Below, piece after piece: positions 1 to 64,000 of a DNA stretch of 64,000 nt. Position 1 is the stretch's first letter, and each line of letters opens with the position of its first letter. A program made the position numbers and the translations under genes. The stretch is from Gammaproteobacteria bacterium (lineage in GTDB: Bacteria; Pseudomonadota; Gammaproteobacteria; Thiotrichales; Thiotrichaceae): assembly GCA_018822845.1 (NCBI GenBank), contig JAHJJD010000103.1, positions 1-64,000 on the forward strand, written 5' to 3'. The notes beneath the pieces are model-generated. The model saw only the letters and a program-made list of their open reading frames with translations, was not told the origin of the DNA and searched no databases.

Positions 1-1
1 C

Positions 2-1468
2 TCCGGCAAAACAGGTGCATTCCTGATACCTGCCATCAATTACATTCTATCCAACCCGATAGAAGAGCACCGGCATACCCGCATTCTGATCCTGACCTCA
101 CGCCGTGATCGTGTTAACCAGATCAATTACACCATCAAGCGCCTGATGGGGGATGACCAGCAAATCCGCTCCGGTTTCATTGTCAGTGGCCGCCCTTACC
201 AGCCGCAAATGCGCCTTTTACGTCGCCCACTGGACTTGATGATTGCAACGCCGGGTCGCCTGAATGACCTGGTAGATAACAACAAGGCGGATTTTTCCAA
301 GCTGGAAATGCTGATTATTGATGACCTGAGCGCCATCTATCACAAGGGATTACACGGCCTGATCAATAAAATCCTGACCGATCGCTCTACGGCCTGCCCG
401 GTTATCGCCTTTGTTCGCCAGGAAGATGAAATCGCCAACTATGCCCGCGCCGTACTGGCTGGCGCAGAAGAGCTGGAAACGGAAGATGACCGCAATCCAT
501 TGCTACAGCTTCCTCAAGTCGTGCATCTGGCGGATGACTACACGCACAAGATTGCCCTGATGGATCATTTGCTGGACGAATTTTCCGGCGAACCCACCGT
601 CATTTTCACCGCTACCAGCAAGGAAGCCAAAACACTGGCGGAAAGCCTTGCCAACCACGGCCACTCCGCTGATGTCGCCGCCACTCTCCCGGAAAGTGAA
701 CGTAATCCGGACGCAGCGCCAATCCTGATCTACGCGGATCAGGACGGCCTCTCGCCAAACCTGCGCGGTGAAGAACACGTCATCAACTTCGAACTCCCAG
801 CGAAAGTCGAGGATTACGAAGCACGTTTGCAAGGCATTCAGGCAGATTCCCGTGAAGAAGCTGTCATCGCTATCGTGTTGCCGCGCGAACGGGAAAACCT
901 GAAGCGGATCGAAGATTTCCTTGGCGATTCCATTGAGCAGTGCACACTGCCCGGCCTCGCGCCACTGGAACATACTTCTGGCTTCACACCAGCAGTACGC
1001 TCTCCACGCAGCAATAGCGGCGGGCAACAACGTAACCGTAACGAACGCAGTGGCAGTGGTGGCGGACAACACAACAAAGGCCGACAGCAACAGAATGGGC
1101 GTGGTGGCAGTGGTGGCAGTTCCAGCCAAAACCGCAACCACCAGGGACGTAGCGGGCAAAACCCACAAGGACAAGCCCACAACAAGGACAAAAGACAGGA
1201 TCAGCGTCCTGCCCAACAACAGGCAGCCCCTGGAGATCAGCAACGCCAACAACAACGCAAAGGCCCGTTTGGCCGCCTCAACGGTGGTGCCCAGCGCAAG
1301 CGTGAAGGCGGCCCAATGGGCGGCGGACGCCAGGACAACGGCGGTTCCTACGAAATCGGCAGCTGGGAAAAACCAGACTACATGCCACAGCAGGGCGAAA
1401 AACCCAAGGGTGAAAAACAGGTTGTTATTCGCTACAAGGAAAAGAAACGCCATCTCCTGAACAAGTAA
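2..1468 (+). CDS. DEAD-box RNA helicase-like protein, degenerate motifs, 5' truncated
   Basis: The reading frame is open from base 2, so the gene starts before the window. The visible part begins in motif I (SGKTGAFLIPA), the ATP-binding P-loop of DEAD-box helicases, and contains motif Ib (TPGRL). Several catalytic motifs are eroded. The DEAD box reads IDDLS, the SAT motif is not recognisable, and the HRIGRTGR motif VI is replaced by EARLQGIQAD. The second RecA-like domain is still traceable (VIFTATSKEAKTLAESL; VINFELP). The last 150 or so residues are a low-complexity Gly/Arg/Gln/Asn tail of the kind that binds RNA in RhlE-like proteins. By homology it should act on RNA or ribosomes, but helicase activity is doubtful. 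The helicase-family call is firm; the specific role is unknown. Confidence 0.85.
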   Translation, partial: SGKTGAFLIPAINYILSNPIEEHRHTRILILTSRRDRVNQINYTIKRLMGDDQQIRSGFIVSGRPYQPQMRLLRRPLDLMIATPGRLNDLVDNNKADFSKLEMLIIDDLSAIYHKGLHGLINKILTDRSTACPVIAFVRQEDEIANYARAVLAGAEELETEDDRNPLLQLPQVVHLADDYTHKIALMDHLLDEFSGEPTVIFTATSKEAKTLAESLANHGHSADVAATLPESERNPDAAPILIYADQDGLSPNLRGEEHVINFELPAKVEDYEARLQGIQADSREEAVIAIVLPRERENLKRIEDFLGDSIEQCTLPGLAPLEHTSGFTPAVRSPRSNSGGQQRNRNERSGSGGGQHNKGRQQQNGRGGSGGSSSQNRNHQGRSGQNPQGQAHNKDKRQDQRPAQQQAAPGDQQRQQQRKGPFGRLNGGAQRKREGGPMGGGRQDNGGSYEIGSWEKPDYMPQQGEKPKGEKQVVIRYKEKKRHLLNK

Positions 1469-1477
1469 CACAACTGC

Positions 1478-1681
1478 ATGTATCCCGATACGGAAGCCCT
1501 ATACCAGAAACTTGCCGAACTGACTCACGAACACCGTGAGTTGGATGAGGCTATTGCCAGCCTGCAAGCCGATCCTGACCACGATCAGTTTCAGGTAATA
1601 CGTCTGAAAAAGCGCAAACTGTTACTGAAAGACATGATCGTGCGCATCAAGAGCCAACTGATTCCCGATCTGAACGCCTAG
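1478..1681 (+). CDS. YdcH-like small protein (DUF465)
   Basis: A 67-residue charged, helical protein that starts nine bases after the helicase stop codon, so the two are probably co-transcribed. It shows the DUF465/YdcH pattern: an N-terminal helix (EHRELDEAI), an acidic spacer with DPDHDQ, and the conserved LKKRKLLLKD block followed by a C-terminal helix ending near PDL. Family members are short, probably two-helix proteins of unknown biochemical function. No signal peptide or membrane segment is visible. Family assignment is good; function is unknown. Confidence 0.8.
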   Translation: MYPDTEALYQKLAELTHEHRELDEAIASLQADPDHDQFQVIRLKKRKLLLKDMIVRIKSQLIPDLNA

Positions 1682-1682
1682 C

Positions 1683-2660
1683 TTACCTGCACACGCCCCA
1701 AAGGCTGCGGATGGCAGCAACCCCCTGTGCACCGGAGATTCTGGCCTGCTGCCAATCAGCAGGCCGCAACCCACCCAGCGCATAAACCGGAAAATTAACC
1801 CTTTCCAGCAATCCACTGAACACATCCCACCCCAGCGTTTTGGCACCCGGATGCGACTGCGTAGGCAGGACAGGAGCCAGAAACGCAAAATCCACCCCTG
1901 CGTCCGCAGCCAGCAGCAATTCTTCTGCGCCATGGCAGGCTGCCGACAACCATTGCCCCGCCTGCAATGCAGGGATATTGCCAGCCCGCAATTGCTGGCC
2001 GGTCAAATGCAAACCATCCACCCCATCCAGCATGACCGGCGGCGAATTCAGCATGACTTTCGCCTGGTATCGATGGGCAAGCGCAACAACCTCCCGCGCC
2101 AGACTAATGTATTGCTCTGCCGACAAGGATTTTGCCCGGAACTGCACCAGACGAATCCCGGCGCGCAATGATACTTCCAACTCGCGCAGAAACTGCCCTA
2201 CCCCCTCAGGCTCAGGCGTAATCAGGCAATATGCAGGCAAACTGGCGGCTGTAATGATGGGGTAATTAGCAGGCGGGAATTCCAGCATGGATAGCTGCGC
2301 AGTTTCAAACCATGCGACTGGTTGGCCTTCACGACCATGCGCTTCACCGGTAAAGCCGGTTACTTCCCACACATCCAGCAACACGGCGCGCTCTGGATAA
2401 ATGTGCCGCACCTTGACCAGGGGCTGGAAATGGGTAGCAGTAATGCCCAGTTCTTCATGCAATTCCCGGCACAAGGCTGTTGGCGGCGTTTCGCCAGCCT
2501 CCACCTTGCCGCCCGGAAACTCCCACTTGCCCCCCTGATGCTTGTGGGCAGGGCGTTGCGCCAGCAAAATCTTGCCATCGTTACCACGAATAACGGCAGC
2601 AACGACATGAAGCCATGATTCGAGTCCGCTCAGCGACTGGTTAACTGCGGTACTCGGCAT
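1683..2660 (-). CDS. Nudix hydrolase fused to a ThiE-like domain
   Basis: A two-domain protein of about 325 residues. The N-terminal half is a MutT-type Nudix hydrolase with the full Nudix box (GGKVEAGE...REL.EELG), as in enzymes that remove oxidised nucleotides such as 8-oxo-dGTP. The C-terminal half resembles thiamine-phosphate synthase: LVQFRAK, DGLHLTGQQL, a phosphate-binding AACHGAEE turn, LAPVLPTQSH and YALGGL. Such fusions are known in gammaproteobacteria, and the ThiE-like part is not proven to make thiamine phosphate. I chose the ATG at 2660, which overlaps the argJ stop by 20 bases. The in-frame ATG at 2813 would put about 50 residues of implausible sequence inside argJ. The ribosome-binding site is weak, so translation may be coupled to argJ. 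Confidence 0.85.
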   Translation of the reverse strand: MPSTAVNQSLSGLESWLHVVAAVIRGNDGKILLAQRPAHKHQGGKWEFPGGKVEAGETPPTALCRELHEELGITATHFQPLVKVRHIYPERAVLLDVWEVTGFTGEAHGREGQPVAWFETAQLSMLEFPPANYPIITAASLPAYCLITPEPEGVGQFLRELEVSLRAGIRLVQFRAKSLSAEQYISLAREVVALAHRYQAKVMLNSPPVMLDGVDGLHLTGQQLRAGNIPALQAGQWLSAACHGAEELLLAADAGVDFAFLAPVLPTQSHPGAKTLGWDVFSGLLERVNFPVYALGGLRPADWQQARISGAQGVAAIRSLWGVCR

Positions 2661-3849
2661 TGATCTTGACATAATCATAGGAGAAATCGCATGTCCAGGT
2701 CGTGGCAGACGCTTCACCACGACCAAGGTCAATACGGATGGCAATCTCATCCCGTTTTGTTTCTGCCGCGCCCAGCTCTTCCCGGTAGGTAGCAGCAGGT
2801 TCACCCTTCTCAATCAGCAGGGTCTCACCCAGCCAGATGGTAATCAGACTGACATCCAGTGCTTCAACCGGGCTACGACCTACCGCTGCGAGGATGCGTC
2901 CCCAGTTAGGATCACTGGCAAACAAGGCTGTTTTGACCAGCGGGGAAAGTGCAACGGTATTACCAACGGCACGTGCTTCCACTCGGGTAGCTGCGCCCTG
3001 CACGTCAATGCTGATGAACTTGGTAGCGCCTTCGCCATCACGCACAATGGCTTGCGCCAGATACAGACAGACCTCCCGCAAGGCTTGCTGGAATGCGGGC
3101 AAACCTTCGCTACCAACATATACGCCGGAACTACCGGTAGCCATCACGACCAGCGAGTCATTGGTCGAGGTATCACCATCGACTGTGATGCAGTTGAAGG
3201 TTTCTTCCACCACTTCATTCAGCACCCGCTGGAGAATGTCTTTTTCAATGAGCGCATCGGTCGCCACATAGGCCAGCATGGTCGCCATATTGGGATGGAT
3301 CATGCCTGCCCCCTTGGCGATACCCGTGATCGTGACGGTTTCACCGAAAACTTCCACTTGGCGACTGATCGCCTTGGCTACGGTATCGGTAGTCATGATG
3401 GTGCGGGAAGCTTCCAGCCAGCCGTTTTCATCCAGTTTCGCCAGCGCTTCCGGCAGAGCAGCTGTGATTTTTTCCACAGGCAATTGCATGCCGATGACAC
3501 CCGTGGAAAATGGCAGCACCTGTTCCGCCCAGCACTCACCCAGTTCCGCCAGTTGCTCGCAACATTCGCGGGCAGCCTGCATTCCCAGATCGCCAGTACC
3601 AGCATTGGCGTTACCGGAATTTACCAGCAAGTAACGTGGGCTGCCGTTTTGCAGATGGCTGCGGCAAACATGCACGGGAGCGGCACAAAAGGCGTTGCGG
3701 GTGAATACGGCGACAGTATGACTGCCTTGCTCCAACTCAATCAACAGCAAGTCGTTGCGGTTTTTGTAACGTATGCCTGCATCAACCGAAGCAAGGCGCA
3801 CACCTGCAACGGGCAATAGGGTTTCAGGCGCTTGTAAATTGACGGCCAT
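2641..3849 (-). CDS. argJ: Bifunctional glutamate N-acetyltransferase / N-acetylglutamate synthase ArgJ
   Basis: 402 residues, the usual ArgJ length. ArgJ moves the acetyl group from N-acetylornithine to glutamate in the cyclic arginine pathway. The self-cleavage site is visible in HPNMATMLAYVATDA: the precursor is cut between Ala and Thr, and the Thr becomes the catalytic nucleophile of the beta chain. Other conserved blocks include NSGNANAGTG, KGAGMIHPN and DPNWGRILAAVGRS. The gene lies 18 bases downstream of secA on the same strand and is followed by the overlapping Nudix gene, the common gammaproteobacterial order secA-argJ-mutT. Whether the acetyl-CoA-dependent synthase activity is kept cannot be judged from the sequence. 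Confidence 0.96.
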   Translation of the reverse strand: MAVNLQAPETLLPVAGVRLASVDAGIRYKNRNDLLLIELEQGSHTVAVFTRNAFCAAPVHVCRSHLQNGSPRYLLVNSGNANAGTGDLGMQAARECCEQLAELGECWAEQVLPFSTGVIGMQLPVEKITAALPEALAKLDENGWLEASRTIMTTDTVAKAISRQVEVFGETVTITGIAKGAGMIHPNMATMLAYVATDALIEKDILQRVLNEVVEETFNCITVDGDTSTNDSLVVMATGSSGVYVGSEGLPAFQQALREVCLYLAQAIVRDGEGATKFISIDVQGAATRVEARAVGNTVALSPLVKTALFASDPNWGRILAAVGRSPVEALDVSLITIWLGETLLIEKGEPAATYREELGAAETKRDEIAIRIDLGRGEASATTWTCDFSYDYVKINAEYRS

Positions 3850-3867
3850 ATCTATTCCTGCTCCCGA

Positions 3868-6573
3868 TCAACTCAGCTTGCCGTGGCACTGCTTGTATTT
3901 CTTGCCGGAACCGCAAGGACAAGGGTCATTACGGCCAACTTTATCACCTTCACGCTTGTAGGTTTCACCCACGACAGCATCAACCACCTCGCCATCATCT
4001 TCCGCCAGGGCGCTACTGGCGTCAGGATGGGAAAACTCCATCTCCTGTTCAGGATGCTCTTCCAGCTCCGCCATGGCGTTTTGTGGTTCCTGCAACTGAA
4101 TACGCATGAGGAATGCAATCACGTCATGCTTGATTCGCTCCAGCAGCTCCTCGAACATCTCGAAGGCTTCGCGCTTGTATTCCTGCTTGGGGTTTTTCTG
4201 CGCATAACCACGCAGGCCAACGCTTTGACGCAGGTAATCCATTGCAGCCAAATGCTCCTTCCACTCACCATCCAGCACATGCAGCATGATGTCGCGTTCC
4301 AGACGGCGCATATTGGGCGCGCCAATCATGTCTTCCTTCCGTTGCAGGACACTGGCGACCATTCCCTGGACACGCTCACGCAGGGTTTCTTCGTACAGGT
4401 TTTTCTCGGTGTCCAGCCAGGACTTGACCGGGGCATCTACACCAAAGTCGGTGTAGAGCTGCTTCTGCAAGCCCTCTGAATCCCATTGTTCATCGATACT
4501 GCCCGGTGGGATATAAGCAGAGAATATGACATCAACCACATCTTCACGAATGGCGTCGATGGTTTCCTTGATGTCTTCGGCCTCCAGCAGGTCATTACGC
4601 TGGGTGTAAATCACCTTGCGCTGGTCATTGGCGACGTCATCGTATTCCAGCAGGTGTTTACGAATATCATAGTTGTGCGCTTCCACCTTGCGCTGGGCAT
4701 TTTCGATGGACTTGGAAACCAGCCCGGCTTCGATGGCCTGACCCTTTTCCATGCCCAGACGCTGCATCATGCCTTTCACCCGCTCAGAGGCAAAGATGCG
4801 CATGAGGCTATCTTCCAGCGACAGGAAGAAGCGGGAAGAACCTGGGTCGCCCTGACGACCGGCGCGACCACGTAACTGGTTGTCGATACGGCGTGATTCG
4901 TGACGCTCGGTACCCAGAATGTGCAGGCCGCCGGATTGCAGGACAGCATCATGGCGTTTCTGCCACAATGCCTTGATCTTTGCGACTGCATCAGGGTCGG
5001 GGTTTTCACCCATTTGACGGACTTCTTCATCCAGACTGCCGCCCAGCACGATGTCGGTACCACGGCCAGCCATGTTGGTGGCGATGGTTACGGCTCCGGG
5101 ACGGCCAGCATTGGCGACGATGTGAGCCTCACGTTCATGCTGTTTGGCGTTGAGGACTTCATGCGGAACCCGCAGGGCTTTCAACTTTTCCGATACCAAC
5201 TCGGAGGTGTCGATGGACGCCGTGCCCACCAGCACCGGCCTGCCTTTGCCGACCTGATCCTGGATCTCCTTGATGATGGCGTCGTATTTCTCTTCCGCCG
5301 TGAGATACACCAGATCATTGGCATCGTCGCGAATCATTGGACGATGGGTTGGAATGACCACCACCTCAAGCCCATAAATCTGCTGCAATTCAAATGCTTC
5401 GGTATCCGCCGTACCGGTCATGCCAGACAGTTTTGTATACAGGCGGAAATAATTCTGGAAGGTAATGGAAGCCAACGTCTGGTTTTCGGCCTGGATTTCG
5501 ACGTTTTCCTTGGCTTCGATTGCCTGATGCAGACCTTCAGACCAACGACGCCCCGGCATGGTACGCCCGGTAAACTCATCCACGATCACAATCTTGCCTT
5601 CACGCACGATGTAATCCACGTTACGCTGGAACAGGGCATGGGCACGCAATGCCGCACCCAGGTGATGCAGGACACTGATGCTGACCGAATCGTACAAACC
5701 CTGATTTTCCGGCAGCACGCCTGCTTCCCACAACAGTTGCTCAGCACGTTCCTGACCGGATTCAGTCAGGTAAACCTGGCGGGCTTTTTCATCGACGGAA
5801 TAATCACCCGGACCTTCTTCTTCCTGCTGCTTCACCAACGTTGGAATCAGTTTGTCGATAGCGGTATAAAGCTGGGAAGCATCATGGCTTGGGCCGGAGA
5901 TGATTAGCGGGGTACGCGCCTCATCAATCAGGATGGAGTCCACCTCATCCACGATGGCGTAATGCAGGGTGCGCTGCACCCGGTCTTCCTTACGGAACGC
6001 CATGTTGTCACGCAGATAGTCAAACCCGAATTCGTTGTTGGTACCGTAAGTAATGTCGGCGGCATAGGCTGTACGGCGCTGATCCGAACTCAGGCCATTG
6101 ATGATAACGCCTGTACTCAAACCCAGGAAGCCATACAGACGTGACATTTGGGTAGCATCACGCTGGGCAAGGTAGTCATTGACCGTGATGACATGCATCC
6201 CCTTGCCTGGCAGGGCGTTCAAATATGCAGCCAAGGTCGCCACCAGGGTTTTACCTTCCCCGGTTTTCATCTCGGCGATCTTGCCATCATTCAGCACCAT
6301 GCCGCCGATCATCTGCACATCATAGTGGCGCAGCCCCAAAACCCTCTGGCTGGCTTCACGCACGACAGCGAAGGCTTCAGGCAACAGGCTTTCAAGAACC
6401 TCACCCTGCTCAAGTCTCGCACGAAACTCAGCCGTTTTAGCTTTTAATTGCTCATCCGAAAGGTTTTTGCACTGTTCTTCCAGAGCGTTGATTTTTTTGA
6501 CTACTTTGGAATAAGACTTGACCAGGCGGTCATTACGGCTGCCAAAAATTGCTTTGGCTACGGAACCCAGCAT
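3868..6573 (-). CDS. secA: Preprotein translocase ATPase SecA
   Basis: 901 residues, the usual length for gammaproteobacterial SecA. It drives secretory proteins through SecYEG at the inner membrane. Visible features are Walker [10 protein letters not shown] at residues 102-110, the DEVD box in [16 protein letters not shown], the [15 protein letters not shown] and [13 protein letters not shown] helicase motifs, the [12 protein letters not shown] motif, and a C-terminal zinc-binding tail ([14 protein letters not shown]) that contacts SecB and lipids. The start ATG is preceded by a purine-rich stretch (AAGGAT, GAGAGA). The 140-base upstream gap has a perfect TATAAT box, so secA probably has its own promoter. 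No SecM-like regulator is seen between it and the upstream peptidase gene. Confidence 0.98.
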
Positions 6574-6659
6574 AATTTTCTCTCTTGTATCCTTTCCAAA
6601 CAGAAAAGTCCGGCTGGAGCAACATGCACTGATGCAACCCCACCGGACGGTATATGTTC

Positions 6660-6665
6660 ATTATA
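6660..6665 (-). promoter_or_regulatory. Probable -10 element of the secA promoter
   Basis: On the minus strand the sequence CAAGATATAATG contains a perfect TATAAT about 87 bases before the secA start. No good -35 hexamer is seen 17 bases upstream. Between it and secA is an imperfect inverted repeat with arms GTCCGG and CCGGAC, which could fold in the leader transcript. Confidence 0.4.
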
Positions 6666-6713
6666 TCTTGATTAACCAGCTGTACGGTGAATTATTGTTA
6701 ATGTGGCCGACAG

Positions 6714-7670
6714 TTATTCCTCATAGCCAAGATAATCACGTGGGTTGATCTGCACTCCCGCCTTGAGTACCTCCAGGTGCAAATGCGGCCCGGTAGAACG
6801 ACCGGTACTACCCATCGAAGCAACCAGATCACCTTTTTTGACAATTTGCCCTTCTTTGGCGATAGCGGCACTCAGGTGAGCATAGCGACTGATCAGGCCA
6901 TCACCATGGTCAACTTCCACCACATTGCCGTAGCCGGATTTTTGCCCCACGAAAGACACGACCCCGCCACCGACCGAATAAATATCCGTTCCGGTCGGGC
7001 CTGCGTAGTCAACACCCTTGTGCATTTTGCGACGCCCGTTAAACGGGTCACGGCGAAAACCAAACTCGGAAGAAATGTACCCGGAATGCACCGGGCGGCC
7101 AGATGGCAATACTTCATCTTCCAACGTCAAGCCTTCCAGGATCTGCTCCAGTGTTCTCAACGCGCCGCGCTGCCGGTCGAGCGTAGTCTCTGCTGACTGG
7201 AAAGCAGCCAGCAACTCATCAGCAGAGTTCCTGCCTGAGTCAGAGATGACATCCACATCCAGACCACCTCGAGCAGGCTTTTCATCCAGGGAAAACTCCT
7301 GGGGATCCAGCTTGGCCTTGCCTGCGACACGTTTCGCCAGCGCATTCAGGCGTGACATTTCCGCTTCCATGGAACCCAGACGGGCAGACAGGGTATCAAC
7401 GTCAACCGTATAATTTGCATAGGCTTTTTTGATCTGGTCAACGGTTGAAACCTGGTGTTCCAGCGCTGATATGATCTTACCCGCCTCTTCCTGTGACAGG
7501 GAAGCGTTTTGCGGGGTTTCATCCAGCTTGAACAAGCCAAGCATCTGATTGACAGACAGGCCGATGATCAACAAGGCAACGATACCGGATGGTATGATAA
7601 GATGCTTCCATGTATGCAGGCTAAACGACGCCCGCCGCGAACCATCTTCACTAAGACAAATAACTTTCAC
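6714..7670 (-). CDS. Membrane-anchored M23 family metallopeptidase
   Basis: 318 residues. An N-terminal cytoplasmic stretch is followed by one transmembrane helix (about residues 24-44). A periplasmic coiled-coil region follows (about 55-115 and 135-185), then a C-terminal LytM/M23 domain. The zinc ligands are present as HKGVD (H-x3-D) and HLHLE, with a further conserved SRYAHL block, so the enzyme should be active. M23 proteins cut peptidoglycan cross-links, often under divisome or envelope control. The neighbours dciA, lpxC and secA match the conserved order seen in pseudomonads. It is transcribed away from dciA from a shared 89-base intergenic region. Confidence 0.9.
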   Translation of the reverse strand: MKVICLSEDGSRRASFSLHTWKHLIIPSGIVALLIIGLSVNQMLGLFKLDETPQNASLSQEEAGKIISALEHQVSTVDQIKKAYANYTVDVDTLSARLGSMEAEMSRLNALAKRVAGKAKLDPQEFSLDEKPARGGLDVDVISDSGRNSADELLAAFQSAETTLDRQRGALRTLEQILEGLTLEDEVLPSGRPVHSGYISSEFGFRRDPFNGRRKMHKGVDYAGPTGTDIYSVGGGVVSFVGQKSGYGNVVEVDHGDGLISRYAHLSAAIAKEGQIVKKGDLVASMGSTGRSTGPHLHLEVLKAGVQINPRDYLGYEE

Positions 7671-7696
7671 AGTAGTAAGTCCCTCAACTTCCTCAC

Positions 7697-7725
7697 TAGG
7701 TTAACAGCCATGTCACGCTTATAAT
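7697..7725 (+). promoter_or_regulatory. Probable dciA promoter
   Basis: A perfect TATAAT at 7720-7725 lies 34 bases before the dciA start, in the divergent gap shared with the M23 peptidase gene. The -35 region (TAGGTT) is poor, so the promoter may be weak or need an activator. Confidence 0.45.
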
Positions 7726-7759
7726 AGAAGTTATTGGACTGGACAGGCACACTCAGAGC

Positions 7760-8179
7760 ATGGAAAAAATCAACCGATTGATACATCCCGAACTGACCGA
7801 ACGGCTGAACCAATTCGACAGGCTGGCAGTGGAGATCGGGCAATTCTTGTCGCTTCCACTGGAAAACAGGGTTTGGCCTGTCCTGAAAAATCAACAGTTG
7901 ACACTTCTTACTGATGATCCGCATCTTGCTACACAAGTCCGGTTTCAGCAGCACACACTCAGCAAACATCTAAGCAAACGCCTAAACCTTAAAATCAGTG
8001 GGCTGCATATTAAAGTGATTAGTTTGCCATTTGCAAGTTTTGAGCAAAAGATTGGCAGATTTGCCTTGTCAGGCGATGCCGCACTTGTCATGAACAACAT
8101 CGCCCGAAGCATTGAGGACAGGGAACTTCAGGACGCAATCACACGTTTGGCAAAAACTGCCAGCCGCACACGCCAGTGA
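7760..8179 (+). CDS. dciA: DciA-type helicase-loading protein (DUF721)
   Basis: 139 residues with the DUF721 pattern: an N-terminal alpha/beta domain with WPVLKNQQLTLLTDDPHLATQVRF and HTLSKHL, and a helical C-terminal end. In Pseudomonas, DciA is encoded at the same place, beside lpxC and secA. It interacts with the replicative helicase DnaB and helps load it at the origin, and it replaces the phage-derived DnaC found in E. coli. The presence of dnaB in this same window (41.1 kb) fits. The gene is convergent with lpxC, with only three bases between their stop codons. The start has little Shine-Dalgarno character. Confidence 0.85.
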   Translation: MEKINRLIHPELTERLNQFDRLAVEIGQFLSLPLENRVWPVLKNQQLTLLTDDPHLATQVRFQQHTLSKHLSKRLNLKISGLHIKVISLPFASFEQKIGRFALSGDAALVMNNIARSIEDRELQDAITRLAKTASRTRQ

Positions 8180-8182
8180 TCA

Positions 8183-9100
8183 CTAGACACTGGCGAAAGC
8201 ATAATCATCTACAAAAATGACCTGGGCCTTCTGCTCATCGGCAAGTGTTACCATTTCCCAGGCATCCTGTTGCAGGAGCAGTTCCCGCGCCAGCAGATTG
8301 TTGATTGCATGGCCAGACTTGTAACCCTGGTAAGCACCGATGATGCCGTGCCCCAGGGTATACAGATCACCAATGGCATCCAGTATTTTGTGACGGATGA
8401 ATTCATCCGCATAACGCAGACCATCCTGGTTCAACACCCGGAACTCGTCCAGCACAATGGCATTTTCCAGACTGCCACCCAGACCCAAATTGCGGGAACG
8501 CAGCATTTCCACATCGCGCATGAAACCGAAGGTACGGGCACGGGCAATTTCACTGGCATACCCCTGACAGGAAAAATTGATTTCCAGCGACTGGGCGGTG
8601 GCATTAACTGCCGGATGGCTGAAATCAATCTCGAAACTGGCCTTGAAACCATCGAATGGCAAGAGTTTCGCCCAACCATCACCGCGCTGCGCCCCGATTG
8701 GCTTTTTGATGCGAATGAAACGCTTGGGCGCTTTCAGTTCCTCAATACCGGCGGAAAGCAGCAGATAGAGGAAGGGTCCTGCGCTGCCATCCATGATGGG
8801 CACTTCCGCCGCATCCAGATCAACGTACAGGTTATCGATACCAAGACCGGCAAGCGCGGAAAGCAGGTGCTCTACCGTAGCTACCTTGGCTTCGTTCTGG
8901 ATCAGTGCGGTACAAAGCATGGTTTCGCCCACCCGTTCAGGGTGCAACTCAACCAGGGTTGGCGGACTCATGTCGACCCGGCGGAACACGATGCCCGTAT
9001 TGGAGGAAGCCGGACGCAACGTCATGGAAACTTTTTTGCCTGAATGCAGCCCTATCCCGACGGTCGAGACGGTTTGCTTCAGTGTTCTTTGTCTTAGCAT
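8183..9100 (-). CDS. lpxC: UDP-3-O-acyl-N-acetylglucosamine deacetylase LpxC
   Basis: 305 residues from the ATG at 9100, exactly the E. coli LpxC length. It carries out the committed step of lipid A synthesis, a zinc-dependent deacetylation. Conserved blocks are [16 protein letters not shown] (zinc His), ARTFGFMRD, and [13 protein letters not shown] (zinc-binding H-x3-D). I chose 9100 over the in-frame ATG at 9127 because AGGGGA sits 5-6 bases upstream of it and the protein then aligns with MxRQRTLK-type starts. It is the last gene of the dcw-lpxC series and is separated from ftsZ by a strong terminator. Confidence 0.97.
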
Positions 9101-9195
9101 ATTGTCCCCTAAAGACGATCTGCACACTTACTACATTAAGAGTAGGCGGATTTTATTGGATTTTAATGTTTCAAGCCCCAAAAATTTCAGATCGA

Positions 9196-9245
9196 CACAA
9201 AAAATCACCCGAAAATCTGCTTATGGAAACCGATTTTCGGGTGAT
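9196..9245 (-). terminator. Rho-independent terminator after ftsZ
   Basis: A perfect 14-base inverted repeat (9204-9217 with 9232-9245) with a 14-base loop, followed on the minus strand by TTTTTTGTGT. It lies between ftsZ and lpxC and should end or reduce transcription from the division operon, leaving lpxC partly separate. Confidence 0.85.
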
Positions 9246-9339
9246 CCTGCAAGCGTGACATGCCACTTTTAAGGGTGACCAGAGCAATCAACTCCAGCCA
9301 CCTTGGGCATGTTTCTGCTTTTTGGCGCAGCAGAAGCGC

Positions 9340-10503
9340 TTAGTCAGCCTGTTTGCGCAGAAATGCTGGAATGTCCAGATTGTTTTCGCCACTTTGACGG
9401 ACGTAAGTCGGAATATCCAGCACGTTTTCGTATCGGCCTCTTCCACTTCCGACAGCAACTTTCTGCACTGGTTCCAGTTGTACCGGTTGCAATCTCGCCA
9501 CTTTTGGCTGTTCGGCAACCTTTTTGGGGGCAGCAGCCTGTGCGCCAGACTCTTCCAGACCCGTCGCAACGATCGTAACCCGGATTTTTTCACCCAGGGT
9601 TTCATCCATGGTTGTGCCGATAATGACGTTGGCGTCATCCGCCGCAAACTGGCTGATCACTGCGCCAACTTCTTCGAACTCGTGCATGGTCATGTCCATA
9701 CCGCCGCTGATGCTGACCAGAATGCCATGGGAACCATCCAGACGGATGTCTTCCAGCAATGGGCTGGAAATCGCCATGGTAGCAGCCTTGGAAGCACGGT
9801 CTTCACCCTGCGCTTCGCCGGTGCCCATCATGGTGACGCCACCGCCAGACATGACTGCTTTCACGTCAGCAAAGTCCACGTTGATCAGGCCGGGGCTGGT
9901 GATCAATTCGGAAATGCCCTGCACCGCATTCAGCAACACATCATTGGCTGCAGCAAATGCGGACTGCATGGAAACATTCTTACCCAGCGAAGTCAGCAGT
10001 TTCTGGTTGGGAATGGTGATGAGCGAGTCGACATACTTGCCCAGTTCGTCGATACCGTAATCAGCAGACTGCTTGCGGCGCATCCCTTCCAGAATGAACG
10101 GACGGGTAACGACCGCTACAGTCAGGATGCCCATGTCGCGGGCAATTTCTGCGATGACCGGAGCAGCGCCTGTACCTGTACCGCCACCCATGCCAGCGGT
10201 GATGAACAGCATATCGGTGCCATTGATCAGCTCGCGGATGCGGTCGCGGTCTTCCAGCGCCGCCTCACGCCCGATTTCCGGCTTTGCACCTGCGCCCAGA
10301 CCCTTGGTCAGGGATGCACCCAGTTGCAACATGCTTTTAATACCCATGCCTTGCAGGGCCTGGGAGTCGGTGTTGGCGCAGATGTATTCGACGCCTTCGA
10401 TACCGGATGCCGCCATGTGCCTGATAGCATTACCACCACCACCGCCAACACCGATTACCTTGATCACAGCACCTCTGGCTGCACTATCCATTAGTTCAAA
10501 CAT
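9340..10503 (-). CDS. ftsZ: Cell division GTPase FtsZ
   Basis: 387 residues. FtsZ polymerises into the Z-ring that directs septum formation. The tubulin signature GGGTGTG (in [14 protein letters not shown]), the [11 protein letters not shown] nucleotide-binding start and the T7 catalytic loop ([11 protein letters not shown]) are present. The C-terminus holds two LDIP-type motifs 15 residues apart (LDIPTYVRQ and [12 protein letters not shown]). The last is the usual peptide that binds FtsA and ZipA. A good Shine-Dalgarno (GGAGAG) precedes the ATG. The gene follows ftsA by 17 bases in the standard ftsQ-ftsA-ftsZ order. Confidence 0.98.
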
Positions 10504-10520
10504 GCCCGTCTCTCCGACTG

Positions 10521-11768
10521 TTAAAAGTTACCGTTAAACCAGCTTTTCAAGCGATCCCACAATCCGTCTTCCACGTACATGACGTTTGCGGAAGAGTAGG
10601 CTCTCTTGGTTCCATAAGCCTGCTGCGCCATCCCGTACAGCAGTAGTCCTACCCCAGTGGAATGGATAGGGTTTTCGACTTCACCGCGCAGGCCACCCAC
10701 ATTACGCGGCATCCCGATACGTACTGGCATGTGGAATACTTCCTCTGCCAGTTCACGCACGCCGCGCATCTTGGAGGAACCGCCCGTGAGGACGATGCCT
10801 GCGCCAATCCGTTCTTCATAACCGCTACGGCGCAGCTCCTGAAGCACGAGTGAAAACAGTTCTTCGTAGCGGGGCTCGATGACCGACGCCAGTGTCTGTA
10901 CCGACAGGCTGCGCGGTTCGCGTTCCCCAACGCCAGGCACTTCGATCAGCTCGTCTTCATCGACCAACTGGCGTAGCGCCCGACCGTATTTGATCTTGAT
11001 TTCTTCCGCGTGCTGGGTCGGTGTTCTGACCGCAACCGCGATGTCGTTGGTCACCTGATCACCCGCAATCGGAATGACTGCCGTGTGATGGATGGAACCA
11101 TTCATGAACACGGCGATGTCACTGGTGCCACCACCGATGTCGACCAGACACACGCCGAGTTCCTTTTCATCCTCTTCCAGCACTGCGTAGCTGGAGGCCA
11201 CCTGTTCCAGAATGATGTCCTCGACATGCAAACCGCAACGTTCCACGCACTTGACCAGATTCTGCGCCGCACTATGGGCTGCCGTGACCAGATGCACCCG
11301 TGCCTCCAGACGCACGCCTGACATGCCGACCGGCTCACGGATGCCTTCCTGCTGGTCGATCACATATTCCTGCGGGAGCACATGCAGGATACGCTGGTCA
11401 GCAGGAATCGCGACTGCCCGTGCAGCATCCATCACCCGCTCCACATCAGTTTCCATCACTTCCTTTTCCTTGATGGCGACGATGCCGTGGGAATTGAGGC
11501 TGCGCACATGGCTACCTGCAATCCCGACATAAACCGTGCGTATCTGGATGCCAGCCATCAGTTCGGCTTCTTCCACCGCCCGCTGGATGGACTGAATGGT
11601 GGATTCGATATTGACCACCACGCCTTTTTTCATGCCTCGCGAGGGGTACGACCCGATCCCGATGATCTCCAAACGTCCCGCGTCGTTGATTTCGCCGACC
11701 AGGGCAACCACTTTCGAGGTGCCCAGATCCAGCGCAACGATCACGTTATGTTCTGTTTTCTTTGACAT
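10521..11768 (-). CDS. ftsA: Cell division protein FtsA
   Basis: 415 residues. An actin-like ATPase that anchors FtsZ filaments to the membrane and recruits later division proteins. Actin-fold motifs are visible: [15 protein letters not shown] (phosphate 1), [12 protein letters not shown] (phosphate 2) and [14 protein letters not shown] (adenosine). The C-terminal amphipathic helix ([11 protein letters not shown]) is the membrane-targeting sequence. I placed the start at 11768 because AGGAG lies six bases upstream. The longer frame to 11828 would overlap ftsQ by nearly 60 bases. Confidence 0.97.
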
Positions 11769-11770
11769 CT

Positions 11771-12574
11771 TTAACTCCTGCGGCTCCCGCCCGTTACATC
11801 TACCGAGCCGACTGGGGACTGCTTCCATTCCACTGCAAAACCGTTGGTATAACGCAGGTCAACCCGACGCACATTGGCCAGTTTCCCAACCAGTTCCTGC
11901 AAAAAACCAACCCTGAACCGTTCAACCCGACGTTCCTGATCCTCCGTACCGATCAGGACTTCCGGGCCCTTCTTGATTTTCATCCGCCATGAGCCGCGCT
12001 CATCTTCGGTCAATTCCGAGATTTCCAGCGGCAAGCCTTTCAACCAGTCACGCACCTGAATAAAGCGCTCACCCATTTCACGCCCTCTGTCTTCAGGACT
12101 ATACAAGGTAGGAAATACGCCCTGCATGGACGGCAATTCGGCTGCAAACAACTCACCATACTGGTTCATCAGGCGCTCCTTGCCCCAGAAGGCAACCGGG
12201 CGCTGCTCTTCCACCTCGACTACCAACTGGCTGGGCCAAGCCTTGCGTAAGGTAACAGCACGTACCCACGGCTGGGTTTTGATTGCAGCATCCAAAGCAT
12301 CCACATCCAGCAGGTACAGATTGGTTTGCGTATATTTTTCAATGATTGAGCGTAAATCAGCATCTTTGATGAATTTAAGCTCACCCTGAACATCAACCTG
12401 ACTAATGCGCCAGTTTTCTGGATTATTGAGCATTGCCCGCAAACCCAGACCTCCGCCCAGAAACACCATCACCAGGGCAAACACTACCGCCAGCTTCATC
12501 ACACTCGGCGAAATTTTCGCCAGATCGAAGCCTGGACGGGGACGTTTGGCAGCTTGGCGACGGCGTTGAACCAT
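11771..12574 (-). CDS. ftsQ: Cell division protein FtsQ
   Basis: 267 residues. A basic cytoplasmic tail (RRRQAAKRPRPG), one transmembrane helix (about 27-47), a POTRA domain (WRISQVDVQGELKFI through WVRAVTLRKAWPSQLVVEVEEQRPVAFW) and a beta domain follow the standard FtsQ plan. FtsQ bridges early and late divisome proteins through FtsB and FtsL in the periplasm. The first base of its start codon overlaps the last base of the ddlB stop (TAATG-type junction), which suggests translational coupling. Confidence 0.95.
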   Translation of the reverse strand: MVQRRRQAAKRPRPGFDLAKISPSVMKLAVVFALVMVFLGGGLGLRAMLNNPENWRISQVDVQGELKFIKDADLRSIIEKYTQTNLYLLDVDALDAAIKTQPWVRAVTLRKAWPSQLVVEVEEQRPVAFWGKERLMNQYGELFAAELPSMQGVFPTLYSPEDRGREMGERFIQVRDWLKGLPLEISELTEDERGSWRMKIKKGPEVLIGTEDQERRVERFRVGFLQELVGKLANVRRVDLRYTNGFAVEWKQSPVGSVDVTGGSRRS

Positions 12575-13494
12575 TACAGCGTTGTCTCCAGTATGCGCAC
12601 AACCAGCGCGTTGAAATCCATCCCGATGGCACGAGCACCCATCGGCACCAAACTATGGTCAGTCATGCCGGGGTTGGTGTTGACCTCAATCAGCCATGCC
12701 TTGCCTTGCGCATCACGCATCAGGTCGACCCGCCCCCAGCCACGCCCGCCAACGGCATCAAATGCCTGGCGTGCCAGTTGCTGCATGGCTTTTTCTTCCG
12801 TTTCATCCAGCCCGCACGGGCAGTGATAACGGGTATCGTCGGAAACGTATTTGGCTTCGTAGTCGTAAAACTCGCCCGGCACTTCCAGCCGGATCAGCGG
12901 CAGGGATTCACCTGCGACGATTCCGGCGGTGTATTCCGCACCAGTAATCCACTGTTCGGCGATCACGACAGAACTGCATTCAGCAGCCTTGCGGTAAGCG
13001 CCCTCCAGATCATCAGCAAGCTTCACCTTGCTCATGCCAATGCTGGAACCTTCAGTCGCCGGTTTCACCATCAGTGGCAAGCCGAGTTCAGTCACAACAG
13101 CCGCGAAATCGCTATCAGCCGTCAATACCCGGTAAGCCGGTGTGGGCAAGCCTGCACCAGCCCACACGCGCTTGGTCATAAGCTTGTCCATACTGATGGC
13201 GGAAGCCATGACGCCACAGCCAGTGTAGGGTAATCCAAGAATTTCCAGAGCGCCTTGCAACACGCCATCTTCCCCACCTGCGCCGTGCAGAATGTTGAAA
13301 ACACGGTCAAACTTGCCAGCCTGCAAGACGCTGAGAATATTGCGGTCAACATCGACGCCATGGGCATCCACACCACTTTCCTGCAAACCTTTCAACACCG
13401 CCGCACCGCTTTTCAGGGAAACGGGCCGTTCCGCAGCCCAACCGCCGTACAGGACTGCCACCTTGCCGAATTTGTCTTTCATGTCCTGGCTCAC
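12574..13494 (-). CDS. ddlB: D-alanine--D-alanine ligase DdlB
   Basis: 306 residues. An ATP-grasp enzyme that makes the D-Ala-D-Ala dipeptide added by MurF. Conserved blocks are [48 protein letters not shown], and the metal-binding end WGRVDLMRD and [17 protein letters not shown]. In one place the common GRxGEDG reads GAGGEDG. The start is the GTG at 13494, which overlaps the murC stop (GTGA) and has GGAGGG about six bases upstream. An ATG at 13482 lacks such a site. Its place directly after murC shows that murB is not in this cluster. Confidence 0.96.
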
Positions 13495-14927
13495 TCGCTT
13501 CCCTCCGGCTTCACGGTCAGTTTTTCCGGCAGGCTTGCGGCCAAACCGCCGACACTGCCAGCCCCCTGGGTCAGGATGATGTCGCCATCTTGCAGGATGT
13601 GTTTCAGCACGCCGGGTACGTCTTCCACATCGGTGACAAAAATCGGGTCAACCTTGCCACGGATGCGGATAGCACGCGCCAAGGCACGCCCGTCAGCGCC
13701 TGGAATGGGCTGTTCGCTGGCCGGGTAAACATCCATCAGCACCAGCACGTCGGTTTCCGACAGCACCTGCGCAAAATCCTCGAACAAGTCGCGGGTTCGG
13801 GTATAGCGGTGTGGCTGGAAAACCTGTACCAGGCGACGGGTTGGCCATGCATTCCGTACCGCTTCCAGGGTGGCCTTCATTTCACGTGGATGGTGGCCGT
13901 AGTCATCCACCAGCGTGGCTTTTTTGCCAACCGCAAAGGTGATGTCACCGTATTGCTGGAAACGCCGCCCGACACCATCAAACTTGCGTAAACCCTCAAT
14001 GATTGCCTGATCGGACACGTCCAGTTCCGTGGCAATGGCAATCGCCGCCAGCGCATTCAGTATGTTATGCCGCCCCGGCAGGTTCAGGATAATCTCCAGC
14101 GAACTTTTGCCCTTGTGACGGTGGACGGTGAAATGGCTTTCTGTGCCATCGAAACGCACATCCACCGCCTGCAAGTCGGCATCGTCACCGAAACCGTAAG
14201 TAACGATGGGGCGGCTGACTTCCGGCAGAATTTCGCGCACGTACTCATCATCCACACACAGTACTGCCAAGCCGTAGAACGGCAGGTGATGCAGGAATTC
14301 GATGAAAGTCTGCTTCAGTTTGGCAAAGTCACCGCCATAAGTGGACATGTGGTCTTCGTCGATATTGGTGACAACCGCAATCATCGGTTGCAGGTGCAGG
14401 AAGGATGCATCGCTCTCATCCGCTTCTGCTACCAGATATTCGCCAGTACCAAGTTTGGAATTGCTGGCGGAACTGTTCAGCTTGCCGCCGATGACGTAAG
14501 TCGGGTCCATACCGCCTTCCACCAGCAAACTGGTAGTCAGGCTGGTGGTGGTGGTTTTGCCATGGGTGCCAGCCACCGCGATGCCCTGCCGGAAACGCAT
14601 CAGTTCCGCCAGCATTTCGGCACGACGCACGATAGGAATGCGCTGTTCACGGGCGGCAACGATTTCCGGGTTGCTATTATCAATCGCGGTGGAAACCACG
14701 ATGACATCTGCCCCTTCCATCTGCTCAGCCTTGTGCCCCTTGTAAACCGTCACGCCCAGCGCTTGCAGGCGGCGGGTCATGGCGCTTTCCGCCACGTCAG
14801 AGCCGGATACCTTGTAGCCCAGATTGGCGACCACCTCGGCAATACCGCCCATACCCGCACCACCGATGCCGATAAAATGCAGCCGGTTGATGCGTTTGCG
14901 CGCGAGATGGTCATTTCCTGTTTGCAT
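13491..14927 (-). CDS. murC: UDP-N-acetylmuramate--L-alanine ligase MurC
   Basis: 478 residues from the ATG at 14927. Adds L-Ala to UDP-MurNAc in the cytoplasm. An N-terminal Rossmann start ([16 protein letters not shown]) is followed by the Mur ligase P-loop [28 protein letters not shown] and [15 protein letters not shown] prefer 14927 over 14981 because AGGAAA is placed about six bases upstream and the extra 18 residues of the longer frame are not MurC-like. The start overlaps the end of murG by 17 bases. Confidence 0.96.
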
Positions 14928-16053
14928 TGTTGCTTTCCTGTCTAATTTTATTGTCAAAGTCATAACCCGCGTAGGCGGCACAGATGGCTGCTACCTGTGC
15001 AGTAGCGTGGGGCTTTGCCAGTTCGCGGGAAGCCATGCTCATCTGCCGCAGCTTTGCACGGTCAGAACACAACTCTTTCAGTACCCCGGCCAGTTTCTCC
15101 GGCGTCAGGTCGCGCTGCTGGATCAGCAGGGCGGCACCATTGTCAGCGAGGTATTTGCCATTGGCGGTCTGATGATCATCCACCGCATGGGGAAATGGCA
15201 CCAGCAAGGCCGCCACGCCTGCCGCTGCCAGTTCCGCAATGGTCAATGCACCAGCACGACAAATCACCAGATCGGCCCATGCGTAAGCTTCCGCCATGTC
15301 TTCGATGAAGGGCATGACATCGCCATCCACGCCAGCCGTTGCATACTCTGCGCGGGCATCGTCAATATTTTTCACGCCAGCCTGATGACGCACTACGGGA
15401 CGAATACTGGCATCCAGTTGCGCCAATGCTTGCGGCACCATCTGGTTCAATGCCTGCGCACCCAAGCTGCCGCCAACCACCAGCACATGCACCGGCTCAT
15501 CATCACGATCCGCCAGACGCTCCAGCGGGTTTGGCAGGCTGGCAATATCCAGACGCACCGGGTTGCCGGTTGCCATCACCTTGCTGCTGCTGGCAAATGT
15601 TCCGGGGAAACCCTCCAGCACCCGGCGGCTGACCTTTGACAACAGCTTGTTGGTCAAGCCAGGCACGGCATTCTGTTCGTGGATCACGACCGGCTTACCC
15701 ATCAGTGCTGCCACCAGACCACCGGGGCCTGCGACGAAACCGCCCATCCCCAGCACCGCAGCTGGCTTGTGTTTCAGCATGATCTGCACGGACTGGATCA
15801 GGGCGCGGATCAGGTTGATCGGTGCCATAACAATGGTTTTCCAGCCCTTGCCGCGCAAACCGTTGACATCCAGCCATGCCATGTCGATACCGGCTTCAGG
15901 AATGACACGCGCCTCCAGCCCCTTGCGGGTACCCATCCACACAACCGGGATGCCTTGCGCAATCAGGGCGCGGGCGACAGCCAGGCCGGGGTAAACGTGC
16001 CCACCCGTGCCACCGGCTGTAATCATGATCGGGCGTTGCTGACGGTCAGTCAC
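14911..16053 (-). CDS. murG: Undecaprenyldiphospho-muramoylpentapeptide beta-N-acetylglucosaminyltransferase MurG
   Basis: 380 residues with a GTG start. MurG converts lipid I to lipid II on the inner face of the membrane. The GT28 motifs are clear: [18 protein letters not shown] near the N-terminus, [40 protein letters not shown], and the C-terminal donor site [16 protein letters not shown] with [14 protein letters not shown]. The start overlaps the ftsW stop by eight bases. Length and order are standard. Confidence 0.97.
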
Positions 16054-17266
16054 GGGCAGTCCTCCTTACCGGACGGGCTTTGCGCAATGCCGGGCGTTCC
16101 GGCAAACCAAACTGGCTGATCTGGGTTTCGCGATGCACTCGCATCAGCAGCGCCATCGCCATCAGTGTAATGATCAGGCTGCTACCTCCATAGCTCATCA
16201 GCGGCAGGGTCAAACCTTTCGGCGGCAGTACGGCCAGATTCACCCCAATGTGCAGGATTACCTGAAACCCCATCCAGAAGCCGGTGCCATACGCCACATA
16301 AGCACCGTAATGTTTGCCACTCTTGTCTGCCTGAAAACCGATCACGAAGGCTCGCATTACCATCCATCCGTACAAGGCCAGTACAGTCAGCATGCCGATG
16401 AAGCCAAACTCTTCACCCAGAATCGAGAAAATAAAGTCATTGTGGGCTTCCGGCAGGTAGAAAAGCTTCTGTACACCACCACCAAGCCCGTTACCGAACC
16501 AGCCGCCGTCACCAATTGCCATCAAGGCATGCACCGTCTGGTAGCCCTTGTCCGCTTCGTGCGCCCACGGATTCACCAACGCATCCCAGCGGGCGCTACG
16601 ATAACCCATCAGTGAAACCGGGATCATCACCAGCAGTGCGCCCCCCAGCAGTATTGCCAACCGTTTCAGCGGCACACCACCCAGGAACAATAACGCCAGA
16701 CCGGTTACAAAAATAACGACAGTTGAACCGAAATCAGGTTCCAGCAACAACAAGCCCCCCGTAACCCCCAGCACCACCAGCGGAATCAGCAGTGGCTGGT
16801 AGGAAGGTGAAGTCGCCAGATTCTTGCCATGCCGGATCAGGTAACCAGACAGATACATCAGCATGATCAGTTTGGCCATTTCCGACACCTGCACGGACAT
16901 GAAACCAAAATTCAGCCAGCGGCTACTGCCATTCACGGTCTTGCCAATTCCCGGAATCAACACCAGTACCAGCAAAATCAGGACGATGGGCAACAGGCGC
17001 ACACCCAGACGCTGCCAGAAATCAAGCCGGATCTGGTACATCACGAACGCCGCCATCGATCCGACAGCCAGATAAACCAGTTGGCGCACAAAATAGTAAT
17101 AAGGGTCGCCATACTGCCTTTCCGCCACCCACATGGATGCGGACAGCAATATCACAATGCCGATACCCACCAAGGCCAGCACTGCGATCAGCAAATCGCG
17201 GTCGAAATACCGTGCCCACGGATTGTCTTCGATCAAGCTGGGCTGAGTTGCGGGCACAGCGCTCAT
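16046..17266 (-). CDS. ftsW: Peptidoglycan glycosyltransferase FtsW
   Basis: 406 residues with about ten transmembrane segments. A SEDS-family polymerase that makes septal glycan strands together with FtsI. Family signatures are visible: NGSSRWLNFGFMSVQVSE near the middle, PDFGSTVVIF, LPEAHNDFIFSILGEEFG, and the C-terminal GVNLAVLPPKGLTLPLMSYGGSS. A basic tail ([12 protein letters not shown]) ends the protein. It starts with an ATGA overlap on the murD stop. Confidence 0.96.
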   Translation of the reverse strand: MSAVPATQPSLIEDNPWARYFDRDLLIAVLALVGIGIVILLSASMWVAERQYGDPYYYFVRQLVYLAVGSMAAFVMYQIRLDFWQRLGVRLLPIVLILLVLVLIPGIGKTVNGSSRWLNFGFMSVQVSEMAKLIMLMYLSGYLIRHGKNLATSPSYQPLLIPLVVLGVTGGLLLLEPDFGSTVVIFVTGLALLFLGGVPLKRLAILLGGALLVMIPVSLMGYRSARWDALVNPWAHEADKGYQTVHALMAIGDGGWFGNGLGGGVQKLFYLPEAHNDFIFSILGEEFGFIGMLTVLALYGWMVMRAFVIGFQADKSGKHYGAYVAYGTGFWMGFQVILHIGVNLAVLPPKGLTLPLMSYGGSSLIITLMAMALLMRVHRETQISQFGLPERPALRKARPVRRTARD

Positions 17267-18627
17267 GGCAACCTCCTGACAGCTTCGCTGAACACATCAC
17301 CACGATGTGCGTAGCCTTTGAACATATCGAAACTGGCACACGCAGGAGAAAGCAGCACGTTATCACCGGGTTGCGCCAATTCTGCCGCAATCATCACCGC
17401 CTCATCCATGCTGCCCGCGAAAACATAGGTTGCATAACCTTCCACGACCTCTGCAAGCTGTTGCCGATCCTCCCCGATCAGCACCAACGCACGCGCCTTA
17501 CTGGCAGCAACCGGGCGCAATGGCGAGAAATCCGCCCCCTTGCCCTGCCCACCAGCAATCAACACCGTCTTGCCCGGCAATCCGGCCAGTGCCGCTAGCG
17601 TTGCGCCAACATTGGTGCCTTTGGAATCGTTGAACCAGTTTACAGCGTTGCGTTCGCGTACCCATTGGGTGCGGTGCGGCAAGCCGGTAAATTCACTCAG
17701 GGCCTCCAGCATTCCGTCAAGCGGGATACTGGCTGCTTCGCCCAAAGCCAGCGAAGCCAGTGCATTGGCGTAGTTGTGGTCGCCGGGCAGTTTCATTGCA
17801 TCGACAGCCAGCAACAGGGTTTCACCTTTCGCCAGCCAGCGCTTACCATCGTGTTCACGGATACCGTATTGACCTGAAGCAGGAACATCCAGACCGAAGC
17901 TGACACTCCGACTCCGCTCAGCATCCGACAACATGCCCATTACCAGTGGATCATCACGATTGACGACGGCACATGCGGCATTCTGGTAGATGACCTGCTT
18001 GGAAGCGGCGTAATGCGCATAGCTGTCGTAACGGTCCAGGTGGTCTTCGCTGACATTCAGCACCACTGACGCCACAGCTTGCAGCGAATGGGTGGTTTCC
18101 AACTGGAAGCTGGAAAGTTCCATCACGTACAGGTCGGGCACTGGCTGCTCCAGCAAATCCAGTGCCGCATAACCCAGATTGCCACCCGCGTAAGAGGCCA
18201 TCCCGGCCTTTTTCGCCATCAGGTCAACCAATGTGGTCACACTGCTTTTGCCATTGGAACCGGTAATCGCCACGACAGGAGCCTTGGCCTCACGCACAAA
18301 CAGTTCGATGTCACCGATCAGTTCCGCGCCGCGTTCGCCTGCCGCCCGGATTTCCGGCGTTGCAATGGCAATACCGGGACTAACCACCAGCGTTTCCGCT
18401 TTGGCAAACAACTCCGGCGCACCCGCGAATGCACCAAAGTGGCTGGGCGCATCAGGGAAGCGGGCGAGTAATTCATCCTTGCCCGGCGGGTTTTCCCGGC
18501 TATCGACAACCGCGAACGTCACGCCCTGCGTGTGCAGATGGCGCGCAACCGAAAGCCCCGTCTGGCCAAGACCAACGATCAGCGTTTTCCAGTTGTCAGC
18601 ATGTATCGCCATACCAGCAGCACTCAT
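17263..18627 (-). CDS. murD: UDP-N-acetylmuramoyl-L-alanine--D-glutamate ligase MurD
   Basis: 454 residues. Adds D-Glu to UDP-MurNAc-L-Ala. N-terminal IVGLGQTGLSVARHL, P-loop ITGSNGKSSVTTLVD, SSFQLETTHSLQ, VLNVSEDHLDRYDSYA and WFNDSKGTNVGATLAAL are all MurD-like. Around residue 235 the stretch DAERSRSVSF contains the peptide ERSRS. It coincides with a near copy of the short repeat also found in murE and murF (17904-17922). The start could be 18627 or 18612; neither has a good ribosome-binding site, and I kept the first. It lies eight bases downstream of mraY. Confidence 0.96.
   Translation of the reverse strand: MSAAGMAIHADNWKTLIVGLGQTGLSVARHLHTQGVTFAVVDSRENPPGKDELLARFPDAPSHFGAFAGAPELFAKAETLVVSPGIAIATPEIRAAGERGAELIGDIELFVREAKAPVVAITGSNGKSSVTTLVDLMAKKAGMASYAGGNLGYAALDLLEQPVPDLYVMELSSFQLETTHSLQAVASVVLNVSEDHLDRYDSYAHYAASKQVIYQNAACAVVNRDDPLVMGMLSDAERSRSVSFGLDVPASGQYGIREHDGKRWLAKGETLLLAVDAMKLPGDHNYANALASLALGEAASIPLDGMLEALSEFTGLPHRTQWVRERNAVNWFNDSKGTNVGATLAALAGLPGKTVLIAGGQGKGADFSPLRPVAASKARALVLIGEDRQQLAEVVEGYATYVFAGSMDEAVMIAAELAQPGDNVLLSPACASFDMFKGYAHRGDVFSEAVRRLP
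17904..17922. repeat. Near copy of a short repeat inside murD
   Basis: CACTCCGACTCCGCTCAGC on the plus strand shares the core CGACTCCGCTCAG with the copies in murF and murE. Here the surrounding residues align reasonably with other MurD proteins, so this copy may be a remnant or a chance match. Confidence 0.4.
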
Positions 18628-18634
18628 ACCAAAA

Positions 18635-19717
18635 TTAACGAATTTTCAATGTCGCCAAACCGATCATCACCAGGATGACCGTAATAATCCAGAAACGGAC
18701 AATGACCCTTGGCTCAGGCCAGCCCTTCTTTTCATAGTGATGGTGCAAGGGAGCCATACGGAAAATCCGCTTGCCGCCCGTCGCCTTGAAATACCCGACC
18801 TGGAGGATCACCGACAGGGTTTCCAGCACGAAAATCCCGCCCATGATCGCCAGTACGATTTCCTGACGCACCACCACTGCCACGATGCCCAGTGCAGCAC
18901 CCAGAGCCAGCGCACCCACATCGCCCATGAATACCTGTGCGGGATAGGTGTTGAACCACAGGAAGCCCAGACCCGCACCAAAAATCGCGGCACAAAACAC
19001 CACCAGTTCACCCGCACCCGCCACACGCGGCATACCCAGGTACTGGGAAATGTTGGCATGCCCACTCACGTAGGCAAATATTGCCAAACCGCCAGCCACC
19101 ATGATGGTCGGCATGATCGCCAGCCCATCCAGCCCGTCCGTCAGGTTAACCGCATTACTGGAACCGACCACTACCAGGTACACCCAGGGGATGAACAGCC
19201 AGCCCATCTGCCAGTGGGCATCCTTGAACACCGGCAGGAACAGGGTTGTTTCCGTCGGTGTCTCGGCTGCATAGAACAGGTAAAAAGCAGCAGCGAAACC
19301 AATCACGGTCAGGCCAAACGTTTTCTGCCGGGCAGTCAGGCCCAGATTACGGCGCATTTTCAGCTTGATGTAATCATCCAGCCCACCCACCAGACCGAAG
19401 CCTACGGTAACGAACAGCACCACCCACACATAATGGTTGTCGAGGCTACCCCACAGCAGGGTAGAAACTGCAATCGCCAGGATGATCATGACACCACCCA
19501 TGGTCGGTGTGCCTGCTTTCATCTGGTGCTGCGGCCCATCCTCGCGGATGTATTGCCCGATCTTCAGACGGGTCAGTGCCCGGATCATGCCCGGCCCCGT
19601 CCACAGCGCAATAAACAAGGCTGTCAGCAAACCCATGATCGCCCGCAGGGTCAGGTACTGGAACACATTGAAGCCGCTGTAAAACTGGCTCAGATATTCA
19701 AACAACCACACCAGCAT
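18635..19717 (-). CDS. mraY: Phospho-N-acetylmuramoyl-pentapeptide-transferase MraY
   Basis: 360 residues, ten predicted transmembrane helices. Transfers phospho-MurNAc-pentapeptide to undecaprenyl phosphate, giving lipid I. Conserved cytoplasmic loops are [26 protein letters not shown] (Asp pair), [24 protein letters not shown] and the [15 protein letters not shown] motif near the C-terminus. The start codon shares its first base with the murF stop. Length equals E. coli MraY. Confidence 0.98.
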
Positions 19718-21096
19718 TACGCAGCCTCCCTGACAGCATCAGCCGTCAACGCAGCGACCACTCGCTCCATGCGGGAAGCTCGGGAGCCTTTCACCAGCAC
19801 ATTCGTGCCCGCTTGCAAATCTGCCTCTAACGCCGCCAGCAATGCATCCAGATCGGTGAAAGCCTTTTCCGGCTGACCAAACGCCCTGCTTGCGCCTGCG
19901 CTCAGATTGCCCAATGTGTAAAGCGCATCAATGCCTGCCGCCGCCGCCTGCTTGCCAATTGCTGCATGTAATTGTTCGCCCGTATTGCCCAATTCGCCCA
20001 TGTCACCCAGTACCAGTATTTTTTTTCCGTTCAGACCTGCCAATACAGCGACAGCAGCCGCAGTCGAGGTCGGGTTTGCGTTGTAAGTGTCGTCAATCAC
20101 CATGCCACCGTGCTTGCCGGTTTTGGGGTTCAAGCGCCCCTTGACCGGTTGCAGGGATTCCAGCCCCTGCCTGACCGTTTCCATATCCAGACCCAGTGCC
20201 AATGCCGCCGCCGTGGCCGCCAGCGCATTCATCTGGTTATGACGGCCCAGCAGGCCAAGCCTGACCTCTACCGTATGGCCTCGTGCCTGGATGTAGAAAC
20301 GGTTGTCATCATCAGTCGAACCCTGCACGTCAGCCTGACGCTCCATGCCAAAACCCAGCACCTTGCACCCCTGATTCAGGCCATACCAGTAATCAGCCCA
20401 ATCATCGTCCGCATTGATGATGGCCGTGCCACCCTCTGCCAGACCGGCAAAGATCTCCCCCTTGGCACGAGCAACACCGGCGATGTCGCCAAAGCCTTCC
20501 AGATGCGCAGCCCCGGCATTATTGATAATGGCCACATCAGGGCAGGCAATACGTGTCAGGTAATCAATTTCACCGAAATGGTTCGCACCCATTTCAATCA
20601 CAGCAAATTCGTCTGTATCACGCAAACGCAGCAGGGTCAGCGGCATACCGATGTCATTGTTCAGGTTGCCTGCTGTAGCAAGTGTGCGCCCCTTGAGGGA
20701 GAGAATCGCCGTCAGCATTTCCTTCAACGTGGTTTTGCCATTGCTGCCGGTCAGACCAACCAATGGTTTGTGGAAACGTTTGCGCCATGCTGCTGCCAGA
20801 CGCCCCAGCGCCAGACGTACATCATCCACCAGCACTTGTGGAATATCGGCATCCACACTGTTTGAAACCAGCGCTGCGCTAGCCTTGCCTGCAACCTGCG
20901 GCACGAAGTCGTGTGCATCGAAGCGTTCGCCTTGCAGCGCCAGGAACAGGTCGCCCGCCTGTGCATTGCGGGAGTCGCGCTCGATACGCTCGATTTTGAT
21001 ACTTCGGCACTGCTCACTTCGACTCCGCTCAGTGAGCGGGGACATGAGGGTTCCATTGGTCATCTGGGCGATTTCAGCGAGTGTCAGCCACGTCAT
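19717..21096 (-). CDS. murF: UDP-N-acetylmuramoyl-tripeptide--D-alanyl-D-alanine ligase MurF
   Basis: 459 residues from the ATG at 21096, which overlaps the murE stop (ATGA) and has GGAG seven bases upstream. MurF adds D-Ala-D-Ala. Visible motifs are [17 protein letters not shown], the P-loop [53 protein letters not shown] and [10 protein letters not shown]. Near the N-terminus (residues about 18-30) the run [12 protein letters not shown] has no counterpart in E. coli MurF. It is encoded by a short palindromic repeat (21013-21037) and looks like an in-frame insertion in the substrate-binding domain. Confidence 0.96.
21013..21037. repeat. Short palindromic repeat inserted in murF
   Basis: The stretch has the core TTCGACTCCGCTCAGTGA with CTCACT and AGTGAG at its ends. 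It encodes LTERSRSE on the minus strand and matches copies in murE (21551-21586) and, less well, murD. Confidence 0.7.
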
Positions 21097-22616
21097 GCTG
21101 CACACTCCTGCAACGCTTGCGCTGCCTGAATACGGTCATCGAATGGAACGGTTCCATTGGCGAGAATCTGTACGGTTTCGTGCCCTTTGCCTGCGATCAA
21201 TACGGTGTCGCCTGCCCGCGCCTGGCTGATTGCCAAACGGATCGCTGTTGCGCGGTCGTGCTCAAATGTCACGTCTGCTTTATTGGTAATGCCCTGCATG
21301 ATGTCCTCAAATATCTGCTGTGGATCTTCAGAGCGCGGATTATCGTCGGTTACGATCACCACGTCAGCAGCAGATTCGGCTTTTTCGGCCATTAACGGAC
21401 GCTTGCCCCGGTCACGGTCACCACCGCAGCCAAATACACAGATCAGACGGCCACGGGTATGGACGCGCACCGCCTGCAAGACCTGTTCCAGCGCGCCGGG
21501 CGTATGGGCATAATCAACCACCACCAGCCTGCCATCATCCCCCGCCTGATCACTGAGCGGAGTCGAAGCGGGCGGAGTCGAAGTGACACGCTCCATGCGC
21601 CCCGGAACTACCCATACCTGTTGCAGGCTCTGCAAGGCTTCGTCAAAAGCCATGCCTTTGGCAAGCAATACGCCCAGAGCAGCCAACAGGTTGTGCAAAT
21701 TGAATTTGCCCAGCACTGGCGCTTGCAGCATGCCTTGCTGCCCACCCACAACTACACTGGCGCTGATGCCTGCATGATCGAAGACGGGATTGGTTGCGAC
21801 CAGTGTACCCACCGGATAATCCGATGGCACACCGACCCCATAGCCAATGACCTGCAAAGGTCTGCCGTCGAGTTCGGCTGCCAGCTTGCGTCCGAAAGCA
21901 TCATCCAGGTTCAGCACAGCCGCTTGCAAATCAGGCCAGTAGAACAGCTTGCGCTTGGCTTCCGCATACGCCTCAACAGTTCCGTGGTAATCCAGATGAT
22001 CGCGGGTCAGGTTGGTCAGCACTGCCACAGCGAAACGCACGCCCTTGACCCGCCCCTGATCCAGCGCATGGGAAGACACCTCCATGGCGACAGAGTGGAA
22101 ACCATCATCACGCAAATCACGCAACAGGCTGTGTACGGTCAGGGCATCCGGGGTAGTATGGGTTGCCACTTGTAACCGGCCCGGCTCGCCAATGCCCAGC
22201 GTGCCGATGACGGCGGCATTGCGGCTGGTGGCATTCAGGGCTTCAGCAATAAAGTGACTGACGGAAGTTTTACCATCAGTGCCCGTCACGCCGACCATGA
22301 AAAGGTCTGCGCTGGGGCTGGAATTAAAACGGTCGGCGAGTATGCCCAGATGCCCCCTCAACAAAGGCACTTGAACAAACTCAGCCGACAAGGGTGGCTG
22401 TTGCAAACCGTCTTCCGGCTCGTACAGGATGGCAGATGCACCTGCCTGTACGGCAGCTTCGGCATAGGCCATTCCATGTTGGCGGGTTCCGCGCAGGGCA
22501 ACGAACGCCATGCCAGGCCGGATTTGACGGTTATCCAGTGACAGGCCATTGATCATGACATCCGGGGCGGATGGCGTGATGCCTGCCAGTAAGGTACGAA
22601 GGGACATCCGTGTCAT
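21093..22616 (-). CDS. murE: UDP-N-acetylmuramoyl-L-alanyl-D-glutamate--2,6-diaminopimelate ligase MurE
   Basis: 507 residues. Adds the third peptide residue. The P-loop is GVTGTDGKTSVSHF, and the DNPR motif (TDDNPRSEDPQQI) marks specificity for meso-diaminopimelate, as expected in a Gram-negative cell. Other blocks are GYKV-type substrate contacts, NLTRDHLDYHGT and FGCGGDRDRGKRPLM. Between PGRMERV and VVVDYAHTP there is an extra TSTPPASTPLSDQ segment, absent from E. coli MurE and encoded by a doubled short repeat. The ATG at 22616 overlaps the ftsI stop (ATGA) and follows AGGAGGGGG. Confidence 0.97.
   Translation of the reverse strand: MTRMSLRTLLAGITPSAPDVMINGLSLDNRQIRPGMAFVALRGTRQHGMAYAEAAVQAGASAILYEPEDGLQQPPLSAEFVQVPLLRGHLGILADRFNSSPSADLFMVGVTGTDGKTSVSHFIAEALNATSRNAAVIGTLGIGEPGRLQVATHTTPDALTVHSLLRDLRDDGFHSVAMEVSSHALDQGRVKGVRFAVAVLTNLTRDHLDYHGTVEAYAEAKRKLFYWPDLQAAVLNLDDAFGRKLAAELDGRPLQVIGYGVGVPSDYPVGTLVATNPVFDHAGISASVVVGGQQGMLQAPVLGKFNLHNLLAALGVLLAKGMAFDEALQSLQQVWVVPGRMERVTSTPPASTPLSDQAGDDGRLVVVDYAHTPGALEQVLQAVRVHTRGRLICVFGCGGDRDRGKRPLMAEKAESAADVVIVTDDNPRSEDPQQIFEDIMQGITNKADVTFEHDRATAIRLAISQARAGDTVLIAGKGHETVQILANGTVPFDDRIQAAQALQECAA
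21551..21586. repeat. Doubled short repeat inserted in murE
   Basis: Two tandem units sharing GGAGTCGAAG (CACTGAGCGGAGTCGAAG then CGGGCGGAGTCGAAGTGA). They encode the in-frame STPPASTPLS run in the protein. The same unit occurs in murF. Confidence 0.7.
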
Positions 22617-24457
22617 GTTGCCCCCTCCTGCTTCTTTTGTTCCTGCGTCCCGGCCTGCTTGGCGTCAGGCAGATTATCCGGCGGAATATCCAGCAAGCGC
22701 AGAGCTTCCGACATCACTTTCGAGAACACAGGTGCGGCGGCACGACCACCGCTGTCATCAATCTTGGGTTCATCAATTTGCACCGATACCACCAGACGCG
22801 GACGGCTGGCTGGAGCAATACCAATGAAACTGGTCATATAACGATCGTTGCTATACCTGCCATCAATATACTTGTAAGCAGTACCGGTTTTACCGGCAAC
22901 CCGGTAGCCATCAACCATGGCTTTTTCACCCGTCCCGCCTTTCTGCACGACAGCTTCCATCATGCGCAACACGGAACGGGCCGTCTCCGGCGACATAACC
23001 TGCTGGCCAGCGGGCTGTTTCTTAACCTTGTTTATAGTGGCTGGCATGAACAACCCATTGGCGGCAAACGGGGCATAAGCATGGGTCAACTGCAACAAGC
23101 TACTGGACAAGCCGTAACCGTAACCATGGGAGGCACGGTCTACTTTCCCCCACTCGGTGTAGCTGGTCAATTTACCTGCTGTTTCACCGGAAAAGCCCGC
23201 ATCAGGCACACGCCCGAAACCGACCTTGCTCAGGAACATCCAGTGGTCGCGGGCATTCATCAGCAAGGCCACGCGACTGGCTCCCACGTTGCTGGATTTC
23301 GCCAGCAGCTTCGCCAGACTGATCGGGCCATAGTTGCCCGGATCCTTGACCGTATATTTACCAAAGCTTATATGACCGGGGGAAGTATCGATCAATACAT
23401 CCGGGCCGATGGCCCGCGCTTCCAGCGCTGCTGCCAGCGTCAGTGGCTTGAGGGTGGAACCCGGCTCGGACTTGTCAGTAACTGCACGGTTACGCCATAG
23501 CGATGGCTTGATGTCCTTGCGGTTATTGGGGTTGAAGGATGGCACATTAGCCATCGCCAGAATTTCGCCGGTATGCGCATCCAGCACCACCAGGGATCCA
23601 GCCTTGGCGTTCAACTGGTAAACTCGCGCCTTGAGTTCCTTGTAAGCCAGATATTGAATGCGGCGGTCAATGCTCAGTTGCGCATCCTGCCCCGGCTGCA
23701 TCTCTTCCAGATTGACCAGACTTTCCACCAAACGCCCCTTGGCGTCACGCACTACGCGGGTTTTACCATTCTTGCCAGCCAGATGGGCATTACGTGCCTT
23801 TTCAATTCCCTCAATGCCATCCCCGTCAGTATTGGTCATACCCACCACATGACCGGCAGTTTCAGCCAGCGGGTAATATCGGCGGTATTCACGGGTGGAT
23901 GCGACTCCAGGTAAATCCATGTCCAGTATTTCCTGCGCAACTTCCAGCGGCAGATGGCGACCAAGGTAGGTAAACTGCTTGTCCTTTTCCTTTTCAAGCT
24001 TTTGCAGCAACTCGCCTTCGCTCATTTCCAGCGCCTGTTCGATATGGCGGAAACCCTCTTCCAGACGGGCGAAACGGGTAGCCGCCAGTTCGTGGGCCTC
24101 ACGTTCTTCAGCCGAGCCATCGCCTGCCGTTGCGTCGGTTACCTGGCGGGTAAGCTCATATTCGTGGCGCATTTCCTCACGGGCTTTCAGCAGATCCTGC
24201 GGGTTGCACCATAGCGAGTCGACCGGGGAACTGATCGCCATTGCATCACCATTACGATCCAGAACCATGCCGCGATAGGCTGGCACTGTCACTTCCCGCA
24301 ACTGACGTTTGTCCGCCTGCTTTTGCAGCCATTCCTGCTGGAACACTTCCAGCCAGACGGCGCGCAGCATCAAAACGCCAATAACCACCAGCAAGGCAAG
24401 CATCAGGAACAGACGCCTGCCCTGAAAAACCGGTGATTTTGGTTGCTTGTATTTCAC
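22613..24457 (-). CDS. ftsI: Septal peptidoglycan transpeptidase FtsI (PBP3)
   Basis: 614 residues. A class B penicillin-binding protein with a short cytoplasmic N-terminus, one transmembrane helix (about 14-33), a pedestal domain and a C-terminal transpeptidase domain. The active-site motifs are EPGSTLKP (nucleophile Ser 334), KSSNVG and AGKTGTAYK. It cross-links septal peptidoglycan together with FtsW. The pedestal carries a charged helical segment at about 95-165 that is longer than in E. coli FtsI (588 residues). It starts with an ATGA overlap on ftsL. Confidence 0.96.
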   Translation of the reverse strand: MKYKQPKSPVFQGRRLFLMLALLVVIGVLMLRAVWLEVFQQEWLQKQADKRQLREVTVPAYRGMVLDRNGDAMAISSPVDSLWCNPQDLLKAREEMRHEYELTRQVTDATAGDGSAEEREAHELAATRFARLEEGFRHIEQALEMSEGELLQKLEKEKDKQFTYLGRHLPLEVAQEILDMDLPGVASTREYRRYYPLAETAGHVVGMTNTDGDGIEGIEKARNAHLAGKNGKTRVVRDAKGRLVESLVNLEEMQPGQDAQLSIDRRIQYLAYKELKARVYQLNAKAGSLVVLDAHTGEILAMANVPSFNPNNRKDIKPSLWRNRAVTDKSEPGSTLKPLTLAAALEARAIGPDVLIDTSPGHISFGKYTVKDPGNYGPISLAKLLAKSSNVGASRVALLMNARDHWMFLSKVGFGRVPDAGFSGETAGKLTSYTEWGKVDRASHGYGYGLSSSLLQLTHAYAPFAANGLFMPATINKVKKQPAGQQVMSPETARSVLRMMEAVVQKGGTGEKAMVDGYRVAGKTGTAYKYIDGRYSNDRYMTSFIGIAPASRPRLVVSVQIDEPKIDDSGGRAAAPVFSKVMSEALRLLDIPPDNLPDAKQAGTQEQKKQEGAT

Positions 24458-24726
24458 TCGCGTATAACCTTGATGTTATCAGCAGAAGGCTTTTGCATGC
24501 CCAGTTCCTGTTTCGCCCGTGACTCCACGAACACCTGATTCAACAATGTGCTTTGTTCCAGTTTCAGACGGCTCCAGTCCGCGCTGATTTCGGCGTTTTC
24601 CTTTTCCAGCTTTTGCACCTCGGCAAACAACTGACGCGCCTGATGTCGATTCGCGACCACGACCAATGCCAGCCCAATAACCAGCAAATAAAGAAAAGCC
24701 AACCCAATCAAGCTTGCCCGACTCAT
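24454..24726 (-). CDS. ftsL: Cell division protein FtsL
   Basis: 90 residues. One transmembrane helix (about 5-24) is followed by a periplasmic coiled coil (RQLFAEVQKLEKENAEISADWSR starting at about residue 30) and the conserved end with LGMQKPS. FtsL forms the FtsQLB complex that activates FtsW/FtsI. Its identity rests on position between rsmH and ftsI as much as on sequence, because FtsL is poorly conserved. It overlaps the rsmH stop by four bases. Confidence 0.93.
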   Translation of the reverse strand: MSRASLIGLAFLYLLVIGLALVVVANRHQARQLFAEVQKLEKENAEISADWSRLKLEQSTLLNQVFVESRAKQELGMQKPSADNIKVIRE

Positions 24727-25661
24727 GTTGCACGCTCCCCGATCCGCATGATGGCGCTACGCGCCCGCACATTGACTTGCACCTCACCATCAGCAGGGCG
24801 TATTGCCTTGCCGATAATACGCATGGGTGGTTGCATGGTTTGCGGCATTACGGGTAACCCTTTAGGCACTCGTGGCGGAGTGGAGACTTCCCGCAGAAAA
24901 TGTTTGACGATCCGGTCTTCAAGAGAGTGGAAACTGATGACCACCAGCCTGCCGCCAAGAGCCAGATAATCGACCGATTTGCGCAAACACTCTTCAACAT
25001 CATCCAGTTCCTGATTTACTTTTATACGTATCGCCTGAAAACTACGGGTTGCAGGGTGCTTGCCGGGTTCGCGCTTGCGCACCACGGAGGCAATCAATTC
25101 AGCCAGTTGCGTTGTTGTTTGCAGCGGAGCTTGTGAACGGGAGCGAACGATTTCACGCGCGATCTGGCGGGAGAAACGCTCTTCCCCGTAACGCCAGAGC
25201 ACATCCGCGATGTCCGCTTCCATTGCCCTGCCAAGCCATTCAGCAGCACTTTCCCCTTTGGATGTATCCATGCGCATGTCGAGACGACCTTCGCGCATGA
25301 AACTGAAACCACGTTCAGCATCATCCAGTTGCGGGGAAGAAACCCCCAAATCCAGCAATATACCCTGTATACCTTCCACAATACCCGCCGCTGCGAGGGC
25401 TTCGGGGAAATCCCGGAATGAGCCGTGCCAAACGAATACACGCGGATCACCCGCATGGCGCTCGCGTGCATGTTCAATGGCGACCGGATCCTTGTCCGTT
25501 ACGATCAGCCGCCCGCGCTCACCCAGATGTTCCAGAATAAGCGCGGAATGCCCGCCACGCCCGTATGTTCCATCCACATAAATCCCGGAAGCTTGCACAT
25601 TCAGCGCCGCGACCGCTTCATTCAGAAGCACTGTATCGTGCTTCCAGACTGGTTCAGTCAC
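24723..25661 (-). CDS. rsmH: 16S rRNA (cytosine(1402)-N(4))-methyltransferase RsmH
   Basis: 312 residues. An S-adenosylmethionine-dependent enzyme, formerly MraW, that methylates C1402 in the ribosomal P site. Motifs include the start HDTVLLNEAV, the SAM-binding VDGTYGRGGHSALIL, LLDLGVSSPQLDDAERGFSF, and VISFHSLEDRIVKHFL near the C-terminus. It lies 12 bases after mraZ, in the standard second position of the dcw cluster. Confidence 0.97.
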   Translation of the reverse strand: MTEPVWKHDTVLLNEAVAALNVQASGIYVDGTYGRGGHSALILEHLGERGRLIVTDKDPVAIEHARERHAGDPRVFVWHGSFRDFPEALAAAGIVEGIQGILLDLGVSSPQLDDAERGFSFMREGRLDMRMDTSKGESAAEWLGRAMEADIADVLWRYGEERFSRQIAREIVRSRSQAPLQTTTQLAELIASVVRKREPGKHPATRSFQAIRIKVNQELDDVEECLRKSVDYLALGGRLVVISFHSLEDRIVKHFLREVSTPPRVPKGLPVMPQTMQPPMRIIGKAIRPADGEVQVNVRARSAIMRIGERAT

Positions 25662-25673
25662 GCTTCACCACCC

Positions 25674-26129
25674 TTACATGGAAACCTGATTGAGAACTTC
25701 GCTTGCCTCTTCGTCATCCTGCGCTTCCAGCAACCAGGACTCACGGGCAGTTTCCCAAACATCAGCATCCCACAATTCAAATTTGTTGGCTTGCCCCACC
25801 AGCACGGCTCTTTTGCCCAGACCCGCGTATTCCCGCAAAGGGGATGGCAGCAATACCCTGCCCTGCGCATCCAGTTCCAGTTCCGCCGCATGCCCCAAAA
25901 TCAAACGTTGCATGTTGCGCACCCGCCGGTTCATGTTTGGCAAGGACATCAGGGTTTTCTCCACTTTTACCCACTGATCCATTGGGTACACGAGGAGACA
26001 CTTGTCCGTATGATCCACGGTGATGACAACCTGTCCCGCTGCCGTTTCCGCAATGGCATCACGATACTTGGCAGGCATGGCAAGCCGCCCCTTGGTATCT
26101 ATTGTGATATTCGAAATGCCGCGAAACAT
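25674..26129 (-). CDS. mraZ: Transcriptional regulator MraZ
   Basis: 151 residues, an AbrB-like protein with two copies of the MraZ fold. The first is ISNITIDTKGRLAMPAKYRD and the second ELELDAQGRVLLPSPLREYAGL. MraZ represses its own dcw operon by binding GTGG-type repeats near the promoter. Such repeats are present here immediately upstream (26162-26188). It is the first gene of the cluster, behind a strong sigma-70 promoter. Confidence 0.97.
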   Translation of the reverse strand: MFRGISNITIDTKGRLAMPAKYRDAIAETAAGQVVITVDHTDKCLLVYPMDQWVKVEKTLMSLPNMNRRVRNMQRLILGHAAELELDAQGRVLLPSPLREYAGLGKRAVLVGQANKFELWDADVWETARESWLLEAQDDEEASEVLNQVSM

Positions 26130-26161
26130 GCTGTATCAATCCACCGGTTATGGGAAAAACA

Positions 26162-26188
26162 CCCACTTTTTTCCACTTTTTTCCACTT
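26162..26188 (-). promoter_or_regulatory. MraZ operator (three GTGG repeats)
   Basis: On the minus strand GTGGAAAAAA, GTGGAAAAAA and GTGGGTG occur one after another with a strict 10-base period, so all three face the same side of the helix. This matches the known MraZ operator arrangement. They lie just downstream of the -10 box, where a bound protein would block transcription. Confidence 0.85.
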
Positions 26189-26196
26189 ACTGAGTG

Positions 26197-26225
26197 AATA
26201 TAGGCAGACAGTCCCACACTGTCAA
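26197..26225 (-). promoter_or_regulatory. Sigma-70 promoter of the dcw cluster
   Basis: Minus strand: TTGACA, a 17-base spacer, then TATATT. This is a near-consensus promoter about 70 bases before the mraZ start and overlapped downstream by the MraZ operator. Confidence 0.85.
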
Positions 26226-26328
26226 TAAAATTCCGAAGAATTGACATTAATGAGTAATAATTCAGAACTTAAACAATGGATGGCAAAAAGAAATACATTT
26301 AAAATTCTTTTAATTCATCTTCCTATGC

Positions 26329-26357
26329 AAAAAACTTAAAGTATTACTTTAAGTTTT
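26329..26357 (-). terminator. Possible terminator of rnpB
   Basis: A perfect 12-base palindrome (AAAACTTAAAGT, loop ATT, ACTTTAAGTTTT) followed on the minus strand by further T residues. The stem is A/T-rich, so it is a weak terminator or a processing structure. Confidence 0.5.
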
Positions 26358-26409
26358 GACGTGCAGGCCAATACTGATGGGGGATTGAAGAGGATACAGG
26401 AAAAAGAAA

Positions 26410-26753
26410 TGAGCTGATCTGTAAGCCGGGTTCTGTCGTGGACAATCATTCATCTTGGATGCATGTCACCATGCACCTCTAGCAACCTACCCGGATGCAG
26501 TGCGGGTCACACCAATGCATCCCTATTTGGTCTTGCTCCAGACGGGGTTTACCGTGCCGTCGACTGTTGCCAGCGACGCGGTGCGCTCTTACCGCACCAT
26601 TTCACCCTTACCTCCGGCAAGCCGGTTTGGCGGTATAATTTCTGTGGCACTTTCCGTCGGCTTGCGCCGCCCAGGCGTTACCTGGCGTCTTACCCTATGG
26701 AGCCCGGACTTTCCTCCATTCCGCAAGCAGAACAGCGATTGCCCAATCAGCTC
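26410..26753 (-). ncRNA. rnpB: RNase P RNA
   Basis: The catalytic RNA of RNase P, about 344 nucleotides, type A. On the minus strand the conserved 5' block GGAGGAAAGTCCGGGCTCC and the 3' blocks GGTAGGTTGCTAGAGG and ACAGAACCCGGCTTACAG are present. The ends pair: GAGCTGAT at the 5' end with ATCAGCTC at the 3' end forms helix P1, which sets the boundaries to within a few bases. The gene sits between a small membrane protein gene and the mraZ promoter. Confidence 0.96.
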
Positions 26754-26777
26754 AGCGCAGACAATAACAGATAGCCA

Positions 26778-26981
26778 TCAGCGTTGCACCTGAGAGACGA
26801 CAGAAACTGGCTCAGTGGTCGTTACAACTGCCTCCTCCACAGGCGCAGCCACCCCCCAATAATGATAAAAAACGGATGGAACCATATCGGGGTAACGCAT
26901 TGCACCAAACCACAGCGCCAAGGTTGCCAGAACGAAGACTATCAGCAGATCGACCAGACGATTTATTACCCAGTTAAACAC
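26778..26981 (-). CDS. Small single-pass membrane protein
   Basis: 67 residues. A hydrophobic helix (about VDLLIVFVLATLALWFGAM) near the N-terminus, then a short Val/Thr-rich tail with APVEEAVVTTTEP. I chose the GTG at 26981 because AAAGGAG lies about five bases upstream. The GTG at 26987 would overlap that site. It lies 25 bases upstream of rnpB on the same strand, so transcription could read into rnpB. I do not recognise the family; it is probably inner-membrane. Confidence 0.55.
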   Translation of the reverse strand: MFNWVINRLVDLLIVFVLATLALWFGAMRYPDMVPSVFYHYWGVAAPVEEAVVTTTEPVSVVSQVQR

Positions 26982-27051
26982 AACCACTCCTTTGGCTGGT
27001 GAATCACAAAATCAGGCATACAAGATATAGCTCATTTTTCTTCCTGGAACG

Positions 27052-27080
27052 TTGAACTACACTAAAAAAACAGAATAATC
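27052..27080 (+). promoter_or_regulatory. Probable promoter of the universal stress protein gene
   Basis: TTGAAC, a 17-base spacer and ATAATC, about 37 bases upstream of the start codon. Confidence 0.5.
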
Positions 27081-27116
27081 CATACCTGCTCCCACCAAAC
27101 AAAGGAGAAGTTCGCC

Positions 27117-27575
27117 ATGTACGGTTATCAACATGTACTTGCCCCAGTCGACTTTTCAGAGACGGGTTCCATCGTCATTAAACGGGCGAAGGAAATCGCG
27201 GAACGATACGATGCCCGCCTATCCCTCCTGCACGTAGTCCAGGACGTAGCACCATTGGGAGCAGAACCTTTCGGCGAACCCTCCGCCCTGATAATCAACG
27301 AAGAATTACGCGAACAACAGCTCAAACAAGCAGAAGAAAAGCTGGAGGAACTCGCCCATCAACACGACTTACCGCTGAGTGTCGACAGGGCCATCGCTGA
27401 AGGCTTTACAACTGATGCCATTCTGGAGTTTGCCAGTGAAAAACAGGTCGACCTGATCGTAATTGCCCACAGTGGCAAAAAAGGCTTTTTCGGTCTGTTG
27501 GGTTCAACCGCCGATAGCGTAGTCAAATCAGCAAAATGCGACATACTGGTCATACGCAATCTGGCTGATGAATAG
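27117..27575 (+). CDS. Universal stress protein, UspA family
   Basis: 152 residues, a single Usp domain. The N-terminal HVLAPVDFSETG strand-loop and the C-terminal DLIVIAHSGKKGFFGLLGS followed by VVKSAKCDILVIRN are typical. The long G-2X-G-9X-G(S/T) ATP-binding loop is shortened here, which points to the UspA-like, probably non-ATP-binding branch. Family members are cytoplasmic, usually dimeric and induced by starvation or stress. A Shine-Dalgarno AAAGGAGAAG precedes the ATG. The gene stands alone, with its own promoter and terminator. Confidence 0.9.
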   Translation: MYGYQHVLAPVDFSETGSIVIKRAKEIAERYDARLSLLHVVQDVAPLGAEPFGEPSALIINEELREQQLKQAEEKLEELAHQHDLPLSVDRAIAEGFTTDAILEFASEKQVDLIVIAHSGKKGFFGLLGSTADSVVKSAKCDILVIRNLADE

Positions 27576-27596
27576 ATGGATAAAGCAAGGAAAAGT

Positions 27597-27624
27597 ACCG
27601 ACAGTCAGGAAGACTGTCGGTTTT
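27597..27624 (+). terminator. Terminator after the usp gene, possibly bidirectional
   Basis: A 10-base stem (ACCGACAGTC with GACTGTCGGT) followed by T residues. On the other strand it is followed by ACTTTTCC, so it may also serve the convergent membrane protein gene. Confidence 0.75.
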
Positions 27625-27630
27625 GCATAG

Positions 27631-27918
27631 TCAAATAAGGCTCAAAATGGCATCCTGTAGATGAACAGCCGCCACAATGGAAGTAATTCCCACCAGCAAT
27701 ACAAGGCCAGGCCGGTAGAGAATGGAAAGCCCGTGCGACACCAGGATTGCACCAGCAAAGAAAAAGCCGATCAGGCCAATCATCAGTTCAGCAGGAATGT
27801 CCATGCCTATCACACGGGCGATGCCGACAAACACGATTCCGACGATGCCTGAAATCAACAGCGACTTAAGCAATTCCGCTGGAACCACGCAGTAAGCACG
27901 CGCCACCAGATCGTTCAT
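27631..27918 (-). CDS. Small membrane protein, about three transmembrane helices
   Basis: 95 residues, almost entirely hydrophobic: helices at about 14-38, 45-62 and 70-90, with a short amphipathic N-terminus (MNDLVARAYCVVPAELLKS). AGGAGA lies seven bases before the ATG. It is convergent with the stress protein gene and divergent from the thiC riboswitch. I do not recognise a family; an inner-membrane location is the only supported inference. Confidence 0.65.
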   Translation of the reverse strand: MNDLVARAYCVVPAELLKSLLISGIVGIVFVGIARVIGMDIPAELMIGLIGFFFAGAILVSHGLSILYRPGLVLLVGITSIVAAVHLQDAILSLI

Positions 27919-28032
27919 GCAAAATCTCCTATTTTCACTAAAACACCAGCATAATATAAGTATTCAGTTAAATTCAAATTAACTAAAATCAACTTCCACT
28001 TATCAGCACCTTGATACAACTTGTTTCGGAAG

Positions 28033-28061
28033 TTAACACTGAGGCTGAAAGCGGGTTATAC
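28033..28061 (+). promoter_or_regulatory. Promoter of the TPP riboswitch-thiC unit
   Basis: TTAACA, a 17-base spacer and TTATAC, placing the start of transcription some 30 bases before the riboswitch. Confidence 0.6.
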
Positions 28062-28099
28062 CTGCAACATGTCGAATCTGTTACAGTACCGTCCTGATG

Positions 28100-30109
<2,010 letters not shown>

Positions 30110-30130
30110 GTTACGCTGAACAATATGAAA

Positions 30131-30159
30131 AAAGGCTGCCGAACGGCAGCCTTTTTTTT
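30131..30159 (+). terminator. Bidirectional terminator between thiC and a small membrane protein gene
   Basis: Stem AGGCTGCC / GGCAGCCT with a GAAC loop, followed by eight T residues. The other strand also has a T run, so it can end the convergent small gene. Confidence 0.9.
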
Positions 30160-30175
30160 ATGAATCTCAGGAGCT

Positions 30176-30328
30176 TTACTGTTTTGCCAGAAATTCCTTG
30201 CGGATACTTCGCTTCAATGCAAGCTCAAGCTCGGGAATACGTCCCTTCCGCACTGCCCACCAGCTGGCCGCTGCTGAAAAAACAAGAAATAACATTGCGA
30301 CTGGCACTGCGAAATATAGGTATTCCAT
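30176..30328 (-). CDS. 50-residue single-pass membrane protein
   Basis: A small gene with a good Shine-Dalgarno (CAGGAG, about seven bases before the ATG at 30328). The product has an N-terminal hydrophobic helix (YFAVPVAMLFLVFSAAASWW) and a basic amphipathic C-terminal helix (ALKRSIRKEFLAKQ). It is convergent with thiC and shares its terminator. The layout loosely resembles small oxidase-assembly proteins such as CcoS, but I see no firm match and no oxidase genes nearby. Confidence 0.6.
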   Translation of the reverse strand: MEYLYFAVPVAMLFLVFSAAASWWAVRKGRIPELELALKRSIRKEFLAKQ

Positions 30329-30490
30329 CTACGTCTCCTGTGGCTACATTTTGAACTCATTTTTCCACATTATTCACCTTTACCCGCGACCATTCAAGGG
30401 TTAACCCTAAGTAAAATTGGAGAAAACTTAATCACGTCACTCATCATGAATTTTTCAGTGTGCTTTATCCTGATTTGCTAGAATAGCCAG

Positions 30491-31471
30491 ATGGAAGAAA
30501 GTCTGTCATTTGTCGTTACGTTTGAGGGTGGTCAACCTTCTGTTCAGGTTGTAGTTCTGGAAGGCTACCGACACCCCAATCGTATTCTGGAAATTCCTTA
30601 TGGTTTGCTGGATTTCCGCGCGCTCGTCCGCAGTGCGCAGGCTACCGGCGACTACTGGATTGTCAACACCACCCCCGACCTGCCTGAATTTCAGGTTGAG
30701 TCCGCCGTATTCGTGCGCCACCGCGAAGGCAAAATTTTTTGGGATATTGTGTACGAACACTACGAACCCTTCCTGCATGTCGAACTGGATGTGGATGAAG
30801 ATGAACCGGTCGAAGAATTCGACGAAAACATCATTACCCTGACATTCGACCCATTCCAGTATGTCAGCGCCATATACCAGTTCTGCCAGTTGTATCCGCA
30901 GTTCAAGCCCGTCACCTTTAATGAGACGCAAACGCCTGAGGAAACCCTGCAACTGGAATCCTTCCTGCCGCAATTACACATCCTCTGGCGACGTTACGGG
31001 GAAACACATGGCGCGGTCAATGCAGATGGCGTTCTTGTCACCGAAACCGACAGTTTTTCCCGTCAGGCCGAAGAACAATGGACGGATGAAATCCTGCGCG
31101 CCATGCTGGAGTTACGCTTCGGGCGCATCATGGGCAATATCGACGCCTATCTCGATTCACTGCCACCGGAAGCTCTCGCCAAACTGGAAGCCAACAGCGA
31201 AAGCATCGAAACCGCCCTGAACGAGCGCTGGGAAAAACTGGTCAATTCGCTGACCGAAGAAGAAGCCGAAGATCTGGAAAACGAGCAAAGCAAAAGCAAG
31301 TTCCCCAGCAGCCTGAAACTGCGTCTGATGCGTGAATTCCTGTCGGGCAACCCATCAGTCCTGCTCGGTCATACCCATACGCTGGACAACGATACCGACA
31401 GGCCCGACAAGGTTGTCAACCTGGCAAGCTGGAAAAAAGGCCGCCAACACGAGCAAGGCTCAGGTCAGTAG
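30491..31471 (+). CDS. Acidic hypothetical protein
   Basis: 326 residues, strongly acidic, no signal peptide or membrane helix. The first 100 or so residues look beta-rich (SFVVTFEGGQPSVQVVVLEG, YWIVNTTPDLPEFQVESAVF), then a D/E-rich linker (DVDEDEPVEEFDE), then a helical C-terminal half with EEEAEDLENEQ. I do not recognise a family. The ATG has no Shine-Dalgarno, and a TAGAAT hexamer ends seven bases before it, so the message may be leaderless. The 3' end overlaps the convergent antiporter gene by 12 bases. Probably a cytoplasmic protein of unknown function. Confidence 0.75.
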   Translation: MEESLSFVVTFEGGQPSVQVVVLEGYRHPNRILEIPYGLLDFRALVRSAQATGDYWIVNTTPDLPEFQVESAVFVRHREGKIFWDIVYEHYEPFLHVELDVDEDEPVEEFDENIITLTFDPFQYVSAIYQFCQLYPQFKPVTFNETQTPEETLQLESFLPQLHILWRRYGETHGAVNADGVLVTETDSFSRQAEEQWTDEILRAMLELRFGRIMGNIDAYLDSLPPEALAKLEANSESIETALNERWEKLVNSLTEEEAEDLENEQSKSKFPSSLKLRLMREFLSGNPSVLLGHTHTLDNDTDRPDKVVNLASWKKGRQHEQGSGQ

Positions 31472-32839
31472 CAAACCACCCAGCATAAACAGACCAGCAG
31501 CCAGCACCCCGCCCAGCAAGGCATACGGCAGTTGCGAATTGACGTGCTCGATATGGTTGCATCCCGCCGCCATGGAAGAAATGATGGTCGTATCCGAAAT
31601 CGGCGAGCAGTGATCACCGAACACCCCGCCGGATACGACCGCGCCAATCACTAACTCCACATTCGCCCCGGTACTAACCGCCAGCGCCACACCAATTGGT
31701 AGCATGATGGAAAAGGTTCCCCAACTGGTGCCCGTGGCGAACGCAATGACGCTGGACAAAAGGAACACGATAACCGGAATCATGCTTGGCGACACCAGAC
31801 CTTCCGCCAGCGATGCCAGATACTTGCCGGTACCCATATCACTGGTCACCTTGCCAATGGTAAACGCCAGCACCAGAATCAGCACGATAGGCAGCATGTC
31901 GCTCAGACCCTGGTAGAAACTCTTGAACCACGCATCCTTGCTCATTGCCCCACCAAATACATATTGCACAAACGACACCAACAGACTCGCCAGCACCGCA
32001 TAGAACACCGAAGTCGAGCCACTACCTTCCAGAATATTGCCATTACCGGTGTAATACAGAGAAAGTGGCATCATCCCGATCAGTACGAACAAGGGCACGA
32101 GCATCCGGCTGATATGACCGCCATCCGCCGGGACAACCAGTTTCACCGGCGTCACCCGCTCTTCGTAATCGCGCATGGAACCGAAATCCCAGCCGCGCAC
32201 GATCACCAGCGGCACCAACAAAATTGCCACCCAGGCATAAAAGTTGAAGGGGATGGATTGCAGGAATATTTGCGTAGGGTTACCACTTAACATGCTGTTG
32301 GTCACTTCCGCCGTAATCAGGCCAATCAGCAAGCCACCCCAGCCATTCAGGGCAATCAGGGAGCATACTGGTGCCGAGGTAGCATCACATACATAAGCCA
32401 GTTTCTGCCGCGAAACCCCAAATTTGTCACACAAGGGCCGGGCAACCGTACCCGCCACCAGCGAAGTAATGGAAGACTCGATGAAAATCAGCAAACCAAT
32501 GACATACGCCAAAAGCAGCGCACCTTTACCGGAACGTACTGTGCGGCTTTTCTGCGTCAGGAAATCCACCAGTCCGGCAACCCCGCCGCTATCCACCACC
32601 AGACGCATGACAGCACCCACCATCAGGGAAAACAGCAGGGTCTTGGCAATCCAACCCTCTGCAAACAGGCCAATCACCATGTCCAGCAGGTTGATAACCG
32701 CATTGAGGGGGTTAAAACCGGCCTGAATCAGAAAACCGGCAAAAATGCCGGTCAACAGGGAAATCACCACATCACGCGACACAATCGCCAGAATGATCGC
32801 CAACAAAGGGGGCAACACTGAAAGCGAGCCAAATTCCAT
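31460..32839 (-). CDS. NhaC-family sodium/proton antiporter
   Basis: 459 residues with about eleven transmembrane helices. The NhaC-family signature GDHCSPISDTTIISSMAAGC lies near the C-terminus, and ESSITSLVAGTVARPLCDKFG, LIALNGWGG and ATGTSWGTFSIMLPIG are also typical. These transporters exchange sodium (or another solute such as malate) for protons across the inner membrane, so the exact substrates are uncertain. A monocistronic unit with AGGTAA before the ATG. Confidence 0.88.
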   Translation of the reverse strand: MEFGSLSVLPPLLAIILAIVSRDVVISLLTGIFAGFLIQAGFNPLNAVINLLDMVIGLFAEGWIAKTLLFSLMVGAVMRLVVDSGGVAGLVDFLTQKSRTVRSGKGALLLAYVIGLLIFIESSITSLVAGTVARPLCDKFGVSRQKLAYVCDATSAPVCSLIALNGWGGLLIGLITAEVTNSMLSGNPTQIFLQSIPFNFYAWVAILLVPLVIVRGWDFGSMRDYEERVTPVKLVVPADGGHISRMLVPLFVLIGMMPLSLYYTGNGNILEGSGSTSVFYAVLASLLVSFVQYVFGGAMSKDAWFKSFYQGLSDMLPIVLILVLAFTIGKVTSDMGTGKYLASLAEGLVSPSMIPVIVFLLSSVIAFATGTSWGTFSIMLPIGVALAVSTGANVELVIGAVVSGGVFGDHCSPISDTTIISSMAAGCNHIEHVNSQLPYALLGGVLAAGLFMLGGLLLT

Positions 32840-32914
32840 TCAAATTACCTATGGGACTGACAGAAATGCCGCCAAGCATAGCACAACCATTTGAAAAATC
32901 AGGCTGGCTATCGG

Positions 32915-33529
32915 CTAATTTTTGTCAGGCAATTCGCGCACCATTTCCAGCAGATCGAGAATGGACTCGGCGTGCATTTTTTCCATCATGCGGGCGCGAT
33001 GGTATTCCACCGTCTTCAGGCTGATATTGAGCATGTCGGCAATCTGTTTGCTGGGGATGCGCTCCACCACCAGCTTGTAGACCTGGTGTTCGCGCTCGGT
33101 AAGATTGGAAATCCTGGCCTGTACGGTAATCAGTTTCAGACGTTTTTGCTGGTTGGCCTTGTCCTGCTCAAGTGCAGTATTAATCACATCCAGTAACAAC
33201 TGGTCATCCAGCGGCTTTTCCAGAAAATGGATGGCTCCATTTTGCATCGCCCTTACCGCCAAAGGCACATCACCATGCCCGGTGATAAAAATGATTGGCA
33301 AACAATGCGGCTGCCGGATCAGCTTCTGCTGCAATTGCAGGCCACTCATGCCCGGCATCCGTATATCCAATATCGCGCAACCGATCATGTGGATGTTATA
33401 GGTCTGCAAGAACTGTTCCGCCGAGGCGAAGGTCTGCACATTCATGCGCACCGATTCCAGCAGGAAACGCAAACCACTGCGTACCGCAGGGTCATCATCA
33501 ATTACAAAAACGGTTGGATCAAAGTTCAT
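32915..33529 (-). CDS. FixJ-family two-component response regulator
   Basis: 204 residues. An N-terminal receiver domain with the acidic pair (VIDDDPAVRSG), the phosphorylated Asp in AILDIRMPGMSG, and the conserved Thr/Lys (FITGHGD, FLEKP) is followed by a LuxR-type helix-turn-helix (LTEREHQVYKLVVERIPSKQ, then IADMLNISLKTVEYH). FixJ/NarL proteins activate transcription as dimers. The start overlaps the stop of the upstream hybrid kinase (ATGA), so that kinase is the obvious partner. Confidence 0.93.
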   Translation of the reverse strand: MNFDPTVFVIDDDPAVRSGLRFLLESVRMNVQTFASAEQFLQTYNIHMIGCAILDIRMPGMSGLQLQQKLIRQPHCLPIIFITGHGDVPLAVRAMQNGAIHFLEKPLDDQLLLDVINTALEQDKANQQKRLKLITVQARISNLTEREHQVYKLVVERIPSKQIADMLNISLKTVEYHRARMMEKMHAESILDLLEMVRELPDKN

Positions 33530-36500
33530 CCGGCCTGCTTCCCGCCAGTAACCGGCAGGGTAAAGCTAAAGGTTGCACCGCCATTCAGATTACTGGAACC
33601 TTCCAGTTTGCCGCCGTGCGCCTCAATGATGGAATGGCTAACCGACAACCCCATGCCCATTCCGTCAGTTTTGGTGGTAAAAAACGGTTTGAAAAGCTTG
33701 TCTATGTCAGCTTCGACAATCCCCGTTCCCTTGTCGATAACCTGTACCTGTATTGCATTCTTGCCCTGCAAGTGGCTGCGGATACGCACGTATGGAGCAC
33801 CCTCCCTGTTGGCCGATGCATCTACTGCATTCTTGACCAGATTGACCAGCACCTGCTCAATCTGGATCGGATTGACCATAACATGCGGCAGGTTTTCATC
33901 CAGCTCCAGCACCAGATCAACCCGACGGAACTGGGCTGTGGTCTGCAACAAGTTGACCGTTTCGTGCACAACCTGATTCAGGTCGGTATCCAGCAATTCG
34001 CGATGTTGATCCTTGCGGGTGAAATTCTTGGTATGCCGCAATATCTCCCCTGCGCGGCGAATCTGTTCAGCAGCCAGATCCATCACTTCCGTCAAGCTAT
34101 CTTCATTACACTCACCTCGCGCCAAACGGTGGCGGCAACCCTGGATGTAACTGGCAACTGCCGACAATGGCTGGTTGAGCTCATGGGCAAGCCCTGAAGC
34201 CATTTCACCCAGGGTATTCAGGCGCATGATATGGGCCAGTTCCTGCTGGCGTTCCTGCATGAATGCCTGTGAACGTATCCGCACGGTCTGGTCGCTAATG
34301 ACCGACACGATCAGCTTCTCACCCTTGCTGTCATCCATCACGGTGGAATTGATTTCCAGAAAACGGTGATTGCCCTTGAACGTCACCACCTCAATGTTAT
34401 CTTCCCGCGCCTTGCCCGCCTGACGTATTGAAGACAGGCAATCGTTCAGCAAGTGCCGGTACTCATCTGTAGCGAAATCCCGCAGCCGTTTACCAATCAG
34501 GTCTTCACGGCCATAAGCCTCCATGATTTCGACGGCTGCCGGGTTTACTTCCAGAATCTCGCCGTCCAGCTTGCAGATATTCACCCAGGTTGGCTGGATT
34601 TCGAAAATGGCCGCCAGCTTGTTGCGTTCCTCATCCAGTTGCTTCTGGATACGTGCCCGTTCGCTGATTTCGTGGGAAAGCCTTTCATTGGTTTCCTGCA
34701 TCTGCTGATTGGCTTCTTTCAGGCCACGATTGGCCTCTTCCAGTTCGCTGCTTTTGACACTCAGTTCCTGATTGACCGTGCGTAGCTCTTCATTGGTGGA
34801 TTGCAGTTCCTCGTTGGATGTCTGCAATTCTTCCGTGGTGGTATACAGCTCTTCGTTGGTCGACTGGGCTTCCTCAAAGGTGGATTGCAGTTCCTCGTTG
34901 GAAGTTTCCAGCTCCTCAATGGTGGTCTGAAGACTTTCACGGGTTTCACGCAACTCGTTTTCCATCTCGCGGATGCGAATGATGGCCATCTCATCCAGAT
35001 CAAAACTATCCACCGCAGGAACAGCGCTTTCCTGCACCGCAACTTCGAACACCACCAGCATCAGGGCATACTCAGCCGTTTCGGTGTTCAGGAAATTACG
35101 CAGACGAATGCGCACATTCTGTTGCCGCCCTTCCACCATTATGGCAATCGGGCGGCTCATGGTCGCTTCATTGGTCGCATCCTTGGCGCGATATAAAAGA
35201 CCACGCATATCCTGCCGCAAGTCTTCATGAATCAGGTCGAGGATGCTGGTACCCAACTGCCCGTCAGGGAATGTCAGGAAGGGGGTCAGATTTCCTTGCA
35301 AGTAAATGACTTCCTGCCGCTCGTTAAGCAGCAGGCAACGCGGGCTGTACAGTTCGGAAATCAGCCGGTCAAGCGCATCCTTGAGGCTGACCTTCTTTTT
35401 TTGCTGCCCGTTCTGGCGCATGCCTCCCGGCAACACCCGGTTATGCAGGAACAGCGGCAAACGGCCCTTCACTTCATCCCGCTGGCGGTAAATGCGCACC
35501 TTGCGCTCTACCACTGCAAACAGGCTTTCGCTTTCACCCACAGTTTCTGACTTGCCAAGAAACAACAAGCCACCCGGCTTCAGGGCGTAATGAAAAGTAT
35601 CCAGCACATTTTTCTGCAAACTCTGATTGAAGTAAATCAGTACATTGCGGCAGGTAATCAGGTTCAGATTGGAAAACGGCGGGTCACATACCAGGTTGTG
35701 CTTGGCAAATACCACCATGTTGCGGATTTGTGGTATCAACTGGAAAGAACCGCTATCCTTTTGCGAGAAATATTTTTCAATCAAATTGGTCGGCACACTT
35801 TCCAATGCCGTTTTGGGATAAACACCCTGCCGCGCCATCGACAATACGCTTTCGTACAGATCCGTGCCGAAAATCTGGATTTTGTAGGAAGAAATCCTGC
35901 TACCCAGATATTCAGCCAACAGAATCGCAATAGAGTAAGCCTCCTCACCGGTAGCACACCCAGCAACCCAGATGCGGACTTCGTGAGAATCCTTGTGCCC
36001 GAACAGGCTGGCCAAACAGTTGCGTAACTCCTGGAACGCATCCGGGTCACGGAAAAAGCTGGTAACAGAAATCAGGATATCATTGTGTAGCTCATACAAC
36101 TCTTCCGGTTTCTGCTGGAGCAATGCAATGTATTCGTGCAATTCATTGCACTTGTGGACAATCATGCGCCGCTCAATCCGGCGCAACAGGGTGCTACGCT
36201 TGTAATCGCGGAAATCACTACCGGTCTGGCGCAACAGCAACAGCAGGATTTCACCGATTTCATCTTCATCACTATCGATGGCCTGCCTGACCAATTGCAG
36301 CATGTCACCCGGCTGATCGATGAAATCCTGGATTTTTTTGGCGATAATATCGGGTGGCAGAATCAAATCCACCTGTCCGGTACTGATTGCCGCATGGGGC
36401 ATATTGCTGAATTTGGCAGTGGATTCCTGCTGGGCAATGGTAATGCCGCCCTCGGCCTTGATGGCACGAATGCCATGCGCCCCATCCGTACCCGTACCGG

Positions 36501-36906
36501 AAAGGATGATGCCAATACAGTTCTGGCCATAATTTTCCGACAAGGAAAAGAAAAAACGGTCAATGGATGGCTTGGGGCCAATACCGGTGGCTTTTTCCAG
36601 ATGCAGGCGACCCTTGGCGTACATGACATCCATAGCTGGCGGCACAATGTAAAACCTGCCACCATGCAGTTTCTGCCCGTGCGTCACCTCTTCAACCGGC
36701 ATTTCAGTTTCACGCACCAGAATGGATGCCAGCATGCTACTGTGCTTGGGGTCGAGATGCTGCGCAAGCACATACACAACCCTTGGGTTGCGCGGCAAAT
36801 CAGGGACCAGGGCGCGTAACGCCTCCAGCCCACCCGCAGAAGCGCCTATGCCTACAATGATTAATTCCTGTTTTTCAGGCTTTTGTGTCGTTAACGGCTT
36901 TTCCAT
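33526..36906 (-). CDS. CheB-CheR-PAS-histidine kinase hybrid
   Basis: 1126 residues. Domain order: CheB methylesterase (about 14-195; GIGASAGGLEALR, AQHLDPKHSSML, SGTGTDGAHGIRAIK), CheR methyltransferase (about 215-480; WVAGCATGEEAYSIAILLAE, LITCRNVLIYF), a coiled coil of seven-residue EELQTSNEELQSTNEEL-type repeats (about 655-750), a PAS domain (about 770-890), and HisKA plus HATPase (LAHELNQPLSAV with the phospho-His; NAVDAS; DKGTGIVEADIDKLFKPFFTTK; GMGLSVSHSIIEAHGG). There is no adjacent chemoreceptor. The architecture is known and is thought to sense methylation-type or PAS-borne signals. It pairs with the FixJ regulator that follows it by a four-base overlap. Confidence 0.93.
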   Translation of the reverse strand: MEKPLTTQKPEKQELIIVGIGASAGGLEALRALVPDLPRNPRVVYVLAQHLDPKHSSMLASILVRETEMPVEEVTHGQKLHGGRFYIVPPAMDVMYAKGRLHLEKATGIGPKPSIDRFFFSLSENYGQNCIGIILSGTGTDGAHGIRAIKAEGGITIAQQESTAKFSNMPHAAISTGQVDLILPPDIIAKKIQDFIDQPGDMLQLVRQAIDSDEDEIGEILLLLLRQTGSDFRDYKRSTLLRRIERRMIVHKCNELHEYIALLQQKPEELYELHNDILISVTSFFRDPDAFQELRNCLASLFGHKDSHEVRIWVAGCATGEEAYSIAILLAEYLGSRISSYKIQIFGTDLYESVLSMARQGVYPKTALESVPTNLIEKYFSQKDSGSFQLIPQIRNMVVFAKHNLVCDPPFSNLNLITCRNVLIYFNQSLQKNVLDTFHYALKPGGLLFLGKSETVGESESLFAVVERKVRIYRQRDEVKGRLPLFLHNRVLPGGMRQNGQQKKKVSLKDALDRLISELYSPRCLLLNERQEVIYLQGNLTPFLTFPDGQLGTSILDLIHEDLRQDMRGLLYRAKDATNEATMSRPIAIMVEGRQQNVRIRLRNFLNTETAEYALMLVVFEVAVQESAVPAVDSFDLDEMAIIRIREMENELRETRESLQTTIEELETSNEELQSTFEEAQSTNEELYTTTEELQTSNEELQSTNEELRTVNQELSVKSSELEEANRGLKEANQQMQETNERLSHEISERARIQKQLDEERNKLAAIFEIQPTWVNICKLDGEILEVNPAAVEIMEAYGREDLIGKRLRDFATDEYRHLLNDCLSSIRQAGKAREDNIEVVTFKGNHRFLEINSTVMDDSKGEKLIVSVISDQTVRIRSQAFMQERQQELAHIMRLNTLGEMASGLAHELNQPLSAVASYIQGCRHRLARGECNEDSLTEVMDLAAEQIRRAGEILRHTKNFTRKDQHRELLDTDLNQVVHETVNLLQTTAQFRRVDLVLELDENLPHVMVNPIQIEQVLVNLVKNAVDASANREGAPYVRIRSHLQGKNAIQVQVIDKGTGIVEADIDKLFKPFFTTKTDGMGMGLSVSHSIIEAHGGKLEGSSNLNGGATFSFTLPVTGGKQAG

Positions 36907-37202
36907 GTTTCCTGCACGTAATAAGGCGATTGACCAAAAAATACTGGTTTACTCTCAACCCAAACCCGTCCTGCATTTTTATTGTAGGAGCAAAGCCGCA
37001 TAAAGGAGGTCTGCCAGCAACCCTACAGGCAATTATCTTGTTGTTTTGCCAGCAGACGCATGAATTATAGAAGGGTGCAAGAGCCGCTAACAATGAAATC
37101 CATCAAGCAGACAGGCCACTTATATAAGGGTTGACACGTATTTTATGATCAAAAAGTTACCACAGAAATGCTTTAAATCAAACAGGGTGTGCACATAACA
37201 CG
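36907..37202. other. 296-base gap without a gene
   Basis: Lies between the hybrid kinase start and the end of the exosortase pair. I see no convincing ORF. It must hold the kinase promoter and the end of the exosortase transcript, but no strong terminator stands out. A TGTAGG / CCTACA pair (36983-36988, 37022-37027) could form a loose stem. Confidence 0.4.
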
Positions 37203-37814
37203 CTATCGCGCGAAAACACGCTCCAATTGTGGCGCAAGTCGGGTAATGAAATCACGGTTTAATCCCACCCAGATTACCAAGGGCACAATCATTGGCAGCA
37301 GCAATGTGCCAACCTGATAGCCTAGGGCAATTGCATCCACCCCGCTTTGGGAAAGCCCCTGCTGAGCCTGAAACGCAGCACCCACATCAAAGGTCAGGGT
37401 TTTCAGCACACTGGACACCATGCTGAACAGCTCGGTAGGCAGCAGCAGAAGCACGCCCCACAACAGGTTCATCCAGCGCTCCTTGCCCGGTGTCGCCAAC
37501 ATCAGCGCAGCCAATAAAGGCAAACTGTAGCTGTAAATCAGCGGATTCAGGTGAAAACCCAGCACATCTTCCCCAACTGGCGGGGAAACCACAACCCCGC
37601 TGGCGTCACGCCCAAAATTCGTGGCCAGCACCAGCGTATGCCCATCCAGCTTCAACCACATCAATGCATCAGGCGCAATCACATTCAACAATTTACCAGC
37701 CAGCAAAGTGACAGGAGCCAAATGAAATGCCGCCGTCACATACCAGATGAAAAATGTCAGGGGGAAAAAAATCAACACGCCCAGCATGAAACGGTGTAAT
37801 GGTTTCTGGCTCAT
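37203..37814 (-). CDS. Exosortase H-associated membrane protein
   Basis: 203 residues from the ATG at 37814, which overlaps the exosortase stop by four bases (ATGA). About four transmembrane helices (about 10-30, 95-115, 120-145 and 165-190) flank a periplasmic loop containing DGHTLVLATNFG and HLNPLIYSYSLPLL. A gene of this kind often follows XrtH-type exosortases, so it is called by context and topology; its exact role is unknown. The frame extends to 38000, but that part overlaps the exosortase in another frame and is not credible. Confidence 0.7.
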   Translation of the reverse strand: MSQKPLHRFMLGVLIFFPLTFFIWYVTAAFHLAPVTLLAGKLLNVIAPDALMWLKLDGHTLVLATNFGRDASGVVVSPPVGEDVLGFHLNPLIYSYSLPLLAALMLATPGKERWMNLLWGVLLLLPTELFSMVSSVLKTLTFDVGAAFQAQQGLSQSGVDAIALGYQVGTLLLPMIVPLVIWVGLNRDFITRLAPQLERVFAR

Positions 37815-38302
37815 ACCGCACTCTCTTCCCCTGGCAAATACCGTATCCAGATGAGAAAGACCACCAGCGCATCCAGCATGATCAGCGCCTGCCAGATGTA
37901 CAGGTGCGCCCAGTCGAACAGTTCCCGACTCCACTGCCCCAGGTAAAACAGGCTGATAACCCGCAACAGGTTCATGCCCTGAATAGCCAGAAAGCCCCAC
38001 AACAACCCCTTGAGTTTGTAAACCAACGGTGCAGGGAACGCGATAATGGCTGCCAGCAATACGATCATGGCTTCCACCCCGTTACACCCCGGCTCAATGG
38101 AAACGGCAAACCCGTTCAGTGTGCTGCGCACCACCTTGCCGGAAGTTGCCACATTGGAATCAAATGCAGAAATCAGCCAGCCGCTAACATCAGCCAGCAA
38201 GCTAGTCCACGGCAGGATTACGAAAGTCTGGACTGGTTGCAGCATTTCGACCCCGAACAAAATGCCCTGCACCAGCAGAAAAAGAAGAAGAAAACGTAAC
38301 AT
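37811..38302 (-). CDS. xrtH: Exosortase H (IPTLxxWG-CTERM type)
   Basis: 163 residues, about five transmembrane helices. The exosortase catalytic triad is visible: Cys in EPGCNGVEAM, Arg in NLLRVISL, and His in DWAHLYIWQ. Exosortases are membrane transpeptidases that cut PEP-CTERM-like sorting signals from exported proteins. The short single-domain form and the GCNGVEAMIVLLAAI block match the XrtH group. No protein with an IPTLxxWG-CTERM tail is encoded in this window, so its substrates lie elsewhere. Confidence 0.8.
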   Translation of the reverse strand: MLRFLLLFLLVQGILFGVEMLQPVQTFVILPWTSLLADVSGWLISAFDSNVATSGKVVRSTLNGFAVSIEPGCNGVEAMIVLLAAIIAFPAPLVYKLKGLLWGFLAIQGMNLLRVISLFYLGQWSRELFDWAHLYIWQALIMLDALVVFLIWIRYLPGEESAV

Positions 38303-38340
38303 AGCCCATACTTATCATTTTTGTTAGCAGGGCATTAATT

Positions 38341-38661
38341 TTATCCCATTTTACTTGCTGTTGGTAGGTTACTGGCAGAAACGGTTTTCACGTGCTTACC
38401 GCAACGGCTGTTCGCCATCCGGTACTGGCACTCGCTTTTCAGTATGCAGCGTCCCATCCAGAACAGCATCACCCCACAGGCGACGCAAACACCGAGGAAC
38501 ATCCAGTTAATTTCCTGACCATGCTCATGCTGGAAATAAGCGCCCAAGGTACCAATACCAACGAGCAAAAACAGGGCTACCCAACGGGCAAGCTTGATAA
38601 AACGAAACGTCAGTGATTTTTCGCACTTGTTCATTTCCCAACATCTGGTTTTACTATTCAT
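38341..38661 (-). CDS. Small two-helix membrane protein with cysteine motifs
   Basis: 106 residues from the ATG at 38661 (GGAGAG six bases upstream). The N-terminus has CWEMNKC, followed by two transmembrane helices (WVALFLLVGIGTLGAYF and MFLGVCVACGVMLFWMG) and a cysteine-containing basic tail (CILKSECQYRMANSRCG). The paired cysteines could bind a metal or form disulfides. No family is recognised. It lies between the exosortase pair and the kinase gene, on the same strand as both. Confidence 0.55.
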   Translation of the reverse strand: MNSKTRCWEMNKCEKSLTFRFIKLARWVALFLLVGIGTLGAYFQHEHGQEINWMFLGVCVACGVMLFWMGRCILKSECQYRMANSRCGKHVKTVSASNLPTASKMG

Positions 38662-38704
38662 CCAAAGCTCTCCAAACAAATAGATTGCTTGTCTTGATTA
38701 TTCT

Positions 38705-39610
38705 TCACTCTTCCCGAGATTCATGCAACAAACGTACCACCTCGCAGGAGGACTGTAGCCTGTTTTCTGAAAATTTTGCCAATAACCCGTCAATCAGTGG
38801 CTGAAAGGCGCGCAGATTATCAGGCAATTCAGGAATGGGTGCAAGCACATGTTTTTTCAAGAGTTCTTCAAGCTGTAATGATTCGTATGGCTTATGGCCA
38901 GTCAGTAACTCATACAGTATTACCCCTAGGGCATAGAAGTCAGATGACTCATCTGCCATTTCCCCCATGATACGTTCAGGGCTAATGTAATAAGGTGTGC
39001 AGTAGACCTCTCCTTCCTGTAAAAACCCCGCCTCCAGCAACAAGCGTGTTTCCATACCGAAGTCCAGCAGAACCAGCGAACCGTCTTCGCGCACCAGGAT
39101 ATTGGATGTTTTGAGATCACGATGCAGCAACCCCAAGGAATGCATCCCACCCACGGCATCCACCAGCTCACCAAACCAATCCAGCCGTTGCGCCAGTGGC
39201 GGCAAGGTTTCGCCATCCAGATAATGCTTCAGGGTTTCTCCCCTGATGTATTCCATCACCATATAAATCGCATCAGCCTCCACGCCCGCATCCAGCAAAC
39301 GCACCAAGCTACGCTGCCCCAGCAAGCCCAGCGCACGGGTTGCCAGCAGGAAGTACTCCAGCAAGACCACATCCATTTTCCGCGCATCAAACTTGAAACG
39401 CTTGACAGCGACCGTTAAACCATCAGCATTTTCCGCCAGGAAGATGACTGCATTATCACTGTCATGCAACACCTCACTGAATGTCAGCCCAGGCAGTGAT
39501 AGCGGGAACTGGTGCAAATAATGCCGAAGCCGTTGCAAACGGAATACATCATCTTCGCTGTCATCAACAGAAGCATGATTCCCAGCGTCAGGACTATCTG
39601 CGGCCACCAT
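38705..39610 (-). CDS. Eukaryotic-like Ser/Thr protein kinase
   Basis: 301 residues, a single Hanks-type kinase domain with no membrane helix. The ATP lysine (VAVKRF), catalytic loop HRDLKTSNILV, magnesium loop DFG, and a P+1-loop end (PYYISPERIMG) are all intact, and the F-helix region (SDFYALGVILYELLTGHKPY) is typical. It should be catalytically active in the cytoplasm. There is no phosphatase or FHA gene beside it, so its target is unknown. A strong Shine-Dalgarno (GAGGGGGGG) precedes the ATG. It is divergent from rpsF. Confidence 0.92.
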   Translation of the reverse strand: MVAADSPDAGNHASVDDSEDDVFRLQRLRHYLHQFPLSLPGLTFSEVLHDSDNAVIFLAENADGLTVAVKRFKFDARKMDVVLLEYFLLATRALGLLGQRSLVRLLDAGVEADAIYMVMEYIRGETLKHYLDGETLPPLAQRLDWFGELVDAVGGMHSLGLLHRDLKTSNILVREDGSLVLLDFGMETRLLLEAGFLQEGEVYCTPYYISPERIMGEMADESSDFYALGVILYELLTGHKPYESLQLEELLKKHVLAPIPELPDNLRAFQPLIDGLLAKFSENRLQSSCEVVRLLHESREE

Positions 39611-39710
39611 TCCCCCCCCTCTGCATTTATGAATTTTATGCTTAAATTAAGGAGTGTAGAACAAATCCCGACAAGCTTCCGGATCCCGCACCTGGCCAAG
39701 CAGTTCCAGA

Positions 39711-39739
39711 TTGACAACGACAGCCCAGTCCCGGATAAT
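39711..39739 (+). promoter_or_regulatory. Promoter of rpsF-rpsR-rplI
   Basis: TTGACA, a 17-base spacer and GATAAT, close to the sigma-70 consensus. It gives a leader of about 80 bases that includes the S6:S18 motif. Confidence 0.8.
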
Positions 39740-39776
39740 TTCGCCCCTTTACTGGTAGAAATACCCTCTAACCCTT

Positions 39777-39799
39777 GCCTCACCGCCCTGACGGGAGGC
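39777..39799 (+). promoter_or_regulatory. S6:S18-binding leader motif of rpsF
   Basis: GCCT pairs with AGGC and CCC with GGG, leaving an asymmetric CACCG bulge and a TGAC loop. This is the arrangement described for the rpsF leader, which binds the S6:S18 dimer and represses its own translation. It lies 26 bases before the rpsF start. Confidence 0.7.
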
Positions 39800-39825
39800 T
39801 GTTAAAACCGAAAGGAAGAGCATTC

Positions 39826-40215
39826 ATGCGACATTATGAAATTGTTTTTCTGGTCCACCCTGACCAGAGCGAACAAGTACCTGCGATGGTAGAACGCTAC
39901 CGCAGCATGGTACAGGAAAGCGGTGGAGCCATTCACCGCCTGGAAGACTGGGGTCGCCGTCAACTGGCATACCCGATCAACAAGCTGCACAAGGCACACT
40001 ACGTGCTGATGAACATCGAGTGTGGCGCAGAAACACTGGCGGAACTGGAAAGCATTTTCCGCTTCAATGACGCCGTAATCCGCAATCTCACCGTCGTCTG
40101 CGACAAGGCCGTTACTGAACCTTCCCCATTGAAGAAGGAAGGCGACAGCAAACCTGCCAAGCGTATGCGCGAAGAAGATATGTCCGATGATGATGATGCA
40201 TCTGACGACGAATAA
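39826..40215 (+). CDS. rpsF: 30S ribosomal protein bS6
   Basis: 129 residues from the ATG at 39826 (AGGAAGA upstream). [20 protein letters not shown] and [21 protein letters not shown] are S6 blocks. The C-terminus is extended and ends in an acidic run ([12 protein letters not shown]), comparable to the glutamate tail that RimK extends in E. coli S6. S6 binds S18 in the platform of the small subunit. First gene of the rpsF-rpsR-rplI operon. Confidence 0.98.
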
Positions 40216-40242
40216 TCACGGCTGATCTGGAGATACACACTA

Positions 40243-40470
40243 ATGTCACGTCAATTCCGCCGCAAAAAGTACTGCCGTTTCACTGCTGAAGGCATCACCG
40301 AAGTCGATTACAAAGATCTCGACATTCTGAAAAGCTTTATCACCGAAACCGGCAAGATCGTACCCAGCCGCATTACCGGGACGAAAGCCAAATATCAGCG
40401 CCAACTGGCGACCGCTATCAAGCGCGCCCGCTACCTGGCCCTGTTGCCGTATTCGGATCAGCACAAGTAA
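40243..40470 (+). CDS. rpsR: 30S ribosomal protein bS18
   Basis: 75 residues, the standard length. [39 protein letters not shown] and the basic end [14 protein letters not shown] are classic S18 sequence. It is the partner of S6 in 16S rRNA binding and in leader autoregulation. It follows rpsF by 27 bases, with GGAGA in the gap. Confidence 0.98.
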
Positions 40471-40534
40471 GGTGCTGTAAAAGTTTAACTTACGCACAAA
40501 AGCACCAACTTTGTGCGCAGACAAGGTGAGAACG

Positions 40535-40981
40535 ATGGAAATCATTCTTCTGAAAAAAGTAGAAAACCTCGGCGCACTCGGCAGCGTTGTCTCCGTGCGC
40601 CCTGGTTATGCACGTAACTTCCTGATCCCTCAGGGAAAAGCCAAAATGGCGACCAAGGCCAACATCGCGGAATTTGAAGCACGCCGCGCCGAACTGGAAG
40701 TCGAAGCTACCGAAGCGCTGGCTGCTGCTGAAGCCCGCAAGGCACAGCTGGCTGACATGGTACTGACCATCAAGGCCAATGCTGGTAACGAAGGCAAACT
40801 GTTCGGCTCCGTTTCCAACATCGAAATCGCTGAAGCCATCCAGGCTGCCGGTGTCGAAGTTGAACGCCGCGAAATCCGCATGCCTGACGGCGCTATCCGC
40901 CATCTGGGTGAGTTCGAAATCGGCCTGCACCTGCATACCGAAGTCGATGCCACCATCAAGGTTATTGTTGAAGCAGAATAA
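40535..40981 (+). CDS. rplI: 50S ribosomal protein bL9
   Basis: 148 residues. The N-terminal domain MEIILLKKVENLGALG...VRPGYARNFLIPQGKA is the L9 signature. A long connecting helix and the C-terminal domain (NEGKLFGSVSNIEIAEAIQ, HLHTEVDATIKV) follow. I start at 40535, because eight extra codons upstream are not L9-like. Third gene of the operon; a strong hairpin terminator follows. Confidence 0.98.
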   Translation: MEIILLKKVENLGALGSVVSVRPGYARNFLIPQGKAKMATKANIAEFEARRAELEVEATEALAAAEARKAQLADMVLTIKANAGNEGKLFGSVSNIEIAEAIQAAGVEVERREIRMPDGAIRHLGEFEIGLHLHTEVDATIKVIVEAE

Positions 40982-41008
40982 TCCTGCTGACAACCTGACC
41001 TTATGCAC

Positions 41009-41048
41009 AATGTCCCGTAGCGCTGTCGGGTGCTACGGGACATTTTCG
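41009..41048 (+). terminator. Terminator after rplI
   Basis: A perfect 13-base stem (AATGTCCCGTAGC with GCTACGGGACATT), a 10-base loop, then TTCGTTT. It separates the ribosomal operon from dnaB. Confidence 0.8.
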
Positions 41049-41075
41049 TTTATTTGCCCACATTTCACCGACAAC

Positions 41076-41084
41076 TTATCCACA
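41076..41084 (+). promoter_or_regulatory. Consensus DnaA box upstream of dnaB
   Basis: TTATCCACA, a perfect 9-base DnaA box, lies 57 bases before the dnaB start and downstream of the rplI terminator. Confidence 0.6.
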
Positions 41085-41140
41085 GCTTTCCCACCATTGT
41101 ATCCCTAACCAATCTCCGCAAATTTCGTTACACTTGGCTG

Positions 41141-42523
41141 ATGGCAGACTCATACGAATCACTCAAAATCCCCCCCCACTCCATCGAAGCCGAGCAATCC
41201 GTTCTCGGTGGCTTGTTGCTGAGCGGATTGGCAAACGACAGTAATGCATGGGATACGATCGCCGACAAGGTAATTGAAAGCGACTTCTACCGACAAGATC
41301 ACCGCCTCATTTTCCGCGCCCTCGCCGACTTGGCCGAAGACAGCAAGCCACTGGATCTGATAACAGTATCCGAGTGGCTGAAACACAGAGGGGAACTGGA
41401 AAACGCGGGTGGTTTTGCCTACCTCGCCACCATGGCCAAAGACACGCCCAGCGCTGCCAACATCAAGGCGTATGCCGAAATCGTGCGCGAGAAATCCATC
41501 CTGCGCCAGTTGATCAGCGTCGGTACCGGCATTGCCGATTCTGCTTTCACGGCTCAGGGCCGACCCAGCAAGGAACTGCTTGACGAGGCGGAACAAAAAG
41601 TTTTCAAGATTGCCGAACAGGGCACCAAACAAGGCCAGGTTTTCAAACCACTGAAAAAGCTGCTCAAAGCCACCCTGGAGCACATCGAGGAACTGAGCAA
41701 GCTCAACAGTGCCATTACCGGCGTTTCCACCGGTTATAACGACCTGGATGCAATGACCTCCGGCTTGCAGAAAGGCGACCTGGTGATCGTGGCGGGAAGA
41801 CCATCCATGGGCAAAACGACATTTTCGATGAACATCGCCGAATACGCCGCTGCCCACAAAAAACTGCCAACCGCCATTTTCAGTATGGAAATGCCCGCCG
41901 AGCAATTGGTACTGCGCCTGCTATCGTCCATGGGGCGTGTCGACCAACACAGGGTGCGTACCGGTAAACTGACCGACGAAGACTGGCCGCGTATCGCCAC
42001 TGCGGTGAAGATTTTCGCCGACGTACCCATGTTCATTGACGACAGCCCAGCGCTGTCCCCGACCGATGTGCGCGCTCGCGCCCGCCGCCTGATGCGCGAA
42101 CACGGGCAGCTTGGTCTGGTTGTACTCGACTACCTGCAACTGATGCAGACCGGCACCAGCACCGACAACCGTACCGCCGAAATCTCGGAAATTTCCCGCT
42201 CCCTGAAATCACTGGCGAAAGAGCTGGCCTGCCCCGTCATTGCCCTTTCACAGCTCAACCGCAGTCTGGAGCAACGCCCCAACAAGCGCCCGGTCATGTC
42301 GGACTTGCGCGAATCGGGCGCAATTGAGCAGGACGCCGACGTCATCATCTTCATCTACCGCGATGAAGTCTACAACCCCGAATCCGCCGACAAGGGCACG
42401 GCAGAAATCATCATTGCCAAGCAACGTAACGGCCCTATCGGCACCTGCCGCCTCACGTTCCTCGGCAAATACACCCGTTTCGAGAATTTTACACCGGACG
42501 TATATACGCCGGGATTTGAATAA
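41141..42523 (+). CDS. dnaB: Replicative DNA helicase DnaB
   Basis: 460 residues from the ATG at 41141. The N-terminal domain starts with PPHSIEAEQSVLGGLL. The RecA-like domain has Walker A GRPSMGKTTFSMN, the Walker B strand LGLVVLDYLQLM, and the DNA-binding LSQLNRSLEQRPNKRPVMSD block. The hexamer unwinds DNA ahead of the fork. No intein is present. The frame extends to 41030, but that part covers the terminator and DnaA box. The start has little Shine-Dalgarno. dnaB followed by alr is a standard gammaproteobacterial order. Confidence 0.98.
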   Translation: MADSYESLKIPPHSIEAEQSVLGGLLLSGLANDSNAWDTIADKVIESDFYRQDHRLIFRALADLAEDSKPLDLITVSEWLKHRGELENAGGFAYLATMAKDTPSAANIKAYAEIVREKSILRQLISVGTGIADSAFTAQGRPSKELLDEAEQKVFKIAEQGTKQGQVFKPLKKLLKATLEHIEELSKLNSAITGVSTGYNDLDAMTSGLQKGDLVIVAGRPSMGKTTFSMNIAEYAAAHKKLPTAIFSMEMPAEQLVLRLLSSMGRVDQHRVRTGKLTDEDWPRIATAVKIFADVPMFIDDSPALSPTDVRARARRLMREHGQLGLVVLDYLQLMQTGTSTDNRTAEISEISRSLKSLAKELACPVIALSQLNRSLEQRPNKRPVMSDLRESGAIEQDADVIIFIYRDEVYNPESADKGTAEIIIAKQRNGPIGTCRLTFLGKYTRFENFTPDVYTPGFE

Positions 42524-42549
42524 GCAGCGCAAACCGTTACACTGCCTGC

Positions 42550-43623
42550 ATGAAACGATCTGCCCGCGCCATCATCGACACCTCCGCCCTGCGGCACAAC
42601 CTGCGCCGTTGCCGTGAAGTCGCGCCCAACAGCCTGGCAATGGCGGTCATCAAGGCCAACGCCTACGGGCACAACATGCTCAAAACGGCAGAAACGCTCA
42701 ACAACGCCAATGGCTTTGCCGTTTCCTGCATACCGGAAGCGCTGGAGCTGCGGCAGGCGCGTTTCATCCACCCCATTCTGGTACTGCAAGGTTTCAACAC
42801 CCAGCAAGACCTGAAAGCCGCTGCCGAACACCGTTTGCGCGTCGTCATCCACGACCGCCAGCAACTCGACCTGCTGGACAGTGCGCGCCCCTCCATCAAG
42901 ATTGATGCAGCCCTCAAACTGGATACCGGCATGCATCGCCTTGGCCTGCCCATCGAGCAAGCCCGCAACCTGTTTGAACGGCTGGGTAAACACCCCAACA
43001 TCAAGCCGACACCGTGGCTGATGACCCACATGGCATGCGCCGACGAACCAGGCAACCGTCATACCCAGGCGCAACTGGAACGTTTCGCCAAATACACCGA
43101 AGGTTTGCAGGCACCGCGCAGTATCGGCAATTCCGCCAGCATCCTCGGCTGGCCGCAAACCCATGTTAACTGGGTGCGGCCCGGCATCATGCTGTATGGT
43201 TCATCCCCCTTTATGGATGGCAATCACAAGGAAGATGGCCTGCAAGCCGCCATGACGCTGACTGCGCCGCTTATCTCCATTCACACCATTGCCAAGGGTG
43301 AAAGCATCGGCTACGGCGCAAGCTGGACATGCCCCGAAGACACCCGCACCGGTGTAGTCGCCATCGGTTACGCCGACGGTTACCCGCGCCACGCACCTAG
43401 CGGCACACCCGTATGGCTGAATGGCAAGGAAACCCGCATCCTCGGGCGTGTTTCCATGGATATGGTCGTCATCGACCTGACCGCCATTGATGCCCGCATC
43501 GGCGATCAAGTGGAACTATGGGGCAAGCACATTTCCGTTGACCGGGTAGCGCGCACTGCGGGCACCATTGGTTACGAACTTCTCTGCAATGCTGGCAACC
43601 TCTGCCAGCATGAGTACACCTGA
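42550..43623 (+). CDS. alr: Alanine racemase
   Basis: 357 residues, a fold-type III PLP enzyme that makes D-Ala for the wall. The PLP lysine is K35 in MAVIKANAYGHN, substrate-binding LDTGMHRLGL is present, and the catalytic Tyr is in GYGASWTCPEDT. The closing blocks GYADGYPRHAP and GRVSMDMVVIDLT are typical. It follows dnaB by 26 bases with no terminator between them, so the two are probably co-transcribed. It supplies the substrate of the DdlB encoded in this window. Confidence 0.96.
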   Translation: MKRSARAIIDTSALRHNLRRCREVAPNSLAMAVIKANAYGHNMLKTAETLNNANGFAVSCIPEALELRQARFIHPILVLQGFNTQQDLKAAAEHRLRVVIHDRQQLDLLDSARPSIKIDAALKLDTGMHRLGLPIEQARNLFERLGKHPNIKPTPWLMTHMACADEPGNRHTQAQLERFAKYTEGLQAPRSIGNSASILGWPQTHVNWVRPGIMLYGSSPFMDGNHKEDGLQAAMTLTAPLISIHTIAKGESIGYGASWTCPEDTRTGVVAIGYADGYPRHAPSGTPVWLNGKETRILGRVSMDMVVIDLTAIDARIGDQVELWGKHISVDRVARTAGTIGYELLCNAGNLCQHEYT

Positions 43624-43640
43624 TAAAAAATCACCCAAAA

Positions 43641-43670
43641 TTGACTGTAAGTTGGCCAAAGTTTTGCTAA
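43641..43670 (+). promoter_or_regulatory. Possible promoter of the proline-rich protein gene
   Basis: TTGACT, an 18-base spacer and TGCTAA, 44 bases before the start at 43714. Confidence 0.4.
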
Positions 43671-43713
43671 TCTCTCGGTTGGCGCAATAAATTTGATCAA
43701 TGGACAGAGCAAA

Positions 43714-44442
43714 ATGACAGACAGGGTTTCAGTCAAACTGCCTAGCAGGCAGGAACGTTTCGCAAAGGCTCTTGCAGCCCTCATCATGGGAGTTGGTATA
43801 TTACTGATTGCAATCGCCTTTATTTTTCAGCCTACATCCCCACAGAAACCGGCGATAACGAGCATAGCAGCCAGCCAGCCTGAAAGCCCTGCTCCGCTAC
43901 AACAGGAAAAAGAACTGGAAGCCCATCCCGCCATAAACGTAACACCGGAACCATCCGCCTCCCAAACGATGGAAATCCAGCCAACACCGGTAGCAAAGCT
44001 GGAGCCTGAGCCAAAACCGGTAGAGCCTGAGCCTGAGCCTGAGCCAAAACCGGTAGAGCCTGAGCCTGAACCAGAGCCAAAACCGGTAGAGCCTGAGCCT
44101 GAACCCGAACCAAAACCTGAGCCGGAAGTGGAAGAACCCGTACAAGAAACACAGGCGCAGGAGGAAAGCCCCGTAGTTGAAGAAGGCTCCTCCGGCTGGA
44201 TTTACGCCGGGCAATTCATGGACGGTCAGTGGCTGGAACGCGGCCTGATCATCGGCAATGAGCTACCTGCCGACGGCAAACGTTACTCCCTTAGCTGGGG
44301 GGCCAACGTCCGCGCTGCCCCACCCGGCAAGGAGACGACACTCAGCAAAACGGTCAACTACCTTCCTCAAGGGCAACAGGTCGACATCGTGCAAGTAAAA
44401 AAGTCCGGCAATAAAGGCCATGTATGGATAAAAATAAAGTAG
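43714..44442 (+). CDS. Membrane-anchored proline-rich protein with SH3-like domain
   Basis: 242 residues. A basic N-terminus, one transmembrane helix (about 18-38), a long Pro/Glu/Lys linker of PKPVEPEPEPE units, and a C-terminal bacterial SH3-like domain (YSLSWGANVRAAPPGKET...GQQVDIVQVKKSGNKGHVWIKIK). The type II orientation places the linker and SH3 domain in the periplasm. The rigid linker would hold the domain off the membrane, as in TonB, so it may bind peptidoglycan. Start chosen at 43714; an ATG seven codons earlier is possible. No specific family is recognised. Confidence 0.7.
   Translation: MTDRVSVKLPSRQERFAKALAALIMGVGILLIAIAFIFQPTSPQKPAITSIAASQPESPAPLQQEKELEAHPAINVTPEPSASQTMEIQPTPVAKLEPEPKPVEPEPEPEPKPVEPEPEPEPKPVEPEPEPEPKPEPEVEEPVQETQAQEESPVVEEGSSGWIYAGQFMDGQWLERGLIIGNELPADGKRYSLSWGANVRAAPPGKETTLSKTVNYLPQGQQVDIVQVKKSGNKGHVWIKIK
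44011..44121 (+). repeat. 33-base tandem repeat inside the proline-rich linker
   Basis: Units beginning CCAAAACC recur at 44011, 44044, 44077 and 44110, an exact 33-base period. Each encodes the 11-residue unit PKPVEPEPEPE; the last copy is partial. Confidence 0.9.
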
Positions 44443-44527
44443 TGAATTAGATAGCGCGGGCATACGCCGCAAGTACTTTGCGTTACACTGGCAACTAACC
44501 TTGCATGAGTATGTCCAACCAGGTGTT

Positions 44528-46006
44528 ATGATACTAAGCATCCGCACCAAACTGTTTTTTGCCATTTTTCTGGCCTGCCTGCTAAGCATCGGCGGGCTGG
44601 CGGGCATTATTCAGTTTAATTTCAAACGCAGTTTCCTGGACTATCTGAATGAGCAGGAAAGCCGCTCCCTGAGCCAGCTGGAAACCCAACTGATTGGGTT
44701 GTACGAATCCAGGGGCGGCTGGAAGGAACTGGAACGCAACCCCCGCCTGTGGTCATCGCTGCTGCACTCTGCCTTGCGCAGCAGTCTTTACCCTTCCAAC
44801 GGCGAAGACCGGGATGAAGTTAACCCTCCGCCCCCACCCTTCCCACCACCTGACCGGGAGCTGGGCGGATTACCACCGCCGCGCTCACATATCGGGCAAC
44901 GTATCGACCGGTTCGTCGGGCGTATCGTCCTGCTGGATGCTGAGCGCAAGATCATCAAGGGCATTGACCGTCTGGGCATCCCCGACAACCTGCATGAGCT
45001 CAAGTCAAAAGGCAAGCTCATCGGCTATATAGGGATGCACCGTCGCCAACGCCTGACTGAAAAAGTCGATGTGGAGTTTTCCGAGCGGCTGCAACGCAGT
45101 TTATGGCTGATCGGCTTGCTGGTATTGCCCATCACCGGCATCCTCGCTTTCCTGCTGGCCAGACACCTGGGCAAACCCATCCAGGCCTTGCGTAGTGGTG
45201 CCCGCCAGCTTACCGACGGTAATTACAGCCTGCGCATGAAACCGCAAGGCCGCGACGAACTCACCTTGCTGACCCATGATTTCAACAAGCTGGCCGCCCG
45301 CCTGCAACAAAATGAAGTGTCCCGCAAGCAGTGGATCGCCGATATTGCCCACGAATTACGCACCCCACTCGCCATCCTGCGCGGAGAAGTCGAAGCCCTG
45401 CAAGACGGCATCAACCAGCCCGACGCCAACACCTTCGCCTCCCTGCACCAGGAAGTCAGCCACCTGCAACGGCTGGTCGATGACCTGTATGACCTTTCCA
45501 TGTCGGACAGCGGCGCACTCAGTTACCGCAAGGAAACACTGGATGTCATCGCCCTGTTGCGCGAAACCCTGACCCTGCACAGCAACCAGCTGCACGAACA
45601 AAACCTGCAAATCGACACGCTGGGAATCAGCCCGGAAAGCGTGAAAGTGCAAGGCGACCCGCAACGCCTGCAACAACTGTTCAAGAATCTGCTGGAAAAC
45701 AGCCTGCGCTACACCGACAAACCTGGGCAGTTACGCATTACCACGGAACAGACCACCGCAGGCATTGACATCATATTCGATGACTCGCCGCCGGGTGTGC
45801 CTGATGAATCCCTTTCCCACCTGTTTGACCGGCTGTACCGGGTGGAAGCCTCACGCAACCGCGCTACCGGCGGGGCTGGCATTGGCCTCAGCATCTGCCG
45901 TAATATCGCTGATGCGCACGATGGCAGCATCACGGCTGCACACTCAGCACTGGGCGGGCTGGAAATCCGCATCCATTTACCTGTAGCAAATGGCAAACCA
46001 GCATGA
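44528..46006 (+). CDS. Sensor histidine kinase, BaeS-like
   Basis: 492 residues. A transmembrane helix at about 6-28, then a periplasmic domain of about 160 residues with an unusual proline run (PPPPPFPPPDRELGGLPPPR). The second helix (WLIGLLVLPITGILAFLLA) leads into HAMP. HisKA follows, with the phospho-His in ADIAHELRTPLAIL. HATPase has the N box (KNLLENSLRYTDKPG), DDSPPGVPDES and GGAGIGLSICRNI. It should sense an envelope signal. The cognate regulator overlaps its end (ATGA). The start at 44528 has AGGTG upstream. Confidence 0.9.
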   Translation: MILSIRTKLFFAIFLACLLSIGGLAGIIQFNFKRSFLDYLNEQESRSLSQLETQLIGLYESRGGWKELERNPRLWSSLLHSALRSSLYPSNGEDRDEVNPPPPPFPPPDRELGGLPPPRSHIGQRIDRFVGRIVLLDAERKIIKGIDRLGIPDNLHELKSKGKLIGYIGMHRRQRLTEKVDVEFSERLQRSLWLIGLLVLPITGILAFLLARHLGKPIQALRSGARQLTDGNYSLRMKPQGRDELTLLTHDFNKLAARLQQNEVSRKQWIADIAHELRTPLAILRGEVEALQDGINQPDANTFASLHQEVSHLQRLVDDLYDLSMSDSGALSYRKETLDVIALLRETLTLHSNQLHEQNLQIDTLGISPESVKVQGDPQRLQQLFKNLLENSLRYTDKPGQLRITTEQTTAGIDIIFDDSPPGVPDESLSHLFDRLYRVEASRNRATGGAGIGLSICRNIADAHDGSITAAHSALGGLEIRIHLPVANGKPA

Positions 46007-46698
46007 CGGAACGCATCCTGATCGTCGAAGATGAACCCAAAATCGCCGACTTGTTGCAGAAATACCTGCACAATGCCGGTTACCAGACCCACTGGCTAAG
46101 CAGCGGCATCGGAGTCAGCGACTGGGTACGCATTGAAAAGCCCGACCTGATGTTGCTCGACCTGATGCTGCCAGGCAAGGACGGGCTGGAAGTCTGCAAG
46201 GAAATCCGCCAGTTTTCCCCGCTACCCATCATCATGCTGACGGCGCGCGTGGAAGAAATCGACCGCCTGCTGGGGCTTGAACTCGGTGCGGATGACTACA
46301 TCTGCAAACCTTTCAGCCCACGCGAAGTCGTTGCCCGCATCAAAGCCATATTGCGCCGCCTGCAAGCTTTTGCCGCCGCAAGCAACAACGGCGGCAGCCA
46401 GACGAACGTTTCCACCCTGCTGGAACTTGACCGCGACCGCCTGACAATCAAGGCAGGAGAACGGGAAACAACCCTCACGCTGGTGGAATTCGAGCTGCTG
46501 GCAGCCCTGCAACAACACCCCGGCAGAATCTTCGGGCGCGAACAACTGATGTCCAGGGTCTACTCCGACAACCGGATCGTTTCCGACCGCACCATCGACA
46601 GCCACATCAAGAAACTGCGCAAGAAACTGGCGGAAATCATCCCCCAGCAGGAATTGATCCACTCTGTTTACTCGGTTGGCTACAAGTTCGAAGCGTAG
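46003..46698 (+). CDS. OmpR-family response regulator, BaeR-like
   Basis: 231 residues. A receiver domain (ILIVEDEPKIADLLQKYL; phosphorylated Asp in MLLDLMLPGKDGLE; LTARVEE; ICKPFSPREVVARI) and a winged-helix domain (ALQQHPGRIFGREQLMSRVY; DRTIDSHIKKLRKKL; SVYSVGYKFE). With the overlapping kinase gene and the Spy-like gene downstream, the set resembles the BaeSR or CpxRA envelope-stress systems that control spy. The stop codon lies inside a palindromic repeat. Confidence 0.92.
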   Translation: MTERILIVEDEPKIADLLQKYLHNAGYQTHWLSSGIGVSDWVRIEKPDLMLLDLMLPGKDGLEVCKEIRQFSPLPIIMLTARVEEIDRLLGLELGADDYICKPFSPREVVARIKAILRRLQAFAAASNNGGSQTNVSTLLELDRDRLTIKAGERETTLTLVEFELLAALQQHPGRIFGREQLMSRVYSDNRIVSDRTIDSHIKKLRKKLAEIIPQQELIHSVYSVGYKFEA

Positions 46699-46722
46699 AG
46701 ACGCAAAATCTTGCGTCTCTAC
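46695..46722. repeat. Palindromic repeat GTAGAGACGCAA...TTGCGTCTCTAC
   Basis: A perfect 12-base inverted repeat with a four-base loop (AATC). It overlaps the response regulator stop codon. It has no T run after it, so it is not a typical terminator. Palindromes with this GTAGAGACGC...GCGTCTCTAC pattern recur in unrelated bacterial genomes. Confidence 0.7.
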
Positions 46723-46806
46723 TGACACCCCACTGACCGCAACTTTCACATTGTTTGCACAATTGCGGCAAAGTTCCTGCGCAATCTCCGCGTAATCTTC
46801 ACCTTG

Positions 46807-46836
46807 TTGAAAGCAAAAAGCTTCATTCCATATAAC
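46807..46836 (+). promoter_or_regulatory. Probable promoter of the Spy-like gene
   Basis: TTGAAA, an 18-base spacer and TATAAC, about 32 bases before the start codon. The upstream palindrome-like CATTGTTTGCACAATTG (46750-46766) is a candidate regulator site. Confidence 0.55.
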
Positions 46837-46867
46837 AGGCTTGAATAGTTAAAACGGAGTACTAAAC

Positions 46868-47206
46868 ATGAAAAAAGTATTGATCATTGCATCACTGGTT
46901 GCGGCTCTCGGGGCATCTGCCGCAATGGCTGGTCACGGCGGCGGCTTTATGGGCAAAGGCGCTGACCGCCTGAAAAGCTTCCTCGGTCTCAATGATGCAC
47001 AAGTCACCCAGGTCGAAGCCATCATGCAAGAGCAAAAAGCCAAGATGGATGTCCTGCGTGAAGAAACTGACCAGCGCATTCAGGCAGTCCTGACGCCTGA
47101 GCAGGCAACCAAATTCCAGGAAATGAAACAAAAGCGTCAGGAACGCATGGAACAGCGTCGCCAACACATGGGCGAGAAAAAGCAGGGGGGGCCTGGCTTT
47201 TTCTAA
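46868..47206 (+). CDS. Spy/CpxP-like periplasmic protein
   Basis: 112 residues. A signal peptide (MKKVLIIASLVAALGASAAMA) is followed by a highly charged helical protein with LGLNDAQVTQVEAI and LTPEQATKFQEMKQ, the two LTxxQ-type helices of the Spy/CpxP family. It ends in a Gln/Arg/Met-rich tail. Spy is an ATP-independent chaperone, and CpxP is an inhibitor of the CpxA sensor. Location directly behind the two-component genes suggests it is their target or their feedback partner. Confidence 0.85.
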   Translation: MKKVLIIASLVAALGASAAMAGHGGGFMGKGADRLKSFLGLNDAQVTQVEAIMQEQKAKMDVLREETDQRIQAVLTPEQATKFQEMKQKRQERMEQRRQHMGEKKQGGPGFF

Positions 47207-47546
47207 GCTCCGCTTGCAAGTTGCTTGAGTACATTTCACCTCGCTTGGGGCTGCCAGTTGGCAGCCCATTTTTTATTCTGCGCCCTGACACTTCATCCCC
47301 TGAAACCCAAGCACTAGCTCGGCAAGCCCACCACTAATCCGCACAAAACCACTGATCATAGAAACAAATTTAACGCAAAGTCTTAAATACTTTTTATAAG
47401 AAAAATTAATTGTACAATATGACCATGAATTCATTACAAAAAAACTTAAGTGATTAATATTTATGTTAAAAAGCAATTAATAAAATACCCAAAATTCTGA
47501 AAAATTTCCTAGACTTGTTATCAGGAAAAAAACACCTGCTTTTTTT
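47207..47546. other. AT-rich intergenic region with a terminator
   Basis: Apart from the terminator at 47248-47276 I see no gene. Bases 47340-47530 are clearly more A/T-rich than the surroundings and probably carry the promoter of the OmpA-like gene, but no convincing -35/-10 pair stands out. Confidence 0.5.
47248..47276 (+). terminator. Terminator after the Spy-like gene
   Basis: Stem GGGCTGCC / GGCAGCCC with an AGTT loop, followed by ATTTTTTATT. Confidence 0.88.
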
Positions 47547-48515
47547 ATGGATAATAATACAACACGGAATATGGACATGACAGACTACACACAAGATCAT
47601 GACGACGATCTGACGCCACACCAGGAATATGTAATAGCTGGTATTGTCATTCTCTTATTTGGACTGCTGTACTGGTTTTTGAACCACGGCTGGAATAGCG
47701 ATTCCGACATTACCATCCCCCAAACCCGCTTGCCTGTAACAGAATCACCCCTGAAGCCTGGGAAAGCGGATATCTCCCTAACAGCAGCAACTTCCCCTGC
47801 ACCGGAACCTTCCGTAACGCCAGCCACAACTGCGGACATGAAAACCGGAACAACAGGCATTACAGCCAGCCCGGCTACCCAACAAGCCCAGCCAGATACT
47901 GCCTCCCTGCAAGCTGAAATCGACCAGCTCAAGGCCGAAAACACCACCCTGAAACAAGCTGAAGCAGAGCGGATCAAATCCGCCCAAACGACCAACCAAC
48001 AGGCAGCCGCGCCAACGCCAGACCCCAGCTCAGCGCAACCCGATACAGCGGCATCCGTAGCAGGGCAAACCACCGAAACCAATATCTACACGCTGCCTGA
48101 CGGCTCCCAGATAGAGCTTGCGGCCACCGGTCTGGAACCTGCATTCAAACTGGCCATCATCAACAAGGAACTCAACAAGCCGCTGGTTTTCGACAATATC
48201 TACTTTGAAACCGGCTCTACATCGCTAAACCCGGCTTCCGACCACCAGATCAAGGCCATCGCAGCGCTCATGAACAAGCATCAGGACATCAAGGTAATGC
48301 TGCGCGGGCACACGGACAACGTTGGCCTGCCGGGCAACAATGCCCAATTGTCACTCATCCGCGCCAATACCGTCGGCCTTGCCCTGGTAGCCCAGGGAAT
48401 AGACCGTCAGCGCATCCGCATCATGGGCATGGGCGACACCAATCCGGTTGAAACCAATGCAACGGACGTGGGCCGCCAGCACAACCGGCGCATCGACATT
48501 TCCATCATCGAATAA
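47547..48515 (+). CDS. OmpA-family protein anchored in the inner membrane
   Basis: 322 residues. An acidic cytoplasmic start, one transmembrane helix (YVIAGIVILLFGLLYWFL, about 29-46), a long Thr/Pro/Ala/Gln-rich linker with a short coiled coil (SLQAEIDQLKAENTTLKQAE), and a C-terminal OmpA-like domain. The domain has the peptidoglycan-binding pattern (VFDNIYFETGSTSLNP; LRGHTDNVGLPGNN; IRANTV; MGMGDTNPVETN; GRQHNRRIDI). The topology is that of MotB or inner-membrane OmpA-like proteins, so it probably tethers the membrane to the wall. ATGs at 47571 and 47577 are alternative starts; none has a clear Shine-Dalgarno. Confidence 0.85.
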   Translation: MDNNTTRNMDMTDYTQDHDDDLTPHQEYVIAGIVILLFGLLYWFLNHGWNSDSDITIPQTRLPVTESPLKPGKADISLTAATSPAPEPSVTPATTADMKTGTTGITASPATQQAQPDTASLQAEIDQLKAENTTLKQAEAERIKSAQTTNQQAAAPTPDPSSAQPDTAASVAGQTTETNIYTLPDGSQIELAATGLEPAFKLAIINKELNKPLVFDNIYFETGSTSLNPASDHQIKAIAALMNKHQDIKVMLRGHTDNVGLPGNNAQLSLIRANTVGLALVAQGIDRQRIRIMGMGDTNPVETNATDVGRQHNRRIDISIIE

Positions 48516-48559
48516 CCAGTACTGATTAACCACAAGCTTTTTTTGACAGGAGTACAACT

Positions 48560-49717
48560 ATGGAAGGTATCTTCGCACCCATCACCAACGCGCTGGGGCC
48601 GCTGGCTTCAGGCAAACTGGGGCAGGCCCTGATCGGCCTGCTGATCCCTGTCGTTGGACTTATCGTGGTCAGTTTCATTGCCGGGATTTTCAAACGCCTG
48701 CTCGGGCGCGTCGGCTTTCTGGATCGCACCAATCTGGCTGCCCCACTTGCCTCACTGATCAAGGCACTGCTGACCATCTTTGTGCTGATGGCAGTGCTGC
48801 AATACTTCGGCCTGACCGACGTGCTTGCCCCGCTGAAAGACATGCTGAACAAGTTCCTCACCGCCATTCCCAACATCATTGGTGCGGGCATCATCGGCTA
48901 TGCTGGCTGGATGATCGCCAAAATCGTCTCGGAACTGGTAGGCATCGGCCTGAACAAGGTAGACCGCCAGATCATGCTTAAGACCGGCAACTCCAACCTG
49001 AAAACGGCCAAGCTGGGCAGCGCTTTCATCTTCGCCGCCATCCTGATCCCGATTGCGGTTTCTGCACTGGGCGTGCTGAACATCCCATCCATTACCGAAC
49101 CGGCTTCCAGCATGCTCAACAAGCTGTGGGCTGCCATTCCCAACATCATTGGCGCTGCCATCATCCTGACCGTGACGTATTTCATCGCCAAATTTGCCAT
49201 TTCCCTGCTGAATGGCATTCTGGAAGGGCTGAGCATTGACTCAATGCCACAGAAACTGGGTATTTCCGGTCTATTCACCCCGAACTTCACCCCGAGCAAA
49301 CTGATTGGCGGCGTAATCATGTTCTTTGCCATGTTGGCAGCAGCCACCGCAGCCGTGAACACGCTGGGTATCGATGTCATTTCCACCATCTTCGCCAAGG
49401 TGCTGGAATTTGGCGGCGGCATCCTGATCGGTGGCGTGATTCTGGTAATCGGCTACTTCCTGAGCACACTGGCATACAACAAGTTGCAGCAACTGGGAAC
49501 TGGCGGGCTGGCGAACATTGCCCGTATCGCCATCCTCGGGTTGGTGCTGGCAATGGGCCTGCGCGCCATGGGTCTAGCGGACAACATCGTCAATATGGCC
49601 TTCGGTTTCACGCTGGGCGCAGTCGCCATTGCCGCCGCACTGGCCTTTGGCCTGGGTGGCCGCGATGCCGCCAAACGTATCGCCAACAACTGGGCGGACA
49701 AGGTAGACAAAAGCTAA
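48560..49717 (+). CDS. TM-helix-repeat channel-like membrane protein
   Basis: 385 residues with about nine hydrophobic helices. It contains internally repeated segments of the conserved TM helix type seen in mechanosensitive-channel-like proteins such as CmpX: AIPNIIGAGIIGYAGWMIAKIVSEL and AIPNIIGAAIILTVTYFIAKFAISLL-like units separated by about 100 residues, with a third weaker unit (FGGGILIGGVILVIGYFLSTL). The C-terminus is a short charged tail (GGRDAAKRIANNW). It lacks the MscS beta domain. It probably affects ion flux or envelope stress. It follows the OmpA-like gene by 44 bases, has AGGAG before the ATG, and may be co-transcribed. Confidence 0.8.
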   Translation: MEGIFAPITNALGPLASGKLGQALIGLLIPVVGLIVVSFIAGIFKRLLGRVGFLDRTNLAAPLASLIKALLTIFVLMAVLQYFGLTDVLAPLKDMLNKFLTAIPNIIGAGIIGYAGWMIAKIVSELVGIGLNKVDRQIMLKTGNSNLKTAKLGSAFIFAAILIPIAVSALGVLNIPSITEPASSMLNKLWAAIPNIIGAAIILTVTYFIAKFAISLLNGILEGLSIDSMPQKLGISGLFTPNFTPSKLIGGVIMFFAMLAAATAAVNTLGIDVISTIFAKVLEFGGGILIGGVILVIGYFLSTLAYNKLQQLGTGGLANIARIAILGLVLAMGLRAMGLADNIVNMAFGFTLGAVAIAAALAFGLGGRDAAKRIANNWADKVDKS

Positions 49718-49745
49718 GCCATGCCCGTTGTGCATTTCGTGACGC

Positions 49746-49774
49746 AAAAGCCCGGCATGAAGCCGGGCTTTTTT
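49746..49774 (+). terminator. Terminator after the channel-like gene
   Basis: Stem AAAAGCCCGGC / GCCGGGCTTTT with an ATGAA loop; the T run completes it. Confidence 0.9.
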
Positions 49775-49900
49775 ATGTGGCAAAATCTACAGGTGCACAA
49801 TGTATTTCATCGGAAATTTATCACACCAGCAAAGTTGAACTGCTAAACTTTGTAGCTGACGCATGCACCATAAAGGAATATCTTACAAGGAGTAATGGCT

Positions 49901-50461
49901 ATGCAAACCGTCGACATGCAAGCCCTCTGTAATTATGCCCGTCAGTTCACTGGAATGGATGAAGAGAGGATAGCCCTGCTCCATCAGTTGTACCCCGACG
50001 TCAGCGCCCGCCTGCAAGACATAACCGAAGCTTTTTACGGACGCTTGCAGGAAATTCCCAAAGCGAATGCCTTCCTGGAAGGCCGTATCGACGCCTTGAA
50101 AAAAACTCATGTTGCCTGGCTACACGAACTGTTCACCAGTGACTATGGCGAGGAATATACCCGCAAGCTTTATCACGTTGGCGATGTCCACGTGAAAGTG
50201 AAACTACCGGTGGAATTCATGGCCGGGGCAACCACCATCATTCAGTCCGAACTGGCTCGCATTTTCAGTGAAATCTACCGCCACGATCAGGACATGATGG
50301 CTAAGGCCCTTCAGGCATTCAACTCGGCGACAGGCTTTTCCCTGCTGATCATGCAGGAATCCTACCAGTCTTCGTCCATGGCCGAAGAACTGGAAAAATT
50401 CCTGCGGATCACCGGCATGAGTCGGGTACTGTTCAACAATTTGGCGAAGGCGTATCGCTAG
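49901..50461 (+). CDS. Stand-alone sensor globin (protoglobin-like)
   Basis: About 186 residues, one helical domain. The pattern THVAWLHELF...YTRKLYHVGDVHVKVKLPVEF matches globin-coupled sensors and protoglobins, with the proximal heme-binding His in GDVH (about residue 97). No kinase, cyclase or methyl-accepting domain follows, so the signal must be passed to another protein or the protein handles O2 or NO directly. I chose the ATG at 49901, which has AAGGAG eight bases upstream. The ATG at 49895 is too close to that site. The 3' end overlaps sdhD by four bases on the opposite strand. Confidence 0.8.
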   Translation: MQTVDMQALCNYARQFTGMDEERIALLHQLYPDVSARLQDITEAFYGRLQEIPKANAFLEGRIDALKKTHVAWLHELFTSDYGEEYTRKLYHVGDVHVKVKLPVEFMAGATTIIQSELARIFSEIYRHDQDMMAKALQAFNSATGFSLLIMQESYQSSSMAEELEKFLRITGMSRVLFNNLAKAYR

Positions 50462-50838
50462 GCGCTGAAAAACAGCCGCAGAATGGAAACGATGCTGAGC
50501 GTTCCCAACAGGATCAGCAGAAACTTGACCGTAATCAGCGCTGCAATCCTGGCAGGCTGGTGATGGACATAATCTTCAATCACCACTTGCAGCCCCAGGC
50601 TGGCGTGGTAAGTGGCAACAAATACAAACAGCGACAGTATGACGCCAGTCAATGGCCTGGCAAACCATGCAGCTACGCTGGCGTAATCCTCGCCCGCCAA
50701 TGATGCGACCGAAAACACTACCCACAAGGTCAGCGGAATCAGGGCGATGGAAGTAATACGCTGTGCCCACCAATGATGAACGCCCGTTTTCACAGGCCCC
50801 AAACCGTGAGCCCTTTTGGTCGGGGTTTCAAAACGCAT
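50458..50838 (-). CDS. sdhD: Succinate dehydrogenase membrane anchor subunit SdhD
   Basis: 126 residues, three transmembrane helices. The pattern HGLGPVKTGVHHWWAQRITS, and YHASLGLQVVIEDYVHH with the heme-type His and the quinone-site Asp/Tyr region, match SdhD. Normally sdhC, sdhA and sdhB are adjacent. Here the flanking genes are a globin and a lipoprotein, so this copy stands alone. The start at 50838 has AAAGGA six bases upstream. It could be a displaced functional anchor or a second copy. Confidence 0.82.
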   Translation of the reverse strand: MRFETPTKRAHGLGPVKTGVHHWWAQRITSIALIPLTLWVVFSVASLAGEDYASVAAWFARPLTGVILSLFVFVATYHASLGLQVVIEDYVHHQPARIAALITVKFLLILLGTLSIVSILRLFFSA

Positions 50839-50882
50839 GGAAAATCCTTTGAACCACAAGATTCAATTGATAGGAAGATGCC

Positions 50883-50910
50883 GGAAAGATGACATAAATA
50901 GCATCTTTCC
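50883..50910. repeat. Inverted repeat between the cystatin-like gene and sdhD
   Basis: GGAAAGATG and CATCTTTCC, a nine-base stem with a 10-base loop. No T run follows, so it may be an operator or a weak terminator. Confidence 0.4.
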
Positions 50911-50951
50911 ACACCTTGCCTGAAGGATTATCCCGAATGGAGGGGTAATGC

Positions 50952-51329
50952 TTACTGCTTTCTGTATTCCGTCATGCTGTAATTGCCTTGCAGGTCACGG
51001 TAAACCAGCACTTCGTACACATCACCATTTTTCAGTTTGATGGTCATGGCGTAATTCATCCCGGCGACGACCTGTTGGGAGGCTTCCAGCACACTATCCA
51101 GCGCTTGGCCCATTTGCGAGGCAGCAAATTCGGCAGCCTTAACCACTTCCGCATCCTGCGTATCGGTGGCCGACATTCCACCTGCAATCGGCGGCATTTC
51201 CTCACCCTGCTCTGGCGTTGTTGCGGCTACCGGCTTTTGCTGTAAGCTGGCGTCGTCAGACTCACTACACGCTGGCAGGGATAAGCCCACGAACGTGAGC
51301 AGAACAACAATCGTTGGTAATGTTTTCAT
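50952..51329 (-). CDS. Cystatin-like lipoprotein
   Basis: 125 residues. The signal peptide ends in a lipobox (LPAC), so it is a probable lipoprotein. The mature part matches cystatins, the papain-family cysteine-protease inhibitors: an N-terminal Gly pair (PPIAGGMSA), the helix with EVVKAAEFAASQM, the QxVxG hairpin as QQVVAGMNYAMTIKL, and a last strand pair (YEVLVYRDLQGNYSMTEY). The animal Pro-Trp loop is not present. By homology it may block cysteine proteases at the cell surface or in the periplasm. It is the last gene of a three-gene unit, 14 bases after the upstream gene. Confidence 0.8.
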   Translation of the reverse strand: MKTLPTIVVLLTFVGLSLPACSESDDASLQQKPVAATTPEQGEEMPPIAGGMSATDTQDAEVVKAAEFAASQMGQALDSVLEASQQVVAGMNYAMTIKLKNGDVYEVLVYRDLQGNYSMTEYRKQ

Positions 51330-51343
51330 GGTTGAGTTCCAGA

Positions 51344-52402
51344 TTATTGATGCAGTTCAAGCTCAAAGTTGAAGTCTTCCGTATCCAGCACTTCACCGAG
51401 ATCCATCTTCTCATGGTCAAATACAAAGCCTTTGGCTTCGCCGCTGCCATCGCTCAGCGAGCCGGAACCATCGCACAAACGCGGGCTAACTTTCTTGCCA
51501 GGCATCAGGATGCCAACGCCATAATGCATTTCCTTTTCAGCGGAAGCAGGGCCATTGCTGATCATGTCCTCAAACACCACGTACTGAACCTTGCCATTCT
51601 CGAAACGGACACGCTCGGAAAAGCCGCCGGAATACCCCTCAAAACTGCGTAAGAAATTCCCTGCGGGTGGTTCACGCTTTTCAGGATAAGTGAGTTCGAT
51701 TTTATCAGGCGTACCAAAACGGTATTGCATATAGCCGTTGGTATTGCTGACATCAGACGAAGCGCACAGGGAAATCATCTTATCCTTCGATTTACAGCCA
51801 AAGATCGCTACCTCCTCAGCCTCACACAGGAAACGTGGGGTCTCAGCGCCCTCCGCTTGGGCCTGTTCCTCACCACCTGCCGTTTTACACGGTTTGCTAA
51901 CGGCAACGTCAGCCAGTTCCCGCGCCTGCTCATTGGCCTTGCTACCCGGCTCAACCACATCGGTTACACAAACCTCATCGGGTGTAATCTTGCTAACTAC
52001 CAAATAGGAAGTGGTTTTTTCAGGCTTTTCAGGGTCTTCACTGACGTTGTAACGCACGATCAGGGCCATCGGGACGGTTTTCTTGCCGTGCATTTCCACC
52101 CGCCATTCGGCTTTTGCGCCGAGAGCAGAAAAACCGCTGGAGACATTGGTAGAAAGGTCCAGTGGAAATGCATTACCGCTGGGGTCAATCACATTCAGGG
52201 TTTGACGCGCATCCCCGTCCTCCCACTCCAGCATGTAACCGCCAACACCCTTACAGCGGCCTTTGGCCAGATGTTCATCGTTACCTTGGTCGTCCTGACA
52301 GGAGCTACCTTCCAGCTCACTGTAAACAGTCTCGGCTGCATGGGTTGGCAGGGAAAGCCCCAATGCAGCACACAGAATAAAAGCCTGTGGAAATATTTTC
52401 AT
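51344..52402 (-). CDS. Exported protein, paralogue A (conserved N-terminal domain, distinct C-terminus)
   Basis: 352 residues from the ATG at 52402 (GAGGAG upstream). A signal peptide (MKIFPQAFILCAALGLSLPTHA) precedes a domain of about 170 residues shared with the next gene: SSCQDDQ, KGRCKGVGGYMLEWEDGDARQ, VIDPSGNAFPLDL, VRYNVSEDPEKPEKTTSYLV, VCVTDVVEPG, SKPCK. The C-terminal half is different: CEAEEVAIFGCKSKDKMISLC, YMQYRFGTPDKIELTYPE, GFSERVRFENGKVQYVVFED. Several cysteines suggest disulfides. The function is unknown. The protein is probably periplasmic. Confidence 0.75.
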   Translation of the reverse strand: MKIFPQAFILCAALGLSLPTHAAETVYSELEGSSCQDDQGNDEHLAKGRCKGVGGYMLEWEDGDARQTLNVIDPSGNAFPLDLSTNVSSGFSALGAKAEWRVEMHGKKTVPMALIVRYNVSEDPEKPEKTTSYLVVSKITPDEVCVTDVVEPGSKANEQARELADVAVSKPCKTAGGEEQAQAEGAETPRFLCEAEEVAIFGCKSKDKMISLCASSDVSNTNGYMQYRFGTPDKIELTYPEKREPPAGNFLRSFEGYSGGFSERVRFENGKVQYVVFEDMISNGPASAEKEMHYGVGILMPGKKVSPRLCDGSGSLSDGSGEAKGFVFDHEKMDLGEVLDTEDFNFELELHQ

Positions 52403-52502
52403 AATATGTATCTCCTCGCGAGGATGAGTTAATAACAAACGCTCTATCTGACCGGATAAAACATCACCGGACACCCTATGAAATCGATTAATTCGACAAA
52501 AT

Positions 52503-53336
52503 TTATTCTGATAGTTCAATGCTCTCGAAAGCATCCATTGTCCCCATCAGATTGCCACCACCATCGAACTGCTGGCCTTCGCCCACAGTTACGCGCACCC
52601 GTTTGCCCTTGAAACTGTCAGGCATGGCTGCGACTTCATTCCAGTTATCACACAAGGGGGCTGTACACAATCCAGTGTACTCCTCACCTTGCTCATCCTT
52701 GATGTTCAAGTAGCAGTTGTCGCCGCATTCGTAGCTGACTATTGTGGCGTCGAGCTGACGGGACGTAGCAGATATTGTGGAATCAGCGGATTCACCATTG
52801 CTCTTGCAGGGTTTGCTGGCGGCGACATCGGCAAGATCACGGGCTTGCTGGTTGGCATTCCCGGCAGGCTTGACCACATCGGTCACACAAACTTCGTCGG
52901 CGGTAATTTTGCTGACAACCAGGTAGGAAGTGGTCTTTTCAGGCTTTTCCGGATCTTCGCTGACGTTGTAGCGCACGATCATGGCAATCGGGGTGATTTG
53001 CTTGCCTCTTTTTTCCACCCGCCATTCGGCCTTGTCGCCCAGTGAAGAAAAGCCACTGGAAACGGTTGTCCATAAATCGAGGGGAAACGCCTTGCCACTG
53101 GGGTCAATTACATCCAGGGCCTGACGGATATCATCTTCCTGCCATACCAGATTGTAACCAGCCGTTCCCTTGCAACGGCCCTTCGCCCAACCTTCCTGCT
53201 CGTTGCCATCCAGCCCCTCACAGGAATTGCCGCTCAGGTTCGAATAAATACTATCGATTTTGACTGCCGCCGCATGTGCAGACAGTAAAGAACCCGCCAT
53301 AAACAGCAGGGCCAAAGCCTTGAATGACTTTTTCAT
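52503..53336 (-). CDS. Exported protein, paralogue B (conserved N-terminal domain, distinct C-terminus)
   Basis: 277 residues from the ATG at 53336 (AAAGGAGG upstream). Signal peptide KKSFKALALLFMAGSLLSAHA. The first 170 residues of the mature protein are close to paralogue A (VRYNVSEDPEKPEKTTSYLV is identical), and the DNA is also very similar there, so the pair arose by duplication. The C-terminal part is a different, cysteine-rich domain (ATIVSYECGDNCYLNI, EEYTGLCTAPLCDNW, SFKGKRVRVTVGEG), perhaps a small beta-barrel. First gene of the three-gene unit. Function unknown. Confidence 0.75.
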   Translation of the reverse strand: MKKSFKALALLFMAGSLLSAHAAAVKIDSIYSNLSGNSCEGLDGNEQEGWAKGRCKGTAGYNLVWQEDDIRQALDVIDPSGKAFPLDLWTTVSSGFSSLGDKAEWRVEKRGKQITPIAMIVRYNVSEDPEKPEKTTSYLVVSKITADEVCVTDVVKPAGNANQQARDLADVAASKPCKSNGESADSTISATSRQLDATIVSYECGDNCYLNIKDEQGEEYTGLCTAPLCDNWNEVAAMPDSFKGKRVRVTVGEGQQFDGGGNLMGTMDAFESIELSE

Positions 53337-53429
53337 GAAACCTCCTTTCTCGCAGATGGTAGTTTTATCCCCTCGCAAACCCTCGCATAAAGCACATGCA
53401 CACACCAGCATGTTTGTCAGGCAGGGGAT

Positions 53430-53531
53430 TCAGGTTGAATTATTGCTTTCAGGCAGGAATTGCCTGACGTAGACAAACGATATGACCAAATAGACAGCTA
53501 TCGACATCAGCACAAATATAAAAGGCGTCAT
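53430..53531 (-). CDS. Possible 33-residue membrane peptide
   Basis: An ATG frame with one hydrophobic helix (PFIFVLMSIAVYLVISFVYV) and a polar tail. A weak GTGGG lies upstream. It lies upstream of the exported-protein operon on the same strand. It may be a chance ORF. Confidence 0.25.
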   Translation of the reverse strand: MTPFIFVLMSIAVYLVISFVYVRQFLPESNNST

Positions 53532-53697
53532 AAAGTGACCCACATACTGAATAGATAATAAATTGAAGCTATTTTTGCATTAAAAAACATACAACTGCAA
53601 GTATAATTAACATGAAAAGTCAGTACGCATATCCCTCACATCCACAAGCCCAATGCTTCAGCGTTTTCAGATATTCATAAAGAATTTCATTTGCCCA

Positions 53698-53726
53698 TTA
53701 CATCTTGTGCTCATATGATCTATAAA
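53698..53726 (+). promoter_or_regulatory. Promoter of the small secreted protein gene
   Basis: TTACAT, a 17-base spacer and TATAAA, 44 bases before the start codon. Confidence 0.5.
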
Positions 53727-53770
53727 ATAGACTAATATCTCTTGCATGGATAATCTCAAGGAGGAGAATC

Positions 53771-54121
53771 ATGTTAAAGATGTCGATACTTGCTTGTTTG
53801 TACGCCTGCCTGTTGATACCGCTGTCTGCCCAAGCCATGTACATTTGTCGCCCAAATTTCACGCGCACACCTCCAAAAATTGTTGGCTTAGAATATGAAG
53901 ATGCGCGTATCACTCTTCTCGAAAATGGCTGGGAGCCCGTCCAGAAATCATTCGGCAGACTTCCGGAAACAGAGCGATGCGAAATTGAAAGCAACAAGAA
54001 AAGCTGCCAGTTCATCTTCAGGGATCCCCCTCATCACTACGCTCTGGTAGTTAAAGCGGAATATAACGTGGGTCAAACTGAACTGAAGGTGGTGGAGCAT
54101 TCCTTCCGTTGCAGGATTTGA
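53771..54121 (+). CDS. Small secreted protein with a PASTA-like segment
   Basis: 116 residues with AAGGAGGAG before the ATG. A signal peptide (MLKMSILACLYACLLIPLSAQA) precedes a mature part with four cysteines. The stretch PPKIVGLEYEDARITLLENGW resembles the start of PASTA domains (VPDVVGLSYEEAxxxLxxxGF), which bind muropeptides, but only one such half-unit is present. Probably periplasmic or outer-surface. No family can be named with confidence. Confidence 0.65.
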   Translation: MLKMSILACLYACLLIPLSAQAMYICRPNFTRTPPKIVGLEYEDARITLLENGWEPVQKSFGRLPETERCEIESNKKSCQFIFRDPPHHYALVVKAEYNVGQTELKVVEHSFRCRI

Positions 54122-54139
54122 TAATCCGCCTGACCGACT

Positions 54140-54256
54140 GTTACTCACTGTAACGAAAAATACCTCAATGAATTCAAAAAAATATACGTATTGTTACTTG
54201 AGAATGAATGCAGGTGGTGATACCTTGTGCAACCTTAAACTGTAACGAAGTGTAAC
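54140..54256 (+). promoter_or_regulatory. Array of GTAAC motifs
   Basis: GTTAC-N5-GTAAC (inverted, 54140-54154), GTTAC (54193-54197) and GTAAC-N5-GTAAC (direct, 54242-54256). The direct pair has the 10-base spacing of OmpR-family sites. It ends 18 bases before a TATGCT hexamer, so it covers the -35 region of the first candidate RNA. Confidence 0.5.
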
Positions 54257-54286
54257 CACAAACCCCGGTTCACCTATGCTTAGCTT

Positions 54287-54343
54287 GTGAGGGAGTGTTA
54301 AGCATTTAACCCGCTGCTCCAAGCCCGTGCAGCGGGTTTTTTT
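54287..54343 (+). ncRNA. Candidate small RNA 1
   Basis: A short transcript of about 57 nucleotides is predicted from the TATGCT hexamer (54275-54280) to a strong terminator (stem AACCCGCTGC / GCAGCGGGTT at 54308-54338, then seven T residues or more). No gene on this strand lies between the previous stop (54121) and this terminator, 190 bases later, so it is not simply the end of that gene unless its 3' UTR is long. The 5' part is G-rich (GTGAGGGAGTG). Confidence 0.45.
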
Positions 54344-54345
54344 AT
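54308..54345 (+). terminator. Terminator of candidate small RNA 1
   Basis: A 10-base stem with an 11-base loop followed by TTTTT and TATTC. Confidence 0.85.
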
Positions 54346-54394
54346 TCTTCTTGACCCCCCGCGCGCTACGGATTGCCACCGCCTGACCATCAAT

Positions 54395-54408
54395 TTGATA
54401 TAAATCAA
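54395..54408 (+). promoter_or_regulatory. Perfect FNR/ANR box
   Basis: TTGATATAAATCAA, identical to the FNR consensus TTGAT-N4-ATCAA. Its centre is about 60 bases before the expected start of the second small RNA, a distance used for class I activation. Confidence 0.7.
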
Positions 54409-54459
54409 AAAATGACTTGATTATTGACCAATGTTGAACTATCCCTTATTGCTGTACGG

Positions 54460-54553
54460 TGTTTCCTCTCCTAGCGATAACAACAAGCGTGTAGTAATAC
54501 TCCAACCACCTTGGAGCTTGCGGGCAAGACTGGAGAAGTCTTGCCCTTTTTCT
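54460..54553 (+). ncRNA. Candidate FNR-controlled small RNA 2
   Basis: A predicted RNA of about 90 nucleotides with no credible protein. The 5' end is pyrimidine-rich (TTTCCTCTCC), complementary to Shine-Dalgarno-type sequences. A small hairpin follows (TCCAA / TTGGA), and then a strong terminator (stem GGGCAAGAC / GTCTTGCCC, 54522-54546, then TTTTT). With the FNR box upstream this resembles FnrS and AniS, known FNR-dependent regulatory RNAs. The transcription start is only approximate; TATTGC or TACGGT could be the -10 element. Confidence 0.5.
54522..54553 (+). terminator. Terminator of candidate small RNA 2
   Basis: A nine-base perfect stem with a seven-base loop followed by TTTTTCTT. Confidence 0.88.
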
Positions 54554-54698
54554 TGCCACTCATCCGAAATGGAATTAAATCACCGCTGTGCGGGTCTATA
54601 TGATCTAGAATCGTAAAATAATAGTATATAGAAATAATCAGGTATTCCAGCGGGCGCAACGTTACAGCCTGCGCCTGCGGACACCGTAGGAGTAAGAT

Positions 54699-55715
54699 AT
54701 GCTTGCCGGAATCCGTTATTCTGTTTCACATTGCACTGAATGGTTGTGGCAGCATGGTATTGACTGGCTGAACACCATCCCTCAAGAAGAAGACTTCAGC
54801 GCCCTGTGCAATTTTGAATTCCTTGAGCGCGAAATTCGCCCCGCCGATGTCATCCTGTTCGCTGGCCAGTCGCGCGTCAGCAAGGTCATCCAGACCATAG
54901 CACTATCACCCTGGACACATGCCGCTTTGTACGTGGGGCGTCTCAATGACATCCGCGACCCACGCGCCCGTTCCCGGCTGGCTGCCCATTACGATGGCGA
55001 CCTGAGCGAACCACTGGTGGTGGAATCCCTGCTCGGGCAAGGCACCATCGTTACCCCGTTGCGCAAGTACCGCAAGGAACATTTACGCATCTGCCGCCCC
55101 GCCAGCCTGACCTGGCAAGACTCCGACAAGGTGGTGAGTTTCGCCATTGAGCACCTGGGCATGGGCTATGACGTGCGGCAACTGTTTGATCTGGCACGCT
55201 TCATGTTCCCGTATGCGATCCTGCCGCGCCGCTGGCGCTCCAGCCTGTTCCAGCACAATGCCGGGCAGCCGACCCATATCGTCTGTTCCAGCATGATTGC
55301 GCGCTGTTTCCAGCAAGTGCATTACCCCATCCTGCCGATTGTTCATACCCAACAACAAGATGAGGTGAGGTTCTACGAACGTAATTTCCGTTTGTTTTCG
55401 CCCAGTGATTTCGATTACTCACCCTATTTTTCCGTCATCAAGTACCCGGCCTGGAGTGCGGGGCAAGAGCCTGCCTACCGTACCTTGCCGTGGCATCATG
55501 ATCAGGAGGCCCCTCATGAACTGGCTGACCCATTACCGCCGCCGTTACCTCACCCGCCCGGTCATGCGGTTGATGAAACAACAACTGCCACCGATCTCGA
55601 AGACCGAACAGGACGCGCTGGACAGTGGCAACGTCTGGTGGGACTCCGAACTTTTTTCCGGCAAACCGGACTGGCGTCACTTACGCGACCTGTCCATCAG
55701 CAAGCTGAACGCTGA
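54699..55715 (+). CDS. Permuted papain-like (YiiX/NlpC-type) protein
   Basis: 338 residues in the longest form. The core (about 50-255) has the circularly permuted NlpC/P60 arrangement: IRPADVILFAGQSRVSKVIQ, the catalytic His in SPWTHAALYVG, and the catalytic Cys in HIVCSSMIARCF. Such proteins cut or modify peptide or lipid-linked substrates at the membrane. No signal peptide is seen. The last 66 codons overlap the start of fadE in another frame, and their Pro/Arg/Thr-rich sequence looks like out-of-frame fadE. The functional protein may therefore end near residue 270, or the gene has lost its original stop. Confidence 0.75.
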   Translation: MLAGIRYSVSHCTEWLWQHGIDWLNTIPQEEDFSALCNFEFLEREIRPADVILFAGQSRVSKVIQTIALSPWTHAALYVGRLNDIRDPRARSRLAAHYDGDLSEPLVVESLLGQGTIVTPLRKYRKEHLRICRPASLTWQDSDKVVSFAIEHLGMGYDVRQLFDLARFMFPYAILPRRWRSSLFQHNAGQPTHIVCSSMIARCFQQVHYPILPIVHTQQQDEVRFYERNFRLFSPSDFDYSPYFSVIKYPAWSAGQEPAYRTLPWHHDQEAPHELADPLPPPLPHPPGHAVDETTTATDLEDRTGRAGQWQRLVGLRTFFRQTGLASLTRPVHQQAER

Positions 55716-57816
55716 GGAACAGGCGTTCCTCGACGGCCCGGTGGAAGAACTCTGCCAGCGTCTGGACGACTGGCATATTACCCACGAGCTGCGCGACCTG
55801 CCGCCCGACATCTGGGCATTCATCAAGCAAAACCGATTTTTGGGCATGATCATTCCGCAGCAATACGGCGGCCTGGGTTTTTCGGCGCGCGCCCATTCCG
55901 ATGTGATCATGAAAATTTCCAGCCGCAGCGTAACCGCCGCTGTTACGGTGATGGTGCCCAACTCCCTCGGCCCCGGCGAGCTGCTGATCAAGTACGGTAC
56001 GCAAGCGCAGAAGGATTATTACCTGCCGCGTCTGGCTGACGGGCGTGAAGTCCCCTGCTTTGGCCTGACCGGGTCCGAGGCGGGCAGCGATGCCAGTTCC
56101 ATTCCCGACAATGGCGTGGTCTGCCGACAGGATTTCAATGGCGAAAAGGATGTGCTCGGCATCCGCCTCAACTGGGAAAAACGCTATATCACCCTGGGGC
56201 CGATCGCTACCTTGCTCGGGCTGGCGTTCCAGCTTTACGACCCGGATCATCTGCTGGGTAACAAGGAAGATGTCGGCATCACGGTCGCGCTGATTCCCAC
56301 CCATCACAAGGGGGTGGAAATCGGCACGCGCCACTACGCGCTCGACCTGCCCTTCCAGAATGGCCCCAATCGCGGGCGCAATGTCTTCATTCCGATGGAC
56401 TGGCTGCTGGGCGGACAAGCACAGGCGGGCAATGGCTGGCGGATGCTGGTGGAATGCCTGGGCGAAGGGCGCGGCATTTCCCTGCCAGCACTATCCACAG
56501 GGGCGGCCAAGGTTGCTTCGCGCTATACCGGTGCGTATGCGCGGGTACGCCAGCAATTTGGCCAACCCATCGGCTATTTTGAAGGCGTGGAAGAACCACT
56601 GGCGCGCATTCTCGGCAACACCTACATCATGGATGCCGGGCGTACCCTGACTGCCAGCGCCATCGATCAGGGGCAACGGCCAGCAGTCATTACCGCCCTG
56701 CTCAAATACCAGCTAACCGAGCGGATGCGGCGGCTGATCAATGACGCGATGGATATTTCCGGCGGCGCGGGCATTTGCATGGGGCCATCCAACTATCTGG
56801 CGCGTGCTTACCAGTCGATCCCGATCGGTATTACGGTGGAAGGGGCCAACATCCTGACCCGTTCGCTGATCGTGTTCGGGCAGGGCGCGATGCGTTGCCA
56901 CCCATGGCTGCTGAAGGAAATCCAGGCGGTGCAAGTGGATGATGTGGAAGCGTTCGACCACGCTTTCCTCGGCCACATCAAACATATTTTCGCCAACCTG
57001 GGGCGCAGCATCTGGTATGGGCTGAGCAATGCAAGCTTCCTTGTGACCGGCACGCCCTATACCCGCCGTTATTACCGGCATCTGTCCCGGCTGAGTAGCC
57101 AGTTTGCCTTGCTGGCGGATTACGCTGCGCTATCGCTGGGCGGCAACCTGAAACGGCGCGAACGGCTATCCGGGCGCATGGCTGACATCCTTGCCAACCT
57201 CTACCTGTGTTCCGCCGTGCTCAGGCACTTTGAAGATCAGGGCGAGCCGGAAGCCGACCTGCCCTTGCTGGAATACGCCTGCACCTTGACCATCCACCGT
57301 GCCCAGCAGGCCATGCTGGCGGCTTTCCACAACCTGCCAAGGCCGTGGCTGGCGAAGACCTTGCGTACCCTGATGTTCCCGTATGGCAAGCCGTTCCACC
57401 CGCCACATGACAAGCTGATCCACGCCGTGGCGCGGCTGGCGCTGGAACCTTCCGCCACCCGCGACCGGCTGACCGCTGGCGTGTACATCACCAACGACCC
57501 GGCTGACCGCATGGGCCGTATTGAAGACGCTTTCCACAAAACGCTGGCCGCCGCTGAAGTTGAAAAGCAACTGCGCAAGCTGATCAAGGAAAGCAAGCTG
57601 GCAGCACATACCACCGACGACGCGATTGCCGAGGCGAAGGATAAAGGCTTGCTCGACAAGTTCAGCGTGGAAAGGCTACTGGCGGCGCGCAAAGCGGTGT
57701 TGAATGCGATTCGGGTGGATGATTTTCCGCAGGAGTATTTCCGTAAGCGGGAAGAAATCCCTCCCAATCGCCCCGCGTCAGGGGAGGGGCAGGATACACG
57801 GACAGTTGGGCGCTAG
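55516..57816 (+). CDS. fadE: Acyl-CoA dehydrogenase FadE
   Basis: 766 residues from the ATG at 55516 (AGGAGG seven bases upstream), similar to E. coli FadE over its whole length. It begins the first step of fatty acid beta-oxidation, oxidising acyl-CoA with FAD. Matching blocks are TEQDALDSGNVWWDSELFSG, EEQAFLDGPVEELC, MIIPQQYGGLGFSA, VPNSLGPGELLIKYGT, LTGSEAGSDASSIPD, NWEKRYITLGPIATLLGLA, and AMDISGGAGICMGPSNYLA with ITVEGANILTRSL. The frame upstream of 55516 overlaps the papain-like gene and is not FadE-like. Confidence 0.95.
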   Translation: MNWLTHYRRRYLTRPVMRLMKQQLPPISKTEQDALDSGNVWWDSELFSGKPDWRHLRDLSISKLNAEEQAFLDGPVEELCQRLDDWHITHELRDLPPDIWAFIKQNRFLGMIIPQQYGGLGFSARAHSDVIMKISSRSVTAAVTVMVPNSLGPGELLIKYGTQAQKDYYLPRLADGREVPCFGLTGSEAGSDASSIPDNGVVCRQDFNGEKDVLGIRLNWEKRYITLGPIATLLGLAFQLYDPDHLLGNKEDVGITVALIPTHHKGVEIGTRHYALDLPFQNGPNRGRNVFIPMDWLLGGQAQAGNGWRMLVECLGEGRGISLPALSTGAAKVASRYTGAYARVRQQFGQPIGYFEGVEEPLARILGNTYIMDAGRTLTASAIDQGQRPAVITALLKYQLTERMRRLINDAMDISGGAGICMGPSNYLARAYQSIPIGITVEGANILTRSLIVFGQGAMRCHPWLLKEIQAVQVDDVEAFDHAFLGHIKHIFANLGRSIWYGLSNASFLVTGTPYTRRYYRHLSRLSSQFALLADYAALSLGGNLKRRERLSGRMADILANLYLCSAVLRHFEDQGEPEADLPLLEYACTLTIHRAQQAMLAAFHNLPRPWLAKTLRTLMFPYGKPFHPPHDKLIHAVARLALEPSATRDRLTAGVYITNDPADRMGRIEDAFHKTLAAAEVEKQLRKLIKESKLAAHTTDDAIAEAKDKGLLDKFSVERLLAARKAVLNAIRVDDFPQEYFRKREEIPPNRPASGEGQDTRTVGR

Positions 57817-57906
57817 GCAGAGCAGAAACGGTGGGACTCGCAGGTTGTTTCCTCGCCCCTGCCCCACCTGCTACACTCAAACCATCGACACAGAGGAGGC
57901 ACTGAG

Positions 57907-58353
57907 ATGGGTGCTGTAGCTTACGACGACGATTTTTACAGTTGGACACTGGAACAGGCCAGCCTGTTGCAGCGCCGTCGGTTTGACGAAATTGACCTGG
58001 AACATCTGGTAGAGGAGCTGCAAAGCATGAGCGCACGGGAACGCCGGGAATTGCTGAGCCGTTTACGTGTACTGCTGATGCACTTGTTGAAATGGCAGCA
58101 CCAGCCCCACTACATAGGCCGCAGAAGTTGGGAAAGGACGATCAAGACACAGCGCAAGGAAATCGGGTTCCACATGGAAGATAATCCGGGATTGAAACCG
58201 GAAGTGGGAAAGCTCATAAAACGCGCCTACGATCTGGCACTGGATGATGCCGAGGGGGAAACCGGCCTTTCCCGCAAACAATTCCCTGCTGAATGCCCAT
58301 GGACATATGAGCAATTCATGGATGCTGACTTCTGGCCGGAACCAGCCGAATAA
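57907..58353 (+). CDS. DUF29 family protein
   Basis: 148 residues. The DUF29 pattern is clear: YDDDFYSWTLEQASLLQRRRFDEIDLEHLVEELQSMS, LLMHLLKWQHQP, SWERTIKTQRKEI, and CPWTYEQFMDADFWPE at the end. AGGAGG lies 11 bases before the ATG. The protein is predicted to be helical and cytoplasmic. The family has no known biochemical function, is often present in several copies in filamentous or cyanobacterial genomes, and is often seen near mobile or toxin-related genes. None of those is obvious here. Confidence 0.88.
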   Translation: MGAVAYDDDFYSWTLEQASLLQRRRFDEIDLEHLVEELQSMSARERRELLSRLRVLLMHLLKWQHQPHYIGRRSWERTIKTQRKEIGFHMEDNPGLKPEVGKLIKRAYDLALDDAEGETGLSRKQFPAECPWTYEQFMDADFWPEPAE

Positions 58354-58440
58354 AATTGTTAACCCCACAGCAACCCGATGCTGTTAACATCAGCACATTG
58401 GCAAAATGTGAGGATAAAACTTGATGAGTGGGGTTTCTGT

Positions 58441-60294
58441 GTGAGCGGATTCCAGCATCTGCATCTGGAAACGGACGAAAGCAACGTTGTCTGGCTGAAG
58501 CTGGACATACAGGGCGAAAGCACCAACCTGCTCAACCCGGCAGTGCTTGAAGAGCTTGCCCGCGCCTGCGCCGCCATTCACGCCAGCAAGCCACGCGGGC
58601 TGATAGTCTGTTCCGCCAAACCCGGCAGTTTCATTGCGGGCATCGACTTCCGCCTCATAAGCCAGATCGAAACGACCGAACAGGCTTTGGCGCTTATCCA
58701 CGCAGGCCAGAATGTCTGCCAGCAATTCGAAAACCTGCCTTGCCCCACTCTCGCCATGATTGACGGCCCGTGCCTAGGCGCTGGCCTGGAACTGGCGCTG
58801 ACACTGGATTACCGCATCGCCAGCGACAACCCCATCACCCGTTTGGGTCTGCCGGAAATCAGGCTCGGCTTCCACCCCTGTTTCGGTGGTACGGTGCGTT
58901 CCACAGCCAAAATCGGCGTGCTGGATGCGATGGACATCATGCTCAAAGGCAAGCTGTTACGCCCGCAAACTGCGCTGAAAATGGGCCTGATTGATACCTG
59001 CGTACCCGCACACGAGTTGCGCGCCACTGCCATCCAGACCCTGCTGAAACCACCCACCAAGGCCAAACCAGCGCTGCATGTAGTCGCACTGAGCAAGCTT
59101 TCCCCTTCCCGCAAACTGGTAGGGGCGAAACTGCGCCAACAGGTCGGGGAACATACCCGCCCGGATCATTACCCTGCCCCTTACGCGCTGATTGACCTAT
59201 GGGAAAAGCATGGCGGTCATCCGGCAGAAATGTACCAGGCTGAAGCCATTTCCGCCGCCAAACTGATGTTGGGTGAAACGGCACAGAATCTGGTAAGGGT
59301 ATTTTTCCTGCAATGCCGTCTGAAAGCGCTGGGCGACAAAACGCTGTTCCAGCCACGGCACGTTCACATCATCAGCGACAGCGACAGCGATGCAGGCAAG
59401 GACATCGCCACATGGTGCACCCGGCAAGGCTTAACCACCAGCGAGCAGGATGCCAGCTCACTGGACAAGGAAAATCTGGCCAAAGCCGATGTGATCATTG
59501 AAGCCACCAGTGAAAACCTTCAGGCCCGGCAACAGCGCTTTGCCGGACTGGAAAAACTGGCCAAACCCGACGCCATCCTCGCCACCAACACCACCCGCAT
59601 GCCACTGGAAGACCTTGCCGGAACCATGCACCAACCCAAGCGGCTGGTCGGGCTGCATTTCTGCACTCCGGTCATCAGTACACCCTTGGTGGAAGTAGTC
59701 TTTGACCCACACAACATGGATGGGAATGTGGTCACCCAAGCGAAAGCCTTTGTCCGCCGCATTGACAAACTGCCGCTGCCAGTGAAGAGCTCCCCCGGTT
59801 TTCTGCTTAACCGCATCCTCATGCCATACGTACTGGAAGGCATCCGCCTGCAACAACAGGGCGTGCCCGCTGCCGTCATTGATGCCGCCGCGCGTGATTT
59901 CGGCATGCCGCAGGGGCCGTTGGAACTGGCCGACGCCATGGGGCTGGATACTTGCCAACAAACCGGTGAAATTCTCGCCAAAAAGCTGGGGATGGAAATT
60001 CCTCTCGCCCTCTATCACATGACCAGGGCAGGCAAACTGGGGAGAAAAAGTGGTGAAGGTTTCTACCGTTACCGCAATGGCAAGATGATGAAAGAAGAAA
60101 AAGCCGAGTGGCAAGGCAACCGCGCCATGCTGCAAACCCGGTTGATCAAGCCGATGGTACGTGAATCCCGCGCCTGTCTGGAGCAAGGCATTGTGGAAGA
60201 CGCCGACCTGCTGGATGCCGGGCTCATCTTCGGGGCTGGTTTTGCACCCTTCCGGGGCGGCCCACTACACTACGCACAAGCCAATCAACCATAA
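58441..60294 (+). CDS. FadJ/FadB-like multifunctional fatty acid oxidation protein, altered NAD site
   Basis: 617 residues from the GTG at 58441. The N-terminal enoyl-CoA hydratase domain keeps both catalytic Glu (CLGAGLELALTLDYRIAS; LGLPEIRLGFHPCFGGTVR). The C-terminal hydroxyacyl-CoA dehydrogenase domain keeps IEATSENLQARQQ, NTTRMPLEDLA, HFCTPV (catalytic His) and GFLLNRILMPYVLEG. The glycine-rich NAD loop expected after RHVHI reads SDSDSDAGKD instead of GAGxMGxG, and the usual HFxNP is HFCTP, so the second activity is doubtful. Start is uncertain. A six-codon ATG frame (58424-58444) with AGGATAA upstream ends at the GTG, so a frameshift or translational coupling is possible. The ATG at 58378 is the longest alternative. 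Confidence 0.8.
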   Translation: MSGFQHLHLETDESNVVWLKLDIQGESTNLLNPAVLEELARACAAIHASKPRGLIVCSAKPGSFIAGIDFRLISQIETTEQALALIHAGQNVCQQFENLPCPTLAMIDGPCLGAGLELALTLDYRIASDNPITRLGLPEIRLGFHPCFGGTVRSTAKIGVLDAMDIMLKGKLLRPQTALKMGLIDTCVPAHELRATAIQTLLKPPTKAKPALHVVALSKLSPSRKLVGAKLRQQVGEHTRPDHYPAPYALIDLWEKHGGHPAEMYQAEAISAAKLMLGETAQNLVRVFFLQCRLKALGDKTLFQPRHVHIISDSDSDAGKDIATWCTRQGLTTSEQDASSLDKENLAKADVIIEATSENLQARQQRFAGLEKLAKPDAILATNTTRMPLEDLAGTMHQPKRLVGLHFCTPVISTPLVEVVFDPHNMDGNVVTQAKAFVRRIDKLPLPVKSSPGFLLNRILMPYVLEGIRLQQQGVPAAVIDAAARDFGMPQGPLELADAMGLDTCQQTGEILAKKLGMEIPLALYHMTRAGKLGRKSGEGFYRYRNGKMMKEEKAEWQGNRAMLQTRLIKPMVRESRACLEQGIVEDADLLDAGLIFGAGFAPFRGGPLHYAQANQP

Positions 60295-60321
60295 ATTGAT
60301 GTAGCAAACAAAAAAAGGTTT

Positions 60322-60351
60322 TTTACAACCATATAGAAAATAGAATATTAT
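60322..60351 (+). promoter_or_regulatory. Probable oxyR promoter
   Basis: TTTACA, an 18-base spacer and TATTAT, about 41 bases before the oxyR start. Confidence 0.5.
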
Positions 60352-60391
60352 CTTTGTGGTAAACTTCAAAAACGATAAGATTGAGGTTGCC

Positions 60392-61312
60392 ATGAATCTG
60401 CCTACTGTCAAGCAGCTCCGTTATTTCGTTGCTCTGGAAAGCCACGAACACTTCGGCAAAGCCGCCGAAGCGTGCTTTGTGTCACAATCCGCCTTCAGCA
60501 CTGCCATCCGTGAACTGGAAACCACCCTTGAAGTTCAACTGGTTGACCGCACCAACAAAAATGTCACCGTTACCCACATAGGCCGACAAATTGCTGCCGA
60601 AGCAAGACGTTGCCTGCGTGACATCGAAAATCTGGTGGAACTGGCACGCAGTAACCATGCGCCACTGACGGGTGAATTGCGGGTTGGCGTCATTCCCACC
60701 ATTGCGCCTTTCCTGCTGCCAGAAGTTTTGCCTGCCTTACGTAAAAAATTCCAGCAATTGCGCTTATACCTCACTGAGGACATTACCCAGCGCATTTATG
60801 AAAAGCTGATGAATGGTGAACTTGACCTCATCATCATTGCCTTGCCTTATGCCCTGCGGAATGTGGAAATCAAGCCACTGTTCCAGGATCGCTTCCTGCT
60901 CGCCTGCCGCGAAGACACCCAACACACCCGACCCAACCGCTACATTTTCGATGAACTCAACCCGGAAAGCATTTTGTTGCTGGAAGACGGACACTGCCTG
61001 CGCGATCACGCACTGTCGGCCTGCCACCTGCAAGACATGGACAAGGTAAGCCGTTTCACCGCCAGTAGCCTGTTGACCCTGATCCAGATGGTGGATGCTG
61101 ATCTGGGCATTTCCTACCTGCCGGAAATGGTCAATGGTTCAGCGTTACTCAGTGGCACCAAGGTGAAAACCTGGCCATTACCGGAAGACAGTTTCCGTGA
61201 AATCGGGCTGGCCTGGCGACGCGGCAGTGCCCGCGAAACTGAATTTGCCCAGTTGGGTAATTTCATCGAGACAACCTGGCAAAAATACGCCAGCGAAATC
61301 CGTAATAAATAA
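60392..61312 (+). CDS. oxyR: LysR-type hydrogen peroxide sensor OxyR
   Basis: 306 residues from the ATG at 60392 (GAGG five bases upstream). An N-terminal winged helix (LPTVKQLRYFVALESHEHFGKAA) is followed by a LysR substrate domain. The two redox cysteines sit in LEDGHCLRDHALSAC, at about 202 and 211, the same nine-residue spacing as C199/C208 of E. coli OxyR. On exposure to peroxide these form a disulfide and the protein activates antioxidant genes. No catalase or peroxiredoxin gene is adjacent. Confidence 0.93.
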   Translation: MNLPTVKQLRYFVALESHEHFGKAAEACFVSQSAFSTAIRELETTLEVQLVDRTNKNVTVTHIGRQIAAEARRCLRDIENLVELARSNHAPLTGELRVGVIPTIAPFLLPEVLPALRKKFQQLRLYLTEDITQRIYEKLMNGELDLIIIALPYALRNVEIKPLFQDRFLLACREDTQHTRPNRYIFDELNPESILLLEDGHCLRDHALSACHLQDMDKVSRFTASSLLTLIQMVDADLGISYLPEMVNGSALLSGTKVKTWPLPEDSFREIGLAWRRGSARETEFAQLGNFIETTWQKYASEIRNK

Positions 61313-61469
61313 CGCCTAAACGACAGATTCACTGATTTTTTAGCGATAAATGTAATTTATCGAAGCCACTTATCGGGCTTACTCCTGCCTTCATGCTGCC
61401 TGCCATTACCCACAGGCTGATACTTATCTAAATATTGCCTTGACAACAACACAATCGTCCGAGGCCAAT

Positions 61470-62576
61470 ATGCTGGTATTATCTTTGCTCACAAGCCTGT
61501 TTGCTACATGGCTTGCACTAACACTCCTGAAGCCTGTCGCTTTGCGCGCAAGACTGCTTGATCTCCCCAATGGACGCAAACAGCATCAGGGTGCCATTCC
61601 CCTTATTGGGGGCATATCCATCTTTACCGGCCTGTCAGTAGCCGTTCTCTCGGCGCTGCCAGTAGACCATATCCTTTCTACCTGGTTGCTTTGCTCACTG
61701 GGCATTGTCCTGCTGGGCGTCGGCGATGATGCCGAAGACCTTTCGGTACGCCTGCGGCTGACCATGCAGATCCTGCTGACTTGCGCATTGTGTTCCGGTA
61801 CCGGCCTGCATCTGGAAAACCTGGGTAACCTGCTGGGGCTGGGGGAAATCCATCTGGGCGTATTCGGCTACCCGCTCTCGGTTATCGCCGTCATTGCCGC
61901 CATCAACTGTTTCAACATGATTGATGGCATTGATGGGCTGCTGGGATTTGTATCCATGGTTACATTCGCCAGTCTGGCGCTGCTGTTTGGTGGCCATGAA
62001 AATCACTTCCCGGTATATGCAGTCGCCTTGCTGTTCATCGCAGCACTTGTTCCTTACCTGGCCAACAACCTGCTGCTGCCGCCATTCAAGCAGAAAGTGT
62101 TTATGGGCGACGCTGGTTCCATGCTGATCGGCTTCACCATCATCTGGCTGTTGATGGAAGGCACACAAAGGGCCGAGCCAGTGCTTCGCCCTGTCACTGC
62201 CCTATGGCTGATTGCCATCCCGCTGATGGACATGGCGCGGGTCACCCTCCAGCGTATCCGCCTTGGCAAATCACCTTTTGCCGCTGGCCGCGACCATTTG
62301 CACCACATCCTGCAACGTGCCCGGTTGAGCAAAATCCAGGTGGTGCTGCTAATTACCCTGCTGGCAAGCATCATGGCAGGTATCGGACTGCTGTCCGAGT
62401 GGCGTCAAAGCAATGAAACAGTGATGCTGGCGGGTTTCCTGCTGAGCTATTACATCTTCCAGTCTGCGGTCAATTACCTGGACGAAAGCGGCAAGGATCT
62501 CCACAGCCTGCTGGTACGCCTCAACCCGTTCACTCAAACTGTGCGGAAGATGCCTGCAAAATCCGGAAGTAAGTAA
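61470..62576 (+). CDS. WecA-like undecaprenyl-phosphate sugar-1-phosphate transferase
   Basis: 368 residues, about ten or eleven transmembrane helices. Motifs of the MraY/WecA family: GRKQHQGAIPLIGGIS, VGDDAEDLSVRLRL (Asp pair), NCFNMIDGIDGLLGF, FMGDAGSMLIGF and AAGRDHLHHIL. The last is the WecA-type HIH-like motif instead of the HHHYE of MraY. It should start O-antigen or another surface glycan by loading GlcNAc-1-phosphate onto the lipid carrier. I chose the ATG at 61470, with GAGG upstream, over the TTG at 61440. The last 47 bases overlap the convergent gspK. Confidence 0.88.
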   Translation: MLVLSLLTSLFATWLALTLLKPVALRARLLDLPNGRKQHQGAIPLIGGISIFTGLSVAVLSALPVDHILSTWLLCSLGIVLLGVGDDAEDLSVRLRLTMQILLTCALCSGTGLHLENLGNLLGLGEIHLGVFGYPLSVIAVIAAINCFNMIDGIDGLLGFVSMVTFASLALLFGGHENHFPVYAVALLFIAALVPYLANNLLLPPFKQKVFMGDAGSMLIGFTIIWLLMEGTQRAEPVLRPVTALWLIAIPLMDMARVTLQRIRLGKSPFAAGRDHLHHILQRARLSKIQVVLLITLLASIMAGIGLLSEWRQSNETVMLAGFLLSYYIFQSAVNYLDESGKDLHSLLVRLNPFTQTVRKMPAKSGSK

Positions 62577-63426
62577 CAAACGGTGGCATTTCCCCCGGCC
62601 TCAAACGCATGGACCGCTCCTCAAAGTAAGGGGGAGCGGTTTCATCCGTAAACACCTTGATCTGCATCCGGTACAACGGCTGCTGACTGGCATCCCAGAA
62701 TGCACCACCGAAATCCGGCTGCACGTACTGTCCTTCCGATTCCTCCCGCTTGCTGAGGTAGGCATCCACTTTCGCGGCATCCCCTTCCGCTATCAGCAGC
62801 AGGGTCTGACGGGGAGCCAGCATCGGGTTGATGCCCGCCGCACCTGAATTGGCGGTCAGATAGCGGGTCAGGGTGTGATACAGTTGCGGCGTCATGCCCA
62901 GTACCTGCTGCAATTCCTCTATCCGCTCGAAAGGCGCGTCCTTGGCCCCAAATGGCAAGCCATCATTCTCGTAATCATTATCTTCCGCCCCGTTGAGACG
63001 GCGCAGGTCATCCACATCACGGAAATCCTCCAGCACATCCAGCATGTTTTCCATTAGCTGCTTATCCATGCCGGTTTGTTTGAGGATCAGTTGCAGCAAC
63101 GGGCGGCTGGCGTAGTTGATGTCTATCAGGCCATTTTCACCCACCACGCGGATTTCGACTTTCGCACCTTCGTATTCCCAGCTTAACGGCGCACCACCCA
63201 GTTGCAGGTCACGCTCCTTGTTGGGCAGGTAAAGCTGCATCACCGCGTAATGGGCAGCGGCTTCGGCAATGGCGCGGGCGCTGGCGCTACGGCGGGCGTA
63301 ATCCACCATGCTGGTTTCGGTGCGGGTGGCATAGACCAGACTGGCTGCAAGCGTCATCATGACCATGATCATCCATAGCACCACGATCATGGCAACGCCG
63401 TGTTGTTTACCCCGACTACTTCCCAT
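62530..63426 (-). CDS. gspK: Type II secretion minor pseudopilin GspK
   Basis: 298 residues from the ATG at 63426 (AGGTAAG upstream). The prepilin start is KQHGVAMIVVLWMIMVMM, cleaved after the Gly. There is no Glu at position +5, which is characteristic of GspK. A large globular domain follows with INYASRPLLQLILKQTGM, the calcium-region block FRDVDDLRRLNGAEDNDYEN, and QQVLGMTPQLYHTLTRYLT. GspK caps the pseudopilus tip with GspI and GspJ. Its start overlaps the gspJ stop by 11 bases. Its 3' end overlaps the convergent wecA-like gene. Confidence 0.92.
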   Translation of the reverse strand: MGSSRGKQHGVAMIVVLWMIMVMMTLAASLVYATRTETSMVDYARRSASARAIAEAAAHYAVMQLYLPNKERDLQLGGAPLSWEYEGAKVEIRVVGENGLIDINYASRPLLQLILKQTGMDKQLMENMLDVLEDFRDVDDLRRLNGAEDNDYENDGLPFGAKDAPFERIEELQQVLGMTPQLYHTLTRYLTANSGAAGINPMLAPRQTLLLIAEGDAAKVDAYLSKREESEGQYVQPDFGGAFWDASQQPLYRMQIKVFTDETAPPYFEERSMRLRPGEMPPFVTYFRILQASSAQFE

Positions 63427-64000
63427 AATCACTTACCTGCGGCAAATCAATCAGCATGTCCGGCCATGCGCGCTCCCCATCCGCCAGCGTCAGCTTGAGC
63501 ATGTGCGGGTAGAACAGCTTGTCCTCCCAGTCGCTGAACCATTCGGGGTCTTCATCCACCTTTTCCAACTCATCCACACCAAAATATTCGAAAGCGGCTT
63601 CTTTCAGGCCATCAAATACCAGTACCGGCTCGGCGTCCTTGAATGCCTCATCCCAGGTCAGTTCCGGGCGGTAAGGGGCATACAGCATTTCCAGCGATTT
63701 GCCACGCCCGCTGCTGACAATATTCAGTTCGATCAGGAATACCCCGCCCTGATGCTGCAAGGGTTGCAGCGGCGCGGCATAACGCAGGGAGGACGAGGTT
63801 CCTGCAAAAGCGTAAATGCTTTCTTCTTTCTCACCCTTGATACGCACCACCATGGCCTGTCCCAACTGGCGGCGCAGGAAATCGCTGATCAGGCGCATGT
63901 CCTCGGTCTTGTTGATACGGGTATCGGCAGCATCCCAGCTACGCCCAATGGTATTGAACGCCGCAAACAGGGCGAGAAACAGTAGCGAAACCAGCGAAAA
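63416..64000 (-). CDS. gspJ: Type II secretion minor pseudopilin GspJ, 5' truncated
   Basis: The frame is open to the window edge, so the N-terminus is missing. The 194 visible residues begin inside the prepilin hydrophobic helix (FSLVSLLFLALFAAFNTIG), followed by RSWDAADTRINKTEDM, RLISDFLRRQLGQAMVVRI and the beta-rich domain ending PDMLIDLPQVSDYG. The initial methionine at 63898 sometimes called is internal. Together with gspK downstream it identifies a gsp operon entering from the right. Confidence 0.88.
   Translation of the reverse strand, partial: FSLVSLLFLALFAAFNTIGRSWDAADTRINKTEDMRLISDFLRRQLGQAMVVRIKGEKEESIYAFAGTSSSLRYAAPLQPLQHQGGVFLIELNIVSSGRGKSLEMLYAPYRPELTWDEAFKDAEPVLVFDGLKEAAFEYFGVDELEKVDEDPEWFSDWEDKLFYPHMLKLTLADGERAWPDMLIDLPQVSDYGK

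Follow-up and report, generated by a model that had tools for sequence, protein, structure and literature searches.

Locus A, the presumed small RNA gene studied here, lies in an intergenic span of 577 bases, between a small ORF without a match in Pfam (53771-54121) and a gene for a C92-family peptidase (PF05708; 54699-55715). The span is part of the window, that is, the whole stretch of 64,000 nucleotides that was analyzed (contig C95 of genome G000, which comprises 3,999,244 bases in 130 contigs). The source genome belongs to Thiothrix and carries genes for FNR and Hfq as well as 19 perfect FNR boxes. An earlier note on this DNA had described a perfect TTGAT-N4-ATCAA box ahead of a protein-free segment with a CU-rich run and a strong terminator, and had read this layout as an FNR-activated RNA of the FnrS/AniS type (AniS is another name for FnrS of pathogenic Neisseria). 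The layout itself was recovered in full (Table 1). The box, TTGATATAAATCAA, is the single exact match in the window, the pyrimidine run TTTCCTCTCC begins 53 bases 3' of it, and the terminator with its tail has a computed energy of -18.8 kcal/mol. There is no convincing ORF in the segment; the sole plus-strand ORF of at least 60 codons (61 aa, 54431-54616) continues across the terminator, and a Pfam search gave no match to it. Furthermore, 54461-54553 folds better than shuffled sequences (z -2.68). Transcription from the upstream ORF should be ended by the first terminator of Table 1, and therefore locus A would need a start of its own.

Table 1. Features of locus A and its 5' flank, in window coordinates
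Feature	Positions	Strand	Basis
Terminator-like hairpin, 8 pairs, T-rich tail	54321..54339	+	Terminator scan
Perfect FNR box TTGATATAAATCAA	54395..54408	.	Exact motif search
Presumed promoter region of locus A	54409..54461	+	Matrix scan, E. coli-like sigma70 frequencies
Pyrimidine run TTTCCTCTCC, presumed seed in the earlier note	54462..54471	+	Sequence
Presumed small RNA body of locus A, ~90-105 nt depending on start	54459..54553	+	Fold, body alignment
Hairpin core CTCCAACCACCTTGGAG, patch common to T. singaporensis (L031:5795)	54500..54516	+	Sequence comparison
Intrinsic terminator of locus A, T-rich tail	54522..54553	+	Stem 54522-54546, 10 pairs

Results

Promoter geometry of locus A

Promoters were scored with a matrix of E. 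coli-like sigma70 frequencies. The best-scoring promoter, TTGATA-N18-GATTAT, overlaps the FNR box and would start transcription at ~54431. The other candidate starts, at ~54447, 54452, 54459, and 54467, are all weak and would put the center of the box at -45.5, -50.5, -57.5, and -65.5, respectively. For comparison, among 23 FNR-activated promoters of E. coli, the FNR site is centered at -41.5 +/- 4 in 19 and at -60.5 in one (PMC3688515). None of the scored promoters of locus A has FNR at -41.5 or -61.5, and therefore, repression by FNR is possible and activation putative. The activation by FNR that the earlier note had proposed is thus not supported by the scored promoters, none of which sets the box at an established activating distance.

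FNR boxes of the genome and the chance of the layout

The exact FNR motif occurs 19 times in the 3.999 Mb of the genome, compared to 0 times for the pattern read backwards. By our reading of the ORF maps, 7 of the 19 boxes share bases with a long ORF, in some cases near an end of it; the other 12 (the one in the window included) lie outside long ORFs or merely touch codons that may be their first. A perfect box is found 87 bases upstream of fnr (NF008365, 246.8 bits; cut-off, 228). Other genes next to boxes match NrdD (cut-off passed for one of two models) and, below the respective cut-offs, NapA (a partial gene), CydA (902.6 bits; cut-off, 968), and a PhsA-like oxidoreductase; models of hydrogenase maturation proteins, a sulfur globule protein, and a hemerythrin domain are matched as well. 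The excess of the exact motif and the identity of the neighboring genes therefore argue that, in this organism, the motif is indicative of control by FNR. Hfq was found above cut-off in all 16 Thiothrix genomes by profile search. With genes for FNR and Hfq and 19 perfect boxes, several of them near genes of anaerobic metabolism, an FNR-linked small RNA is plausible. Near-matches, on the other hand, are not enriched in the window: sites with at most one mismatch number 4 versus 2.30 expected, and 23 of 100 shuffles reach 4.

How often would such a layout arise by chance? A terminator hit alone means little, because the scan found 3 sites in 2.2 kb and shuffled sequences give 1.7. Of 916 ORF-free positions sampled in the window, 38 (4%) lead to a comparable terminator without an intervening ORF, and so do 4 of 152 site-strands at other FNR boxes (76 sites: 18 of the genome's own 19, locus A excluded, and 58 of 70 from five relatives). 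A looser box-to-terminator scan of the same 76 sites returned 11 site-strands, and in 6 of these no ORF overlaps the layout. With about 12 boxes outside long ORFs and a layout rate of 4%, one chance layout is unsurprising, and the box-to-terminator layout taken alone is weak, suggestive evidence for locus A. Support beyond the layout comes from the terminator that ends upstream transcription and from a partial homologue in one relative (see below). The scans also exposed two further boxes from which an ORF-free stretch leads to a terminator, at L111:668-792 (G015) and at L120:671-880 (G002; a tandem pair); they are possible additional small RNAs.

Locus A in relatives

A BLAST search with 54380-54560 matched the own genome alone among 57 genomes searched (0/56 others). 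The C92 peptidase gene is present in 13 of the 16 Thiothrix genomes, and the 600 to 700 bases upstream of it were compared in all 13. Within these bases, locus A is missing from 11 of the 12 other genomes, among them the two nearest by peptidase (88% and 86%), which have a different sequence at this place. The remaining one, "Candidatus Thiothrix singaporensis" (G005; L020, L031), has a counterpart at the same position. Common to both is a patch, GTAAT..ACTCC.ACCAC.TTGGAG, ahead of a hairpin. The box of the counterpart, TTGATATTTGTCAG, has two mismatches, CTCCACCACTTTGGAG, preceded by GTAATCCA, follows 100 bases on from the box (91 in the window), and the T tail of the hairpin is weaker. The CU-rich run TTTCCTCTCC is absent from the counterpart, and thus the seed that the earlier note had singled out is not common to the sole partial homologue.

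In local alignments of locus A with the counterpart, 17 of 1000 shuffles attained the score when the box was included, 9 of 1000 when it was left out (8 of 1000 in a repeat), and 1 of 1000 when only the transcript body was aligned. End to end, 0 of 500 shuffles attained the score when the box was included and 24 of 1000 when the body was aligned; without the box, the alignment was no better than shuffles (330/1000). These figures are optimistic, because the counterpart was the best of 12 regions compared; for the 11 other upstream regions, 11 to 292 of 300 shuffles reached the local score, the best being that of G002. MAFFT aligned the shared hairpin poorly. Furthermore, the box in T. singaporensis lies directly 3' of a reading frame resembling the CxxCxxCC (PF03692) protein of L024, and therefore the hairpin could serve that gene there. 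At L024:5316-5506, in one of the two nearest genomes, a 27-codon reading frame and the CxxCxxCC (PF03692) gene are preceded by a perfect FNR box, which lies 685 bases ahead of the C92 peptidase gene; no terminator was noticed by eye.

The core pattern of locus A has 5 matches in 63 family genomes. The 3 besides locus A and T. singaporensis were considered as further copies and rejected, as they look coding. A looser box-plus-core pattern occurs in 12 of the 63 genomes, with the full core in those of locus A and T. singaporensis only. Conservation in relatives, which the earlier note had named as a check, is thus confined to a partial homologue in 1 of 12 genus genomes; BLAST added none. Judged by these comparisons, locus A is thinly conserved; overall, an FNR-linked small RNA gene at this place is plausible, with support that is moderate at best.

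RNA-family and target searches for locus A

Rfam holds an FnrS family. No Rfam family was found on locus A, neither in a search of the whole window at the gathering level nor in searches around locus A and its counterpart at E values up to 10. The target prediction suggested in the earlier note was equally unrewarding: when paired with the crudely defined translation starts of 47 genes (one for superoxide dismutase, the other 46 in the window), locus A did no better than its shuffled versions, and silencing of aerobic genes by its RNA is hypothetical. Of the FnrS/AniS-type reading, the box, the non-coding segment, the terminator, the genes for FNR and Hfq, and one partial homologue stand; Rfam gave no match, and none of the scored promoters has the box at an activating distance.

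Locus B, an FNR-box locus found throughout the genus

Scanning the FNR boxes of relatives for box-to-terminator layouts exposed a second locus, B, whose copy in the own genome (G000:C121:66282-66454; L126, L155) lies outside the window (relatives, L124-L139). BLAST with the G013 copy found locus B in 16 of 16 Thiothrix genomes and in none of 47 other genomes of the family. A covariance model of B was run with strict filters on 143 genomes of the class, each from a different genus, and no more than 27 candidates were scored in any genome listed; among the matches listed, the own genome was the only hit.

The predicted promoter of locus B has a fixed geometry. All 16 copies have the box TTGA[C/T]-N4-ATCAA, which is the perfect TTGAT form in 6, the own copy not among them. 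In the 16-sequence alignment, the -35 element reads TTGTAA in 13, TTGTAT in 2, and TTGTGG in 1, and the -10 element, at a spacing of 17 bases, reads TGTAAT in 10, TTTAAT in 5, and TCTAAT in 1. In 16 of 16, a distance of 61.5 bases separates the center of the box from the start that the -10 element predicts, a geometry that would fit activation by FNR. Downstream follows a 5' hairpin with 9 pairs that show two-sided changes, out of 25 predicted pairs overall. Its anti-Shine-Dalgarno loop contains GATG, TT, and GTTACCTCC, which are invariant in the 16 sequences, as is AACGCTCTACATACCCTAAAGCA after the hairpin; a terminator follows. Because the loop and spacer vary in length by one to three bases, the copies share no reading frame. 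Rfam searches on 6 of the 16 loci gave no family, the best match being SorY with 24.7 bits (gathering, 111).

In each of the six neighborhoods read, locus B is divergent from hemN, and fnr lies on the far side of hemN. The hemN assignment rests on TIGR00538 above cut-off in five neighborhoods; in the remaining one, it rests on Radical_SAM and HemN_C domains. The fnr gene was assigned by NF008365 above cut-off in three (own, G005, and G009), as Crp-type by Pfam in two, and by eye in one. Since B is divergent from hemN, the box might also serve hemN.

A three-sequence MAFFT alignment suggested that locus A might be a paralogue of B, but this was ruled out by model score and shuffles. Against the covariance model of the 16 B sequences, locus A scored 2.5 bits (E 0.25 in an unfiltered search of 221 bases), compared to 119.1 bits for the own B copy. 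In local alignments of locus A with 5 of the 16 B rows, between 98 and 206 of 300 shuffles attained the score. By these sequence comparisons, no relation between A and B is detectable.

The complement of the own B loop (AGAGGAGGTAACGA) resembles the start of a superoxide dismutase gene, AGAGGAGTAACGA, one base short (L044:1277-1350, own genome). Among the genes that FnrS regulates in E. coli, sodB is given (PMC3688515). The energy of the whole duplex of B with the superoxide dismutase start is -29.8, with a mean of -28.4 for 47 starts and -27.3 for shuffled B. The superoxide dismutase mRNA as a possible target of B is only a lead, because the pairing was seen in one genome, involves a ribosome-site-like sequence, and has a duplex energy near the mean of all starts; no other locus examined in relatives carried that gene.

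Neighboring elements in the window

Ahead of the C92 peptidase gene, 54571-54698 contains a promoter-like sequence, GGAATTAAAT ... GGTCTATA, which resembles promoters of the extracytoplasmic-function sigma type, and a GC-rich inverted-repeat leader. Of the 13 genomes with the peptidase gene, 10 have GGAATTAAAT ahead of it and 11 have GGTC[T/A]ATA. Just 5' of locus A, 54270-54345 forms a two-hairpin, terminator-ended element. Its similarity to anti-hemB is below the Rfam threshold (24.9 bits; gathering, 49.5), and this assignment was rejected; BLAST found no match to the element in 62 other family genomes. The window also carries an RNase P RNA (26406-26754, minus strand, 347.1 bits) and a TPP riboswitch (28094-28189, plus strand, 71.7 bits), both ordinary.

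Discussion

In sum, our data point, tentatively, toward locus A as a stand-alone, non-coding RNA gene tuned by FNR, which is the best of the explanations considered even though we would not call it probable. The box, two terminators, and genes for FNR and Hfq are present, a convincing ORF is absent, and one partial homologue occupies the same place in a relative. From this we infer a short transcription unit between the two terminators, whose product would be a non-coding RNA of ~90 to 105 nt with a hairpin plus terminator. The transcript and its start are predicted, as are the direction of FNR control and all targets: FNR bound just upstream may tune synthesis, such that the RNA level would change with oxygen, and the RNA might pair with mRNA leaders with the help of Hfq.

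Somewhat less likely, but still to be taken seriously, the layout could be accidental, with an unused or unrelated FNR box standing before a terminator left over from rearranged genes and no small RNA being made. The 4% layout rate at ORF-free positions, the weak promoter, the lack of the locus in most relatives, and a neighborhood that varies between genomes all speak for such an accident. It explains less well why patch, box, and hairpin recur at the same place in T. singaporensis, and why two terminators follow each other with no gene between them.

A small RNA gene that FNR represses, or whose promoter is independent of FNR, is rather unlikely; RNA polymerase would then use a promoter on or right beside the box, and the RNA would be made with oxygen and fall without it. 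This possibility draws on the best promoter, which sits on the box, and on E. coli, where FNR sites at repressed promoters are widely spread, from -125.5 to +1 (PMC3688515). However, the best promoter of the T. singaporensis counterpart in the matrix scan is off the box, and the geometry of locus B in the same genome fits activation. It is very improbable that the stretch serves the C92 peptidase and acyl-CoA dehydrogenase genes 3' of it as a leader or attenuator under FNR control. These genes are on the same strand, the first beginning 290 bases past the box, but are separated from it by the terminator, have promoter-like and leader sequences of their own, and in most of the genomes lack locus A or an FNR box at that place.

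As a putative FNR-tuned RNA gene, locus A is best viewed next to known systems. Like locus A, whose likeness is one of layout only, FnrS of E. coli and enterobacteria combines an upstream FNR box with a non-coding segment, a pyrimidine-rich stretch that could pair with Shine-Dalgarno sequences, and a terminator. The FNR site of E. coli FnrS is placed at -41.5 (PMC3032703) or -42.5 (PMC3688515), and more than 30 repressed mRNAs are given for it (PMC8139620); locus A, in contrast, has no scored promoter at that distance and no match to any Rfam family. FnrS of Neisseria is described as a likely functional equivalent without sequence homology; the gonococcal RNA has 108 nt by RNA-seq, a 260-fold anaerobic induction of a fusion, and a predicted class II site (PMC3032703). 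It resembles locus A in its FNR box, a length of ~100 nt, a hairpin, an unstructured part, and a terminator, but its expression was demonstrated by RNA-seq and fusion (same source), whereas locus A is known here from sequence alone. Locus B has in common with locus A the genome, an FNR box, a pyrimidine-rich stretch, and a terminator, and differs from it by its presence in the whole genus and its box at -61.5.

The FnrS-like description fits locus B much better than locus A of the same genome. The idea of the earlier note was thus right in kind for this organism, but its strong example is locus B. It is more likely that B is the main FNR-type small RNA of the genome and A a lineage-restricted extra. 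Among the papers on Thiothrix listed in literature searches, none concerned gene regulation in Thiothrix, judging by titles and the beginnings of abstracts.

As a more speculative proposal, to which we give a little less credence than to the stand-alone RNA gene at locus A, Thiothrix may have an FNR small-RNA circuit of its own, independent of enteric FnrS and neisserial AniS. Its genus-wide component, locus B, divergent from hemN beside fnr, would be driven by FNR at -61.5, a position rare in E. coli, and its invariant loop with GUUACCUCC would mask ribosome sites, perhaps including that of the superoxide dismutase mRNA. Locus A would be a young second FNR-linked RNA that has arisen or survived in two lineages only.

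FNR-controlled small RNAs have been described in few groups only. With locus B comes a family whose hairpin covaries, whose promoter elements and box keep constant distances, and whose seed is defined. Should A and especially B prove real, filamentous sulfur oxidizers living at oxic-anoxic boundaries would share this regulatory logic with the known systems by way of unrelated sequences, and thus as a convergent solution.
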